From Chaetoderma sp. LZ-2023a (taxonomy: Eukaryota > Mollusca > Caudofoveata > Chaetodermatida > Chaetodermatidae), in contig CM067370.1 in the NCBI GenBank assembly GCA_034401795.1, positions 68,011,188 through 68,075,187 of the forward strand: a stretch of 64,000 nucleotides of DNA, in the 5' to 3' direction. The translations under genes and the position numbers were made by a program. The notes below the pieces were generated by a model. That model saw nothing but the letters and a program-made list of their open reading frames with translations. It was not told the origin of the DNA and did no database searches. This document shows, in pieces, positions 1 to 64,000 of the stretch; position 1 is the first letter of the stretch, and every line of letters starts with the position of its first letter.

Positions 1-179
1 GATAACTTGTTATTCTGATCTACGGACACTACATATAGGAAACAATTCTAAATTTGGTCGAATAAACATATCTTTTTCTTTCTGATCTTTTTCAAACTAA
101 TTAGCAGATCAAATAAGAATACACTGTTCATTAACATGAATAAAAAGGATTAATCAGAGGAATAAAATTAAACAGGATC

Positions 180-805
180 ATGAGAGACATAAGAAGGAAA
201 AGACAAAGAATTGAGTGAGGAAGCAGAGAGAATGGGTTGCTAAGGCAGAAATGTTCAAAAAGAAAAACAGACTTCATATGGATTATCGGTAGAAAAAAAG
301 CATTAGAAATGCAGAAATACAGACAAAAAAGAGCTGAACAGAGACAATCTCAGTTAGCTACTGATGAGGAGACCCGCAAATAAATAGAAAACAAATGAGA
401 AGAAGCCGTCAAAAAGGGGATGACCAAGAAAAAGGCAATCCGAAAGCAAGCACAAATGGTCGTTCAACAAGCAGACATTGGCAGAAAGATGGAAAAGACA
501 CCAACGAGTTCTGAAGACACAACACTGGAGACAAAGATTAAAGACGCACACTCCTGCATGAGATACATGTATATGTGCAACAAGTCCTTTCAGATGTCAT
601 CGGCTAGCATATAAAAGAGCTAGAAGGTCTGTACCTGAAACACCAAAAAGGCCTACCCATGTGGTAAAAGAACTAATGGATTCACCTAATACATCCTAGT
701 CCCTAGTAGCACAAAACCATCAATCTGCTGTAACAAGGAAGAACCCAGAACTTGTCAATATGTCACTTGAAGCTGTAGAGGAAGCTGACAATGAAATAAA
801 ACACA
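180..805 (+). pseudogene. Decayed lysine/arginine-rich coding stretch, unrecognised
   Basis: Translation on the plus strand gives charged, Lys/Arg/Gln-rich peptide in several frames, broken by stops, for example the segment beginning MTKKKAIRKQAQ at 420 and a later segment reading about VPETPKRPTHVVKEL near 630-680. The composition resembles the N-terminal basic region of multicopy proteins common in invertebrate genomes, but I cannot name the family. The stretch runs directly into the 72-bp minisatellite. It looks like a relic of a mobile-element gene rather than a functional host gene. Confidence 0.25.
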
Positions 806-2641
806 TACAAACTACAACCCGAGAGTAACACCCGAGAGCCTACAGTTGTCTGAAACATGTATTAATCTGCAGAGTTACCATACAAACTACCACCCGAGAG
901 CAACACCATGTCTACAGTTGTCTGAAACATGTATTAATCTGCAGAGTTACCATACAAACTACAACCTGAGAGTAACACCATGTGCCTACAGTTGTCTGAA
1001 ACATGCATTAATCTGCAGAGTTACCATACAAACTACAACCTGAGAGTAACACCATGTCTACAGTTGTCTGAAACAAGTATTAATCTGCAGAGTTACCACA
1101 CAAACTACAACCTGAGAGTAACACCGAGAGCCTACAGTTGTCTGAAACATGTATTAATCTGCAGAGTTACCATACAAACTACAACCTGAGAGTAACACCA
1201 TGCCTACAGTTGTCTGAAACATGCATTAATCTGCAGAGTTACCATACAAACTACAACCTGAGAGTAACACCGAGAGCCTACAGTTGTCTGAAACATGTAT
1301 TAATCTGCAGAGTTACCATACAAACTACAACCCGAGAGTAACACCCGAAAGCCTATAGTTGTCTGAAACATGTATTAATCTGCAGAGTTACCATACAAAC
1401 TACAACCTGAGAGTAACACCGAGAGCCTACAGTTGTCTGAAACATGTATTAATCTGCAGAGTTACCATACAAACTACAACCCGAGAGTAACACCTGAAAG
1501 CCTATAGTTGTCTGAAACATGTATTAATCTGCAGAGTTACCATACAAACTACAACCTGAGAGTAACACCATGCCTACAGTTGTCTGAAACATGCATTAAT
1601 CTGCAGAGTTACCATACAAACTACAACCTGAGAGTAACACCATGTCTACAGTTGTCTGAAACATGTATTAATCTGCAGAGTTACCATACAAACTACAACC
1701 TGAGAGTAACACCATGCCTACAGTTGTCTGAAACATGCATTAATCTGCAGTTACCATACAAACTACAACCTGAGAGTAACACCCGAGAGCCTACAGTTGT
1801 CTGAAACATGTATTAATCTGCAGAGTTACCATACAAACTACAACCTGAGAGTAACACCATGCCTACAGTTGTCTGAAACAAGCATTAATCTGCAGAGTTA
1901 CCATACAAACTACAACCCGAGAGTAACACCCGAGAGCCTACAGTTGTCTGAAACATGTATTAATCTGCAGAGTTACCATACAAACTACAACCCGAGAGTA
2001 ACACCCGAAAGCCTACAGTTGTCTGAAACATGTATTAATCTGCAGAGTTACCATATAAACTACAACCCGAGAGTAACACCCTAGAGCCTACAGTTGTCTG
2101 AAACATGTATTAATCTGCAGAGTTACCATATAAACTACAACCCGAGAGTAACACCCATGTGCCTACAGTTGTCTGAAACATGTATTAATCTGCAGAGTTA
2201 CCATACAAACTACAACTTGAGAGCAACACCATGTCTACAGTTGTCTGAAACATGTATTAATCTACAGAGTTACCTTACAAACTACAACCTGAGAGTAACA
2301 CCGAGAGCCTACAGTTGTCTGAAACATGTATTAATCTGCAGAGTTACCATATAAACTACAACCCGAGAGTAACACCCGAAAGCCTACAGTTGTCTGAAAC
2401 ATGTATTAATCTGCAGAGTTACCATACAAACTACAACCTGAGAGTAACACCATGCCTACAGTTGTCTGAAACATGTATTAATCTGCAGAGTTACCATACA
2501 AACTACAACCAGAGAGTAACACCATGCCTACAGTTGTCTGACACATGTATTAATCTGCAGAGTTACCATACAAACTACAACCTGAGAGTAACACCATGTC
2601 TACAGTTGTCTGAAACATGTATTAATCTGCAGAGTTACCAA
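806..2641 (+). repeat. 72-75 bp minisatellite, about 25 copies
   Basis: Tandem copies of a unit beginning CCTACAGTTGTCTGAAACAT and ending in GAGAGTAACACC are joined by a short variable linker (atg, gag, cgagag, cgaaag or catgtg). Units with the shortest linker are exactly 72 bp, or 24 codons, so long open frames repeating LQLSET..INLQSY arise without selection. Linkers of other lengths move the frame. Copies differ at a few positions only, and one near 1750 lacks a few bases. The frames inside are not annotated as genes. Confidence 0.95.
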
Positions 2642-3190
2642 GATTTTATACAAGCATAGAAGGGAGATCGCCACATATTGGAAGATACACCAAACCACAA
2701 AGACACAAAAAGAATGGTGGAAACCAGCCATTAAAAATTAACAAAGATGCCATTTTCCAAGCAGTGAAAGAATTGGATATTTCTTCTTTCTGCCCAAAGT
2801 CAGCGAGGAAATCCTATCAAAAAAGCTCTTATGAACATTAAAGATGGCACTGGCACAAACATTCTCTTCCAAAGCTCACTATGATTATGACAATGAAGGT
2901 CTCTGAGCCATTCCAGACTTCACAGTATCATAGCAACATTAGAATAGGCTTAACTTCTTTTATGAAATGTAAACCAAGACAAATATGACAAATTTGCATA
3001 ATTTCTGAAACACATTGTCATATACATGTATGCTTATGTCAAGTGTGCTGTAATGTCGCATTGCAATGTGAAAATCTTCAAAAGTTCATTAGCAACATGT
3101 CCAAGGCTTAAGACTTTGATGCTGAAATGTTATCATCCTTGAAATGCGGAAAAGGGAATTGGCAGACAACCGTAAGTCCATAGATTAGGA
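2642..3190 (+). pseudogene. Decayed coding stretch downstream of the minisatellite
   Basis: Several frames on the plus strand give protein-like segments separated by stops, including one with closely spaced Cys residues (about LCQVCCNVALQCENLQ near 3030-3080) and one reading about LKCGKGNWQTT near 3140-3170. It may be the C-terminal part of the same relic gene that begins before the minisatellite. No family is recognised with confidence. An alternative is a chance run of open codons. Confidence 0.25.
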
Positions 3191-4031
3191 TCCTCCATCT
3201 CAAGAGTGTCTTACCATAAACTGCTCAAGATGTGAGTTAGTGGACTAGCAAAACTAGATGAACACTTAAAAAATCTACAAGAGAAAGGAAAGAATAAGAT
3301 TTCTTTCAAACACCACAAATATATACCAAGAGAAAAGAATGGAAACCAAAAATTTACTATTAAATTACACACTTAAAATTTCTGTAGTGTCTGTAGATTG
3401 TAAGACTAAGTCATTTAAGTTATGTTTCTGAATAAATTTCTTAAAATACAACCCATTTGTAGACAGACTTTAGAAAGGAATTTCCATCAAACATCTTAAA
3501 TATTAAGACATAGAACAAGGTTATATAATGATTAAAGACCTTCAAAAGTTTAAAAAAATGAAATCTTGTTGTCAAGTTGATTAAGACAACTAAAATATAC
3601 TAATGGTTTAAAGTATCATTTGTTAATGGCTTAGTAATTGTCTCCAACACTTCTGTAGTGTCCGTAAATGATGCTATATAGGGGGTTACTTTGAAAGTTG
3701 ATTTTGGAGAAACTAGAAGCGAATGCTCAAAATCCTTTTAGAAATCTAACAGTCACATATGTAAGTATGTTTTCATGCAGAATTCATAAAATTTTAATCA
3801 CTCATTTTTTGCCCTATGTGCAACACAAAATGTACACTTGATTGTGGTTTTGGCGTATCTATTCAACTCGTACATCAAGGCCTCAGCTTCAAATCCTTCC
3901 TCCAACTGATGAGTACTATAAGTTGAAATTGGTCGTGAAGTCGATGAGCCTCGTGGATGTGAATTATTCATTGATAATTATTCCAGGATTAATTATTATA
4001 ATGATAAACTGTATACACGTTAAGAACAAAC
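3191..4031. other. Intronic AT-rich DNA, no gene seen
   Basis: Apart from the inverted-repeat copies at about 3380 and 3654, I see no coding, RNA or repeat structure here. It lies in the RFC2 intron downstream of exon 4. Confidence 0.6.
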
Positions 4032-4133
4032 CTGTCTGCCTCGTCAAGGATAATGATTTTATGTTTGCCTTTTGGTAATGTGACTTTCTGTTGTGCAAAC
4101 GTCTTGATCTTGTTACGAACAACGTCAATACCT
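4032..4133 (-). CDS. RFC2: RFC2 exon 4 (Walker B / DEAD motif)
   Basis: This 102-bp exon encodes residues from about [15 protein letters not shown] through IIILDEAD, nearly identical to animal RFC2. DEAD is the Walker B box, which coordinates magnesium for ATP hydrolysis in the clamp loader that places PCNA on DNA. On the minus strand it is preceded by TTTTACAG and followed by GTTTGTTC. Its first base completes the Arg codon begun in exon 3, giving the conserved NDRG junction. Exon 3 is more than 14 kb away because of mobile DNA in the intron. The next exon lies left of the window. Family assignment is strong; paralogue RFC4 or RFC5 is less likely from the exact wording of the motif region. 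Confidence 0.95.
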
Positions 4134-4202
4134 CTGTAAAAGATTAAGGCCTTAATGGTCAAGCCGGCCAAAACAGGCCTCTGCAGTAGTCTTGTGGAAG
4201 GT

Positions 4203-4323
4203 CCATCTGCAGGTAAAGAGAAGTGTTTTTGAAAATTTACTACTGGAATGACTGGCTCGATAATCGAGCCAGTCATTCTAGTGGTAAGTTTTCAAAAATA
4301 TTCTTCTCTTTACCTGCAGATGG
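4203..4323. repeat. Near-perfect palindrome, family P, copy 1
   Basis: Two arms of about 58 bp meet at GACTGGCTCGATAATCGAGC near 4251-4270. The outer ends read CCATCTGCAGGTAAAGAGAA and its inverse. A second partial copy is at 21911-22012. This is a cruciform-capable foldback element lying 70 bp upstream of RFC2 exon 4 in transcript order. Confidence 0.85.
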
Positions 4324-4595
4324 AGTACATTCAATATGGAAATATTGTGATTTTCCTGACAAAATTTGACCAGTAAAGGGTTATGGCATAATTTTCAACA
4401 AGGCGGAAAAATAATTATAGTAAGTGAATCAGAGTTCTGACTTGTGGTGTGCATTAAGACAATATAATGGCGGAATTCAGTTTTAGTAATGCTGCGCCAA
4501 TCTCCAGCTAAGCTCCACCCACACCTTTCACGTGTTGGAATCAATTGATACCTACACTCTCTGAATCCCAATATCCAGTAAACTATATGGGTAAG

Positions 4596-4676
4596 CTGTT
4601 GAATATTTTGCACCTAATTTGACTGGGTGTTGTTGCTGCTATCGCCCAGTCAAATTAGTTTCAAAATATTCAACAG
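4596..4676. repeat. Short foldback element FB, best copy
   Basis: The 15-bp ends CTGTTGAATATTTTG and CAAAATATTCAACAG are exact inverses. Inside, AATTTGACTGGG and CCCAGTCAAATT are also inverted, around a loop containing TTGTTGCTGCT. It belongs to a dispersed family with members at 18584, 19022, 21535, 23173, 61593 and 61755. Confidence 0.8.
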
Positions 4677-4927
4677 TATGTTTATTAATTAGTAGACATT
4701 AAGTGTTTAAGACGGACTAAATCGAGTCATTCATGATGTAATTGAATATGATGTCATCCTACATATGACGTAGCTGACTATGACATCATATGATTGACTG
4801 AGAAATTGGATTCTTCAATTGGTATTGATTACAATAAGCATGATAAACATTTTAGATTACATGTAGAAGTTGTGTTAATAATTATGAGTCAGGAATGTCA
4901 TCTGTTGTCGCTAACACTAGCAGTATC

Positions 4928-5130
4928 TAAGAAAATTTATCAAATTTCTTTATCACGAGTGAGATCACATACTTACCTCCGTAACACTCTTGATATACTA
5001 GTATATCGGCTCTAAATTCAATAATATTCAGAATTATAAACTGTTAGGTGCCCCTACTGGGCAGGTGGAATGTACACAGTCATGCCCATGTCAGACCCCA
5101 CCTCTGCGCATAGGCATACTGGTACATCCG
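4928..5130. repeat. DIRS left inverted terminal repeat
   Basis: It is the inverse of 14650-14838 with few differences, sharing for example CTTGATATACTAGTATATCG and the block CCCCTACTGGGCAGGTGGAA. The outermost bases (about 4928-4995) are complementary to the internal region at 5213-5275, which sets the outer boundary. Confidence 0.9.
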
Positions 5131-5212
5131 TTACTAAACATTGGCTGACATAGAAGCAACTATTCAAATAACCAAAGGACCAGGCCTCCGTGGGGTGGAG
5201 AGACCGGGATCC

Positions 5213-5312
5213 TGTTAGGGAGGTAAGTATGTCATTTCACTTGTGAAAAAGAAATTTGATAAATTTTCTTATTTCACATCATGAGAACATACTTACCTTC
5301 CTAACACTCTTG
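5213..5312. repeat. DIRS internal complementary region
   Basis: The first part (about 5213-5275) is the inverse of the outer left end at 4928-4995, and the second part (about 5276-5312) is the inverse of the outer right end at 14795-14838. This double complementarity is the hallmark of DIRS elements, where it serves as template for completing the ends and circularising. Seen directly; the role is known for the family. Confidence 0.9.
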
Positions 5313-5872
5313 ATAAAAGCCAGAATTTGAAAGTTAATTTGGACGGAGGGCGGCAAGGTCCTAAAACCAGTTCACCTTCAAAGAGACTAGCTCTTTGAAT
5401 TTTCAAGCGATTTAAAACATCTGCAACTGTGTCTGAAACACAACCAGGAATAGAATTTTGCATCGGATAATCGACCGATGAAGAGAGATTGATCAAAAGG
5501 CAAATGCGCTCTCCCCCCTCCCCTCTTTCTGAGGAAGGTTAGGAAAAAATGCTGCTCTAAATGACTAGCACGTTCTCTAATACTTGAAAACAAGTATTAC
5601 TAGACATTGGAAAAAGAAGAATTGCTTCATTTTCAAAAACTCTCTGAAAGAATCACAATTAAGAGACATTAACCATCACTCTATTAAATAATAACATGAC
5701 ACAACCAACAAGACAAAAACCAAAATGGTCACATATACTGACCTCTGAAATCACCTCTCATTATGGATGAAGAGAATGTAACCTGAAATAGTAGGGATTC
5801 CCTACTAACAAATGTGATATTTGAAAATAGCAGAGGAGGAAAACTAATTACAAATAAATACGTACCTCTGCA
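5313..5872. other. DIRS untranslated segment
   Basis: This stretch lies between the internal complementary region and the recombinase stop codon. No conserved reading frame is recognised here on either strand. Confidence 0.6.
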
Positions 5873-6557
5873 TTATTTTCTGAGGACTGAGACGGCGAGC
5901 GGGTTGGAAGTGTCACGGAGATAATGGTCAGTAAAACTTGATTCACAGTGCCACCAAGCTACTGACATAATGTCTTCAACAGAAACACCATTAAATAATG
6001 CCGTGGAAGCTATCACACCACGGACACTATGAGCATTGGCTCTATCTACTTGTTTTCCAGTGGCTATCTTATGACAGAATTGAATGTATTCTCCTATCCA
6101 TCTGGAAATAGTGTCTCTTGATTCCCTACCATGGGGTTCAATATATGACAACCATAGGGAGCAACGGGTCAGTCCGCCAAACCCGAGTCCTTTTCTTGTA
6201 CTTATTTAAGACATGGACAGGATACCATGCTTTAGCACCAGGATCATATCTGGTTAAGGCAGGTAAAATTATAGGTTGACCCGGTTATTTTGAAGATTGA
6301 TTCTTAGCCAAGAAATTCAATCTCGGTATAAGCTTAAGGCAAACACCTGAATCTATATAACGGTCAGGCTCAGCAGACAAGGCATGAATTTCACTTCTGC
6401 TTCTGGCTGAGGCTGTCGCAGTTAAAAAAACAGTTTTAAGTGTCAATAATTTTATAAAAACAGCACTAAGTGGTTCAAAAGGTTTATCACTCAAAACTTG
6501 AAGAACCAGAGAAAGACTCCATGACGGTGTCTGTGGAGGATTTCTCGGTCTAAGATT
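5873..6557 (-). pseudogene. DIRS tyrosine recombinase, catalytic part (broken)
   Basis: This is the catalytic part of a tyrosine recombinase. It reads about WSLSLVLQVLSDKPFEPL and LLTLKTVFLTATASARSRSE (first catalytic Arg region), then after a frameshift near 6150-6285 about DTISRWIGEYIQF, the HxxR box in AHSVRG, and WWHCESSFTDHYLRD with the nucleophilic Tyr. These are the ordered landmarks of DIRS recombinases. The upstream N-terminal part lies at 9819-10310, and the two join when the inserted transposon 6558-9815 and one ATT are removed. At least one frameshift disables it. Confidence 0.88.
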
Positions 6558-6690
6558 TAGTACAGTAGAAATTGACATGGACCCGGACATTTTGTATAAC
6601 AGACAAATTTTTGTTTTAATCACTTCGGTATGGCCCAAAATACATCCCAGAAAAATTCTCCAAAATTCATGGGGAAATATGTTTTTTAGA
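6558..6690. repeat. Left TIR of the CXC transposon
   Basis: This is the imperfect inverse of 9685-9815. The best block is about 24 bp around 6581-6604 and is identical in both ends. Downstream alignable words include AATTTTTGTTTT against GATTTTGTGTTC, and AGAAAAATTCTC against AGAAATTCTCAC. Confidence 0.85.
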
Positions 6691-6883
6691 GGAAATTCAA
6701 AATGGCCGCCAAGGCGATGACCAATAACCAGATATGTATTTTGACTCTAAAAACCCGTGTTTTGATAAGTGTTGTACAGTTTAAAGTATGTCATCATCAA
6801 AATCACTTGATAAACTATAAATTTAATGCAAACTGAGCGACTGTTGTGAAACACAGCGAACAGGCAGAATGGCTGAAATTTGT

Positions 6884-9186
6884 CTATGCATTTTCACTTT
6901 CAAATTTCGAGCTGTTAAGGCAGTGACCTTCACATTTACAATGTATGCTACAGGGAATGCCTTTCTTGGAGCAACTACACGAGGAACACAGACGTGTGCT
7001 GCTTTTACACTGGCACCTTATATTTAGAAGTAGCTCCGAAGGCGCTGCTGACTTGTCCGTAATGATCGACGTCACTGATCCTTGTTCTACTGCATAACCA
7101 TACTTTTCTTTCTTTAACACAGTTTTAGGTGAAGCCATGTGCTTGCTTGGAGATGAACCCGAAGGCTATGGAAGTATGCTGCCCTACGTGCGGTTGCCCA
7201 CAAATCATCGACCCCACTCCCCTCCATGATCTTACAGCCCGCTCCAAGAAAGGACATTAGTTGGTGGAAGCCACCCAGCCTTATATACATGTTCCTAAAC
7301 TGTGGATGAGTGTCTTGCTTAATTTTGTAGCTTTTTAAGTATAATGGCTGGTCAAATGTTATGGTTGCGCAACACAGTCCTGCCTTTAGGGATTGGGACT
7401 GCACATACATCATGGTACTATATACAGCTCCATTTGTTCCTGGATTCAAAGGTACCATGGGGTTGTAAACTACTGCCGTGCAGTGGAAATTGTTGCATGT
7501 CATTATTTCAGACATGAACCCCTGCCAGTTTGGTGGGTGACTTATGAGAAGGCTAGAGTACAACCACAATGTGTCTAATTGACCGTGCATAGCAATAGGT
7601 AAGCTGATGGGGTTAATGGTGTTTATCCTTACATCTGCCATTAGGGATTTATTAGAAGATGTGTAGGGTAGCATGAAGCTCCCAAAATCACCAGCTTCTT
7701 TGATCTCATCAGCAGTTATAGTTTTATGACATATTGCCCCAACTGGGTTAGCCCTGCTTTCGGTTGATGCCATTGTTTGACACGAAATGATCCCCATCAC
7801 ATGCGTTGTATCGTGACCAGAAATCATGTCCTCGTTGTAATCAAAATTGTCAGCTACCCATTGACAGAAACCACCTCCATCCTTCTTCTCCACGAGCCCA
7901 GGACACAGGTCTTCAACGGATGTGCTTCCAACTGCAGATCTCTGAAATGCAATTACCTGGTCATAGGAAGCACTGAGTCCCAGGGATGAGAGCATCTCTA
8001 TGATAACACGAGAGCGGGTAGACTGGTGGATGAACAAACCAATGGACAGAAGCAGTGGTGATACAAATGATTGCTTTCCAACAGCTTGCATGATAACATG
8101 ACATACAGATACCATCTTAAGTTTATTTTTCAACTTGGCAGATTCACTACGAGGTTCAGAATAGATACATGAAATAAGATGTTTCAATGCATCTGGCACC
8201 TCGATTTCAAGCTTTTCAAGGTCTAAACTGGACAGTTCTGGATACACATCTGATGGTTGATCAATATCTTTAATTGTTTGATTAATCATAGATCCCACCA
8301 GTCTAACAAGTCGCATAGTTTCATCACTCGTCACTGGTTGATGCTGCATATGATTCGTGTATGATAGAAGATGCTCTATCAGTCAATGTGACCACGCTTG
8401 TCTTGCCTTCAACCTGGGATATTGTCACATCTGTCCCAAATCGGCCGAGCAGACGACGCTGGACGTGCTTTATATTATATGCGGGTACACCATTTGGCAA
8501 GTAGGTGGTCAATTAAGTACGAAGGTCGTGTAAAGTGAACTGGCGCTGTTGCTGTTCTGGTGCTGTTAGCCAATTGCATAGATGGTTAAAGCCCACATCA
8601 TTCATGTCATCAAAGTTCCGGGCATTACTTCCAGAAGCAATTCTTGCATACATTGACGATGATATTTGGCTTTAACAGCACATAGGTCACCTGCAAAAAG
8701 TATTCTTGCTTTAACATCATTCGCTAACGAATCGTGCCTTTTGCCACACACGTTTAACAAGGTTCCCTGGACTACACTGAGTTTACCCTTACTAACATAT
8801 TCAATATTGCTTATGTGAGAATGCCGTTCATGGTGACAGCGGACAGCATCAAAGTCGAGCACTTCAGCACATATCAAACAATGAGTATTGTAATCATAAT
8901 GATTAGATTCGGAGCGCAGTGTAGGGGTAGATGGTCGCACTCCTTCATCGTTTCTGTTTTGCTGTTGCACTTTTGCAATATTTCTAGGCAACGTATAATT
9001 TTTGTAGCATTTATCGTGTACATAATGTTCATTCGACGGAGATAGTTTCAAATCAATACCATCTCCACGAAGCTTTGAAGCGTCAAGCAGCGTTGACAGC
9101 CCTCTATGACTAAGTTTTCTAGAACTGCTGCTATCATGGGAAACATTACATACAACACATGTTTTTTCTTGCATAGGGTCAGACAT
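6884..9186 (-). pseudogene. Large Cys-rich protein with C-terminal Tesmin/TSO1-like CXC domain (candidate transposase), broken
   Basis: The gene reads from 9186 down to 6884. The N-terminal part (to about 8602) has zinc-finger-like pairs: CVVCNVSH, then HDKCYKNYTLP, then HCLICAEVL with later His/Cys. A frameshift near 8630 and an in-frame TAA near 8515 follow, then a segment VQRRLLGRFGTDVTISQ (8512-8350), a second frameshift near 8349, and a 411-residue block. That block holds DNFDYNEDMISGHDTTHVMG, then ATITFDQPLYLKSYKI, then RLGGFHQLMSFLGAGCKIME with SGVDDLW. The ordered acidic motifs could be a DDE/D triad, which is inference. After a third frameshift near 7138 the C-terminus has CQCKSSTRLCSSCSCSKKG and CSIHCKCEGHC, a CXC-type domain. 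I recall this as a multicopy unnamed family in corals and molluscs. Confidence 0.8.
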
Positions 9187-9684
9187 AATTGTACTAAACC
9201 ATTAATTAGCATGAACAATGTGATTTTGACTGTATTTATCGTTTTATAATTGAATCGACGTAACTTACTTCAAGTAACATTTTCTAAATTTACCCCGGAC
9301 TATATATTATTGTAATAGTAAGAATAATAGCGTTAGGTATATTTATATCATTGACTGCATAGTTGCGATCAACATGCTGTCCATATGTGTAACTCTCTCC
9401 GTCAGATCTTTAAAAAAACTGGCCATACATTGATGTACCATGTTCTGGAATTCACACTCATGTATCAAATCATATATGGTTGTTATAGACAGGTTTTACT
9501 GATTAATTTTAATTTACATTAGTATGTCTTACAGGTTATTTGACTGGGGTCTGTTGTCATATACACAATTGACAATAGCAATTGTCAGTAGGTCTAATTT
9601 TATAAAATTCTCAACAGATTACCTATTTATGCTAAATATTTTTCACATTTCGTTCCCTAACTTCAAAGGCTTAAAAACCAGGTT

Positions 9685-9815
9685 TCCCCAAGTGTGAATT
9701 TGTGAGAATTTCTTGTGTGGACTCTGGACAGTCATAAAAGTGTTTGGAACACAAAATCGTCTGTTATACAAAATGTCCGGGTTAGCCTATATTTCTGTTG
9801 ATTTCTACAGGACTA
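9685..9815. repeat. Right TIR of the CXC transposon
   Basis: Inverse partner of 6558-6690. On the plus strand it ends GATTTCTACAGGACTA, followed by the ATT target duplication. Confidence 0.85.
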
Positions 9816-9818
9816 ATT

Positions 9819-10310
9819 GCCCATATCTTTGATAAGAGTATTTAGAACACATATTTCATCACTTCCCCTCTTTGCCAAGCAAGGGATAACAGTCATTAAT
9901 GCTGATTTATATCCAGCAATAGAATTAGGCGTAAGACTATAGGCATCATACAGGTGACAGAGAAAATCAGCTACTACCTGAATAGATGTATCCATTGGAT
10001 TGATACATCTCTTTGAGTGCCATTCTGCAAATCTGTTGATTTTATAATTATATGTTCTGGAGGTTGACCCCCTTCTGGCTCTGGCCATAAAATTGGTTGC
10101 TTGCTCAGAAAAGACCTCCTTAATTGCGGATTTTTGGACAACATCCATGCAGTCAATTGAAACATTGACGGATTGTTGTGAAGGGTCTTGCCCTGGAAGA
10201 TAATATTGTCCATCAGAGGCAGAGGAACCGGATTGCAGACCAGACGGTTCAGCAGATCTGTAAACCATTATCAGCGTGGCCAATTTGGGGCGATCAAATG
10301 CACTTGGCAT
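9819..10310 (-). pseudogene. DIRS tyrosine recombinase, N-terminal part
   Basis: This is the N-terminal SAM-like DNA-binding half of the DIRS recombinase. It reads about ARRGSTSRTYNYKINRFAEW, then NPMDTSIQVVADFLCHLYD and SIAGYKSALMTVIPCLAKRG. It ends at NTLIKDMGN, where the inserted transposon adds a stop at once. Without the insertion it continues into the part at 6557-5873. Upstream it overlaps the end of the RT/RNase H frame, as is usual in DIRS elements. Confidence 0.85.
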
Positions 10311-10329
10311 TCCTCCTGCTTAATCTTCT

Positions 10330-12033
10330 GAAGAATCCTTGGAATCAGGATTGTTGGAGGGTATGCGTATGCATACATTCCCTTCCAACTGATAGCTAGC
10401 GCATCTATTGCGATAGCGCTTGGATCTGGAATCGGAGAAGCCTATGTCATCATCTTCGCATTCTTCTTCATTGCGAATAAATCTATGTTGGGTTTCCCCC
10501 ACTGATTGAACAGATGATCCGCCACACATTCATTTAGTTGCCATTCCGTAGGCAGAATGTTCATCCTTCGGCTCAATGAGTCTGCTAAGATTCAGCCTTC
10601 CCGGAATATGAACTGCTTTCAAGGTAATCATATGATCCATGCACCGGCAAAGCAGTTTCCATGTCATCATACAGAGACTGGGCGACTTCGTTCCGCCCTG
10701 GCGGTTTATGTAACTCACTACTGTTGAGTTGTCCGAATGTATCAACACAAACTTTCCCACCACGTCCTTTAAGAAGTGTTCCAGGCCTAGGATTACACCT
10801 AGTAATTCTAGCATGTTGACATGCTCCTTTGACTGATCCAGATTCCAAAGCCCTGATATTGTGGCTTCTTCCAGGCAAGCTCCCCATCCCTCCATCGATG
10901 CATCTGTAAACATCATTACTTGAGGGTGGGGAAGGGTCAGCATGACCCCTGCCAGGAGATTCTCTCCCTCCATCCACCAGTGAAGGTGATGAATGAGAGG
11001 ATCCAACACTTGAATGCACGAGTCCAGTGATCCTGAACTCTGTGTCCACCGAGTCATGAGAAACAGCTGAATAGGCAGCCTGCGCAAGGCCACCTGAGGA
11101 ATGACTGGTTCCATTGAAACCATCAGACCAAGCATTCTCAGATAGACTCGTGCTAGAATATAACAACTGCTGCAAACCAATTGAATGCAAGAGAGAAGAT
11201 TCTCCACTCTCTCCTGGGATGGATAAACATATCCTATCTCCAGATCGAAGAACATACCTAGGTAAACAAACTTCTGGGATGAGTCAGCTTTGATTTTTGA
11301 AAGTTGATTATCCAGCCTAAATCTGTGAGAGTTTTCAAAACTATCTCCAGATTTGCTGTCAAGCTTTCTGGGTTGTGTGCTTTTAGCAACCAAGCATCTA
11401 TGTAAGTGTGGACCACTATATTTCTCCTGCGGAGGAAAGCTGTTATAGCAAGGACCACTCGAGTGAAACCCCTCGGAGCCGTCAAAATTCCGAATGGGAG
11501 AACTTTGAATTCCCATTGCCGTCCCTGAAAAGCAAATCTCAGGAACCGACGACAACTCCTTGCAATGGGAATGTGGAAATAAGCGTCTTTCAGATCTAAC
11601 GATGCTGTCCACATCCCCTTCTTTAACCCCAGCAACACCGATTTTATTGTTTCCATTTTGAAACTCAGTGTGTCTATAAACTTGTTTAGAGGTTTGAGGT
11701 TGAGAATTGGGGCCCCCCCCCCACCCCGGTGTTCTTTGTCACAGGAAACATGGTTGAATAGAAGCTCGGGCAATCTTGCGCCGGTTGAATTGCTTCTTTT
11801 AGAATAGAGATTCAATCTCCTCTTCTATGCACAACCGCTTGTCTGGATCTCTTGGAATTTGATTCCAGACTGGTACCAGAGACAGATGCAATGGTGGACC
11901 TATTATCCACTCTGGACAGTATCCGCGCGAGTGACAATTGCAAGACTAAGCGGTCCTGAATTAACTGCTCCAACTCCTGAATGTGGAAAGTCAATCGACC
12001 TCCACTGGTGCACCTAGGGTTAACGAAGTGCAC
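10330..12033 (-). pseudogene. DIRS reverse transcriptase and RNase H, broken
   Basis: It starts with GGRLTFHIQELEQLIQD (12033), continues after a frameshift at the C-run 11711-11726 into ILNLKPLNKFIDTLSFKMET, then WTASLDLKDAYFHIPIARS and LPFGILTAPRGFTRVV. The active-site box is YIDAW instead of the family's Y-x-D-D-W; GCT replaces an Asp codon at about 11393-11395, so this enzyme should be inactive. After a frameshift near 11297 the RNase H part has MMFTDASMEGWGA, HVNMLELLGVILGLEHF and VLIHSDNSTVVSYINRQGG, with the catalytic acids present. A further frameshift near 10560 leads into the conserved DIRS C-terminal tail (PNIDLFA, IPDPSA). Confidence 0.9.
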
Positions 12034-12089
12034 ATAAATTTTAGAAGTGGGCGAGTGGTACCTGTGGTAACCGAAATTCTTTTAGGCCA

Positions 12090-13390
12090 TCAGGCCCAGT
12101 TACCACGCGCTGCGCCCAGCGCCACACGCATCTCGGTGCACGGGCTGCTGCCTGACTGGCTGCGCTTTGGAAAGCTGACTGATGTACAGCGGTACGCTGC
12201 TGCTGGCGTGACCAGCGAGGTTTCTGAACCCGGCTGGCCTGCTGACCTCTGACCTTGCTGGCCTCTGACACTGCCAGCACCGCCACGAGCGTACTGCTGT
12301 CGAACAGCCAAGGGCTGAACACGTGTGTTCTCTGCGCAACACTTCAAATTGTTCGCGCAGCGCCCTCTGATTGTTGACCAAGTTCGCTGTCTCTTGGAGG
12401 TGCCGACAACCCTCACCTCCAAACAGACCAAGACCCGCCATCGGCGCTTGCAATAAGCGTGACTTGAGCTCCTGGGATGGGCACAGATTGTCCAGTGCAA
12501 ACGTGCGCCTCGTCCTCAGTGACTTGGTCACCGACCTAGTCAAACAGTCCAACGCCAGGTTGATACCATCCTGGATGGCTCGTTGGACTGTCAGTGGACT
12601 AGGTTGCTGGTGAACCGAGGCTGCTACTACTCCTGATAGCAGTTGAGAGACATGAGACAGCGCACTGATTGCTGCTCGCCAACTCTCCTCGGTATCACGC
12701 AGTGTGGCATTTGCTGAGCGCATAGCGCCCGAGCACAGCGCTCCCGTGTCTAATCGACTCCTCTGCCACAGCAAACATATCTATGATATGCTCTGCATAC
12801 TGCAGAGATTGAGCCAAGGTGGCCAACGACTTAGCCTGTAACCACACCCGCGGGTTACTGGTGGCCGTTTCATCTACTGATAGCTCTGGTCTGACAGCGA
12901 GGAGCCACGCGCACGCGTCAGACCAGTCCTCGTCCGTGGCCACCTGGGAAGTGGAGCCACGCGCACGGGTCAGACCAGTCCTCGTCCGTGGCCACCTGTG
13001 AATTGCCGACACACAGCGGGCTATGGAAGTTACAGACGTACCCGACTGCCCGTGGAATGCATACGGGCCCGCAAGGGCTGGCATGACATTCTCCACGGGC
13101 AGGCCCCGCACCAGGGCCACGGTCATGCGAGGGGCATAAGCCACACTGGCGCGCTCCGGGTCGTCCGTATAAGATTCCACGGCTAAGCGTGGTATCTTAA
13201 CCGGGCGGCTGTCCGCTCCAAATCGGCTCACAGGTTGAATCATGAAACCCGCTCCCGAGGGAATGGTACCATAGGTGCGAGTGGCCGCACTCCCCATGAG
13301 GGGAGTGTAAACACTCGCATCCATGGCTTCATGATCATCCCATGGGCCGAGCAGGTAGTCTTTGTCATCTTCCTGGTCAGGAAAGTTACT
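12090..13390 (-). pseudogene. DIRS gag-like ORF1 region with a 52-bp tandem duplication
   Basis: The frame from 13324 begins MDASVYTPLMGS. Further on it reads DEDWSDACAWLLAVRPELS and LATLAQSLQYAEHIIDMF, then shifts near 12760 to a frame with TRRTFALDNLCPSQELKSRL and LGLFGG, which match the DIRS gag-like protein. It ends in a Gln/Arg/Ala-rich tail. A 52-bp tandem duplication (12901-12952 and 12953-13004) adds a +1 shift, yet the frame stays open through both copies. This region is noticeably GC-richer than its surroundings. Confidence 0.75.
12901..13004. repeat. 52-bp tandem duplication
   Basis: Two adjacent copies start GGAGCCACGCGCACG at 12901 and 12953 and differ at about three bases. 52 is not a multiple of three, so the second copy is read in another frame of the DIRS gag-like gene. 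Confidence 0.9.
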
Positions 13391-14649
13391 CTACCTTGAA
13401 GGCCTCCAGCTCACCCTTCTCGGAGGCCTTCTTCTTGGCCTTCTTCTTACCCTTCTCCTCCATCCTCACCCTCTTGCCGTCCTCCGCCATCATCTTCGCC
13501 TGAGAACAGAAGGCTTCAGAGGTTAGATTCCACCCACCCACCCCACCTTTACAAATAGCACATTTGTTATAGCCTAAAATCGGTGCAAAATGGGCAGAGG
13601 TGGGGGAAGAATCTAGCCTTAAGATGCTTCAGACAAGACAGGCATAATGACTTCTGCAAAGGTAGACATACAAAGAGAATGAGTATTTTAGTTTGTTAAT
13701 TCTGTTCAAATTTAAATAAAAAAACAAACTCGAGAGAGAAGACAATGACTTTTATTACTGACAACCCCGATGGGACAGATGTCTTAAAAAAATAAGGAAT
13801 AAAAACCACAGCCAGGGATAACATGAGAATGTTAGAAAGAGAGAGACTGATTATGACACCCAGTTATCTCTAAACATTCATAACATAATAATGATAATGA
13901 CATAAAGAGATCCTCTATTTTTAAAACAAGATTATGACGTCAAGGGAAAGGGAAAAAACTGGCTGATTATGACATCAAATCTCAATGCAAAAGCCCCTTC
14001 AAGGGGAGGAGATATCAGATTATGAATGCAAGAAATACCTAAGACTATATACATTCATAACTCAAGAATAATATAATACTATAATTATATGTCTGAGAAC
14101 CAATCAATGCACAACCACAACAGAGAATAATGAACTTGCTTATCCTGAGCACAGGTAAATCATACTTTTGTGCAGAAAACATGTCCATACCATCCGGCGA
14201 GTCTGTAGAGTCTGATGAAGGGGATGGGACAAAAGGAGGGAGATATTTTCGTTTTATATCTCCGACCCTTAAACATATCAGGTGATAAGTTAGAAAAAAA
14301 GGAGATGTGATCAACTTCTGAGTGAAGAACAGGAGCTCTACCATCCTAACATGAGCCTGTGGACACAAAGACACAAGGGATTAGTAGAACTTAGGCACTG
14401 GGATAATTTAACAAGGATTCCCAGCACCTAAAAACGCGCTACTGCCAGGTCGGCCGCGAACGAAAACTGGTAACATATAAAAGTTACAAGTCTTAAATAA
14501 TATATGGAACATTATCACCTTAATGGATGATGAGGTAGACTCCGCTGACGCTTTGGATTCAGCCATAGTGAAATGGATGAAAGAAAATGAATGAAAATTC
14601 AACAAAATAGAGCTTGAAATTGTTTTCAATGTTGCTGATAAGCCAATAT
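13391..14649 (-). other. DIRS 5' region with short reading frames
   Basis: It lies between the right terminal repeat and the gag-like frame. On the minus strand it holds MAESKASAESTSSSIK (about 14567-14520), directly followed by GTGATA, then SPSSDSTDSPDGMDMF near 14200, then a basic stretch EEKGKKKAKKKASEKGE near 13450. These could be short exons or a decayed ORF1 start. No firm assignment. Confidence 0.4.
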
Positions 14650-14838
14650 ATTAGAAAACGGAAGTACCAGTATGCGTCTGCGCAGAGGTGAGGGTCTGAC
14701 ATGTGCATGACTGTGTACATTCCACCTGCCCAGTAGGGGCAACTAACTTTTTATAATTCTGAACATTATTGAATTTAGAGCCGATATACTAGTATATCAA
14801 GAGTGTTAGGGAGGTAAGTATGTTCTCGTGATGTGAAA
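14650..14838. repeat. DIRS right inverted terminal repeat
   Basis: Inverse of 4928-5130; the outer end GGAGGTAAGTATGTTCTCG is also copied in the internal complementary region. Confidence 0.9.
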
Positions 14839-15807
14839 CAGCATGATTTTGATCACACATGGGCATGATGGGTGGAAGACAGAGAAGTTACCCTTGGCGT
14901 GCTGAAAAACCCTCCTGATTTTGGTACTAACATTGCAAGGTCATCTAAATGGGAAGACACAAAATTCATTGGAATACTTACTTATCTCTATCAGGTTTCC
15001 ATAAAAATTGTGCTTTGGCATCAGGTACAGTACCGCTCAGAAATAACTTTACAACTAATTGAGCCTATAATGTGCCTAAAGTGCGAGTGAAATTATTAGT
15101 AGTTGCGTCATAGTCTCAAATTACTCATGTGCCACTCGCGCTACAATTTAAAAAAATGAGATTATTCAATTTTACTTAAGACATGTGAACATAATCACGC
15201 TTTGTAAATGACAGGCAACACATGTGCCAAACAACGAATGGGTGGAGGTTAACCACTATTTTCCTAGCGAGAATTCATAGTGACCAACATAAAATGATTC
15301 CAAAACAGAATCAGACACATGACAAAAATTGTTTGAATGCCCCAGAAATCGAATGAGGTAGATCGCTCCTTATGTTGGTGGGCCGCTGGCAAATTAAACC
15401 TCTTTTGTGATTAGACACATTCCACAGAAATATATAATAGACTGAAAGGCCTTCCAAAAATGAACAGATTTTTTAACATTGCGAATGGTAGTATCGTAAA
15501 TTAATTTGATACATGTATTATATACAGATGTTTTTAAACCAGTTTGAATAAATATTTCTCTATCTTAATCAGCAAATGTATTCAACATTATATGTATTGG
15601 CGAGATTTTTGTTGCACTTGGTCGATTTAGCTTGGGGCCACTTGATTACAGTATGATACTAAGATGACGACTTGGCAAAGTAAATTTAATAGATGTCGGT
15701 ATTTTTTGCAAATGTTCTTTCCAATACCAATTTTAAAACCAATAAATGTCAAATTTCTGCGATATCGTTTTATAATACAAAATTTATTTTAGAGTAGCAG
15801 TTAGTAG
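14839..15807. other. Intronic DNA, no gene seen
   Basis: The sequence is AT-rich. A 72-codon frame at 14872 is not recognisable and lacks exon-like borders. I see no repeat partner elsewhere in the window. Confidence 0.55.
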
Positions 15808-15890
15808 TTAGTGCAGAAGAAGTGATCACGAAAGCTACACTCAAACAATTTCTACATCCCGGAGAGGTAACTAATTTTTCCTTATTATGA
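15808..15890 (+). mobile_element. 3'-terminal scrap of a Penelope-like element
   Basis: Matches the last ~80 bp of the Penelope-like copy at 36402-37083, including AAAGCTACACTCAAACAATT and TCCCGGAGAGGTAACTAATT. Only the 3' end is present, consistent with extreme 5' truncation. Confidence 0.8.
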
Positions 15891-15950
15891 ATCATTTTGG
15901 GGTCGGGACCAACTTTTTCGGAAATGTCAGACTAGTTTTCTAATACAAGG

Positions 15951-16355
15951 GGCCTGTATAGCTCACCTGGAATTACTGGCCACTGCCACGCAGAACCAAA
16001 CCAGATGACCACTGGAAAAATTTACTAATCTAATTTATGTGAAGAAGATTTAGCCAAGTTTTATTAAAATTGGCCTAGTGGTTAATGAGTAGCCTTTTAT
16101 GTTTTTCTTAGAAATTTTTAGAAAATCCAAGATAGCCGCCAAACACACTAAATTTTGATTCATCCACGGCGACCATGTTTTTTTGACAGTATCAACTTTC
16201 CATGGAGAACCTTTACTGGCACTTAATCCCTAATCATATCTCCCAAACTTCGGCCCGATCCCTTTAGCGGTTCTGGAGAAGTCACATTTTCAAACAAACT
16301 TGATTCATATCTTACCCATGATGATATTTCATGGGTTCTGATGTGATCCCCCAAG
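15951..16355 (+). mobile_element. MITE with TAGCTCACCTGG ends, left half (interrupted)
   Basis: It starts GGGGCCTGTATAGCTCACCTGG and carries the family's internal words (AAATCCAAGATAGCCGCC, TTTTGATTCATCCAC). The CAGGG-ended element at 16356-18127 splits it after CCCAAG; the right half resumes at 18128. Other members are at about 19250, 19800, 20630 and 24541. Confidence 0.75.
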
Positions 16356-18127
16356 CAGGGAATATTTTGAGCTGTATCGCATCGCAAAATGCTGCTACAC
16401 ATTCACTACTTCGCATAGCTATTTTCTGCGATACATAATTTTGATGTAAAATTCTGTCAATTCACTTAATTTTGAAGTATTTTTGATAAAAAGTCGCTAA
16501 AAGTTGCAAAACGCTTGTCAAATTTAGTAAGGAAGCGAGATGCGCATGCGTTGGAGACTGATTTCCGATATAGCCCATAGACATATATAGCTATAGAGCG
16601 CATATCTTCATACCTTCCTTCACTATGGGACAAATGACCGCCGGTGACGCGAGTTCAGTAAGCGCTTTATAGATCAAAATTCTAAAAGCTAGCTATGCGC
16701 GCATGCGTTAGCGGCTTCCTTCTTCTGGTATAATAATTCACCGTTACAGACTTCAGTTTTGAGTTTGGACACCAGTCGGAAACTCGCAATATGTATCACG
16801 GGGTATTCACGGCCGTCGACATATTGCTCGTAACAGACTCTCTTGTAAATCTAAATTCTCCTATAGGGGGGTATGGCTATTGATCATTGCCTCGTCATTA
16901 GTTAGCGTTATGATAAACTTTAAAAATACAAGTTTATCTAGGCTGATTCTGGTCGATTTAGACAATGTTTGTCTCGGAAACTGAGTTATATCATCGGGAA
17001 TGCTAAACTCTTGTTAGCGCATCCCCAAATCAAGGGCCGACACAGTATAGTTAGCCATGCTACGGCGGCGTATCGCTCTTGATTCGCGTAAGCAACAGAT
17101 TTAGAATGGCATGTCGCCAAGATCGACGCATGCGCGAGAGTTCTCGAGTACTCTTCTCCAAAGTCGGGAACATACTTTCTCGCAAGATTATTGGTTAATA
17201 AATATAACTATATAGAAAGCAACCAATGAAACGCAAGGAAACTACCGACGGTAAAGAAAATAAACAATGTTTTACGTGGTAATTTTATGAATGACGTAGT
17301 AGTATCTCTCTATATAGCATTCGTAGTATTCATAGTAAAACTAGTAACACGGTGGACTGATTGATACACGCTGATCACAGTAAAACCTTTTATCATTCAC
17401 TATTTAATCCAGAGAAAACAAGCAGTAGTAATTTTTAAATGCTCACAGCTGCCATAGCCTGCAACAGCTTCCAGTTAAGCACTGACACTATTCAGCCTTC
17501 TTATATTGTATTGAATGATGTGTACTTTGTTTAGCCTACCAGTTGAAAGGGATATGTGATGTAGGTTGGCAAGTTACAAAATATATGTTAACCCTAGCCA
17601 ATGAAATCACAGTATTCATTATTGATTTAAAAAAAAATAATTTGACTGGGATGTGTTGCTGCCTTAAGCAGCAACAGCTTCCAATCAATGTAATTGCCAA
17701 ATCTGCCAATACGTATTATTTTAGGTATCCTATACTCCCTGACCTTGGCCAGAGCCAGTACATGCATATTCTGAATCTGACGTATGTTATACTGACAAAT
17801 GACAATACTGGCTACTGTAGACCTGAAGACTGATACACTATCCTCAATAACATTCTCAGAAGTCCAATATTAATTATTCCACCATCTGTTCATGTCATAT
17901 TTGTGCAATTTGTGTAAACTACGTGTCGCATATTACACGCCTTATGGACTACTAATTTTTTAGACGGACTACTGATTTGCCAAGTCTGGTAGTCCTTTGT
18001 CCCCGTTGGAACACCAACCAGTTTCAACACAGTTTGTTTGCTATGCAAGTGCTATGAACTGCTATGCATTATTCGATTTGTTTAGCAGTTACTGCTATGC
18101 AATTTTTTTCCAACAAAATATTCCCTG
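16356..18127. mobile_element. Non-autonomous CAGGG-ended (hAT6-like) element, copy A
   Basis: The ends CAGGGAATATTTTG and CAAAATATTCCCTG are exact 14-bp inverted repeats. The flanks CCCAAG (16350-16355) and CCCAAG (18128-18133) are a 6-bp target duplication inside a MITE. Both subterminal regions repeat words of the type GCTATGC, GCATAGC and GCGATAC, as expected for transposase binding. No transposase is encoded. CAGGG ends with a 6-bp duplication fit the hAT6 group; this is an inference. Copy B at 22021-23917 is highly similar but has about 100 bp more near 23110-23210. Confidence 0.88.
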
Positions 18128-18361
18128 CCCAAGCGGATCGGCCAAAATCCACGACGGCCACTAACCAAATTGGCTGATAGGCTTCATTTGAACAAACATG
18201 GATCTCCATGGATGCTTCCTGTCAAATATAATTGAAATCGGCCCAGCAGTTCTTTGAGATACTGTTTAAAGAAAAGGTTGACGGATCGATGCTGGACGAC
18301 CGTATGCCACAGTATAAGCTCACTTGGCCATTCTGGTCAGATCTGTGAGCTAATAAATAAT
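18128..18361 (+). mobile_element. MITE with TAGCTCACCTGG ends, right half
   Basis: Continues the copy interrupted at 16355, with GCGGATCGGCCAAAATCC and the family end near TGGTCAGATCTGTGAGCTAA. It ends about 45 bp before RFC2 exon 3. Confidence 0.75.
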
Positions 18362-18404
18362 CTAGCAGCAATATAATCACGTTGTTTAATACACACAAAC
18401 AGAC

Positions 18405-18511
18405 CTGTCATTTGATGCATTCAGCTCCATCACAGCATCTTTGTATGCTGAACCTAACAGACATCTGGCTAAACATAAGATACTTGTGGTCTTCCCCGTT
18501 CCTGGTGGACC
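18405..18511 (-). CDS. RFC2: RFC2 exon 3 (Walker A)
   Basis: The 107-bp exon encodes [18 protein letters not shown] through [16 protein letters not shown] is the Walker A ATP-binding loop of AAA+ clamp loaders, and ELNASNDR is the conserved stretch following it in RFC small subunits. On the minus strand the acceptor is TTCATACAG and the donor is GTCTGTTT. It starts in phase 0 after the Ala codon that ends exon 2 and ends after two bases of an Arg codon completed by exon 4. It differs from human RFC2 mainly at [11 protein letters not shown]. Confidence 0.96.
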
Positions 18512-18583
18512 CTGTATGAACACAAGCATGACTTTCAAAAATTAAATCCTTGCATAGGAATTTCAAATGCACCCATACAGGTA

Positions 18584-18679
18584 GGCTGTTTAATATTTTG
18601 AATCTAATTTGACTAGACACTCTCTTGGCCTAAGCCAGCAAGAACTACCAGTGAAATTATTTTGAAAGAAATATTCAAG
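18584..18679. repeat. Foldback element FB, degraded copy
   Basis: It starts AGGCTGTTTAATATTTTGAA and keeps TAATTTGACT, but the right arm is eroded. It sits about 70 bp upstream of exon 3 in transcript order. Confidence 0.55.
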
Positions 18680-19021
18680 CGAATAAAACTGTCTCCATTA
18701 AACATTTGTGGTATTTGGAATGTAGAGTTGAAAGTTTTAGATATTTAGCAAATTTGATAAATTTTATATATGTACCTTTACACCAAGTAGGAACTCAATC
18801 CAATATAAATACATTATTATAGAACTTTTGCTATGTTTTTTTTGGAAAATAATTGGCTGAATGTAGTTTCCCTGGTGATCAAAATACATACACATGTAAA
18901 TAATATTTCATCAATGTTCAGCCTGATTTCAAGCATCACCAGGACAGCGCATAAATAAGCTAAACAATTTCCAAAAACAAAAATTTTTTAGTTATTAGTT
19001 TTGAATATGATGCAAGAAATG

Positions 19022-19105
19022 TTCTGTTAAATATTTTGAACATAATTTGATTGGATGACTACTGCCTAAGGAAGCAGCCTGCCAATCAAACTATGTTGTA
19101 TTTTG
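19022..19105. repeat. Foldback element FB, diverged copy
   Basis: Left arm TTCTGTTAAATATTTTGAAC, internal TTTGATTGG and CCAATCAAA inverted, right arm partly lost. Confidence 0.6.
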
Positions 19106-19249
19106 TTTTGGAAACATGTAATTGCTACATTATTTTTTGGGCTGTACTGTACCATTAGTCTATAAATATCTAAATGTACAACAACTGGAACATGGGCAAC
19201 ATAGGCATTTCAACTAGAAAGGTCATCATCTTTATGTAGAACACTAAGG

Positions 19250-19800
19250 TTTGGTCAGAACCACAACAAGAGCAAGAGGCCCAAGGAACATAGGGATTTC
19301 AACTAGAAAACCCATCAGCTATAAGTAGACGCCTAAGGAGTTGACCAGAATTGTAACATGAACACAGCGGCAATGTTACGTATCAGCTGCACATGATTAA
19401 TGGCCCTTAGTCCCAAATCATATCTCACAAATTTTAGCCGATCAGTTCAGAGGTTCTGGAAAAGTTGTTTTTCGTGAAAACTAGGTCATCCAAGATGGTC
19501 AATAAAGTTCCCGTAACCAAACTTGGTTCAGCTCTTGTCCTAGATGATATTTCATGAGTTTTGAATCGATCCCTCAAGCGGTTTCCGAGATTTTTAGATC
19601 CAAGATGGCTGCCAGACAAATTTACAGATCGGCTTCGTTTGAACAAATTTGAATCTCTATACACGAAGGATGCTTCCTGCCAAATATAATTGAAATCGGC
19701 CCAGTGTTTCTTGAGAAGTCGTTTAAAGGAAAAGTTGCCGGATGATGGATGGACGGACAGATGATCGCCATGGCTGAAAGGCCAAGTGAGCTAATAATTT
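19250..19800 (+). mobile_element. MITE with TAGCTCACCTGG-type ends, second copy
   Basis: It shares with 15951-18361 the ordered words GATATTTCATGAGTTTTGAA, CAAGATGGCTGCC and TGAAATCGGCCCAG. It ends AAGTGAGCTAATAA. Confidence 0.65.
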
Positions 19801-20530
19801 TCAATTTCCCATTGAATTACTATGGCAGTTTTTGCCGCTAAAAACCCCAATACATGCAATATGGCCACCAATCCGTTATTTACGACTGTTTAGTAAGTGC
19901 CAAATATGAAATCAGCACATCTAAAAACCTATATAAAACCAATTTCTGTTTCAAAATCCAACAAATTAAAAAGAAAAATCAAATATGGCCGCCAAACACG
20001 CTACATTTTGATAGGTCCACAAAGGCCATGTTTTTTATGTATAAGATTCCTTTGAACAAAGCTTAATGGACTTTAATGCTGAATCGTATTTCCCAAATTT
20101 CAGTCCGATCCATTCAGTGGTTCTGTAGAAGTCCCTTTTCGCAAAGACACAGTCATCCAAGATGGCCACGAAAACATTTGGCCAATCAAATTCCCTTGAA
20201 CAAATTTGGCTCAGCTGTTGCCCCCCCCCCCCATGATGTTTCATGAGTTTTGATTCAATCTCCCCAGTGATTTCTGAGAATATTTTTAAAGACAATTCTA
20301 AAAATCGGCTAAAATCCAAGATGGTCGCCGACCAAATTTGGTGATCAGCATAGTTTAAACACACTTGAATCTCCATGCCCTAAGGATGCTTCCTGTAAAA
20401 TGTAATTGAAATCGGCCCAGTGATTCTTGAGAAGTTGTTTAAAGAAAAAGTTGACGGACAGACAGACGCGGGATGGTCGCCACCGCATAAGCTCATTTGA
20501 CAATTCTGACCAGGTGAGCTAATAATGAGT
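19801..20530 (+). mobile_element. MITE with TAGCTCACCTGG-type ends, third copy
   Basis: The same internal order as the other copies, with two AAGATGGCC-type words, a C-run at 20221-20232, and the end CCAGGTGAGCTAATAA, which is the inverse of the family start TAGCTCACCTGG. Confidence 0.65.
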
Positions 20531-21017
20531 GCATTGAAATGATTGATAATGGAAATAAAAACAAGAAAAAATGATCAATTTCATACATCATTTTAATTGA
20601 ATATGTCTACATTCAAAGACGATAATGATATCACAGTTTTCCCGATCCTATCAGGAAATCGCCCAGCTCTAACGGATGATAGGCACCATGGCATAAGCTG
20701 GCTTGGCCATTTAGACCAGGTGAACTAATAAATGGAGTAAAGGTACTTTGTCCCAAAAGCGTAAGGCAGTTAGGTTCGTTTATTATAAAATCTTTCATTA
20801 ATTCATAAAAAATCAATCTTGCATGTGTCAAGGAACCTCCAGAAGCTGAGCTGCATCTTTAACAGGTCGAATTTCTGGTACCTGGTCTAAGAATTGTTTA
20901 TCGCTTTGCTCGTCTAAGAGCTATAGACACGATAGATCTACATGTATCTAAATAGGAGTTAAATGTGGATTCTATTTTTAAAAACATGTATATTCTCTAA
21001 TAAACTAGATAACTTAC
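20531..21017. other. RFC2 intron 2 remainder with a MITE tail
   Basis: A tail of the same MITE family (ACCAGGTGAACTAATAA, about 20700-20732) is followed by AT-rich intron sequence. A minus-strand open stretch near 20830-20910 is not recognisable. Confidence 0.5.
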
Positions 21018-21129
21018 CGCGATAATAACATTTGGAACATTACCCTCTCTGGCAAACACCTCAAGTCTACTGACAGTTTCTTCATTACCAACAATTTCGT
21101 GCAGCTTTGTAGGACGATATTTCTCTACC
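21018..21129 (-). CDS. RFC2: RFC2 exon 2
   Basis: The 112-bp exon encodes [20 protein letters not shown] through [11 protein letters not shown], the N-terminal RFC small-subunit region before Walker A. On the minus strand the acceptor is TCCTTCTAG and the donor is GTAAGTTATC. The first base completes the Trp codon begun in exon 1 (the conserved LPW-VEKYRP junction), and the exon ends in phase 0 before GPPGTGK. VEKYRP is diagnostic for RFC subunits, and [13 protein letters not shown] points to RFC2. Confidence 0.96.
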
Positions 21130-21166
21130 CTAGAAGGAAATAAAAAAGATCATCCATCTCAGATCA

Positions 21167-21900
21167 ATATATTCTATGGGGAAATTAAAATTTTCTTGAT
21201 CATATTTGAGGGTTTACAGTTTAAAACTGGTTAGAAATTAAAATGGCTCAGCTAAAAGAATTGGGATTCAACTTCTTATCCAGGGACCGACATACTCATT
21301 TGCCGAATTAGCCAAATGCTGTTAAAACTGAAATCTGTCTAATAGAAACCAGGATTGGCTAAATATTTGGCTAATGATTACAATCACATTATTATACATA
21401 TTTTCTAACTAGAGAACCATTAAGACTAATTGTGAAGAACTAACAGGTACTTATATTATGTTTTATTGTGACCAAATAAACACTGAAATTCCAATAGCTC
21501 AGATTAAAAGCATGCATATAGGTGAGCTGTTGAATATTTTGAAATATATTGAAGCAACAGCTTCCAGGCAAATTAGTTTCAAAATATTCAACATAATCTT
21601 GTATTAATATCATGTAGTGTTCAGTTGAAATGGTTACCTAATGGCGATGGATTGTATACATTGCAAAACATTGGCTAAAATTGTTACGATTTGGCTAAGA
21701 AAAACTGTAGTTGGCTAATCATTTGTGAAAGCCAGGTCTGTCCCTGCTTATGGATGCGGTTACTAATAGGTGATTTACGGTAGCCATAAGAAGTTGAATC
21801 CCAATTTTTTTAGCCGAGCCATTTTAATTTCTAAGCAGTTTTAACCCTTAAGCCCTCAAATTTGTTCAAGAAAATGTTAATTTCCCCATAAAATATATGT
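21167..21900. mobile_element. Element with ~115-bp terminal inverted repeats
   Basis: The left end (21167-21283) and the inverted right end (about 21786-21900) align almost throughout: ATATATTCTATGGGGAAATT against ATATATTTTATGGGGAAATT, then TTTGAGGG, then AGAAATTAAAATGGCTC, then TTGGGATTCAACTTCTTAT. The ~500-bp core is non-coding and holds a foldback element at 21535-21593. No target duplication was found. It lies 37 bp upstream of RFC2 exon 2 in transcript order. Confidence 0.85.
21535..21593. repeat. Foldback element FB, short copy
   Basis: Ends AGCTGTTGAATATTTTGAAA and TTTCAAAATATTCAACA, with a shortened middle. Nested in the long-TIR element 21167-21900. Confidence 0.75.
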
Positions 21901-21910
21901 CCAATAACAG

Positions 21911-22012
21911 GCAAAGAGAAAACAAAAAATGTAGAAATTTACTGACTGGCTCGGTTAACGAGTCATTCTAGTGGTAAATTTTCAAAACTAGTCTTCTCTT
22001 GGCCTGCAAATG
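21911..22012. repeat. Palindromic element P, second partial copy
   Basis: Arms meet at ACTGGCTCGGTTAACGAGTC; the outer parts GCAAAGAGAA and TCTTCTCTTGGCCTGC mirror the copy at 4203-4323. It directly abuts copy B of the CAGGG element. Confidence 0.75.
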
Positions 22013-22020
22013 GACATTAC

Positions 22021-23917
22021 CAGGGAATATTTTGAGCAGTATCGCATCGCAAAATGCGATGCAAATGAGTACCTGTTGCTACACATTCACAACTTCGCAT
22101 AGCTATTTGCTGCGATACATAATTTTGATGTAAAATTCAGTCAATTCACTTAATTTTGAAATATTTTTGATAAAAAGTCGCTGAAAGTTGCAAAACGCTT
22201 GTCAAATTTAGTAAGGAAGCGAGATGCGCATGCGTTGGAGACTGATTTCCGATATAGTCCATAGACATATATAGCTATAGAGCGCATATCTTCATACCTT
22301 CCTTCACTACATGCAAATGACCACCGGTGACGCGAGTTCAGTAAGCGCTCTATAGATCAAAATTCTAAAAGCTATCGATGCGCGCATGCGTTAGCGCCTT
22401 CCTTCTTCTGATATAATAATAAACTGTTACAGAGTACAGTTTTGAGTTTGGACACCAGTCGGAAACTCGCAATATATATCACAGGGTATTCACGGTCATC
22501 GACATATTGCTCGTAACAGACTCTCTTGTAAATCTAAATTCTCCTATAGGATTGATCATTGCCTCATCATTAGATAGCGTTATGATAAACTTTAAAAATA
22601 CAAGTTTATCTAGGCTGATTCTGGTCGATTTAGACAATGTTTGTCTCGGAAACTGAGTTTTATCATCGGGAATGCTAAACTCCTGTTAGCGCATCCCCAA
22701 ATCAAGGCTGACACAGTATAGTTAACCATGCTACGGCAGCGTATTGCACTTGATTCGCGTAAGCGACAGATTTAGAATGGCATGTCGCCAAGATCGACGC
22801 ATGCGCGAGAGTTCTCGAGTACTCTTCTCCAAAGTCGGGAACATACTTTCTCGCAAGATTATTGGTTAATAAATATAACTATATAGAAAGCAACCAATGA
22901 ATCGCAAGGAAACTACCGACAGTAAAGAAAATAAACAATGTTTCACGTGGTAATTTTATGAATGACGTAGTAGTATCTCTATATATAGCATTCGTAGTAT
23001 TCGTAGTAAAACTAGTAACACGATAGACCGATTGATACACGCTGATCACAGTAAAACCTTTTATCATTCACTATTTAAGCCAGAGAAAACAACCAATAGT
23101 AATTTTTAAATAAAAATTGTTAACTCTTTCAACTGAAGTCATAGTATCGCAGAAATTCAATTTCATCTTAATAAGCTGTTGAATATGTTGCAAGTTTTTA
23201 AGGGGGACCTGTTGCTCACAGCTGCCATAGCCTGCAACAGCTTCCAGTTAAGCACTAACACTGTTCAGCCTTTTTACATTGTATTGAATGATGTGTACTT
23301 TGTTTAGCCTACCAGTTGAAAGGGATATGTGATGTAGGTTGGTAAGTTACAAAACATATGTTAAACCTAGTCAATGAAATCACAGTATTCATGTGCGGTA
23401 CATTATTGATTTTTTGGAAAATAATTTGACTGGGATATGTTGCTGCCTTAAGCAGCAACAGCTTCCAATCAATGTAATTGCCAAATCTGCCAATACGTAT
23501 TATTTTGGGTTTCCTATACTCCCTGACCTTGGCCAGAGCCAGTACATGCATATTCTGAATCTGACATATGTTATACTGACAAATAACAATACTGGCTACT
23601 GTAGACCCGAAGACTGATACACTATCCTCAATAACATTCTCAGAAGTCCAATATTAATTATTCAACCATCTGTTCATGTCAGATTTGTGCAATTTGTGTA
23701 AACTACATGTCGCATATTACACTACACGCCTTACGGACTACTAATTTTTTAGACGGACTACTGATTTGCCAAGTCTGGTAGTCCTTCGTCCTGGGTTGGA
23801 ACACCAACCAGTTTCAACACAGTTTGTTTGCTATGCAAGTGCTATGAACTGCTATGCATTATTCGATTAGTTTAGCAGTTACTGCTATGCAATTTTTTTC
23901 CAACAAAATATTCCCTG
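22021..23917. mobile_element. Non-autonomous CAGGG-ended (hAT6-like) element, copy B
   Basis: The same 14-bp ends and gene-free body as copy A (16356-18127), in the same orientation. It keeps a segment (about 23110-23210) missing from A, including the left arm of a foldback element at 23173. The flanks CATTAC and ATTTCT do not match, so no target duplication is visible here. Frames shared by the two copies, such as 23393-23617, reflect shared descent, not a gene. Confidence 0.88.
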
Positions 23918-24540
23918 ATTTCTCAAGACCAATGTCAAATAAAAAGAAATTTGAGAATTTTTTGCAATAACGTCAACGAAAACAGCATCGAAAATTACGG
24001 CACTTCCTTATTTGAAACAACTCCTATCAACAAAAAATGTTATCAAATGAGTACCCATTATGCGGAGATAATCGGATCGAATGTATAATACTCGGTCACC
24101 ATCACATAGTGATTACTATATGCATATAGTAATTTCCGAGTTCACAAGTCAGTATATTAGGTCCGTTAATCGGATACGATTCTACCAAGTACTTGCTCTT
24201 AGAATTTCTTAATTTGGTGAGTTTAAGCCGTCACTTACGTAGCTACTCATGTATGTACTCGAGGCTACCCTCCTATTTACGTGTATCGCACAGTATCTAA
24301 CAGTGATTTTGTGCTACTCGAGTAAAGTGAGTCATGACCAGACCTAACCTTGTCCTATAGGGGAAGTGGGTTGATCACATGATTTATAGTTTTTATCAAC
24401 AATTATATCAAAATTAGGATTAATTTTGATGAAATAAACGATGTTTATTGACCCTTTAATGGTAATACCGGCCAAAACTGGCCTCTGTTATGGTCGACGA
24501 ATTCCCATTTTTCGGCTCCAAGATGGCCACCCAAAAAACA
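23918..24540. other. RFC2 intron 1 DNA, no gene seen
   Basis: A short segment at 24450-24490 (CCGGCCAAAACTGGCCTCTG) resembles 4150-4190, so it is a minor dispersed repeat. Nothing else is recognised. Confidence 0.5.
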
Positions 24541-24930
24541 AGAGGGCCTGTATCGCTCACCTGGAACAGGCATTTCAACTAGGAGTTGACCATAATTGTC
24601 ACAGGAATACAGCGGCAATGTTTCTTTACGAATCAACTGCACTTGATTAAATTTTAATGGCCTGTAGTCCCTAATCATATCTCACAAATTTCAGCCTGAT
24701 CCGTTCAATTGTTCTGGACAAACCATTTGGCCAATCAAGTTTTCTTGAACATCCTTGATTCAGCTCTTGCCCTAAATGATATTTCATGAGTTTTGAATCG
24801 ATCCCAACAAGCAGTATCCAAGATTTTTATAGAAATTCACTATAATCAGCTAAAATCCAAGATGACCACTAGCCAAATTGGCCGATCGGCTTTGTTTGAA
24901 AAACGTGGGATCCCTATTCCCTAAATGGCG
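24541..24930 (+). mobile_element. MITE with TCGCTCACCTGG end, fourth copy
   Basis: It starts AGGGCCTGTATCGCTCACCTGG and runs through GATATTTCATGAGTTTTGAA and AAATCCAAGATGACCAC. Its right end is missing. Confidence 0.65.
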
Positions 24931-25215
24931 AGATTTTGCGAGACTGGTGCGAATTTGTGTTTGATTACGTTTTACACGGTATGGTGTTAAATGCGCAGTT
25001 TAGCTTACACTGGGAACCAAACGGCGCGATTTTTGTGAGACTAGCGAGAATTCGTGTTTGATGACGATTTATGAGAAAATGTCTGCCAGGAGAATAGCAA
25101 TTGCCAATATTTTAATTTTCCATACCTTTTCCATAGCAGTAACGCAAAATATTGATTTTCCATACTTTTTCCAACCCCGGAAAAGGTATTCCTAATTTGG
25201 CATACTTTTGTCCAG
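24931..25215. repeat. Intron 1 repeats, including a partial hAT-type end
   Basis: Two related words (GCGAGACTGGTGCGAATTTG near 24938 and a diverged copy near 25036) suggest a small duplication. The stretch from about 25085 (TTTTCCATACTTTTTCCA) resembles the right subterminal part of the element 25264-26597. Confidence 0.5.
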
Positions 25216-25609
25216 ATTTGACGACCCGTGTTGTGAAACGAGATGAGGCTAGACAGCATAATACAGGGTTCATACACCCTCAGCAGAATTAAATTCCATA
25301 CTTTTTCAAGACTCAATTTCAAATTTTCCAGATCTAATTTACGACTTTCAATCAGACAAAAAACAAACACAGTTACTAAGTTCATCATATTATCATATAT
25401 AAACTTTATTAAACTTTATAAAACAACATATCAAAATAAATAATCAACTAACTTAACAATCAGATAGCACTCATCACAGATAGAAAGATATACAGCACTC
25501 TATTTGTTGATATTACAGTTAAAATAACTGGATACAATCATGGCAATTTTAATGTTGATATGGATGGATAGCACTCAGGAAAGACATATTTAATTTACCA
25601 TAGCTGATC

Positions 25610-25912
25610 ATAATGCCATAGTAACAGAAGGAATCCTCATTATTTTCACTCGATAATGCACCATAAGAGGCCTCGCGATACGAGAGAGCTGTCGGACAGT
25701 CAATAATATTTTACCCTGACTCAGCGCAAAGTTGGGATCATCTAACATTGGGCGGTATAAAATTGCCACGCTTCTAAATGATCGCCATAGCAACAGGAAT
25801 TCATTATTTTCACTCGATGATGAGCCAACACAAGAGGCCTCGCGATACGAGGGCAAAGTTGGGATCATCTAACGTTGGGTGATATAAAATTGCTACGCTT
25901 CTAAATGATTCT
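25610..25912. repeat. Imperfect two-copy duplication
   Basis: Two copies of about 150 bp share CAAAGTTGGGATCATCTAAC, TTATTTTCACTCGAT and GAGGCCTCGCGATACGAG. The pair lies in the body of the CAGGGTTC element. Confidence 0.75.
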
Positions 25913-25947
25913 GGTACTATCAATGTGAAAATGTAAAATATTCTTAC

Positions 25948-26183
25948 CTTGAACCAAAGAAATCCGTAATTTTCGGCGCAGACTTTAGACGAACCTCTGT
26001 CAATGTCTCAAGATTTTTCCCCAGCATGTGGCTAACAAGAGCCGCTTCGCCCATATTTCCAATGTCAAACGACTTATTACAAACACTACATTTGGCACGC
26101 GAGTTTGATGTGTTGTCCGGTAAAATCTAATTCTTATATTTATCATTAGTTTCCCAAACACTAGAATATTTGCACTTTCCCAT
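25948..26183 (-). pseudogene. BED/hAT-type zinc-finger first exon, with a stop
   Basis: It reads MGKCKYSSVWETNDKYKN, then TAG, then ILPDNTSNSRAKCSVCNKSF and NMGEAALVSHMLGKNL, ending DFFGSR at a GTAAGAAT donor. The C-x2-C pair, the Phe and the spaced His fit BED-like zinc fingers at the N-terminus of hAT-type proteins. The TAG probably replaces the conserved Trp, and the usual second zinc-binding His is Asn. No downstream exon for the transposase core is found. Confidence 0.7.
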
Positions 26184-26896
26184 CTTTACTGTATCACGAA
26201 AAATGGCAATCTCGCGAATTATTTCATTGTTTCGGCTTCTAACACTCTGTACTATTTGACAGATGACTGCCGATTCACTCATTTTTATTGCGTTGTACTT
26301 GAACATGTTCAGATACATATTGCTCAACAACCGCGAGAGGTTTCCGGTAATAGGTGGTTTTCTATTGCAAGACGAGACCGGGACCCAATCGAATTAGACT
26401 CTGGCAAGATTGGCGGAGCCGTGAGATTTCGTTCGTAAACAAAACGATTGCGGTCAGAAAAGTTAGGATTGCCGATATTTTTATTTTCCATACCAGTTGG
26501 CCCAAAATTGGAATTTCCATACTTTTTCCAGCCCTGGAAAAGGCTTTCCTAATTTTCCATACTTTTTCCAGACTTCCATACATGCGTACGAACCCTGATA
26601 ATAGAACGATTTTCCAAACAAGGGCAAAGTTAGAATTGAGGAGAAATTGTTTTGCAGTTCGGGCTGTAAACGTCTGGAACAAGCCGTCAGAACATGTTGT
26701 AGAAGCACCATCGGTCAACACATTTAAGGCTCGCCTCGACATACATTGGAAAGACCAACCATTAATATATAACTACACTGCACCATTGGAATCTGGAAGC
26801 GACAGAGCACTGTATGATGATGATGAAGATCTGACCACAGAGGCTTAGGCCTGCGGTCAGAAGGAACCTAAGTAAATCTAAGTAAGTAAAACACAG

Positions 26897-27666
26897 CCAA
26901 TGGATCAGCCAAAGATGCAATTAGGAGCAGAGGTGCCGGACTGCACATACAGTATCCAAACGGACAACATGAGTCAGCTGCAATACCGACAGGCAAACAC
27001 TGCACAAACTACAGAGCTGAAGTCGAAGCACTGGTTCATGCAGCTAATACCATCAGCAGAACAGCAGACCCTATTGCACAGATTGTCTTTTTATCTGATG
27101 CCCGCTCCGGCCTTGAGGCTATCACCAAAGGTAAGCTGCCACAACTTGAAGAAGCACGACAAACCATCAAATGCTTTCGGATAGCATTGCAGTGGATCCC
27201 ATCACACTGTGGAGTCCAAGGAAATGAGGAAGCAGACAAGATGGCAAAGGTGGGTGAAGAAGAGAATCAGACAGAAAACATGGTTACCCCTACAGAGATG
27301 AAGACTATCATCAAGTCACTCTATAGAACACCTCAATCAGAAGATGCCTACCATCATCTCTCGAGGCCAGAGCAAGTGACCATTTTTTGCCTCAGAACTA
27401 GACATAACAGACTGAACCAACATATGTACAGGCGGTTCTACCTTATGACATCGCCTGCTTGTCCTTGTGGAGAAGCAGAGCAGACCACAGAGCACATACT
27501 TCAATGTTGCAGTGCGTATCAGCTGCTGAGAGAAGAGATCTGGCCTTTGTCAACCTCTTTTCTTGAAAAGCTGTATGGGCCTGTGGAAGAACTGCAGAAA
27601 ACCACAGATTTCATCTTGAGAACGGCTCTCCAAGTGTGATACCAGCGATCGAAAAGAAGAAAGAAG
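26897..27666 (+). mobile_element. 5'-truncated non-LTR retrotransposon (RNase H end) with TSD
   Basis: Nearly identical to 52451-53208, the RNase H and C-terminal part of the element at 50233-53210. The flanks AAGTAAAACACAG at 26884-26896 and 27667-27679 are a 13-bp target duplication. It carries a two-base-scale frame break early on, then an open frame (27187-27639) with WIPSHCGVQGNEEADKM and a CPCGE...H...CC end. The 3' tail is GAAAAGAAGAAAGAAG. Confidence 0.9.
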
Positions 27667-27679
27667 AAGTAAAACACAG

Positions 27680-28017
27680 AAAAAAATTGCAAGACTGATT
27701 TCCAGGTTAAGTCTTCTACAAAAGGCTATTAGTTCTATGAAAATCGGTTAAAACCTTATTTCTCTTATACCGTATGCAGTAGGGCATGCCATTGTTTGTT
27801 TATAAGACGCGTGATTGGGAAACCCCTAAATTTATGACATGATAACGTGTAATGACGTAGTGACTTTCTGAGCTTATTATAAATGGCGAGCCTTATTTTT
27901 TCCATACACTTTAATCGTCCAGCAGCGAAGTGGAATCGCTGATCACGGGACTTGTTGATGTTGCTGACATAAATACATTAGCAGACGATGAGTTTCAGTC
28001 AGATAGATCAAAGATCA
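27680..28017. other. RFC2 intron 1 DNA, no gene seen
   Basis: AT-rich sequence with no open frame of note and no repeat partner recognised in the window. Confidence 0.5.
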
Positions 28018-29230
28018 AAGTTGCTTTATTTCATGTTTTTTTCTATACATGTAAATATAATCTAAACAGGCAGTCCATCAAAGGCATGGCCTATTGAGTG
28101 ATGGACTCCTTACACACATTACAAAACATTTATACATTAACATATATAAGACACACAAGACAGTGGCACAGTGACAGAATGCTGAAAAGCTACCTTGATA
28201 CGAAAACTTATACAGGGACTTGACTACCTTTCTGGGATTATTAGCCAGTAAATTAACCTATTTGGGGATCTTATTAGCCATACAGATTTTCGGTTAGAAA
28301 GGATATGAGTCTCGCCTCAGACTTATAATGTACAATACATACATACATACATACAAACATACACATATACCAGGGTTTCGACAAACTTCTAAATACAGGA
28401 AGCCTGGGACTTTTTGGGTAATGCTATTGGGAGTCTAAGCTAGTAACATGAAGGTCTAAAATGGTTCAAATACATATAATTTGGTTTAAATCATTGGTTT
28501 TAGAGATATCAGGGCCAATAATAGGAAGTCCAGGACTATTTTGGTTTGTTTTGTGGAGTTCGGACATAAACTTTGCTATATATGTCATATATACATGTAT
28601 TTAATACATATGTCTTCCATTAAGCGGTGGGTGGGTAGGGCTGTCCCTTCTTTGATGATTACATAGATATATGCCACTATGTGCACAAACATAAAACACA
28701 CGACATTCAAACACATATTTATGGCATTAATATTTAAATACACTCATACATATTTACTGACTTAATTAAACATATATTATACATATACTCCCTAATTACA
28801 TCATTATCTCATTTTATTTAAATTTAGTTTGGAGTGGTTTATTATTATATAGGACTTTTGTATGCTACTGAGGGTGGGGAGGGGTGGGGGGGGGCAGGGA
28901 AGAGCTCATCACTGTAATATAAAGTTGAGATAGTTAAAGTTGTTAAGAATCGATAGATGCGTTGATCGTATGTGGGCTATTTAGGTGTAGTAGTAGTGAA
29001 AGTAAACTGTGAAGTATGTTTGTGTTTAGACTTATTACTTCAATTATTATGTTAGGTTAGTTTATCTATAGTGGTGGTGGTGGTGGAATGTCTTAGGCAT
29101 GTACTATTATTGATTAGCAGAGAATCTGTGACCATCAGGTATAAATATATTAATTTAGTATTTGTCGATCATAGATTCCCTGGCAATCTTCTTAAAGGAT
29201 TTCAGGTTTAATATAATGTCGCGTATTTTT
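28018..29230 (-). mobile_element. Probable 3' untranslated region of a non-LTR element
   Basis: A 34-nt hairpin block at 28073-28106 (GTCCATCA, inner GGC/GCC, TGATGGAC) recurs at 31877-31910 next to a minus-strand reverse transcriptase. By analogy this is the 3' region of a related element whose coding part is missing. It contains a CATA microsatellite (28333-28365) and a G-rich run (28873-28905). Confidence 0.5.
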
Positions 29231-29293
29231 GTACTGGTGCTGTTCCATAGTTTTGTATATTTTGTTTTATATATTAGTTTTTTGTGTGTCAGT

Positions 29294-29940
29294 CAGGGGC
29301 GTAGCCAGCTTATGGAATGGGGTGGTTCTTAGTATGAAGAAAGTGGAACCTAATCACCAAACGGGGGGTCCGGGGGTCCTCCCCCGTGAAATTTTGAAAA
29401 CCAGATGCTCTTAGATGGCTTCTCGTGCATTTTCGGATGTATATATTGAGTTTTAGTTGACTGTATTAAATATGCCTGAATTGATTAAATATTATATGAA
29501 CCTGGTCGATTAAGGATCTCGGAAGCTGGGGCTCTAAGCATTTCACACCACCCCGTATGATGTAACGAGACCAAATTTGTCCATGAGTGGATTTCACAAA
29601 TGTTAGAATTTGGGAGTTTGGCAACAAGATTATAATATTGCTAACACGTGTTCAGTCATAATTAAAATCAGTCTACTATACCGTACTACTACTAGAATAG
29701 ATTAAGTAATACTTACCGCAGCGGCACATAAATCTACTGACGTGTTGTACATAGACATAATAACTTTATAGACTGCCACTACCGACAACGCGCTGTACAT
29801 AGACATTAATAAGTTATAGACTGCTCAGGAATCATGCGAGAACATACATAAAAATAATTTTGTGATGAATAGAAAACGGAACTCTGTATAAATGGGGTGG
29901 TTCGATCGAACCCCCCGAACCGCCCCTGGCTACGCCCCTG
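29294..29940. mobile_element. hAT-like non-autonomous element with CAGGGGCGTAGCCAG ends
   Basis: The ends CAGGGGCGTAGCCAG and CTGGCTACGCCCCTG are exact 15-bp inverted repeats, a type of end widespread in animal hAT MITEs. The subterminal GGGGTGGTTC and GGGGTGGTTCGATC are related. The flanks do not give a clear 8-bp duplication. A small internal duplication (ACATAGACAT...TATAGACTGC) lies at about 29750-29825. Confidence 0.85.
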
Positions 29941-30571
29941 TTAGTGATGTGTTGTGGAAGTAGGGTATACGCGCATATATTATAATATCGACAGACGACA
30001 GGTGTTTGTATATTGTAGGTTTCTATTTTACTCAGTAATAAGAGGGGCATTTTTGGAAAAGTTGTTTGCGATGATCTTTGACTTCCTGGTTACAGCACTG
30101 CCACGGGAATCAGATGGTAGGGAGGTTGGTTTTTATTTATTACAAAAATTCAGATTGCCGCAACTATATGGAACCCACAAGAATATGAGATGGGAGTATA
30201 CCACTTTTTTTGAGGGGTAAGAATAAAGATATAACCATGATGTCTGCATTCGCTTTTAGCAACAACTATTTTCATATCATTTGAATTGTTCAGTCGAAAA
30301 TGATTATGATGATAATTCATCAGTGACATTTTTTTACTGGCTGTTATTTAAGAAACAAGTTTTAAGGTTAACACAGCCCACACCCTTTTTTGGCCCACTC
30401 ATGATGATGGTGATGATGAATTTAACCTATCCTAGTATATGAAAGGGACCTTTTAGTCAGTACACGACGCGTACCCTTGCAGAGGCGGAATGCCAATGCG
30501 AATCATTAAGAAGATACCAGTTTTCGAAAGGCAAAGTTAGCAGAGACTGCGATATATTGCAATTAACTTAC
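29941..30571. other. RFC2 intron 1 DNA next to exon 1
   Basis: No coding potential with support. A TGATGATGGTGATGATG microsatellite lies at about 30400-30420. Confidence 0.5.
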
Positions 30572-30693
30572 CATGGTAATTCATACGCGGAATGTTTAGG
30601 TTTTGTGTTTTTTTCAGACGTACTTTCGATTGCCGTGTCATTTGTTATTGATTTTGTTTCTTCCGCATCTAATTCCATTTTTTCATCTGCCAT
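30572..30693 (-). CDS. RFC2: RFC2 exon 1 (start codon)
   Basis: Coding starts at ATG 30693 and gives MADEKMELDAEETKSITNDT through KPKHSAYELP plus two bases of Trp. The donor CATG-GTAAGTTA follows. The acidic, poorly conserved N-terminus and the YELPW end match animal RFC2. An in-frame upstream Met at 30756 would add 21 residues, but the downstream ATG has the better context (AAAATGG) and fits the usual RFC2 length. Exons 1 to 4 here code for the first ~147 of an expected ~350 residues. Confidence 0.95.
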
Positions 30694-30800
30694 TTTAATT
30701 TCGCGCAAAAATGACGTCATAAAATTTACACTTAAAGTTTTCATAAATTGATTCATACAGCAACAGATGAATGAAACATGGGGTTACCGTCTAACCAGAG
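30694..30800 (-). promoter_or_regulatory. RFC2 proximal promoter / 5' UTR with E2F-like site and CRE
   Basis: On the minus strand, reading toward the gene, there is TGACGTCA (30712-30719), then TTTTTGCGCGAAA (about 30697-30709), then the start codon within about 15 bases. TTTSGCGC-type sites bind E2F and mark S-phase genes such as replication factors. No TATA box is evident. The transcription start is not visible, so these sites may lie in the 5' UTR. Confidence 0.6.
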
Positions 30801-31231
30801 CACTGCACAGTTAGTCCATGAGCCAGGTCGAAGCTAGTACTCATCACGGGGGACCGGATGGAATCAGTTTTTAAAAGAAGATAAGTCATCTACTAGCATG
30901 AACATCCATGATGGACATTCACAGCTGGTATTATGCATTCCGCCTCATGAAACCACTCATCAACAAGATTGAACACATCATGTTAGCCGGTAACCTCCAA
31001 ACCTTGAAAGAATGTCAGCAGGTCAACATCATTAAACTAATTCTCGACACCTCCCATACATTCACTAAATGCAATCCGCTCGCAATCATGCTAGAGGAGG
31101 CCACCCGTGACCTCTGTTTCAAGCTGCACCACAAGAGATCTTGCATACTAACTGGAAAGTCTCAGTACACTATATTTCGTCCAAGAAGGCGTGATAACAC
31201 AACGCGACAAAATCAACACTACATCAGCTAG
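30801..31231 (+). pseudogene. Non-LTR retrotransposon ORF2 C-terminal fragment
   Basis: It reads about FRLMKPLINKIEHIMLAGNL and ILDTSHTFTKCNPLAIMLEE then TRDLCFKLHHKRS. The D-x-S...E...R-x-L-C-F-x-L-H-x-x-R pattern recurs at 37776-38027, so both are C-termini of one family. Confidence 0.6.
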
Positions 31232-31319
31232 GAATTTAGTGCCGGCTGGTGGTTCTCCTAGAACAGAGAGGAGGGATTTACAGAACAAGTAACAAGTAAG
31301 TAACCCGACAAAAAGCGCA

Positions 31320-31811
31320 CTCATCTACCTCAACAAATGGCCAAAAGGTCTGGCGGGGATACATCTAGGCGGAACCCAGAGCCGTGAGACCAAATGTGAA
31401 ACACACCTGGGTATCGAACGTTCCCGGCACAGCAAAGAAAATGTATAGAAAAGAATACAAATCACACAGAGAACAGTATATTCTTTGATGGGGGCCGGGC
31501 TGCATGGCACTGGTGGAATGTCTCCCAAACTCGCTGCCCACATCTGGAAAATCTACTGCATCCCAAGATTACTATTCCGCCTTGAATCATTTTGGATTAA
31601 TCAATCTGAGATTAAGCTCATAGAACAATTTCAACGCAATATACTCAGACAACTCCGGTCCTTATCAAAGAACACATCCTCAATAGCAACATTTTGCATG
31701 TCTACTTGGTATCAGACCTGTAGAGGCTGAACTAGATTGTAGGCAACTTAGCTTCTTAGGAAACATACTCCGAGATAAAGAGTCTCTAGAATATCAGATA
31801 GCTGCCAGACA
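31320..31811 (+). pseudogene. Non-LTR retrotransposon ORF2 fragment (post-RT domain)
   Basis: It reads ETHLGIERS, then MGAGLHGTGGMSPKLAAHIW, then LIEQFQRNILRQLRSL, then after a frameshift near 31705 the stretch EAELDCRQLSFLGNILRDKE. This is the region just C-terminal of the RT fingers in CR1/RTE-like elements. It is cut at 31811 by the 3' end of the minus-strand element. Confidence 0.7.
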
Positions 31812-33113
31812 ATTCAATTCAAATATTTTTTTAATTTTATAGTAGCATTTCACATTTATATTACAAAGAACATTTAGTCCATCAAAGGCAAAGCCTATGT
31901 GGTGATGGACCCCTAACATATATCTTCAAGCTTCAATAGTTTTTCTGTTTAAAAAAAATTTTGACCCGCTGTTGGTTGTGAAAATATCTTTATAGCATTT
32001 TTCTGAAGTGTCTTTAAATTTTTTTGTTTTGATGAGTAAGTGTTAGTCCAAATAATGTTGCAGTATGTGATTGGCGGTAATATTAACGTGCTATATAGCA
32101 TTTTATAAGGTGTTTAGGTAAGTAGCTTTTTAGTCGACGTATAATACCAATGTTCTTTGCAATCTTTGACGTTACAATTTGTATATGTTTCTCCCATGTG
32201 AGTTTCTTGTCCAAATAGACACCTAAGAATTTTGCAAATTGTGCCTCACATATTTGTTAATTATCTACATACATTTTAGGGAGATCAGTACTTTTCATTT
32301 TTTAATTGTGAATAAGATGTAATTTGTTTTTGCAACATTGAGCGATAATTTGTTAACCGTAAACCAATGAATTACTTTTTCTATTTCTTCATTTATGTTT
32401 TTGTATAAAGTATCAATGTTTTTATGGCTGCATAAAGCATTGGTATCGTCTGCAAAGAGAATTAAAGACAAGTGTTTGCAAACATTTGGTAAGTCATTCA
32501 TATAGAGTAAGAACAACAGCGGGCCAAGAATTGAACCCTGAGGAACACCACAGACTATTTCTCCACTCTTAGATAGGACTCTGTTGTACTGGGCATATTG
32601 TGTTCCACTGGATAGGTAGCTTTTTATCCAGTCCAGTGCAATGCCTCGTATTCCGTAGTTTGAGTTTTTCTATTAAAATGTTATGGTCTATTGTATCGAA
32701 TGCTTTAGATAAATCTATAAAAATTCCAAGAATATGTTCTTTTTTGTCCAATGTATTTACTATCTTTTCCATCATATCTATAAGAGGTAACATTGTGGAG
32801 TGTTTTTTCCCCGAAAACCGTATTGTGACTGGTAAAGGATAAAGTTTGTATTTAAAAAATGGTCTATTGTATCGAATGCTTTAGATAAATCTATAAAAAT
32901 TCCAAGGATATGGTCTTTTTTGTTCAATGTATTTACTATCTTTTCCATCATATCTATAAGAGCTAACATTGTGGAGTGCTTTTCCCGAAAACCGTATTCT
33001 GACTGATAAAGGATAGGGTTTTTATTTAAGTAATTAGTTAGCCTGTTATAATAGAGTCCTTTCAAGAGCTTCGAGAACAGTGAATACTGAACAGTGAATA
33101 GTACTGATGACAA
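31812..33113 (-). pseudogene. L2/CR1-like non-LTR reverse transcriptase with internal duplication
   Basis: On the minus strand the RT reads YLNKNPILYQSEYGFREKHS, MLALIDMMEKIVNTLNKK and GIFIDLSKAFDTIDH. It then restarts with FILYQSQYGFRGK and a second GIFIDLSKAFDTIDHNILIE, so about 170 bp is present twice (about 32688-32820 and 32857-32995). Later come FLLYMNDLPNVCKHLSLILF with the ADD catalytic box. The 3' UTR runs to 31812 with the hairpin at 31877-31910. Frames are broken at least twice. Confidence 0.82.
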
Positions 33114-33429
33114 TTAAGACAATTAGCTGTAAAGCGCATTACAACTAATGGCTGGTTCATGCAATGTCAACACCTGCTAGCCAAATACATCTTTCCTAGC
33201 ATGTACGGGCTGATTCACTGTATGTCTGATAAAGATCACTGGAAGGCAACGATTGACTCGCAAATCAATGAAAATATACACACAGCCCGGCAAAAGGATG
33301 CTATTGTCAAACCTACTGTAGCTCGCGGGGGTACGTACTGGTCCACTATTAGGTTTCCGCCCATCGTACTGCAAGTGCACGATGATCGGGATGGCTGGTT
33401 AGCTGCGGATCTCGGGGTTGCGGATCCCG
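33114..33429. other. Unassigned spacer
   Basis: A plus-strand frame (33159-33434) is open for 91 codons but shows no family features. It may belong to the adjacent LTR relic. Confidence 0.4.
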
Positions 33430-34620
33430 TATGATGTCTCTCCAAGAAATACAAAGAACGGCTTCTAGAGCCAGTGGAACACTGATGTTCCAGTGGGGGC
33501 CGTGTGACCATTGCGCCAAGATTGAACCACATGGTGTTGTCCCAACTATTTGTGTCACCAGTATGCCTTCCATACTAATTTAGAGAATGGAACAATGTGT
33601 AATTAAAACAGTAGAAATATTAATATATACTATGCAAACAAGATGATCGTTTGACAGTAAATGAGCACACAATAATACACAATATAGAGCTAACTGGTGT
33701 TCTTTCCACGTGGTGTCGCCGGAGGTACCACACAGGTGGTGAATCCACAGCGGTATCCCCCCCCGAGAAACATCCGCAACAAAGTCACTAAGTAGCTTAA
33801 TATAAGCTAATATACCCCTAACATACACAAAGAAAATATTGTTATTGCAAGAGGAAAGTGCCTCACGCGGCCCTCCGTCACAGGAAAATGCCTTCGACGC
33901 TGAAGCGAAGGAAAAGAGCTGGCAAAAAGGAGCACTCTTTTGTTCAACAGAAAAATGCTAAGTGGAGATCCTAGTCAAATAATAATTAATGTGATGCATA
34001 CTGGTTTACGTGAAGACGAGACGAAAGATTTCCGAAGAATTCCCACGTCACCGTCTTATGTAGTTCCAAAGATACTGTATTGGTAGATGCCGATTTATTT
34101 ATGCGGAACTTCTACTACCATCTAACCTACCAATTAGTTGTTAGAAACGAAAACCAGCTTTGACCACAAGTGGCAGGGATTCCTACCTAACTTTAGATAC
34201 AGTTGTCCAATGGGCGCAGATGCTCAGCTTCCCGTAGGTTGCTTTGGAATAGCATCTGCCTCCAAGGACAGCATGCATACTTGTTACGAGACAAGGCATC
34301 CGAATTCGATGAAAATCTGGCTCCCTTGCTCCGCAACCACATAAAACATCACCTGGACAATGGCTACGTTTCACATAAGCAAGTTTGATTACTAACATGT
34401 CGCTATGGTGCGGATGGAGAGGCGAATACCCATCGCGAGCATCGTTCCCGTGAGGGTGTGGCAGATTCCAAGATCTCACCCAGACACTGCAACACGTTGG
34501 ATGGAGATGGACGTCTCGTCCGTCACCAAGTCCTACAGATCTAACAGTTGACCTAACATTATGATTAAATTGCAATATGTCCAGATATGCACTGTGGGCC
34601 GGTAAATAAACTAACTAACT
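33430..34620 (-). mobile_element. LTR relic, family A
   Basis: Several blocks match, in the same order and orientation, the segment 48660-50230 and, inverted, 45480-46270: GTTCCAGTGGGGGCCGTGTGACCATTG-like words near 33487, GGAGGTACCACAC near 33720, GCCTCACGCGG near 33862, and CGTGAAGACG near 34010. The plus-orientation copy ends at a primer-binding site, so this copy is an LTR lying on the minus strand. Exact ends are not resolved. Confidence 0.6.
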
Positions 34621-35335
34621 CACATTTATAACTATAAGTTTTCGCAGTGCTTCCTTCATTGGCAGGGTTAACTAGCTAACAAGTATCCGAAGATACAGGG
34701 GAGATGTATGTGAATCAGCACTTTAACCATCACTGCTTAGAAACCTCCGATAGTTTCCCAGGGTCGGATCCGATCAACGTGCCGAGTCCAAACAATTAAT
34801 AAGCCATACGGCTGGTGGATTGTGGAAAGTGACAATACATTAATATATATGAGGCCCTATATGTAATTGGCCAATTTTACACAACCTTGCCAGAGTGCGG
34901 GGCTACATTACCGCAACAACCGGAAAAGAGGTGTACACTATATGTCTCTAAGTGAAGAAATTGTCCCTAACCACTTTAACCTATCTAATCGAGCTGAATA
35001 GTAAGGTTTAGTAGGTAACATGCCAGGCTCAAGCAATTAGAGCATGGTCAGCGATCTCAGTGTAAAATTGATGATGGCTGGAATAAAGTGATGTGGATAT
35101 AAATATTGCTGTTTAGTATTTCCTAGCGTACTGCGGTCCAAAGTTTTCTACAATTAAACAAAACATATTAACTGGATGGCTATCTGCCATATACAACTAA
35201 CCAATGCAATAAGTAGATATAATAATTAGAATATAATTTAAATGAGGTAGCTAAATATCACAGGTTGATGAACTTAAACGGTGTGGCTAGTTGAAAGCAC
35301 CTACAGTAAACAAGGATAATATGCACAGCAATAAA
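34621..35335. other. No gene seen
   Basis: Repeat-derived looking, AT-rich, with many stops in all frames. No partner was found in the window. Confidence 0.45.
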
Positions 35336-37620
35336 GAAATTATAAATTGCGGTCCTAAGACTGGGAAGGTACCTATTAGTCACCAGTACCAAATACGGAA
35401 ATGATAATTAAATGTACAATAGTATAGTTACTTGAGTACCTAATAGGCGTCGGTATGGAACAGGCTACTATGTTACTGAAATTGAGGCATGAGCATATTT
35501 GTAGTGCGAGCTGACACGTTCTCTGAGGCTGGAATGTTTTCCGCAGGCAGGTCTCCGCAGCTGAGTTCCGCTGGTAGGTCTCCGCAAGCTGGCTCCTCCA
35601 GACAGGGTAGACACGGTACAGACTCAGGACAGTGAAACAGAGTAGTGAAATAATGTCTATTAGATAATCTCTGTGTAGCGTATTTATAATTTATATGGAA
35701 GTGAGAAAGTTATCCATCCGGCGACGGAAGTAATAAAGTTGAAGTTTGCCCGTTAGAAGAGAGGGCTTGATAATGTTAAGCAGTTACATAACTGGCACAC
35801 GGTGCGGGATGCATCGCATAGCTCTTGCGGCGCACCTAGCAACGTTCCACCAGACTGTGGTAAAAAAAGTTAATTAAAACACACACGACAGGCAGTGCGG
35901 AAATTGAAGTCCACTTTTCAGCATGGCTGGCAGATCCGGCGAGTCATCCACCAAGAATCACCGTAAGCTCTACATTCTGTAGGATTACATTCCGGGCCCG
36001 CACGGCCCGCTCTCGGAAAGGCTCCCTTAGGAAAGTCTGGATACGGAAAGAATAACTTTAAATTTAGTTTATTACCCCAGGATGGCCGTCCGGGGGTGTC
36101 CAAAAACTGGTGGAAGCCGCCGACGTCCTACCACAGCAGATGTGCTGGGATCCATAAGACATCAGTAGATGTGAGAATCACTTGTAGGTCGGCAGTTACA
36201 TCCATCCTCCTGATGGCCCAGAGTTCCTGCGCGGGCCGGCTTGCACACAGGCGATGCTCCTGATTCTCGATTTTTCACCACTTTTATACTACTCGTGACG
36301 TCAGAGGCAGATGCCTCAACCAATCAGCGGCCGAGCAATAGTCAATCAGCGTGCAGCTGGATCAGTGACGTATTTATCACGTGCACAGAATATTCTAGAT
36401 CAGACAGAAAAGAAGAACATCATCACATCCAACAGTCTCTCCTAGCCAATGGTTACACTTCGTGGATGAGAAAACCACCTCCCCCACCTCGTAATAAACC
36501 ACCGGATGTCCGTACATCCAAGGCCTATCAGAACACCTTGGCAGACTCTTCAGAGAACACCACATCAAAACCTACCACAAGCCAATCAACACCTTAAGAT
36601 CACAACTAGTACGACCCAAAGATAAACTGACCACAGATGAATGCTCTGGAGTCATCTACAAGATCGAATGTGACCAATGTGAGGGGACATACATAGGCGA
36701 AACCAAAAGGCCTCTCAGCACCAGAGTCAAAGAACATCTTAAAATTAATTCCAGCTCAACTGTGGCAGAACATACAGAATCCACTGGCCACGTCATCCCC
36801 GCCAGCAGTGCCTCGGTCATCAACATTGAGACCAACTTATTCAAACGGAAGGTTAAAGAGGCCATAGAAATCTACAAGCATCAACCAACCATGAACAGAG
36901 ACGAGGGCTACCGTATACCAGCAGTCTACCAGTCCATGCTGTCACGTGACTCCACAAGATCTGACCAGAGTGACATTGCCAGTGACCGTCAGTTAGCGCT
37001 GAAGAAGTGACCGAGATGGTCACAAAAGCTACACTCAAACAATTTCTAAATCCCGGAGAGGTAACTAATTGTCCTTATTATTGTAGATCTATTTATGCAT
37101 ACACGCGATTACGACGTCAAAAGCAATATTTTGAGATAATTTAAGGGTGTTTTCGCTGATAACTCAGCTATTTCTGGGCCGATTTAAAAATGGTTTACAT
37201 TTCTAGAAAGCTCGTTTAATTCGGGTCCTGATTGGTACATAGAACAACGGGAACGGAAGAATTCTAGGTTTTTACCAGTACCAACTCGGTACACTATAGG
37301 CATGCACTCGCTTCCAATTCCGAGACGTGTCATCAGGGAAGCTCTGACGCGCCCGCATGCGCACATGCGTTTTATTGGACTTAGCCGATTTTAATGACAA
37401 CCTCTCTCATAGGGTCTATGAACGCATACTATCCTACCCAGGGGGCGTGCTTGGAGCAAATCCGGAGTGGCCATTCCGTACCCAGCTTTTCTGGGATGGT
37501 CAGTACCCGTCCGGTCAGTCCATGCTACACCACTCTCAAGTACCTTATTGTCAAAGTATGTACAGTAAACCAAGTACACCACTGTTGGAACTCCGCAGAG
37601 ATTACAGTCAGAGATGTTAG
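35336..37620 (-). mobile_element. LTR relic, family B, split by a Penelope-like element
   Basis: Blocks match 58449-59340 (GGCACCTATTGGTCA-type words, TAGTATAGTTACTTGAGTACC, ACGGTGCGGGA, CCACTTTTCAG, GGATGGCCGTCCG) and 53215-53960 (CGTGACGTCA, GCCAATCAGCG-type, AACTCAGC, TACACTATA). On the minus strand the order is ATTGG boxes, TGACGTCA, then TATAAAAG (about 36283-36290), a promoter layout. The Penelope-like insertion occupies 36402-37083. Confidence 0.7.
36402..37083 (+). mobile_element. 5'-truncated Penelope-like element with GIY-YIG nuclease
   Basis: The end of the RT is followed by a GIY-YIG endonuclease. After a frameshift near 36511 the frame reads LFREHHIKTYHKPIN, then GVIYKIECDQCEGTYIGETK with RPLSTRVKEH, then LFKRKVKEAIEIYKHQP and MNRDEGYRIP, ending at 37007. 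The spacing of YKI, YIGET, R-x-x-EH and the later Glu matches Penelope-like elements, whose nuclease nicks target DNA for primed reverse transcription. TAGATC at 36396-36401 and 37084-37089 forms a short target duplication. Confidence 0.88.
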
Positions 37621-38039
37621 AAGAGAAACAATCAAGGCAAGACTATTGGTTGATATATACATCCTTCAATCTACATCGTAGCCGCTACAACTAGCATGCA
37701 GTATCAGCCATATGCCAGTTATGCAAGCTGTCAAAAGAAGACAGAACTCATTTCCTAGTAACATGCCCACTGTTAATGAACACAAGAGCACCATATCTAG
37801 CTGATATCTACACAGTCATACGTCATGAAACAGAATCACCCACATTCAACAACTTAATAGCCGATCCGGAAAACATCACCAAATTCACCCTCGACCACTC
37901 AAAAACCTTCAATTGTATAAACATCAGGCTGTCCTCAGAGAGCTTTATAAAGGTGTCAAAAATCACACATTCCCTATGCTATACCCTCCACCTTAAGCGA
38001 TCCGAGCTACTAACTCAGTGTATATAGACGCACTGACTC
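37590..38039 (+). pseudogene. Non-LTR retrotransposon ORF2 C-terminus with Cys/His motif
   Basis: The frame reads ICQLCKLSKEDRTHFLVTCP, a C-x2-C...H-x4-C knuckle typical of the end of RTE/CR1-type ORF2, followed by ADIYTVIRHE and KITHSLCYTLHLKRSE. It ends at the TAG near 38027. The family is the same as at 30801-31231. Confidence 0.7.
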
Positions 38040-39290
38040 TTCTGTCGCTGCTTTGTGCATTATGTTTGCTGCACATCAACCCTGCACACAATACACGCTG
38101 TACAATACACACTCACTTTCTCACCATGTGGAACCAATCGCCTTGAACTAGCAATACGGACATATCGTTATGGGTTAGTCTTCCACGACGGATCCGTCGT
38201 CGCTACAACTTGTGTGTAGGCTGGGCTAATTTCGGATTTAATAAACTGTACAGTTAATATTCGTATATATTTAAAATAGTCATTGAAAAACAAACCTTAT
38301 TCGTCACTACTTACCCTGCTGGAGTAGGGATTAGCCCATCGAGGCTGGAGTTACCGATACAGATACAGATATGCCAAGATTGTCACCGTTTTAAGTGGTT
38401 GGGTGGGCGGGGACTAACGGCTAAGGTCAAATTACACATTACGTCATATAATTCTTAATTACCTTAATAAAATCTAATTAAACTGTGGGCTCAAAGTTTA
38501 ACACAATATAGCCAATAGAATTGTGCACATTTTGAGCCCATGCAAATAACCAAACATTTAAAGATACTGTGTCACACCAAGTAGTCTTAAATGAAAAATA
38601 ATAGCAAACTTACAATATTCCAGGTGTATTTAGCATATTTTTATGCAATCTAATAGAATATGAAATGAGTTTCCATGGTGAGCGCCCTATCATTGAAATT
38701 GAATTGTGCATAAAAACTATGCAGCTTGGATGAGTTTTATTTAAACTGTGTAGGTTGTGCCTCGTGAAATGGTGGAACGGACATTCAATAAGAAGAAGGG
38801 CTTCCCCAGTAGCAAAGTATGTCACAACGCATAAACAAATCTCTCATGACAGTGACGGGTTTGTAAATGTTAAGCTACATATTTTCCTTCTCCTACTCGC
38901 ATGTTTTAGTGTGTTCTCAAGTATCAACTTCTTTGTGACAACTTGATATTGAATCATATGAAGATATTTGTACGCTAGTATGGAATAAGAAAATTCAACA
39001 ATATTTACGCGATTGGAAGCGGAAAACAATCCCGTCAAGGGGCGTTCGCCCCAGTGCCAATTCGCAAATTATGCCGTTGTTATTATGGTTTAATTCTAAT
39101 ACGCTGGCGGCTTATTTTAAAGTCCAGGTGAATTCAGAGATTTTACGTGATATTATACACACCTACGCCATTTCCATAGCCCTATTCTATGCATTGGGCA
39201 TAAGGAAATGTGGGATATAGATTGTCTATTCACGTTTTGCGTGTAGGATACGCATACACGAGTCTTACGGCTTCATTCGTCGCTAAGTTA
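38040..39290. other. No gene seen
   Basis: It probably starts with the 3' UTR of the preceding non-LTR fragment (to about 38390). The rest is AT-rich and unremarkable. Confidence 0.45.
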
Positions 39291-41545
39291 GTCATCCACA
39301 CAGGCAGTTGGTCGGTCGATCAGTGGGTTGGTAATCAGTGGGTGGGTGGTTCGGTCTGTCAGCATGTCTATCCGTCAGTCACTCATGCAGTCATCTGACC
39401 TGTCACGCATGCAGTCTGTCTGTCGATCACTCATGCTGTCATCCGATCTGTCACCAAGGAGTTTTTTACTGTCAGTCTCTATTCCTCATGTAGTCATCCA
39501 ATCTGTCACTCATGCAGTCCGTCAGTCTGTCAATCATGCATACATCTGATCTGTCACTCATGCAGTCATGTGATATGTCACTCATGCAGTCATCTGATCT
39601 GTCACTCATGCAGTCGTCCGATCTGTCACTCATGCAGTCATCCGATCTGTCACTCATGCAGTCATCTGATCTGTCACATACGCAGTCATCCGATCTGTCA
39701 CTCATTCAGTCATCCAATATGTCACTAATGCAGTCTGTCAGTCCATCACTCAACTCATGCAGTTGGCAATCCGATCTGTCTTTCATGCAGTCGTTTGTTC
39801 GGTCGGTTACCATGTCTGTCAGTCGGTCACTCATGCAGTCATCTGATCTGTCACTCATGCAGTCCATCACTCTGTCAAACATGCAGTCATCCTATATGTC
39901 ACTCATACAGTCCATCAGTCTGTCTCTCATGCAGTTCATCCTATCAGTCACTCATGCAGTCATCCAATATGTCACTCATTCAGTCCATCTGATCTGTCAC
40001 TCATGCAGTCACCTGATCTGTCACTCATGCATTCGGTGACCAATTCAGTTGATCGGGCAGGCAGTCAGTCAGTTTGTCGTTTAGTTGGTCGAGCAGTGGG
40101 TTGATCAGTCGGTGAGTGGGTGGTTTGGTCTGCCAGTCTGTCAATCAGTCCATCAATCATGCAGTTATCCAATCTTTCACTCATGCAGTTCATCAGTAGT
40201 GCAGGCATTTGCTCTGTCACGGATGCAGTCGGTCAGTTGCCCAATGGGTTGTTCAGTCCATAGGTGTTTTTTTTGTCTCTCAGGATGTCCGCCACTCAAG
40301 CAGTCCTCCGATCTGCCTCTCATGCAGTCCACCTGTCCGTCACTCATCCAGTCATTCAAGTTGTCAGTCATGAAGTCGGTGACTCATATAGTCAGTCACT
40401 CATGTGGTCGGTCAGCCCGTCATGCATGCAATCAGCCGATCTGTCACTCATGCAATTGGTCCATCTGTCCATCGTTCATGTGGTCGGTTGGGCGGCTGAA
40501 GTGTAGTTTGGTCTGTCAGCATGTCCATCACTTATGCAATCATCTGATCCGTCCCTTATGCAGACATCCGATCTCACTCATGTGGTCGGTCGGTCCGCCA
40601 GTCTATCACACATACAGTCAACCGATCTGTCACTCATGTACCCATAAGATCTATCACTCATGCAGTCATCCGATCTGTCACTTATGCAGTCTGTCACTCA
40701 TACAGTCATCTTATCTGTCAGTCATGCAGTCATCCGATATGTCACACAGGCAGTCCATCAGTCTGTCAATGAAGTCGTCCATCAGTCTGTCACTCATGCA
40801 GTCATCCGATATGCCACTAATGAAGTCTGTCAGTCCGTCACTCATGCAGTTGGTCATCCGATCTGTCATTCATGCAGTCGGTTGTTCAGTCGGTCGGCCT
40901 GTCTGTCAGTCCGTCACTCATGCAGTCATCCACTCTGTCACTTATGCATCCCATCCGTCCATCACTCATGCAAGCAGTCATCCGATCTGTCACTCATGCA
41001 GTTATCTGATCTGTCACTCGTGCTGTTGGTCTGTCAGTCTATTGGCCAGTCATCATGGTCGCCAGTCCGTCATTCAAACGATCTGTCACTCCTGCAGTCC
41101 AACACTCATGCATTCAGTCATTCGATCTGTGACTCAAGCAGTCAGTCAGTCATTTGCTCTGTCACTCATGCAGTCGATCGGTCAGTCGTTTGGTCGGTCA
41201 TTCGGTCAGTTGGGCGGCCTGTTAGTCTGTCCATCAGTCGATCACACATGCAGTCATCAGATCTGTTACTCATGCAGGCGGTCATCTGATCTGGCACATA
41301 TGCAGTCAGTCCGTCATCCGATCTGTCACTCATGTAGTTGGTCAGTCGGTTAGCTTGTCCGTCAGTCGATCACTCATACTGCTATTAGAGCTGTCGCTCA
41401 TGCAGTCTGTCAGTCCATCACTCATGCAGTCAGACGTTCTCTCTGTTGGCCTATATGTCAGTCCGTCACTCATGTAGTCGGACATACGATCTGTTACTCA
41501 TGCAGTCAGTCGGTCATCAGATCTGTCACTCATGCGATCGGTCGA
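39291..41545 (+). repeat. 24-bp minisatellite, about 2.2 kb
   Basis: A unit close to GTCACTCATGCAGTCATCCG plus ATCT (24 bp) is repeated with many substitutions and with insertions of GTCGGTCAGTC-type words. Because 24 is a multiple of three, long frames repeating MQSSDLSL arise, the longest 422 codons at 40085-41353. No start context, composition or homology supports a gene. Confidence 0.93.
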
Positions 41546-42399
41546 AAATTGTCAAAAAGTCACCCCTCTATTTCCCCTCCCATATCCATAACGCATCTAT
41601 TTGTAATTTCAAGGTAGTCTGAGACGAGTTCACGAAAAATCAGGATATGATTGTTTCTTTTCATAATGAACGTCCCATAACGAAAATATTACAATATTTG
41701 TAAGACACACTTATGAATGATTGTGGGTTGCACTGCCCGTTTGCGTAATAACTGCAATAGTTTCCAAATTATTGTGAACTCGTTACGAAAACTGATCACG
41801 CAAGCCACCTTCACTTATACGCGGTGTGCGTTACCAGTATTAACATAACAAAACAAGTATACAGCTTACCAGGACTTTTACGTCCTATTATCAACTGGTG
41901 TATAAACTATAATTATTAATTATTATTGCATGGTAATTTTCGGGTGATTTGGCTTATCTAATGCTCTATAGTCGTAGGACACTGAGTGCGTTACATAGAT
42001 TTTGTCTGGGTACATACTGGCCCCGTTCGGCTGGGTATGAAACGGCCCGGTAGGGGATACTCCACGCTCACCTAGCCACATAAGGCCCGCGCATATATAC
42101 GCCATTTGGAAGGAGAATAGAATGAGTCAGTGAGTTGGCCTTATGCGCATGCGCAGCCATGATAGGGAAACAAACATTGATGCGGTAGACAATGGAGACT
42201 GACAACTTATGTATATAGTTGCTCATATTATGGCGATTCCGTAATATGGGACCGTTCTCCATGATTTTGGTATGTATCACTACCAGAATTGAATGGCGAA
42301 TTCAAAACGCTGAACCGAAATGAAATCGGTTCAGATCTAGCAAAGAAACGGTAAAGTTAAGACGGACTATTGAGAGCTCCAGCTAAAGCGTAGACATCG
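41546..42399. other. No gene seen
   Basis: No supported frame or repeat. GCGCATGCGC-type words near 42150 are the only notable composition. Confidence 0.45.
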
Positions 42400-42760
42400 C
42401 CAGCACGTGTACTTGATCGGGTGAGAGCCAGGCATGATTGCTCTAGCATGTGCTCTGGTTGTCTGAGCCCGCTGGCGCAGCCTCTCACCACGTATAAAAG
42501 ACGCTCTCACAGTCAGACTCAGAAGGGAAGCGGATTCGGTCCGATTGGGAAGCCATTCCTTATCTGCTTACTGCGTAGAGCTCGAGTTCTGCAATCTACA
42601 CCAATGCAGCTTATTACAGTCAGGTTCCCTCTCAGGATAACTGCGCTCTGCACCGCACTAAGTTTTTGGATGCTCCTGGTAGATCAACAGAGGCAAAATT
42701 CTAAATTAAAAGAAGGCTCTTTATTCTGACCACCGTCACCAGTGGTGCCTTCATTGTGGT
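42400..42760 (+). promoter_or_regulatory. LTR-like promoter segment with TATA box
   Basis: TATAAAA at 42493-42499 sits in GC-rich DNA and is followed by ACGCTCTCACAGTCAGACTC, a layout typical of an LTR U3/R junction. No second copy, primer-binding site or coding region is seen near it, so a solo LTR or a cryptic promoter are both possible. Confidence 0.35.
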
Positions 42761-45479
42761 GTAATACTTTTCGACTATTAGCAACCAAATCAGCATGTAA
42801 GAATGGTGGTGTTCTTAAATGTCTCGCCAGACTTGCCGTACGATGACAGAAACGGTGGTAATAATCAATGGACGCATCCATCGTCACTGAATTCATGTTT
42901 TGAGCGTAGCCCAGACAAGGACATTGCTTTACGCGCCATAAGAGATAAGCGGCGTGGATCATCCTGTGCCGAGAATATAATTTACTAGTATGTACTTACA
43001 GTCTTTACACAATGGATACATCCGTCACTCTTAAAGCACAAACAGCATAACGGTACTACAGTGAACCTTTCATTATGTGCTATGTATGACAATCTGTTAA
43101 TCACCAGTAATGGCATTATTCGTCACTGTTCTTGAGTATGAACCAGCATCCTGCAGTAATTCTGAAGGCGGCAGCTACACCATGCATCAACTCAAACAGC
43201 GAGAAGACGGTGTAAAGACAATATGTGACACTTAAATTGCACTGATGGCTAATAGGTGCACCGCATAGGGACATATCATAGTTATGTTATACCGTTATTA
43301 TTAAAAATAGTATCGCATAAATGGTACCATAAGGTCATGACTCATATGCGAACTCCGCTTTAGTATGATATTGTACATACTGTTATGCATTGTAAAAAGT
43401 GTCAGCAATTAAATGGCACCGTAGGCTAAGTTGGCCGTATACTTCAATGAATGTATAATTGTAATTAAGCATTCTGCCCATAATATTAGTTAGAAGTAAA
43501 AACTAGAAAAATATTCAGACCGCAGTACACCTAGGTTACACTATACATCAACAACAAATGCTTCGCCATGTTTTCTCCCAAAGGCACCAATTTTACATTA
43601 AGACCGCTGCTCATGCTCCATGACATGCGGCCGCTAAACCTAGAACTATGATAGCTCGATAAGATAGGTTTTTGAGCTAGCCAAGGTCGATTACTCTAGA
43701 AAACAGATGATTGTGATTAAAACTCTTAATAAGACCGTTGTATAAACGATACTACTGATTTTCATTGTTGGCCATTCATGTTAAGGCCTCCTAAATTGAA
43801 GGAAAGAGTAACTGCCTTTGACTACGCATCTCTGGCCGTCTGGCCAAAATAATTGTTTCAATTCCCGCTGTCAGAATGGTTAGGACCATCTCAAGAAACT
43901 ACAGCAGGTTTCTTGCTGGCCAGAATCAATTTGTCGATCACACACATATCCCGTGTATCTTCGGATACCTATTAAGCAAGCCTTTCTCCAAACCTAAAGC
44001 AGCTAAACGGTAACGCCAGGGTGCGGCTCTCATACGGGCCATACTCGAAACATCAGGTGATGGATAGAGACGGTGACTGGGTGATGCCTTAGAGCTCACC
44101 ACGCCCTATGGGAAAGCCCCCATAGATGGAAATACGTTTCTCTCTCCCCACCATAAGTAAGTTAAGAACCGCTTTCTAGACACGCTTCCATCAATGTGAT
44201 TTGTCCACGTGTTGTTATTTGTGGTTGTGATGTGGTATGTGGAGGGATCGCTCTGCGGCTCTGAAGCTACCACCAGATAACATGTTGCATGCTGTCGGTC
44301 TGAGGGGAGATGCTTCGTGGGGTATCGGCAACGGTACCGAGCATCCTCACCAGAAGATGTGTTCGTTAAAGACACCCCATTTTAACGTATATACTATGGG
44401 TACCGAAGTTCGTGAATCTAAGCAAGTAATGCACTCGTGAAAGAAAACTCTTAAACAGATCTGCGCAAGAATTTAACACAATATAAAATAACACTTCCGA
44501 ATACAAATGCAAAGATTTCAGTACAAAAGTCTAATTTTTAAACAAATTTTAAGCATTTGAACTGACCCACCTCGCCAGGTTATGTGTGAAGTAGCAGTAC
44601 CGAATTTCGTGAACTGGTGATTATGCATCTTCAGCTGTCTGGTACATGCTTGTAAATCCTTAAATATCACTGTATTGGTTTATTGAATGTTTCAACTGCT
44701 AATTTTGCCCGTTTTAACCCATAAATTAGTCCTACAAATGAATGTATAAATTATAAAAGCAGTTGATACATTTGAAGAGAAGAAAGAAGAAAAAAACCCC
44801 AAATGGATGCCGCTTTCGCTAGGTAGTGACGTCACATGAAATTCATAAATATTACTGAGCTGGAGAAATCAACTAACGCTAGGGTCTTTAACACATGTTC
44901 AGCAGGCATAAAGGGAAGAATAAAAAAAAATTCTATCGTCAAAAAACCATGTGTGCACCTTATGTTAATTTTGACATTTTGGTAAATCATTGATAAGCAC
45001 CCACCCCTTCCTCTAGAGTCTCTCCAATAAAATTTAGACATGCTCCCGTCAATCAGTCTAATCCGACGCGGCGGAAATATGTACACAAAGCAGGTGGTAA
45101 CTTTGGATTGCGAAAATTGCTTATTTTAGGTGCTAAATAAGCGCAAGTAAGTAATCTAAGAAAGTGCATTAAGGAATCTTGAAATTTTTATCACTACCAT
45201 CAGCGATTGTGTGAAAAGTTTCTTATTTTGACCGTATCTTGCTCAAAACTTTGTCAAAAGGTTCAGAACTGTCAATCAAAAGGTGGCTACTGTGTAGATG
45301 CGTTCCATGCAACGTTACATCATAGTACGAGAGCGATAAAAATAAATTCACGAATTTCGGTACTCACGAATTTGAGCAACTCGACCATACACTATCACTC
45401 CAACATTAAAATAACTACATTAGGATAAAGACACATAATACTCTTTTTCGAATTTGTAAGATAGGAGGGCGGCTATTTT
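42761..45479. other. Long stretch without a recognisable gene
   Basis: Open frames here are short and lack family features (for example the minus-strand frame 44106-44375). Base composition is uneven and suggests old repeat relics. Confidence 0.4.
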
Positions 45480-46399
45480 TACTTCTCTCCTCCTCCACTT
45501 CTGCGTTGAAGGCATTTTTCATTTGACGGAGGCCCGTGCAGGGCACTTTCCTCTCACACAATTTTATATTCCCAATCATGTAGGTGTTAGGGGTAACACA
45601 TTTTCTTCCTCATTTTTACCGTGTGGCGTCTCTCTAGCCATCTGCTCACAGACAGTGAGAGTACTTTCCTTCTCACAAGGCACCATGGTGTGGTACCATC
45701 ATAAATTTCCTTCTAAGCCAACCGTAAGGATGCAGTCATCCTTGGCACTTTAATGGTATGGGTTCTCCATCCCCCCCCCCCCCTGCATGTTTCATGCAGG
45801 ACATTTCTCTCTCTTTTATTTTCCTCTCTTCCTCTGCTGTGGCATTGTAGGCATTTTCCTGTGATGGAGGCCCGCCCGAGGCACTTTCCTCTCGCAAACC
45901 AATAATTTTTGGCCAGCCTCAGGCGGATATAGTTTATATTAAACCAACTGACGGCGCCATGCCCAGACTTTTCCCCCACATGGGTACCTTTCACGATACC
46001 CTCTATATATGGTTAAATCGGTTAGGTACCGCTGGCGAGATATAAAATGAACACACCATTTTTCGTTTTTACATGCACAGTTTGCTACTTTTTATTTAAG
46101 TAAAGTAAATTTGTGCTGTTCTTTCCACCTCGGAGATGACAGCTAGACACACTGGAGACACGAACAGCCGGGATGATATGGTGGTGTTCAATTTTCACAG
46201 CAATGGCTGCATGAGCCCACTGGAACGTGATCATTCCACCGGCCCTGGAGGTTGTTTTTTGTGGACACCAGAGATGCGCGCCAACCGCTCCCCAACCCCA
46301 AGGCTGACTGACCAGCAGCATCAGCAGCAGCAGTGGCTGTGGCAGTAGCACCGCCCAGCAGCAGTAGCGGCAGAGTCACGCATGCTCCCGGCGGCTACA
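45480..46399 (+). mobile_element. 5' LTR, family A, of a Gypsy-like element
   Basis: It ends GGCGGCTACA directly before a primer-binding site and matches, inverted, the relics at 33430-34620 and 48660-50230. It contains two related words GGCACTTTCCTCTCGCA and GGCACTTTCCTCTCACA, a 14-C run at about 45769-45783 and a CAG-rich stretch at 46312-46375. The left end is not resolved. Confidence 0.6.
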
Positions 46400-46401
46400 A
46401 A

Positions 46402-46420
46402 TGGTGCCCGATGTGGGGGC
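46402..46420 (+). promoter_or_regulatory. Primer-binding site
   Basis: TGGTGCCCGATGTGGGGGC starts with TGG, complementary to a tRNA CCA end, and lies two bases after the LTR end. This is the usual first-strand priming site of Gypsy-like elements. The tRNA species is not determined. Confidence 0.7.
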
Positions 46421-46798
46421 TTGAATGGAAATTGAGCCTGTAGTAGCTAATATCTCCTGTATGTTTCAGTCTCCATTTTATTTTAATGTATACACTCCAG
46501 ACGAAATAATGAAGTGTATAGATGGTAGAACGGTGGGACCTCTCACCAACCATAATATACCATTGCCCAGTGCCCAGTGTGGGATCACTAGCACCCATAC
46601 GATGGGATTACTCACCAATAATCGAAGTACCGTTTATTGATGCTTCACAGGCTGGTGATCTGTATATAACGTTGTCTGACATCCGCAACGAGATGCATTC
46701 ACCATTGCCGGATGCCAGACAGCATCATAACCATCCCCTAAGGGGATTAATACATACTCACACCCTGTGCGCCCACACTTGGCATCAGCAACCAACCT

Positions 46799-48247
46799 AT
46801 GTCCCACCAGCAAACACTACCACCAATGGCACGGCACGGTAACTCACCACAGCGGTACCAACAATGGAACACGGAGCCGGAATTACCAATAATTAACCAG
46901 TTACCGGCTTACACTCATCACGCCTATTACCCACGTCTCTCTCCATCTATCCCTCAATACAGGGAATGTCTGACCGTGCCACCTACAGGCCCTATTAGGC
47001 AGACGGAGCAGGCACCATTAAGAAATCCTAGACCACCGGGTCTCCATGCAGAGAATACTATATCACCTCGTTTTGACGAATGGTACTGTATGCAGAGAAA
47101 TACATCACAAGAACTTCCAGTACCTCTGCCAATACAGTACCACTCAGAATTACCACCCAGGAAACAATGGTACCAACCACATCACTATGATTCCCGACCT
47201 TCTTCAGTGTTTACTCCAGTCATGCCTGCACCACCACCAGGGTTTGCGCCGACCACTCCCTATCACGGCACCGGCCAAGTCATACGTCCACCTGAATTCA
47301 GTGGGGAAGGTGACAGGGCCAACTATAAGTGCCAATTTGAAATAATCAGCAGGACGACCATCCGATGGGGGGAATACCTAGCCACAACACTATCAGGGAA
47401 AGCGTTGCAGGTATTAGCAGACATGGGTTCTGAACACCAACTTATAGTGAGTGGGAAAATGCGTTGTCAGAACGGTTTGGAGATACTGTTCTTGGAAATA
47501 CTAGCCGTTTGCAACTAAAGAACTTATGGTGGCGTGCAAATGAAACTCTTCCTGAACTTGCAAGCCGCATTAGGCGATTAGTCACCCAGGCTTATCCCAG
47601 TACCAACCCGGAGGGAGTTACTCATTTATAATTGGATACTTTTATTGACGCTCTGAGTGGTGAACCGTCTCTGAAAGAAAAACGCTTTCTGTTAGAACAC
47701 GGAAATCTACAAATGCTAACGGTCACCGCCATTCGAGTAGAAAACTTCCCAGAATGGGAAAAGAACACCCGACGTCAATTACACCCTGTTAATGAGTTAA
47801 CCAACACCAGTACCAATAGTACTGCCGACACCGCACCAGTTTCAGGTACCGTAACTGAAGCCGACACCATACAAAACACACTGCCTCGAAACAATTTTGC
47901 ACTACGAGGCAGAGGTCGTGGCCAATCTCACTGTGGAGGCCACAATAACACCCCAGGTACGGGTAACCAGCTAAAAATTTCAATAGGTCTAACACCAACA
48001 AACGGTTAGAAGAAATCACTAAGCAGATTGCCTCTCTGACCAATCTTCTGACTACCTTATCCACTACACTGGCCCAAAACACAAATAGGCCTTTTACAAA
48101 CCATCCTACGTCGACCACTACACCAGCGAACACTTGTTTCGAATGCGGTCAATTGGGACATTGGAGCGAACGGTGCTCGAACAATCCTCTCTCCACTACA
48201 CCACAGCTAGAGCAAAACAAACTGCCAACAGGAAATCAGGCAAACTA
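46799..48247 (+). pseudogene. Gypsy-like gag with CCHC knuckle, broken
   Basis: A Pro/Gln/Tyr-rich N-terminal region (from 46799) is followed by PPEFSGEGDRANY, then after a frameshift near 47450 a retrotransposon gag domain (RFGD, then LPELASRIRRLVTQAYP), a stop near 47628, and DTFIDALSGEPSLKEK. A second frameshift near 47990 leads to a zinc knuckle CFECGQLGHWSERC at about 48130-48172. Gag forms the particle that packages element RNA. The order LTR, primer site, gag, knuckle is correct for Gypsy-like elements. Three breaks disable it. Confidence 0.82.
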
Positions 48248-48659
48248 ATGGGGCTTTGGAGGAAGAGTCCATTCAGTGCCTGGTTAAAAAACACTGACTA
48301 ATGATAATGGTTCACCGAAAACTTCTCAAATTAACCTGGCATTACCCCCTCTAGCTGAACCTATAAGGAATAACGAAATCATAAAAACAGGCCCCCAAAC
48401 AATGGTACCACGGACATGCATGGTGTCTACAGTACCAAATATGACTTCCCATATGGTGGACGGCACCCAAGTCCCACCCGTTCACACCTAAACTCCTTTT
48501 TATGCAGAACAGCCCTAGTAGGTAATGCCAATACAACAGAAGCAACTTTTATTCAAGCTACTAGACCAGCCGCTATGTCACCACAACAATGGTGTCCTCT
48601 AGTGGTGTGTAACAGCCAATCTCTTCCATCATCATGTACAGACTCGCTTCTGTAGCTAT
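48248..48659 (+). other. End of the Gypsy-like fragment
   Basis: Short open segments after the knuckle do not reach a recognisable protease or RT. The internal region seems to stop here, where the inverted family A LTR begins. AATAAA on the minus strand near 48555 belongs to that LTR. Confidence 0.4.
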
Positions 48660-50232
48660 CCGGGTAGTGTCGGGCTGTTCCGATGTCTCATGTCGACTCG
48701 CTGCGCCGTAAGTGCACGACGAGTGATGACGCTGGTTAGCATCCGGTCTCGAGTTGACAGACCTTGAACGAGACTGCCCTGCAGGAAACAAAAACTGGCT
48801 CCTAAGGCCGGTGGAACTCAATTGTTCCGGTGGGGCCATGCGACCATTGTCCTGAACATTAAACACAACGGTCTCATCCCAAGAATTTGTGCCGCCAGTA
48901 TGCCTGTCCATAGCAATTTCGTGATCTATGGACTTACAAGATTTGATTTGGTGACCTAAAAATATAAGTCTACACAATGCGTTTAGCTAACTAATTAAAA
49001 TATGCTAGATAAAACTACAGTAAGAGCATACGAAAATACAAGACATAGAGGCAGGTAGACGACCTTCTAAACATGGGGCTCCCGGAGGTACCACATAGAC
49101 TCGTAGGTCCGCAGAGGTATCCCCGCAAGGGAGGCTCCCGTACATGAGACGTAGCTATTTAACTTAATATAAGTTATTATACCTCTAAACTGAAAGGAAG
49201 AAGGCTATCTCAGACTAAAAAGTGATGTGCCTCACGCGGGCACTACTCATAGTACTAGTTTGGGTGAGGAGTATTATCCTGGCATGGACCGTCATCGCCG
49301 AATCCTTGTGAGAGGCAAGTGCCTCGCGTGGGCCTCCATATTGGGAAGGTGTCGCCACGGCTTAAAGCGGGAGAAGAATAGTAGGCAAAAATGGGCCCAC
49401 TAATATTTCAAACAAAAATGCTGTAGAAAGAAAAGACCATACCTAGTGAGATTATAACTATAGGGGTGCGTACTGTTTTGCGTGAAGACGGAACGGAAGA
49501 TTCCTGATGGATTCCTTCGTCACCATCTTATGTGATTGCTAATATGCTGAATTAGTAGTTGCCGCTTTATTTCTGCTTTGCTTAATCCCGTTTAGTTGTT
49601 TTCAGAATAAGAATTAGTTTAGGCCGCAACTGGCTGATATCTACCTAGCTATTAGACACACTATTATTGTCATGGAGAACAGATGCCCGAGGACATCAAT
49701 ACTGTAGACAGCGCTCATACATGTCTTCTTCTTGTCGTTCACTGATCATACTGCCAGTCCTGTAAGTGACTATCGACATGATCATAAGCGTTAAGTGCGT
49801 GGATCCATGGTTTATTAGAGTGCGCCATGCGGTCTGGAACCTCCGTCTTCAGCACTCGAGGTTTCTGTCAGGGTTACCTCACCCTTACCTCCTTTAGTCG
49901 CCTCTTACGACACGCAGAGGATATGGAAGGTGTATTCTAAGCCCCACCTACAGGGCTGACTCATACATGTTACTTAGCCGGATCTCTGAACTGGGTGAGA
50001 ATCCAGACATTCCGCTTCGCATTCACATGAAACATTACAAGACATGGTTTACATTTCACGGAATCATTATTAGGCCATATCTCCTATCGTTATGGTGGGA
50101 GTAAGAGAGATGAATGCATACCATAAATGTCCTTCCCATAAGGGCGTGGCGGATCTAAATATCATGCCCAGACATTTTAACAGAATTCAGTGAGAATACG
50201 TATCTCGCCCATCACTGGGTCCTATGGAACTA
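48660..50232 (-). mobile_element. LTR relic, family A, with a SINE-like insertion
   Basis: Same blocks as 33430-34620 in the same orientation (GTTCCGGTGGGGCCATGCGA, GGAGGTACCACATAG, AAGTGCCTCGCGTGGG, GCGTGAAGACGG, and near 50040 ACATTTCACGGA). A SINE-like core is inserted at about 49795-49965. It lies inverted to the 5' LTR at 45480-46399, so the two do not belong to one provirus-like unit. Confidence 0.6.
49795..49965 (+). mobile_element. SINE-like core
   Basis: The stretch around TAGTCGCCTCTTACGACACG and CAGAGGATATGGAAGGTGTA followed by TTCTAAGCCCC resembles, from memory, a conserved central domain of tRNA-derived SINEs abundant in molluscs. A and B box promoter sequences were not identified with confidence. 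Confidence 0.5.
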
Positions 50233-53210
50233 ACCGTTTAACCTGTCGTTAGGTTTATATACAAGTTGCCATGCCAGTTTTGCACTGCGGTTCCAATGAG
50301 CTCACCCAAAATATAGCAGTAGAAGGGAGAAATATCAACAATGCGGTCAAGGAATGTAATTCAAGTATCCTCAAGGCTGCCAATGAAGCGATTCCTCGAG
50401 GGTTCAGGAAAACTACCGCCCCTACTGGACAACGGAACTGCAAGCAGCACATGATAAACTAGACAAGGCCAGAGAAGATGCAGAGGGTAATCCCTGTCAT
50501 GAAAACCACTTCACACTACAACAAACTAAAGCCAGGTATCTAAAGACCAAGCTGGAGGCCAAAAGAAGAAGCTGGAGGGAAAAGATGGCAGGGTTTAATT
50601 TAGAGAGAGACACCACAAAGCTCTGAAGACTGACTAAAACACTGAATGATGAGGGTGTCGGGGGAGAGAAGATTACTCTTGAAGAAGATGGACAAACAGT
50701 CAGGAAAGATGGCTGCAGATGCCTTTGCGAAGGCATATGCAAAAGAAAGCAACATTTCTATACCACGAATGCGTCAAAAAGAGGTTGGAAAAGAGCAAAA
50801 GGAAAGAACAGACACCAACACTCACGATGCAATGAAAGTTGACATTAGTTTAGCAGAACTGAAGAAGTCTATCCGCCAATTGAAGAAGAAGAAATCTCCC
50901 GGCCCAGATGGCATTACGAATGAAATGATCCAACACCTTGGTAATGTATCTCTCCGCAAGTTGCTAGACATCTTTAATCTCAGTTGGACCAATGGAGAGG
51001 TTCCTCAGTGCTGGAAGGAAGCCAGAATGACTCCTATTCTGAAAAAAGGGAAGAACAAGACGAAAGTGCTGAGCTACCATCCTATCAGTCTTACAAGCTG
51101 CATATGCAAGACCATGGAGCGCATCGTCAACCAGCGGTTGCAGTGGTACCTGGAGTCGGAGAACATTATAGTTTCAGAGCAGGCTGGCTTCAGAAGATAC
51201 AGGAGCACAGAAGATCAAACAACACATCTTGCACAGGTCATAGAGGACACTTTTCAAGTCAAGAAGGTGATGCTAGCTGCCTTTATCGATCTGCAGAAGG
51301 CATTTGACAAGGTGTGGAAGGATGGCCTCCTCGTGAAGCTCTGGCGCACAGGTATTGGTGGCAACATGTTCCGATGGACCAAGTCATACCTACACAATCG
51401 CAGAGCTAGGGTGCTGGTGGATGGACAATCTGGACAGAATGTATTGCTGAGACAAGGGGTACCACAAGGCGGAGTATTATCACCAACTCTGTTCATACTC
51501 TTCATTAATGACATTGTAGGAGAGCTGCCCAATGGGATCCAAGCAGCCCTCTATGCAGATGACCTCGTACTCTGGTGCACCGCGGAGTACACAACGACTG
51601 CCACTTACAGAATGCAGCTCGCCTTGGACAGAATTACAGCTTGGGCCAATCGCTGGTGTATTACCATCAACAAAGAAAAATCATCAGCCATGCTATTCTC
51701 ACTGTCCACGAAAACCAAGGTTGGCAATCTGACACTGGGCCGTACTCCACTCGAGTACGAGAACCAGCAGACATACCTGGGAGTCACCTATGACAGAAGA
51801 TTAACATGGAAGGATCACATCCAGAACACAGAGGCAAAGGCCAGAAGAATGCTAAACATCATGAGGAAGCTGGCAGGAACAAAGTGGGGTGCCAATGAAA
51901 GGATCCTCAAGACCATCTACCTAGGTGCCGTACGACCACACCTTGAGTATGGATCCAGCTCATGGATGACAGCAGCTAAATCTCATCAACAGAACCTCAA
52001 CAGTGTACAAAACCAGGCACTGCGCATCATCACTGGTGGAATGAGATCAACACCAATAGAAAAAATGGAACAGACAGCAGGCATCCCACCACTTAGTAAA
52101 GGAAGGGAATGCAAAGCACTGATCCAAGCTGCAAAGTTCAAATCGTTCAACAACCACCCGATGAAGATCAGGCAAGCACAGCTGTCATCAGGAAGACTTA
52201 AAAGATCAAGTTTTGTGAAAGAGACAAAAGCACTTCAAAGGAAACACCAAGAAATGTTGCCAGCACAAATAGAAGACCCAACCCACACCCTTGATCCTCC
52301 ACGCTGGGAAAACAAACTAGAGAGCATAGCTATTCGCACCACAGTACCTCATCTCACAACCAAAGATGAACACAGTGATGTGAGCAAGAAGGCCCTGACC
52401 CTAGCCATGCTGGAAGAAATGTACCCTCAGGAGACATGGATAAGGATCTACACAGATGGATCAGCCAAAGATGCAATTAGGAGCAGAGGTGCCGGACTGC
52501 ACATACAGTATCCAAACGGACAACATGAGTCAGCTGCAATACCGACAGGCAAACACTGCACAAACTACAGAGCTGAAGTCGAAGCACTGGTCCATGCAGC
52601 TAATACCATCAGCAGAACAGCAGCCCCTATTGCACAGATTGTCTTTTTATCTGATGCCCGCTCCGTCCTTGAGGCTATCACCAAAGGTAAGCTACCACAA
52701 CTTGAAGAAGCACGACAAACCATCAAATGCTTTCGGATAGCATTGCAGTGGATCCCCTCATACTGTGGAGTCCAAGGAAATGAGGAAGCAGACAAGATGA
52801 CAAAGGTGGGTGCAGAAGAGAATCAGACAGAAAACATGGTTACACATACAGAGATGAAGACTATCATCAAGTCACTCTATAGATCATCTCAATCAGAAGA
52901 TGCCTACCATCATCTCTCGAGGCCAGAGCAAGTGACCATTTTTCGTCTCAGAACTGGACATAACAGACTAAACCAACACATGTACAGGCGGTTCGACCTT
53001 ACGACATCACCCGCTTGTCCTTGTGGAGAGGCAGAACAGACAACAGAGCACATACTTCAATGTTGCAGTACGTATCAGCTGCTGAGAGAAGAGATTTGGC
53101 CTTTGTCAACCTCTTTTCTTGAAAAGCTGTATGGGCCTGTGGAAGAACTGCAGAAAACCACAGATTTCATCTTGAGAACGGCTTTCCAAGTGTGATACCA
53201 GCGATCGAAA
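50233..53210 (+). mobile_element. 5'-truncated non-LTR retrotransposon, RT plus RNase H
   Basis: It starts within the linker before the RT (NNAVKECNSSILKAANEAIP) and runs to the tail GAAAAGAAGAAGAAG. The endonuclease and ORF1 are missing. Frameshifts near 50455 and 50690 precede the long open frame. The 3' 760 bp is almost identical to the truncated insertion at 26897-27666, so the family has moved recently. RT with RNase H places it in the I/Jockey group in a broad sense. Confidence 0.88.
50646..53195 (+). CDS. ORF2 RT / RNase H / Cys knuckle, 849 codons
   Basis: About residue 75 begins KKKKSPGPDGITNEMIQHLG, the start of the RT. Then come FIDLQKAFDKVWKDGL, RQGVPQGGVLSPTLFILFIN, and ALYADDLVLWC with the YADD catalytic box (about residue 305). 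The RNase H domain starts near 600 with RIYTDGSAKD, NYRAEVEALVHAA and FLSDARSVLEAI, so three catalytic acids are present. The late WIPSYCGVQGNEEADKM has Tyr where the sister copy at 27187 has the family's His. The C-terminus has CPCGEAEQTTEHILQCC. The apparent Met start lies upstream of RT by chance; the true ORF was longer. RNase H may be impaired. Confidence 0.9.
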   Translation: MMRVSGERRLLLKKMDKQSGKMAADAFAKAYAKESNISIPRMRQKEVGKEQKERTDTNTHDAMKVDISLAELKKSIRQLKKKKSPGPDGITNEMIQHLGNVSLRKLLDIFNLSWTNGEVPQCWKEARMTPILKKGKNKTKVLSYHPISLTSCICKTMERIVNQRLQWYLESENIIVSEQAGFRRYRSTEDQTTHLAQVIEDTFQVKKVMLAAFIDLQKAFDKVWKDGLLVKLWRTGIGGNMFRWTKSYLHNRRARVLVDGQSGQNVLLRQGVPQGGVLSPTLFILFINDIVGELPNGIQAALYADDLVLWCTAEYTTTATYRMQLALDRITAWANRWCITINKEKSSAMLFSLSTKTKVGNLTLGRTPLEYENQQTYLGVTYDRRLTWKDHIQNTEAKARRMLNIMRKLAGTKWGANERILKTIYLGAVRPHLEYGSSSWMTAAKSHQQNLNSVQNQALRIITGGMRSTPIEKMEQTAGIPPLSKGRECKALIQAAKFKSFNNHPMKIRQAQLSSGRLKRSSFVKETKALQRKHQEMLPAQIEDPTHTLDPPRWENKLESIAIRTTVPHLTTKDEHSDVSKKALTLAMLEEMYPQETWIRIYTDGSAKDAIRSRGAGLHIQYPNGQHESAAIPTGKHCTNYRAEVEALVHAANTISRTAAPIAQIVFLSDARSVLEAITKGKLPQLEEARQTIKCFRIALQWIPSYCGVQGNEEADKMTKVGAEENQTENMVTHTEMKTIIKSLYRSSQSEDAYHHLSRPEQVTIFRLRTGHNRLNQHMYRRFDLTTSPACPCGEAEQTTEHILQCCSTYQLLREEIWPLSTSFLEKLYGPVEELQKTTDFILRTAFQV

Positions 53211-53214
53211 AGAA

Positions 53215-53960
53215 GAAGAAGACTCCCGTAGATGGGGAGTTACAAAATTGCTTTTAGTGCGGTTGGATGGCTACTGGTAGCTACGTAAACGCAACGGAAA
53301 CTGAAGTCATATGCGTAATATCTGTCGATCGTAGCTAGTACAGGTCCAACCTGTTCGGCCCCTGGCCGAGGATGCTCTCGATCACTGGATCGCTTCTCCT
53401 TTTATACTCTCCATGACGTCACAGGCGCAGACTTCATCCAATCATCGTTTGAGCAACAGCCAATCAGCGCACAGCTAATAATAGCGTCGTCGAACGTTCT
53501 CGAACATTCTCGTGGTTATGACGTCAGGGCAATAGTTTGAAGATAATCAAGAAGAGGTTTTCCTGGATAACTCAGCCATTTCTGGACCGATTTTGAAATG
53601 ATTTACAGATTTGGAAAGCCCGTCGAATTCTGGTCTTGATTAATGCCAGACTTACCGGGAAAGACAATCAATAAGGATTACAGAGTACCAGCTCTGTACA
53701 CTATAAGCGCCATCCTATCTAGGTCACAACTACGCGCTCCATAGAAACAGCGTCCCGGCGCGTGCATGCGCATAATGCGTTTTAACGAACTTAGTCGTTT
53801 TTAGGCACGCTCTCTCTCCCATAGGCCTATATACGCTTATAGCTCTACCCAAATGGATGTGTTCAGGAAACAAATCCTAGACGGGCTGCGCGTACCAGCT
53901 TAGCTGGTACGGCCGGTACCCGACCGGTCGATCCGAAATACACCACCACCTGCTAGTTTG
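53215..53960 (-). mobile_element. LTR relic, family B, with promoter
   Basis: Matches the split copy at 35336-37620. On the minus strand there are ATTGG boxes (about 53438 and 53460), TGACGTCA (about 53412-53419) and TATAAAAG (about 53399-53406), in promoter order within 70 bp. Further CRE-like sites lie at about 53519. Confidence 0.7.
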
Positions 53961-54998
53961 ACATCCGTGGCAAACGATCGCGCATGGCGGATCGACGCAC
54001 GGACGTACGCTAGGCGGGAATCAAAGACTTCCCAGGTAGGTGCGTGGCCGGAGAGGAGTAGTGACGCATAGACGCGTATTCAAGAGACAGAGCACATAGG
54101 GGTGCCAAGAGGAGGGGAGGCATACTTTTAGTTTTTCAATTTTTGACCTGGAATTATTTTTCCAGGCCTTTCTTTTTTGTGTTCTTTTTATTATTAATAT
54201 TACGGGGCGTGCTATAACTTTATTTAGTATATGATCCTAAACAATATCTCGATTGGGTGTTCCCGTTAGTGCGGATAATCATAATCTCCGCAAAAAACAC
54301 CCAAGCTCCAATAATTTAAGCTTTATAAATATATATAAAAATATAATAACAAAAGACAAGCTATATAAATATTACCTATGTAACATACCCATATGAGGTA
54401 TGTTTTTATTAATCACACCGAATTACTTGCGTACCCCGGGTAAATAAAGTGGCACGCAACACGTATCACCAAGTATTATTATAATATATATATCTAAAAT
54501 ATCTATTTGCGGCCCGTCCTTGCGGGTCCGCAACGGGCAGCTCTCGCTGACCCCATATCCGCCCTGACGTCTAAGACAGGAAGAAAATTAATAAGAAAAA
54601 CAAGATATATAATAATAACTTAAAACTGGTTTATCAGGCAGCCTCAGCGCGGCTGAGACTGCATGACGGGATTCTGACGTTATTGCACTGTGGGAGGTTG
54701 TATTCTTTACGTCGCACACGACGTTCTTACAACATTAGAGTACACCATGCTCATTTTGTATGAGACACAACCAGACACTTAAAGTGTGCAGCTGTGTAGG
54801 ATAACCGTAGTCATCCTAGGGACGGGATTCAATTGATCTAACATATATAATAAGAAGAAAAGTATGTAAAAAATAAAGTAATAATTTTAACACATTTCCA
54901 CGAATCGCCTATTAACATTTCTGCTGAATTACGCATGATTACACCTCAGCAGCGAAATTTCCCCATCGAGTTTGGGTCCCGCAACTGACGGTGGTAGG
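53961..54998. other. No gene seen; possible 3' part of the minus-strand Gypsy-like element
   Basis: AT-rich segments alternate with short GC-rich ones (54520-54560). No supported coding frame. Confidence 0.4.
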
Positions 54999-56593
54999 TC
55001 ACGGTGAATGCACTATCATTGCTGAAATGCTCTCATCATTATTATTATTGGCACTGTCCGAAACATCCGAAGTGATGGTGGTGGAAATATGGGCATCCAT
55101 GATGTCTCTCACAGTTACCGCTGGTTCCAGGATATCCGTCCGTGTAGCAGTGGCGGTACTAGTAGTTGCCAATGTTGCTGATGCGGTGGTGACGGGAGCT
55201 GGCGTGATGATGGCAGTTGTAGCTGGCGTGGTGGTCGCTGTAGTTGTTGTGGTGATGGCGGTGAGCTGTACCGTCGGCTGAAGACGTGGTGCGGGAACGG
55301 ATACGGTAGAAGACGACATCATTCGGAACTTAGCATACTTTAGCAGATGACTAGCAGTAATGTTCGGTACGGGATGGATATCCTGAGTATGGGCGATCCG
55401 TCTTTTTCCCACGTATTGTCATTCCGGCATGGTTTCCTTCCTGATTGCTGGGTCAGAAAGGCAAGGAGGCGGATGCTGAATAACACGGGTCAGAGTTACG
55501 CTGATTGTCACAGGCTGTGATTGTCCTGGTCCTTCGTCTATGGTAAGCTCCGGTGGAGATGGAGACTGCGGATAACTGGAAATGTCTATATCCGCAGGTG
55601 TCGTAATCACCACTGAGATTGGCTGCCTGGCTGCTACTGTCTGTGATTCTATGGTGGCGAGTGTGGTAACCGTAGCTGACTGGCTAGTAACTGATGCGGG
55701 AGCTGCCGTACTGGATTTTATGGGAGATTTCTGCTTCCTATTTTGCTTCAGGACCGGTGTGGATGAAGTGATAGGTACCGGCATAATACTTCCAGACGAG
55801 ACTGCGGGCAGAATTGCACGTCTGGCTGTCGGTACGTTACTTGCTGTAGCCGCGGGAAGACAATGTCCAACAGGATATCTACGCATGGTATTTTTCGTGT
55901 GGGCCATTTTTTCGGTCGGGAGAACTTTGACCGGGAGTCGAGATTCGAACAGAATGGCAAGAATGGCACGATCCTCATTCTCTTCCCCAGGAACTAACGT
56001 CACTTCCAACACACGATGATGATGATGGAGCGTGTGAGTGATCCCGTAGCGAGTAGCGGTGTAGAGGTACTGGCACGTCACACAGAAGGCTGACTGAAAG
56101 AGATGATCCTTATTAATATGAAGTGTGCGATCGGATTGTGTTTCTGTCGTGTTGGTGATTTGAATCTGTTATGCGTGACTGGTTCTCTATGGATGGTACT
56201 TGCACTGTGGTGATGGTGACGCGTTTATGGGCGCTAAGTCCGGGAGCGTGAATGTCAACTTTATCGAACCCTGAGGGTATTTCACTCTGTAATGGCCGAG
56301 CCCGTGGGTGGGACAGAGTTACTTTAGAGCGAAGATGACCTGTTGGATGCTGTCGTAACTTTGATCAAACCATTGTCGAATTCAACTTTTCGGTAGCAAA
56401 ATCCTACTCGTGACTGACGACAATGCGGGCATCTTGCTCTCTTAATAATATTGACTGTTATTATGTGTAGATGAAGTATGTTGTTTAGCTGTTCACATAC
56501 GACGTCGGGAGAAAGGAATAGTGGAGGACGCCTGACAAGCGTCTCTCCCGTGACACGTGCTGTAGATGGCTGTGGTGCATTCCTGATATCCAT
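54999..56593 (-). pseudogene. Accessory reading frame downstream of Gypsy-like pol
   Basis: From 56593 it reads MDIRNAPQPSTARVTGETLV, then CPHCRQSRVGFC, and after breaks near 56330 and 56090 a zinc-finger-like stretch FCVTCQYLYTATRYGITHTL with following His residues, then EEKMAHTKN-like basic and Ser/Thr/Pro-rich sequence, ending in a Thr/Ala-rich tail at 54999. Position after integrase on the same strand suggests an extra ORF of the element. It is not recognisable as an envelope: no signal peptide or membrane segment is seen. Could also be a captured gene. Confidence 0.4.
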
Positions 56594-57611
56594 ATGATCA
56601 GTTCTCCCGTAACTGGATAAGAAGGTGTGTGCGGGAGATTTGTTGGTTGCGTTCTGTTGATGATAATGCTGTTGTCGGGATGTCCGGGCTGCTATATGAT
56701 GCTAATGTTATAAGCGAAGTGGTCGCATTCCAGTTTTCCATGCTGGTGAACGCCAAGTCTGTTGTTATTTATGGGAGGTGTAGTTTGCGGGAGGTATTAC
56801 TTCTCCGGCAGTTCTGTAGGGGAGGAATTTGTTGCGGGAACATTTATGTCTCTACCGGTAATCAATTAAGACCGGTAGGTGCTGCTAAATACTGTTGCTG
56901 CTGATGTTGAATGTCTCCGTTATGCTGAGTATAAATGAGCAAGTATATGATGTAGGCGCAATGATGAATTGATGTATCCAGTCTTGAAGGCAGGTGTGTT
57001 CTTTGTACGTGTTGACGTTCTGTCTGTTGTGTGATGTTCTGACGGGGGAGTATGGTAGGCCTATTGGATGGGGCGGCCTTTCGATAGGGGGATGTGGTCA
57101 TCTCCCATTACACGACGGTTGGTGTCCTGTCATAGTTTTTAGACACCAGGAAAATCCGAGCCGAGAGTCTGCTGAACAAGCTGCTTCCCTGCCCACCGCG
57201 GGGGGGGGGGGATGGGGTGGGGTGGGGTGGGGGTGGGTATAATGTTGGTCGGTGCGGTGCAGGATGCCACCTCCTCTGTTGCAGCAGTCTCTCTCATACC
57301 TGAAGATTGACGGTCAACAGATGACGAGTGGAGTATGAATTGGACTGGGCTGGTGATGTCCGCAGTTGGTGTGTAGATAAGTGATGCGAATTGGAGTGGT
57401 GGCGTGGGTGGGACTTTCGGAGAGGGTGTCCCTTGGGGGGATTGTGGTTTCACGATTTCGGGAATTGGTCAGGTACACCTTGTTGTACGGTTCTGCGGTT
57501 GTAGACACGCTAAGGCTTCATCCCGCCTCTTCACTTCCATGCTATTCATCACATGTTCCACCCCACATGAAGCATGGCTTGGGTCAGCCTCAGCTTCCGC
57601 TTGTGGTAACT
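56594..57611. repeat. Low-complexity and G-rich segment
   Basis: A run of G with GGGGTGGGGTGG (about 57198-57238) could form G-quadruplexes. On the minus strand the translated sequence is Pro/Thr/Ser-rich. No domain is recognised. Confidence 0.4.
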
Positions 57612-58448
57612 CTATGATGGGGGGGGGGGCATAGCATGAAGTGGGTGGGAATGGGAAGAGATCGGAGGAACGACTTTTCCATCCGGTCCCTTGGACAAAA
57701 CAAGCACAAAATTCTTCAGATATGACTTCCCAGATCTAGTCGACCCGTGCTGAGGAGGGAGAGGGCGAGTACGTATCTGGTCATCGTCGTCAGCGTTAGC
57801 CACTTGTTCATCCATGTTCTGGCTTGGTAGAACTGGGGCTGAACTAGCAACGCAGTGCTCTGCGCTAACCATGGGAAAACTAATTTCCATAGAAATATCT
57901 GTCTGGGTACCGGTGTCATGAGAAACGCCCAGCTCAAGCTCTGGTACTGGGTCATCACTGACACAAGGTTTAAGTCGATCGAAGTGGATGACTGAGGTCA
58001 GGCCATCCGAAGCACGGATGCGGTAGGTCACGTCCGATGTCTTACCTACTACCACATAGGGGCCTTTTCACTGGTAACTCAGTTTACTTGGTACGTTTGC
58101 AGACCATCGTGAATCGTGTACCCAGACAACTCATCCTGCTTCATATGGATCGCCATGCACTCTCCAGTCGTGCCATGTCCTTTGCCACCGGTGTGCAGTG
58201 GATAGTGTTTCTCTCACTAACTCATGGGCTTGTTCTATCCTTTGCCGCAAGAGTTCGACATGGAGAGATGGTGAATATTTCTCCCCTGGTATCCATGGCA
58301 TGGCCAGGTCCAGGGGTAAGGCTAATTCACGGCCTAACATTAACTGAACAGGGGTGTAGCCCGTGCTGGAATGTTCCGAAGTGTGGTAAGCCATGAGCAC
58401 ATACGGGAGCCATAGGACCTTATGATGCTCGTTATTTGTAAGCACACG
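57612..58448 (-). pseudogene. Gypsy-like integrase C-terminal part, broken
   Basis: The first block (58445-58131) reads LWLPYVLMAYHTSEHSSTGY then TPVQLMLGRELALPLDL, the conserved end of the integrase core in Gypsy-like elements. After frameshifts near 58130 and 58055 comes KTSDVTYRIRASDG and VIHFDRLKP, the C-terminal domain that follows the GPY/F motif. It is truncated upstream at about 58448 by an LTR relic, so the catalytic triad is not in the window. Confidence 0.82.
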
Positions 58449-59340
58449 GAAATAAAGATAATATATACAGTATGAAACAGAAAATATAAAAATGCAGTCT
58501 TAAGACCGGGAAGGCACCTATTGGTCATCAGTACCTATTACGTAAAAAACGAATAGTACAATAGTATAGTTACTTGAGTACCTAGTGGTCATCGGTACAG
58601 TAAGAATTCATAAATAACGGAAATGGATATGCTACAGTTGAGTAGCGTGAGATGGCATGATTCCGAAGTTGCAGGGAAGATTTTTGCAAGCAGACTGTTG
58701 ATGCGGCTCACTCTCAAGACAGTGAAGAAGAACAGTTATAGGAAGATGTCCATTAGATAGCCAGAATAACTGATACATAAATTTACACAGTATGTTATAA
58801 AGTTTCCGTCTGGCGATGGTAGTTTGAAAGTTGCCGATTAACAAGGAAGGCTACAGTTGTAATTAAATATGCATGTACATAAACTGGGTACACCGTGCGG
58901 GACACGTCGCATACCTCTTGTGACGCACCTGGCAGAGTCCCACCAGACTGTGGTCCAAAAGTTAACTAACACACGACATGCTGTGCGGAAGTTTGACACC
59001 ACTTTTCAGTGTGGTCCAGAAGATCTGGCGAGTTATCCACCAAGAATCACCTCGGTGTGTAGAATTACATTGAGCCCGCAAGGCCCCTCTGAAGATGCTC
59101 CTCTGTGGGTGTTCCGGAACAGGGAGTTCTTTTATTAAATTAATTCGCCCTCGGATGGCCGTCCGAGAGCTTCCAAAATTTGTGATTTGTGATACTAACA
59201 CGCGATTACTACGCTAAAGCAATATTTTGAAAATAATTTAAGCGAGCCATTTAACGATAGCTCGACCATTTCTGGTCCGATTTTAAAAAGGTAAAAAGTT
59301 CTGAAATCCTCGTTTCATTTCGGTCCTAAGTTGTACCAAG
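58449..59340 (-). mobile_element. LTR relic, family B, partial
   Basis: Matches 35336-36120 and part of 37087-37330 block by block (TAGTATAGTTACTTGAGTACC, CACCGTGCGGGA, CACTTTTCAG, GGATGGCCGTCCG, ACACGCGATTAC). It abuts the integrase fragment directly, so it either inserted there or was joined by deletion. Confidence 0.65.
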
Positions 59341-60640
59341 AACGTAATAATAGCGCACCCTATTGCACCGTAGATCCAGCAAACAGGTGGACGCATTATA
59401 CATGCTCTGGCCTGTGCCCATATCAACTGTTTTTGCTCTGTACCACCTCTCGCCCACTTCAGTGTATCAATTGTAGAACAGTTACAACCGCTTTTATGAA
59501 CAGTTTTAGGAAGTGTTGTAAGGCATGCAATTATGTTGAACTTGCCCGTTCTAAAGTTGCACTCTCGCAAACTGATCCAGTAGATAGTGATCATTCATCT
59601 GTGAATATAGGCAGTGTTGATGTCCAAACATGCTCAACATCTGCTGAACACACACCCATTGATCAGCTACAATGCAAAGCCAGGGAATCTTCCATAGTTA
59701 CTTAGACGACATCAGATCCTGAATCAATACACACTGCTCTGATATACACCCTCAACGAGACAGTTCAGCAATTGAAATGAGTCACCGATGTCCAATCGAC
59801 TATACATGATATTGGAAGCAAGCTAGTTGAGCAGCCTTTGCAATCTTCCCACAAGAATAATCTTCTAAGAAATGAAATGTCGACGACTGAGCTAAGTAAC
59901 ACCAAAAAGACACTCAAGACCTTAGGAATAAACTCCAGTAAAAAACAAAGGCATCGAGGCTTTAGAATCTTCCATCTCATCCATCACTGCTGGCCTTGTT
60001 AAGTTCTCCTTAGGCGTGGACAAGTGTAAGTCGTGTACAGATCTGAAAATCTTACTATCCAGACGAGAAACAGTCTGACAAATGTAGCAGTGTGAAAAAC
60101 TGAAACCCACAGGTGAGATACATTCCACTCTAGAAAGGAGAACGTGTCAGTATTTCACTTAAGGAGGCAACACAACACCAGCTTGATGTAGTGACGATCC
60201 AAATAGCCGATTTACACAACAGTAGAGGCAGTTGATCCCCTTGTGCAGGATATGGCACACAACAACGAACACCGTGATCCTATTGCTAAAATTTCCATAT
60301 GCACTTCTCCACTTTTAGACATAACTGGGAACCTCTAACACTCAAATCGCTCCGATGCGCTACAGATCGAGGCCAGTTTCAGAGAAACAGACACAAGCAT
60401 TAGTCAAACGAAGTTTTGCCTCCAGCAAACATTCACCCGCCTTGAAAAGTTGCAGAAAGTATTCCAATAGCGGGGTGAACTCCTTGATCATAAACATCAT
60501 CGAGCTACCACTGTGCGTGGCGAGCAGACCTCTAGTGCTAATACATCCAAACTAGTTGACGTGCCCATCATAGGAAACTCATATGCTAATCATACAGATC
60601 TAAATAAGATGTACAATGTACAAAAATCGGCATGCGGTTA
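59341..60640 (+). pseudogene. CR1/L2-like ORF1 with PHD-like finger, decayed
   Basis: The frame starting near 59331 reads CTVDPANRWTHYTCSGLCPY then LQCINCRTVTTAF and CCKACNYVEL. The Cys/His spacing resembles the PHD-like finger in ORF1 of CR1-group retrotransposons. After the TAG at 59703 the downstream sequence is coiled-coil-like in places but full of stops. The order ORF1, then endonuclease (62444), then RT end (63003) fits one old element on the plus strand. Confidence 0.55.
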
Positions 60641-61276
60641 GTTTACAGTGTATATTGTTTCAGGTGCTGATAATATTCTAAGCAATGATGCCCTGGATGT
60701 GTGTCAAACGCAACAATCGATCTTGTCAAGATGTGCAAGCATCAGTATCCTGATTTGTAAATTGCTTTTCTCACGTCTTGCCATGGCGTCTCATTTCACA
60801 TGCGCAATATCGCGTACAATGACAAAGCCATACACTATAACACTTTTCTGCACACTCTGGATGCTCATGTAATCTCACAGGAGTCAATCCGATATACAGA
60901 CAATTCCCTGTAGACGGGGACCTTTCCAAGCTTGTGAGTAATTCTTAGGTCACCCATAACTCCATTCTCGGCTTGAAGGACTATATCGAATATTATCTCC
61001 GTGAAGACCATAGCATGCATCATCAGCCTGAGCATGGCAATTACCATCATACTGACACATATACAAGTATTAAATACGGTGAACACGCACACACACGCAC
61101 GCACGCACGCACGTGCTAGGCAACCCAACTCGGATGATAGGCACAGAAAAGCATATCGTGCTAACACTGCAGTCAATCCATAACTGCTGACAGTCGTGAA
61201 CTTGGCTTAACCTCATTGGTCAGAGGTCTGTTTGAAACGTGCACTAAATCTTCCGACATTTCAATTAAATTTATTG
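60641..61276. other. No gene seen; (ACGC)n microsatellite
   Basis: A CACGCACGCACGC tract lies at about 61083-61112. The remainder shows no supported gene. Confidence 0.5.
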
Positions 61277-61627
61277 TCATATGATGGTGGGTGTTTGTTT
61301 TGAAGGCAGTGTTGCTGAGGCGGGTCGCTGTCTACGACTACAACAGGTTTCTGTAGCAATTGGTTCCAAGATGTATATTTCTTCTGACTCTAACAATTTA
61401 CATTTTGACATCGGTGTGCTATGGAATAAGCGGGTATCGTCCGGGTCAAGAAACTCTTGAATGGTCATGCAATTTGAAAACTTAAATTCCCGTTTGGTCA
61501 CAGAATCTGAAGATTTAAAACTAACTTCTTTTCTCTCAACCCATTGACCCGTGGATCGCTGACATCTCATTTTCAAAACAACTCTACAGAAAAGCTGTTG
61601 TGTATTTTGCGGCCAGTTTGGCAGCAA
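61277..61627 (-). other. Unidentified 116-codon open frame
   Basis: It reads about QRSTGQWVERKEVSFKSSDS, KFSNCMTIQEFLDPDDTRLF and STPMSKCKLLESEEIYILEP. The composition is protein-like, and an exon or an old transposon gene is possible. Its first ~20 codons overlap a foldback element, so a start there is doubtful. No function is proposed. Confidence 0.3.
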
Positions 61628-61664
61628 TGGTTCCTAGCTGGCTTGATTTCAAAATATTCGACAG
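61593..61664. repeat. Foldback element FB copy
   Basis: AGCTGTTGTGTATTTTG on the left, CAAAATATTCGACAG on the right, and a short middle with GCAGCAATGG. Confidence 0.65.
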
Positions 61665-61754
61665 AACAATCTCTGTATTATTATGAATTTGTCTGTATTT
61701 GTCTATAAGCGTTAAGGTTTAAGCCATCGAAGGGGCATCTCATCTTCAAGAAAC

Positions 61755-61847
61755 ATGTTGGATATTGTGAGGCTAGTGTGGATGGAAACAGTTGCTGCCA
61801 TTGGAAGCACCAGACCCCAGTTCGATTAGTTTCGAAATATTCAGCAG
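61755..61847. repeat. Foldback element FB copy
   Basis: TGTTGGATATTGTGAGGCTA on the left, TAGTTTCGAAATATTCAGCA on the right, and GTTGCTGCC in the loop. The flank after it (AATAATCCTAATTTTATTAT) resembles the flanks of the copies at 61593 and 21535. Confidence 0.65.
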
Positions 61848-62443
61848 AATAATCCTAATTTTATTATTAATATCATAATTAATTTGTCGTTACTGGTCTA
61901 AGGTGGTTACGGTTTGAGCCATGGAAAAGCCATGAACTATTAACATTCGAATTTCTGGATGTGTTTTAACCCCCTAGCGACCAGAGATAACAACTTGCTG
62001 TACAGTATAATACACTTCTGCTTGAGCATCTTGGAATTAATCTGTCCAAAGGCTATTGCCGCCTTAGGCATCAATGCCTTCAGGGGAGATTTGGTCCAGA
62101 ATATTCAATGGGCTTTCTTGTATGGGTGCAGTGAAGTAGAGAGTCATTTTGTTGTTTATACTACTCTAGTCTCTACAGCTTATCATGTACTGGAACTGTT
62201 TATACTATATATTTTAATCTCTAGTCAGATTTCCATATAATTTCATATATTGTACACAATTTGATAAAATAAGACATCTTGTACTGCTATACCGATTCTA
62301 ACCTACAACCTGACCATGAAAATATGCTACATCATCGAGAGATACCGCAGTATGTGTATCTAAGTTCTTTTTATTCTAAACTTTGTTGGTATTAATCTCT
62401 CATCATAAAGTCACTAAATGTCTAAGATCAGCAACAACAATAA
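61848..62443. other. No gene seen
   Basis: AT-rich. A 93-codon frame at 61959 is hydrophobic but has no family features and is probably chance. Confidence 0.45.
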
Positions 62444-62776
62444 TTGGATGTATATACCGTCCCCCAAAAGAGCAACACCACTAATGGCACCAAGTTACAC
62501 AAACTCTTAAAAACCTCTTCAGATTCAAAATACAGCTATATCCTCATCATGAGAGACGTCAATCAACCAGAAGTTAACTGGAATAAATGTACACCACCAG
62601 CCTATGCCAACCAACCCGTAAGCAAATTCAATGACAGAGTAAGAGATTGTATTCTCTACCAGCATACACTTCATCCTACTCATCACATAGGCACTGAACA
62701 AGCGAATATACTAGATCGGATCCTAACAAATGAAGAAAATGATAGATGGGATCACACACTTGCCTCCACTTCATAA
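62444..62776 (+). pseudogene. CR1/L2-like endonuclease fragment
   Basis: It reads TKLHKLLKTSSDSKYSYILI then MRDVNQPEVNW, matching the G-D-F-N-x-P-x-I-x-W box of APE-type endonucleases (Gly and Phe are changed), then CILYQHTLHPTHHIGTEQAN and ILDRILTNEEND (the L-D-L-I-L-T-N box). Upstream and downstream parts are lost. Confidence 0.72.
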
Positions 62777-62949
62777 GAGCTATCATAACGATCTAAGTTT
62801 CATAGCTGTATGATGTATGCTTACTGTATTCCGCGGCTGTAGTAGGCGAAACATCCTACAGCTGCAATCAACCTTCTTCGCTTTTGACCACCGTCTTGTA
62901 CTCAGCCAAAATCTTTGGCTTCCCCAGGTACATTCTTCATTTCAGTGTA

Positions 62950-63233
62950 ACAAGTCATGCTTTCTTGAGGTCACCTCGTAGCATGCTTAACAGATTTATA
63001 CAATGACGTCCTCTCCTGGCTTTATATTTTATATAACGAAACGATTCCTCACGATTAGAGTAACCAACTACTGGAATAGCCTGCCTGACTACGTACTAAT
63101 GGCTCCTACAATTGCCACCTTTAAAGGAATACTAGATCACCATTACAAAGATAGAGCTTACGTCATAGACTTCCCGATCATACCATCAACAAATAGTCCA
63201 ACAGGTGCAAGATGTACAAGTAGAAGACTGTGA
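62950..63233 (+). pseudogene. CR1/Jockey-like RT C-terminal fragment
   Basis: It reads FLTIRVTNYWNSLPDYVLMA and TIATFKGILDHHYKDRAYVI, the same C-terminal signature as at 26599-26848. It lies about 170 bp after the endonuclease fragment, so most of the RT has been deleted. Confidence 0.72.
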
Positions 63234-63299
63234 AGACCTGCTACAGTCGGCTTACCATATCCTGCAGAAGGGGACTATGTAACTGTGAGTACATAACGA

Positions 63300-63640
63300 T
63301 TAATCAATGAACAGCAAAGCAGTATTGGTTAACCTTGCAAGGATAACTGTTGCCATAGACCAATGGTAATTGTCGTTATTGAGCAATGAGGCACTCATGC
63401 TTGACCTTATTGGGCAATGAATTAAGGTATAATTTCCCAAAGGGTTAAGCATAGCTGACGCCATTGACCCACAAGAGCATGGGTTCCTGACATGATTGAC
63501 CAATGAGGCAAGTGTTACAGACATAACTGACCATTGGATCAAGCATCTTGGTCAATGTGCCAAGCCTAACTGACGCCATGAGCAAATGGGGCATGGGTCC
63601 TTGGCATTATTGACAAATGAGACAATCATTCCTGACACAG
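63300..63640. repeat. Degenerate short tandem repeat
   Basis: Variants of TTGACCAATGAGGCAAG and TGACATTATTGAC recur every 35-50 bp, with heavy divergence. Period and copy number are uncertain. Confidence 0.5.
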
Positions 63641-63737
63641 ATTTCAATGCAGCAACAACATAACAGGTGAAAAGGACAGGTGATAGACAATCTCCCTTTG
63701 AGGATCCGATTGATGCCTCAAACTCTGCAGACTTCAC
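63552..63737 (-). pseudogene. Reverse transcriptase fragment
   Basis: The minus-strand frame reads FEASIGSSKGDCLSPVLFTC then YVVAALKSVSG, which matches the G-x-x-Q-G-D-x-L-S-P-x-L-F box of RT (Gln is Lys here). Only this one motif is present, so the family is not assigned. Confidence 0.5.
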
Positions 63738-64000
63738 TCATACTCTCAGCTTGCTGTCTGCAAGTAATAGTCTCACTATTCACAGCTCATCTCCATTGCA
63801 ACTCGTCTGGCGTAGTACATCTGTGATCTTTGAGCGTTTAATTTTATCGAAGGCTCGTTACATTTAAATCCCATTTTGTGGAAATCCCAGTGTTTGGACA
63901 TGACCACTGACACATGCGTGTGTTGTGCCCATACAATGTTTGCGCAGCTGCGTCCACGTTTAATGTCACTCTGACAAGATCAAGTGAAGTTATCGATCGC
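63738..64000. other. No gene seen
   Basis: No supported feature to the end of the window. Confidence 0.5.

Follow-up and report, generated by a model that had tools for sequence, protein, structure and literature searches.

What kind of element occupies positions 6558-9815 of a 64,000-nucleotide window from the genome of the caudofoveate mollusc Chaetoderma sp. LZ-2023a, and what is the protein that it carries? The initial annotation, made from the sequence alone, described a complete DNA transposon around an unnamed family of Tesmin/CXC-domain proteins. Several lines of evidence now point, with high confidence, to an internally deleted, non-autonomous cut-and-paste transposon of the AcademX type, which inserted into a probable DIRS-like retroelement.

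Ends and insertion site

The bounds of the element are exact (6558-9815, a length of 3258 bp, with its gene on the minus strand), with TAGT...ACTA termini; the element starts at 6558 with TAGTACAGTAGAAAT and ends at 9815 with CTACAGGACTA. Copies of ATT abut it at 6555-6557 and 9816-9818, and among the lengths of 1 to 8 bp tried on the window copy, only the 3-bp duplication initially proposed fits. The terminal inverted repeats lie at 6558-6688 (plus strand; the gene's 3' end) and 9672-9815 (minus strand; the gene's 5' end). Each has an outer segment, of 24 nt at the 3' end and 34 nt at the 5' end, followed by the core CCCGGACATTTTGTATAACA (6582-6601, and in reverse complement 9762-9781). The earlier description of imperfect ends of about 130 bp, identical over about 24 bp, holds up well: the two ends have a perfect 24-mer in common, the mechanically found inverted pair measures 45 nt at 87%, and from the core inwards the ends are 75% identical over 115 alignment columns. 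A shuffling test used 160 bp from each end, beginning one base inward of the actual termini; their alignment scored 161, above the maximum of 98 obtained in 500 shuffles of one end.

The insertion interrupts a tyrosine recombinase. Its N-terminal part (9816-10310, minus strand) resembles integrase SAM-like Pfam models below the cut-off (best match 19.4 vs 22.3 bits), whereas the remainder (5873-6554, minus strand), recognized by reading and from the joined frame, has a frame break of its own and gave no match in the Pfam scan. If a single ATT is retained, the flanks fuse into one open frame (...LIKDMGN/LRPRNPPQTP...). A reverse transcriptase (RVT_1; E = 6.5e-18) is encoded at 11264-11824 on the same strand as the recombinase, and the combination suggests that the host is probably a DIRS-like retroelement. 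The stretch 9816-11824 (minus strand) has the look of this type, and at least 40 matches to the left flank, the window's own counted, occur in the source genome. The empty sites that the initial annotation had proposed to look for do exist: the insert is absent from all of the 12 best-scoring of the 39 other left-flank matches, which were fetched for comparison. Ten of them have a single ATT, the sequence being CTAAGATT and then the right flank (with the next base changed in L052); the other two, L049 and L050, have ACT and read CTAAGACT.

Other parts of the window contain further repetitive sequences. Reverse transcriptase and RNase H are encoded together in an open frame of 849 aa (50646-53192, plus strand) that probably belongs to a non-LTR retroelement, and RNase H appears once more in a frame at 26890-27636 (plus strand; E = 9.1e-9). 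A sub-threshold GIY-YIG domain (36498-37007, plus strand; E = 0.0045) possibly stems from a Penelope-like element, and an integrase p58 C-terminal domain (57618-58067, minus strand; E = 8.4e-12) from another mobile element. Tandem repeat arrays of 24/48 bp (CTCATGCAGTCATCCGATCTGTCA) with long in-frame open stretches occupy 39366-41023.

Copies in the genome and linkage of gene and ends

A search of the 2.44-Gb source genome with the inverted ends, also proposed in the initial annotation, located 480 occurrences of the near-end 20-mer (232 on one strand, 248 on the other) and none of the same 20-mer read backwards. One hundred of the 480 sites were examined and yielded 27 pairs of neighboring plus and minus sites, no more than 16 kb apart, and 46 unpaired sites; 25 pairs (up to 8.3 kb) were fetched and the two widest, of 12.4 and 15.8 kb, left out, which together with the window copy makes 26 units. 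Exact 3-bp duplications flank 24 of the 26 units, the window copy among them, and in none does the duplication extend to 4 bp; ends taken from different units matched in 25 of 650 comparisons. The two exceptions are L009, whose left end is eroded, and L026, whose duplication matches (by eye) if its end is taken to have lost 1 bp. The duplicated triplets are rich in A/T (63 of 72 letters). The asymmetry of the outer segments (24 vs 34 nt beyond the core) is present in all 26 units, and the 34-nt end is at the gene's 5' side in all 25 units with coding sequence.

According to the initial annotation, gene copies lacking these ends, or ends associated with a different transposase, would speak against a transposase. 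What was found is linkage in both directions. The same protein is encoded at least in part in 25 of the 26 units and covers the units of about 5.5 kb. Of ten gene loci, eight carry both ends with at most 3 mismatches and the remaining two carry a single end; L035 and L029 are one and the same copy. The only unit without a coding match, L020, is a MITE-like sequence of 0.9 kb with both ends and an ATT duplication.

Full-length copies measure about 5.5 kb. Eleven of them are 94.8-96.8% identical to each other (55 pairs). None of these eleven remains free of stops for more than 1273 aa, compared to a protein of roughly 1500 aa. Stops are present in all six genome matches that span residues 3 or 6 to 1496, and no intact copy was seen among the copies examined. 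The similarity of the copies and their stops would fit a single old burst. Three units (L016, L025, and L031) have approximate deletion limits in common and lack residues ~267-749 of the relative P0065, which suggests that the deleted form may itself have been copied, as a mobilized deletion derivative.

Architecture of the protein and erosion of the window copy

Three protein searches recovered 47, 26, and 14 relatives, which partly overlap. The named ones, from Haliotis, Ephemera, Cacopsylla, and Ignelater, are annotated as uncharacterized or hypothetical, and examples of end-to-end relatives comprise 1452-1547 aa; single scans of viral contigs and of genome contigs (the latter possibly excluding the genome of the window) confirmed no relative. 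From the N- to the C-terminus, the predicted domains are a Cys-rich part, a winged-helix-like region, an RNase H core that resembles that of P elements, a nuclease of the FEN1/EXO1/XPG type, and a final stretch with nine cysteines. Pfam transposase models matched neither the window protein nor the relatives scanned. DUF6589, a domain of unknown function, matched weakly, and the best score, 27.1 bits for P0072, barely attains the cut-off of 27 bits; a literature search for DUF6589 by name found nothing. With Foldseek, the model of the transposase matched nothing significantly, and a sequence-based comparison of alignment A3 with solved structures gave no match at E ≤ 1.

A transposase is indicated by the RNase H-like core, the fold that the initial annotation had suggested to look for; in the predicted structure, a helical region separates the second D from the E. 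The first D (in ADNFD; D419 of P0051) is conserved in all 24 rows of A3 that have a letter at this position (the stretch of P0040 there looks unrelated), the next D (D422 of P0051) in 22 of 24 rows, and the second D in 26 of 26. The candidate catalytic E is present in 10 of 11 rows of A3, the exception being P0053, whose C-terminus is not alignable there, and in 17 of 17 rows of A4, which has nine rows in common with A3. In the numbering of P0065, the conserved residues are D459, D621, and E897. Of the motifs initially put forward as DDE positions, DNFDYNED contains the first conserved D and TFDQPLY the second; the region ending in EGSGVDDLW was discarded as the site of the third residue, since the conserved E, downstream of it, is part of IEQxLMR and lost from the window copy. 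With this core and its linkage to the ends, the protein is a DDE-type transposase, as initially suggested, whose conserved residues are the putative catalytic ones.

The domain preceding the Cys-rich end has conserved acidic residues, and fold predictions for relatives indicate a nuclease that resembles EXO1, FEN1, and XPG but is fused to a transposase. The Tesmin/CXC label fares less well. A CXC-like pattern of nine cysteines, which may bind zinc, is present in the five relatives examined, but the Pfam TCR match of the window protein is below the cut-off, and six relatives had no such match at E ≤ 1.

The window copy has the proper bounds and ends of a unit but is not the complete unit with one gene that it was first taken for: compared with ten full-length copies, it is short of 2205-2241 bp in every case, and its remaining coding sequence is spread over several frames of the minus strand. 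The N-terminal Cys-rich part is encoded at 8605-9186 (aligned stretch 8635-9168, residues 4-183 of P0065) and the winged-helix-like region in another frame at 8339-8650 (residues 190-293; winged-helix matches to ~180-258 of the P0051 model). The RNase H-like core with its first D (VADNFD) and second D (TFDQPLY) follows at 7120-8322 (residues 302-708), and the stretch before the C-terminus and the nine-Cys CXC-like motif at 6911-7188 (residues 1403-1495; frame change near 7123-7126). At the junction of the deletion of about 2.2 kb lies the 6-bp sequence CGGTTG (7191-7196), which is covered by both flanking alignments in seven of ten comparisons (4 bp in one, none in two). The window copy is an internal-deletion derivative that lacks residues ~709-1402 of the 1505-aa relative P0065; with them went the catalytic E and the greater part of the nuclease, so that the copy is unable to transpose itself.

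Probable affiliation with AcademX and its implications

The Academ superfamily, which was reportedly first named by Kapitonov and Jurka, is characterized by a nuclease of the XPG type and a Cys8 finger; its AcademX lineage is said to go back to Kojima (2020). In a published account, AcademX elements have 3- or 4-bp duplications and AcademH elements, of the same superfamily, 9 or 10 bp, which is linked to the encoded nuclease and helicase (PMC10045372). In the present family, the duplication is 3 bp in 24 of 26 units, the nuclease is predicted in relatives (and mostly deleted from the window copy), and the DDE domain is supported by predicted folds and the conserved D/D/E, with Foldseek alone not significant. 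A DDE transposase combined with an XPG-type nuclease and 3-bp duplications fits AcademX, as do the large size of the protein and its eukaryotic hosts; its Cys-rich motif may be a further likeness. The name Academ (AcademX) is very probably correct, judged by a likeness in description (3-bp duplication and fused nuclease). The element is very probably a new family of a named superfamily and not a new kind. The family called unnamed initially consists indeed of uncharacterized or hypothetical gene models but very probably belongs to Academ, which had itself been listed for comparison.

Other lineages and superfamilies agree less well. AcademH differs in its longer duplications and its helicase, for which the Pfam scans of the long relatives yielded no model. 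P elements and hAT elements (Hermes) likewise have an RNase H-like core in which helices lie between the second D and E, but their duplications are reported as about 8 bp (PMC3706591). Their C/DxxH motif (PMC9587614) may be another difference: the present family has GGFH, where the conserved H is part of G[GA][FM]H and the position three residues earlier has neither C nor D. Kolobok elements duplicate 4 bp (TTAA; PMC9587614) instead of 3 bp.

It is improbable, but deserves consideration, that the family represents an undescribed, separate DDE superfamily, similar to AcademX only because a P-element-like core, a FEN1/EXO1-type nuclease, and a 3-bp duplication were joined independently. Such a scenario is consistent with the lack of Pfam transposase matches, the weakness of the DUF6589 matches, and the descriptive basis of the assignment to AcademX, and the relatives in Haliotis, a gastropod, are in tension with a report that Academ is almost exclusive to bivalves among molluscs (PMC10294476). 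By contrast, duplication length and accessory nuclease both fit the printed description of AcademX (PMC10045372).

That the element belongs to Zator, PIF-Harbinger, or a different named superfamily that duplicates 3 bp is quite unlikely. Harbinger elements have 3-bp duplications, but a fused XPG-type nuclease is not known as a feature of either Harbinger or Zator. Zator likewise duplicates 3 bp (PMC10045372). General Pfam scans turned up none of these transposase models. Least probable of all is a host Tesmin/CXC-like gene family captured between inverted ends: CXC-like motifs occur in cellular regulators and the weak TCR match is in line with this, but the RNase H-like core with its conserved D, D, and E, the presence of the gene in 25 of 26 units and of both ends at 8 of 10 gene loci, and the coverage of the ~5.5-kb units by one protein led to its rejection.

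In an AcademX-type element of this architecture, the DDE core would nick and join the TAGT...ACTA ends, with insertion staggered by 3 bp, and the predicted nuclease may help to process strands at excision or insertion. Judged by titles and abstract openings, none of the papers listed in searches on AcademX and on Tesmin together with transposons ties the protein family to a transposon. Through the ends and target sites demonstrated here, animal proteins so far labeled uncharacterized or hypothetical are linked to a mobile element, which makes such gene models recognizable. This link and the architecture of the protein are useful rather than surprising; the predicted succession of a P-element-like core and an EXO1/FEN1-like nuclease allows the part played by the fused nuclease to be tested.
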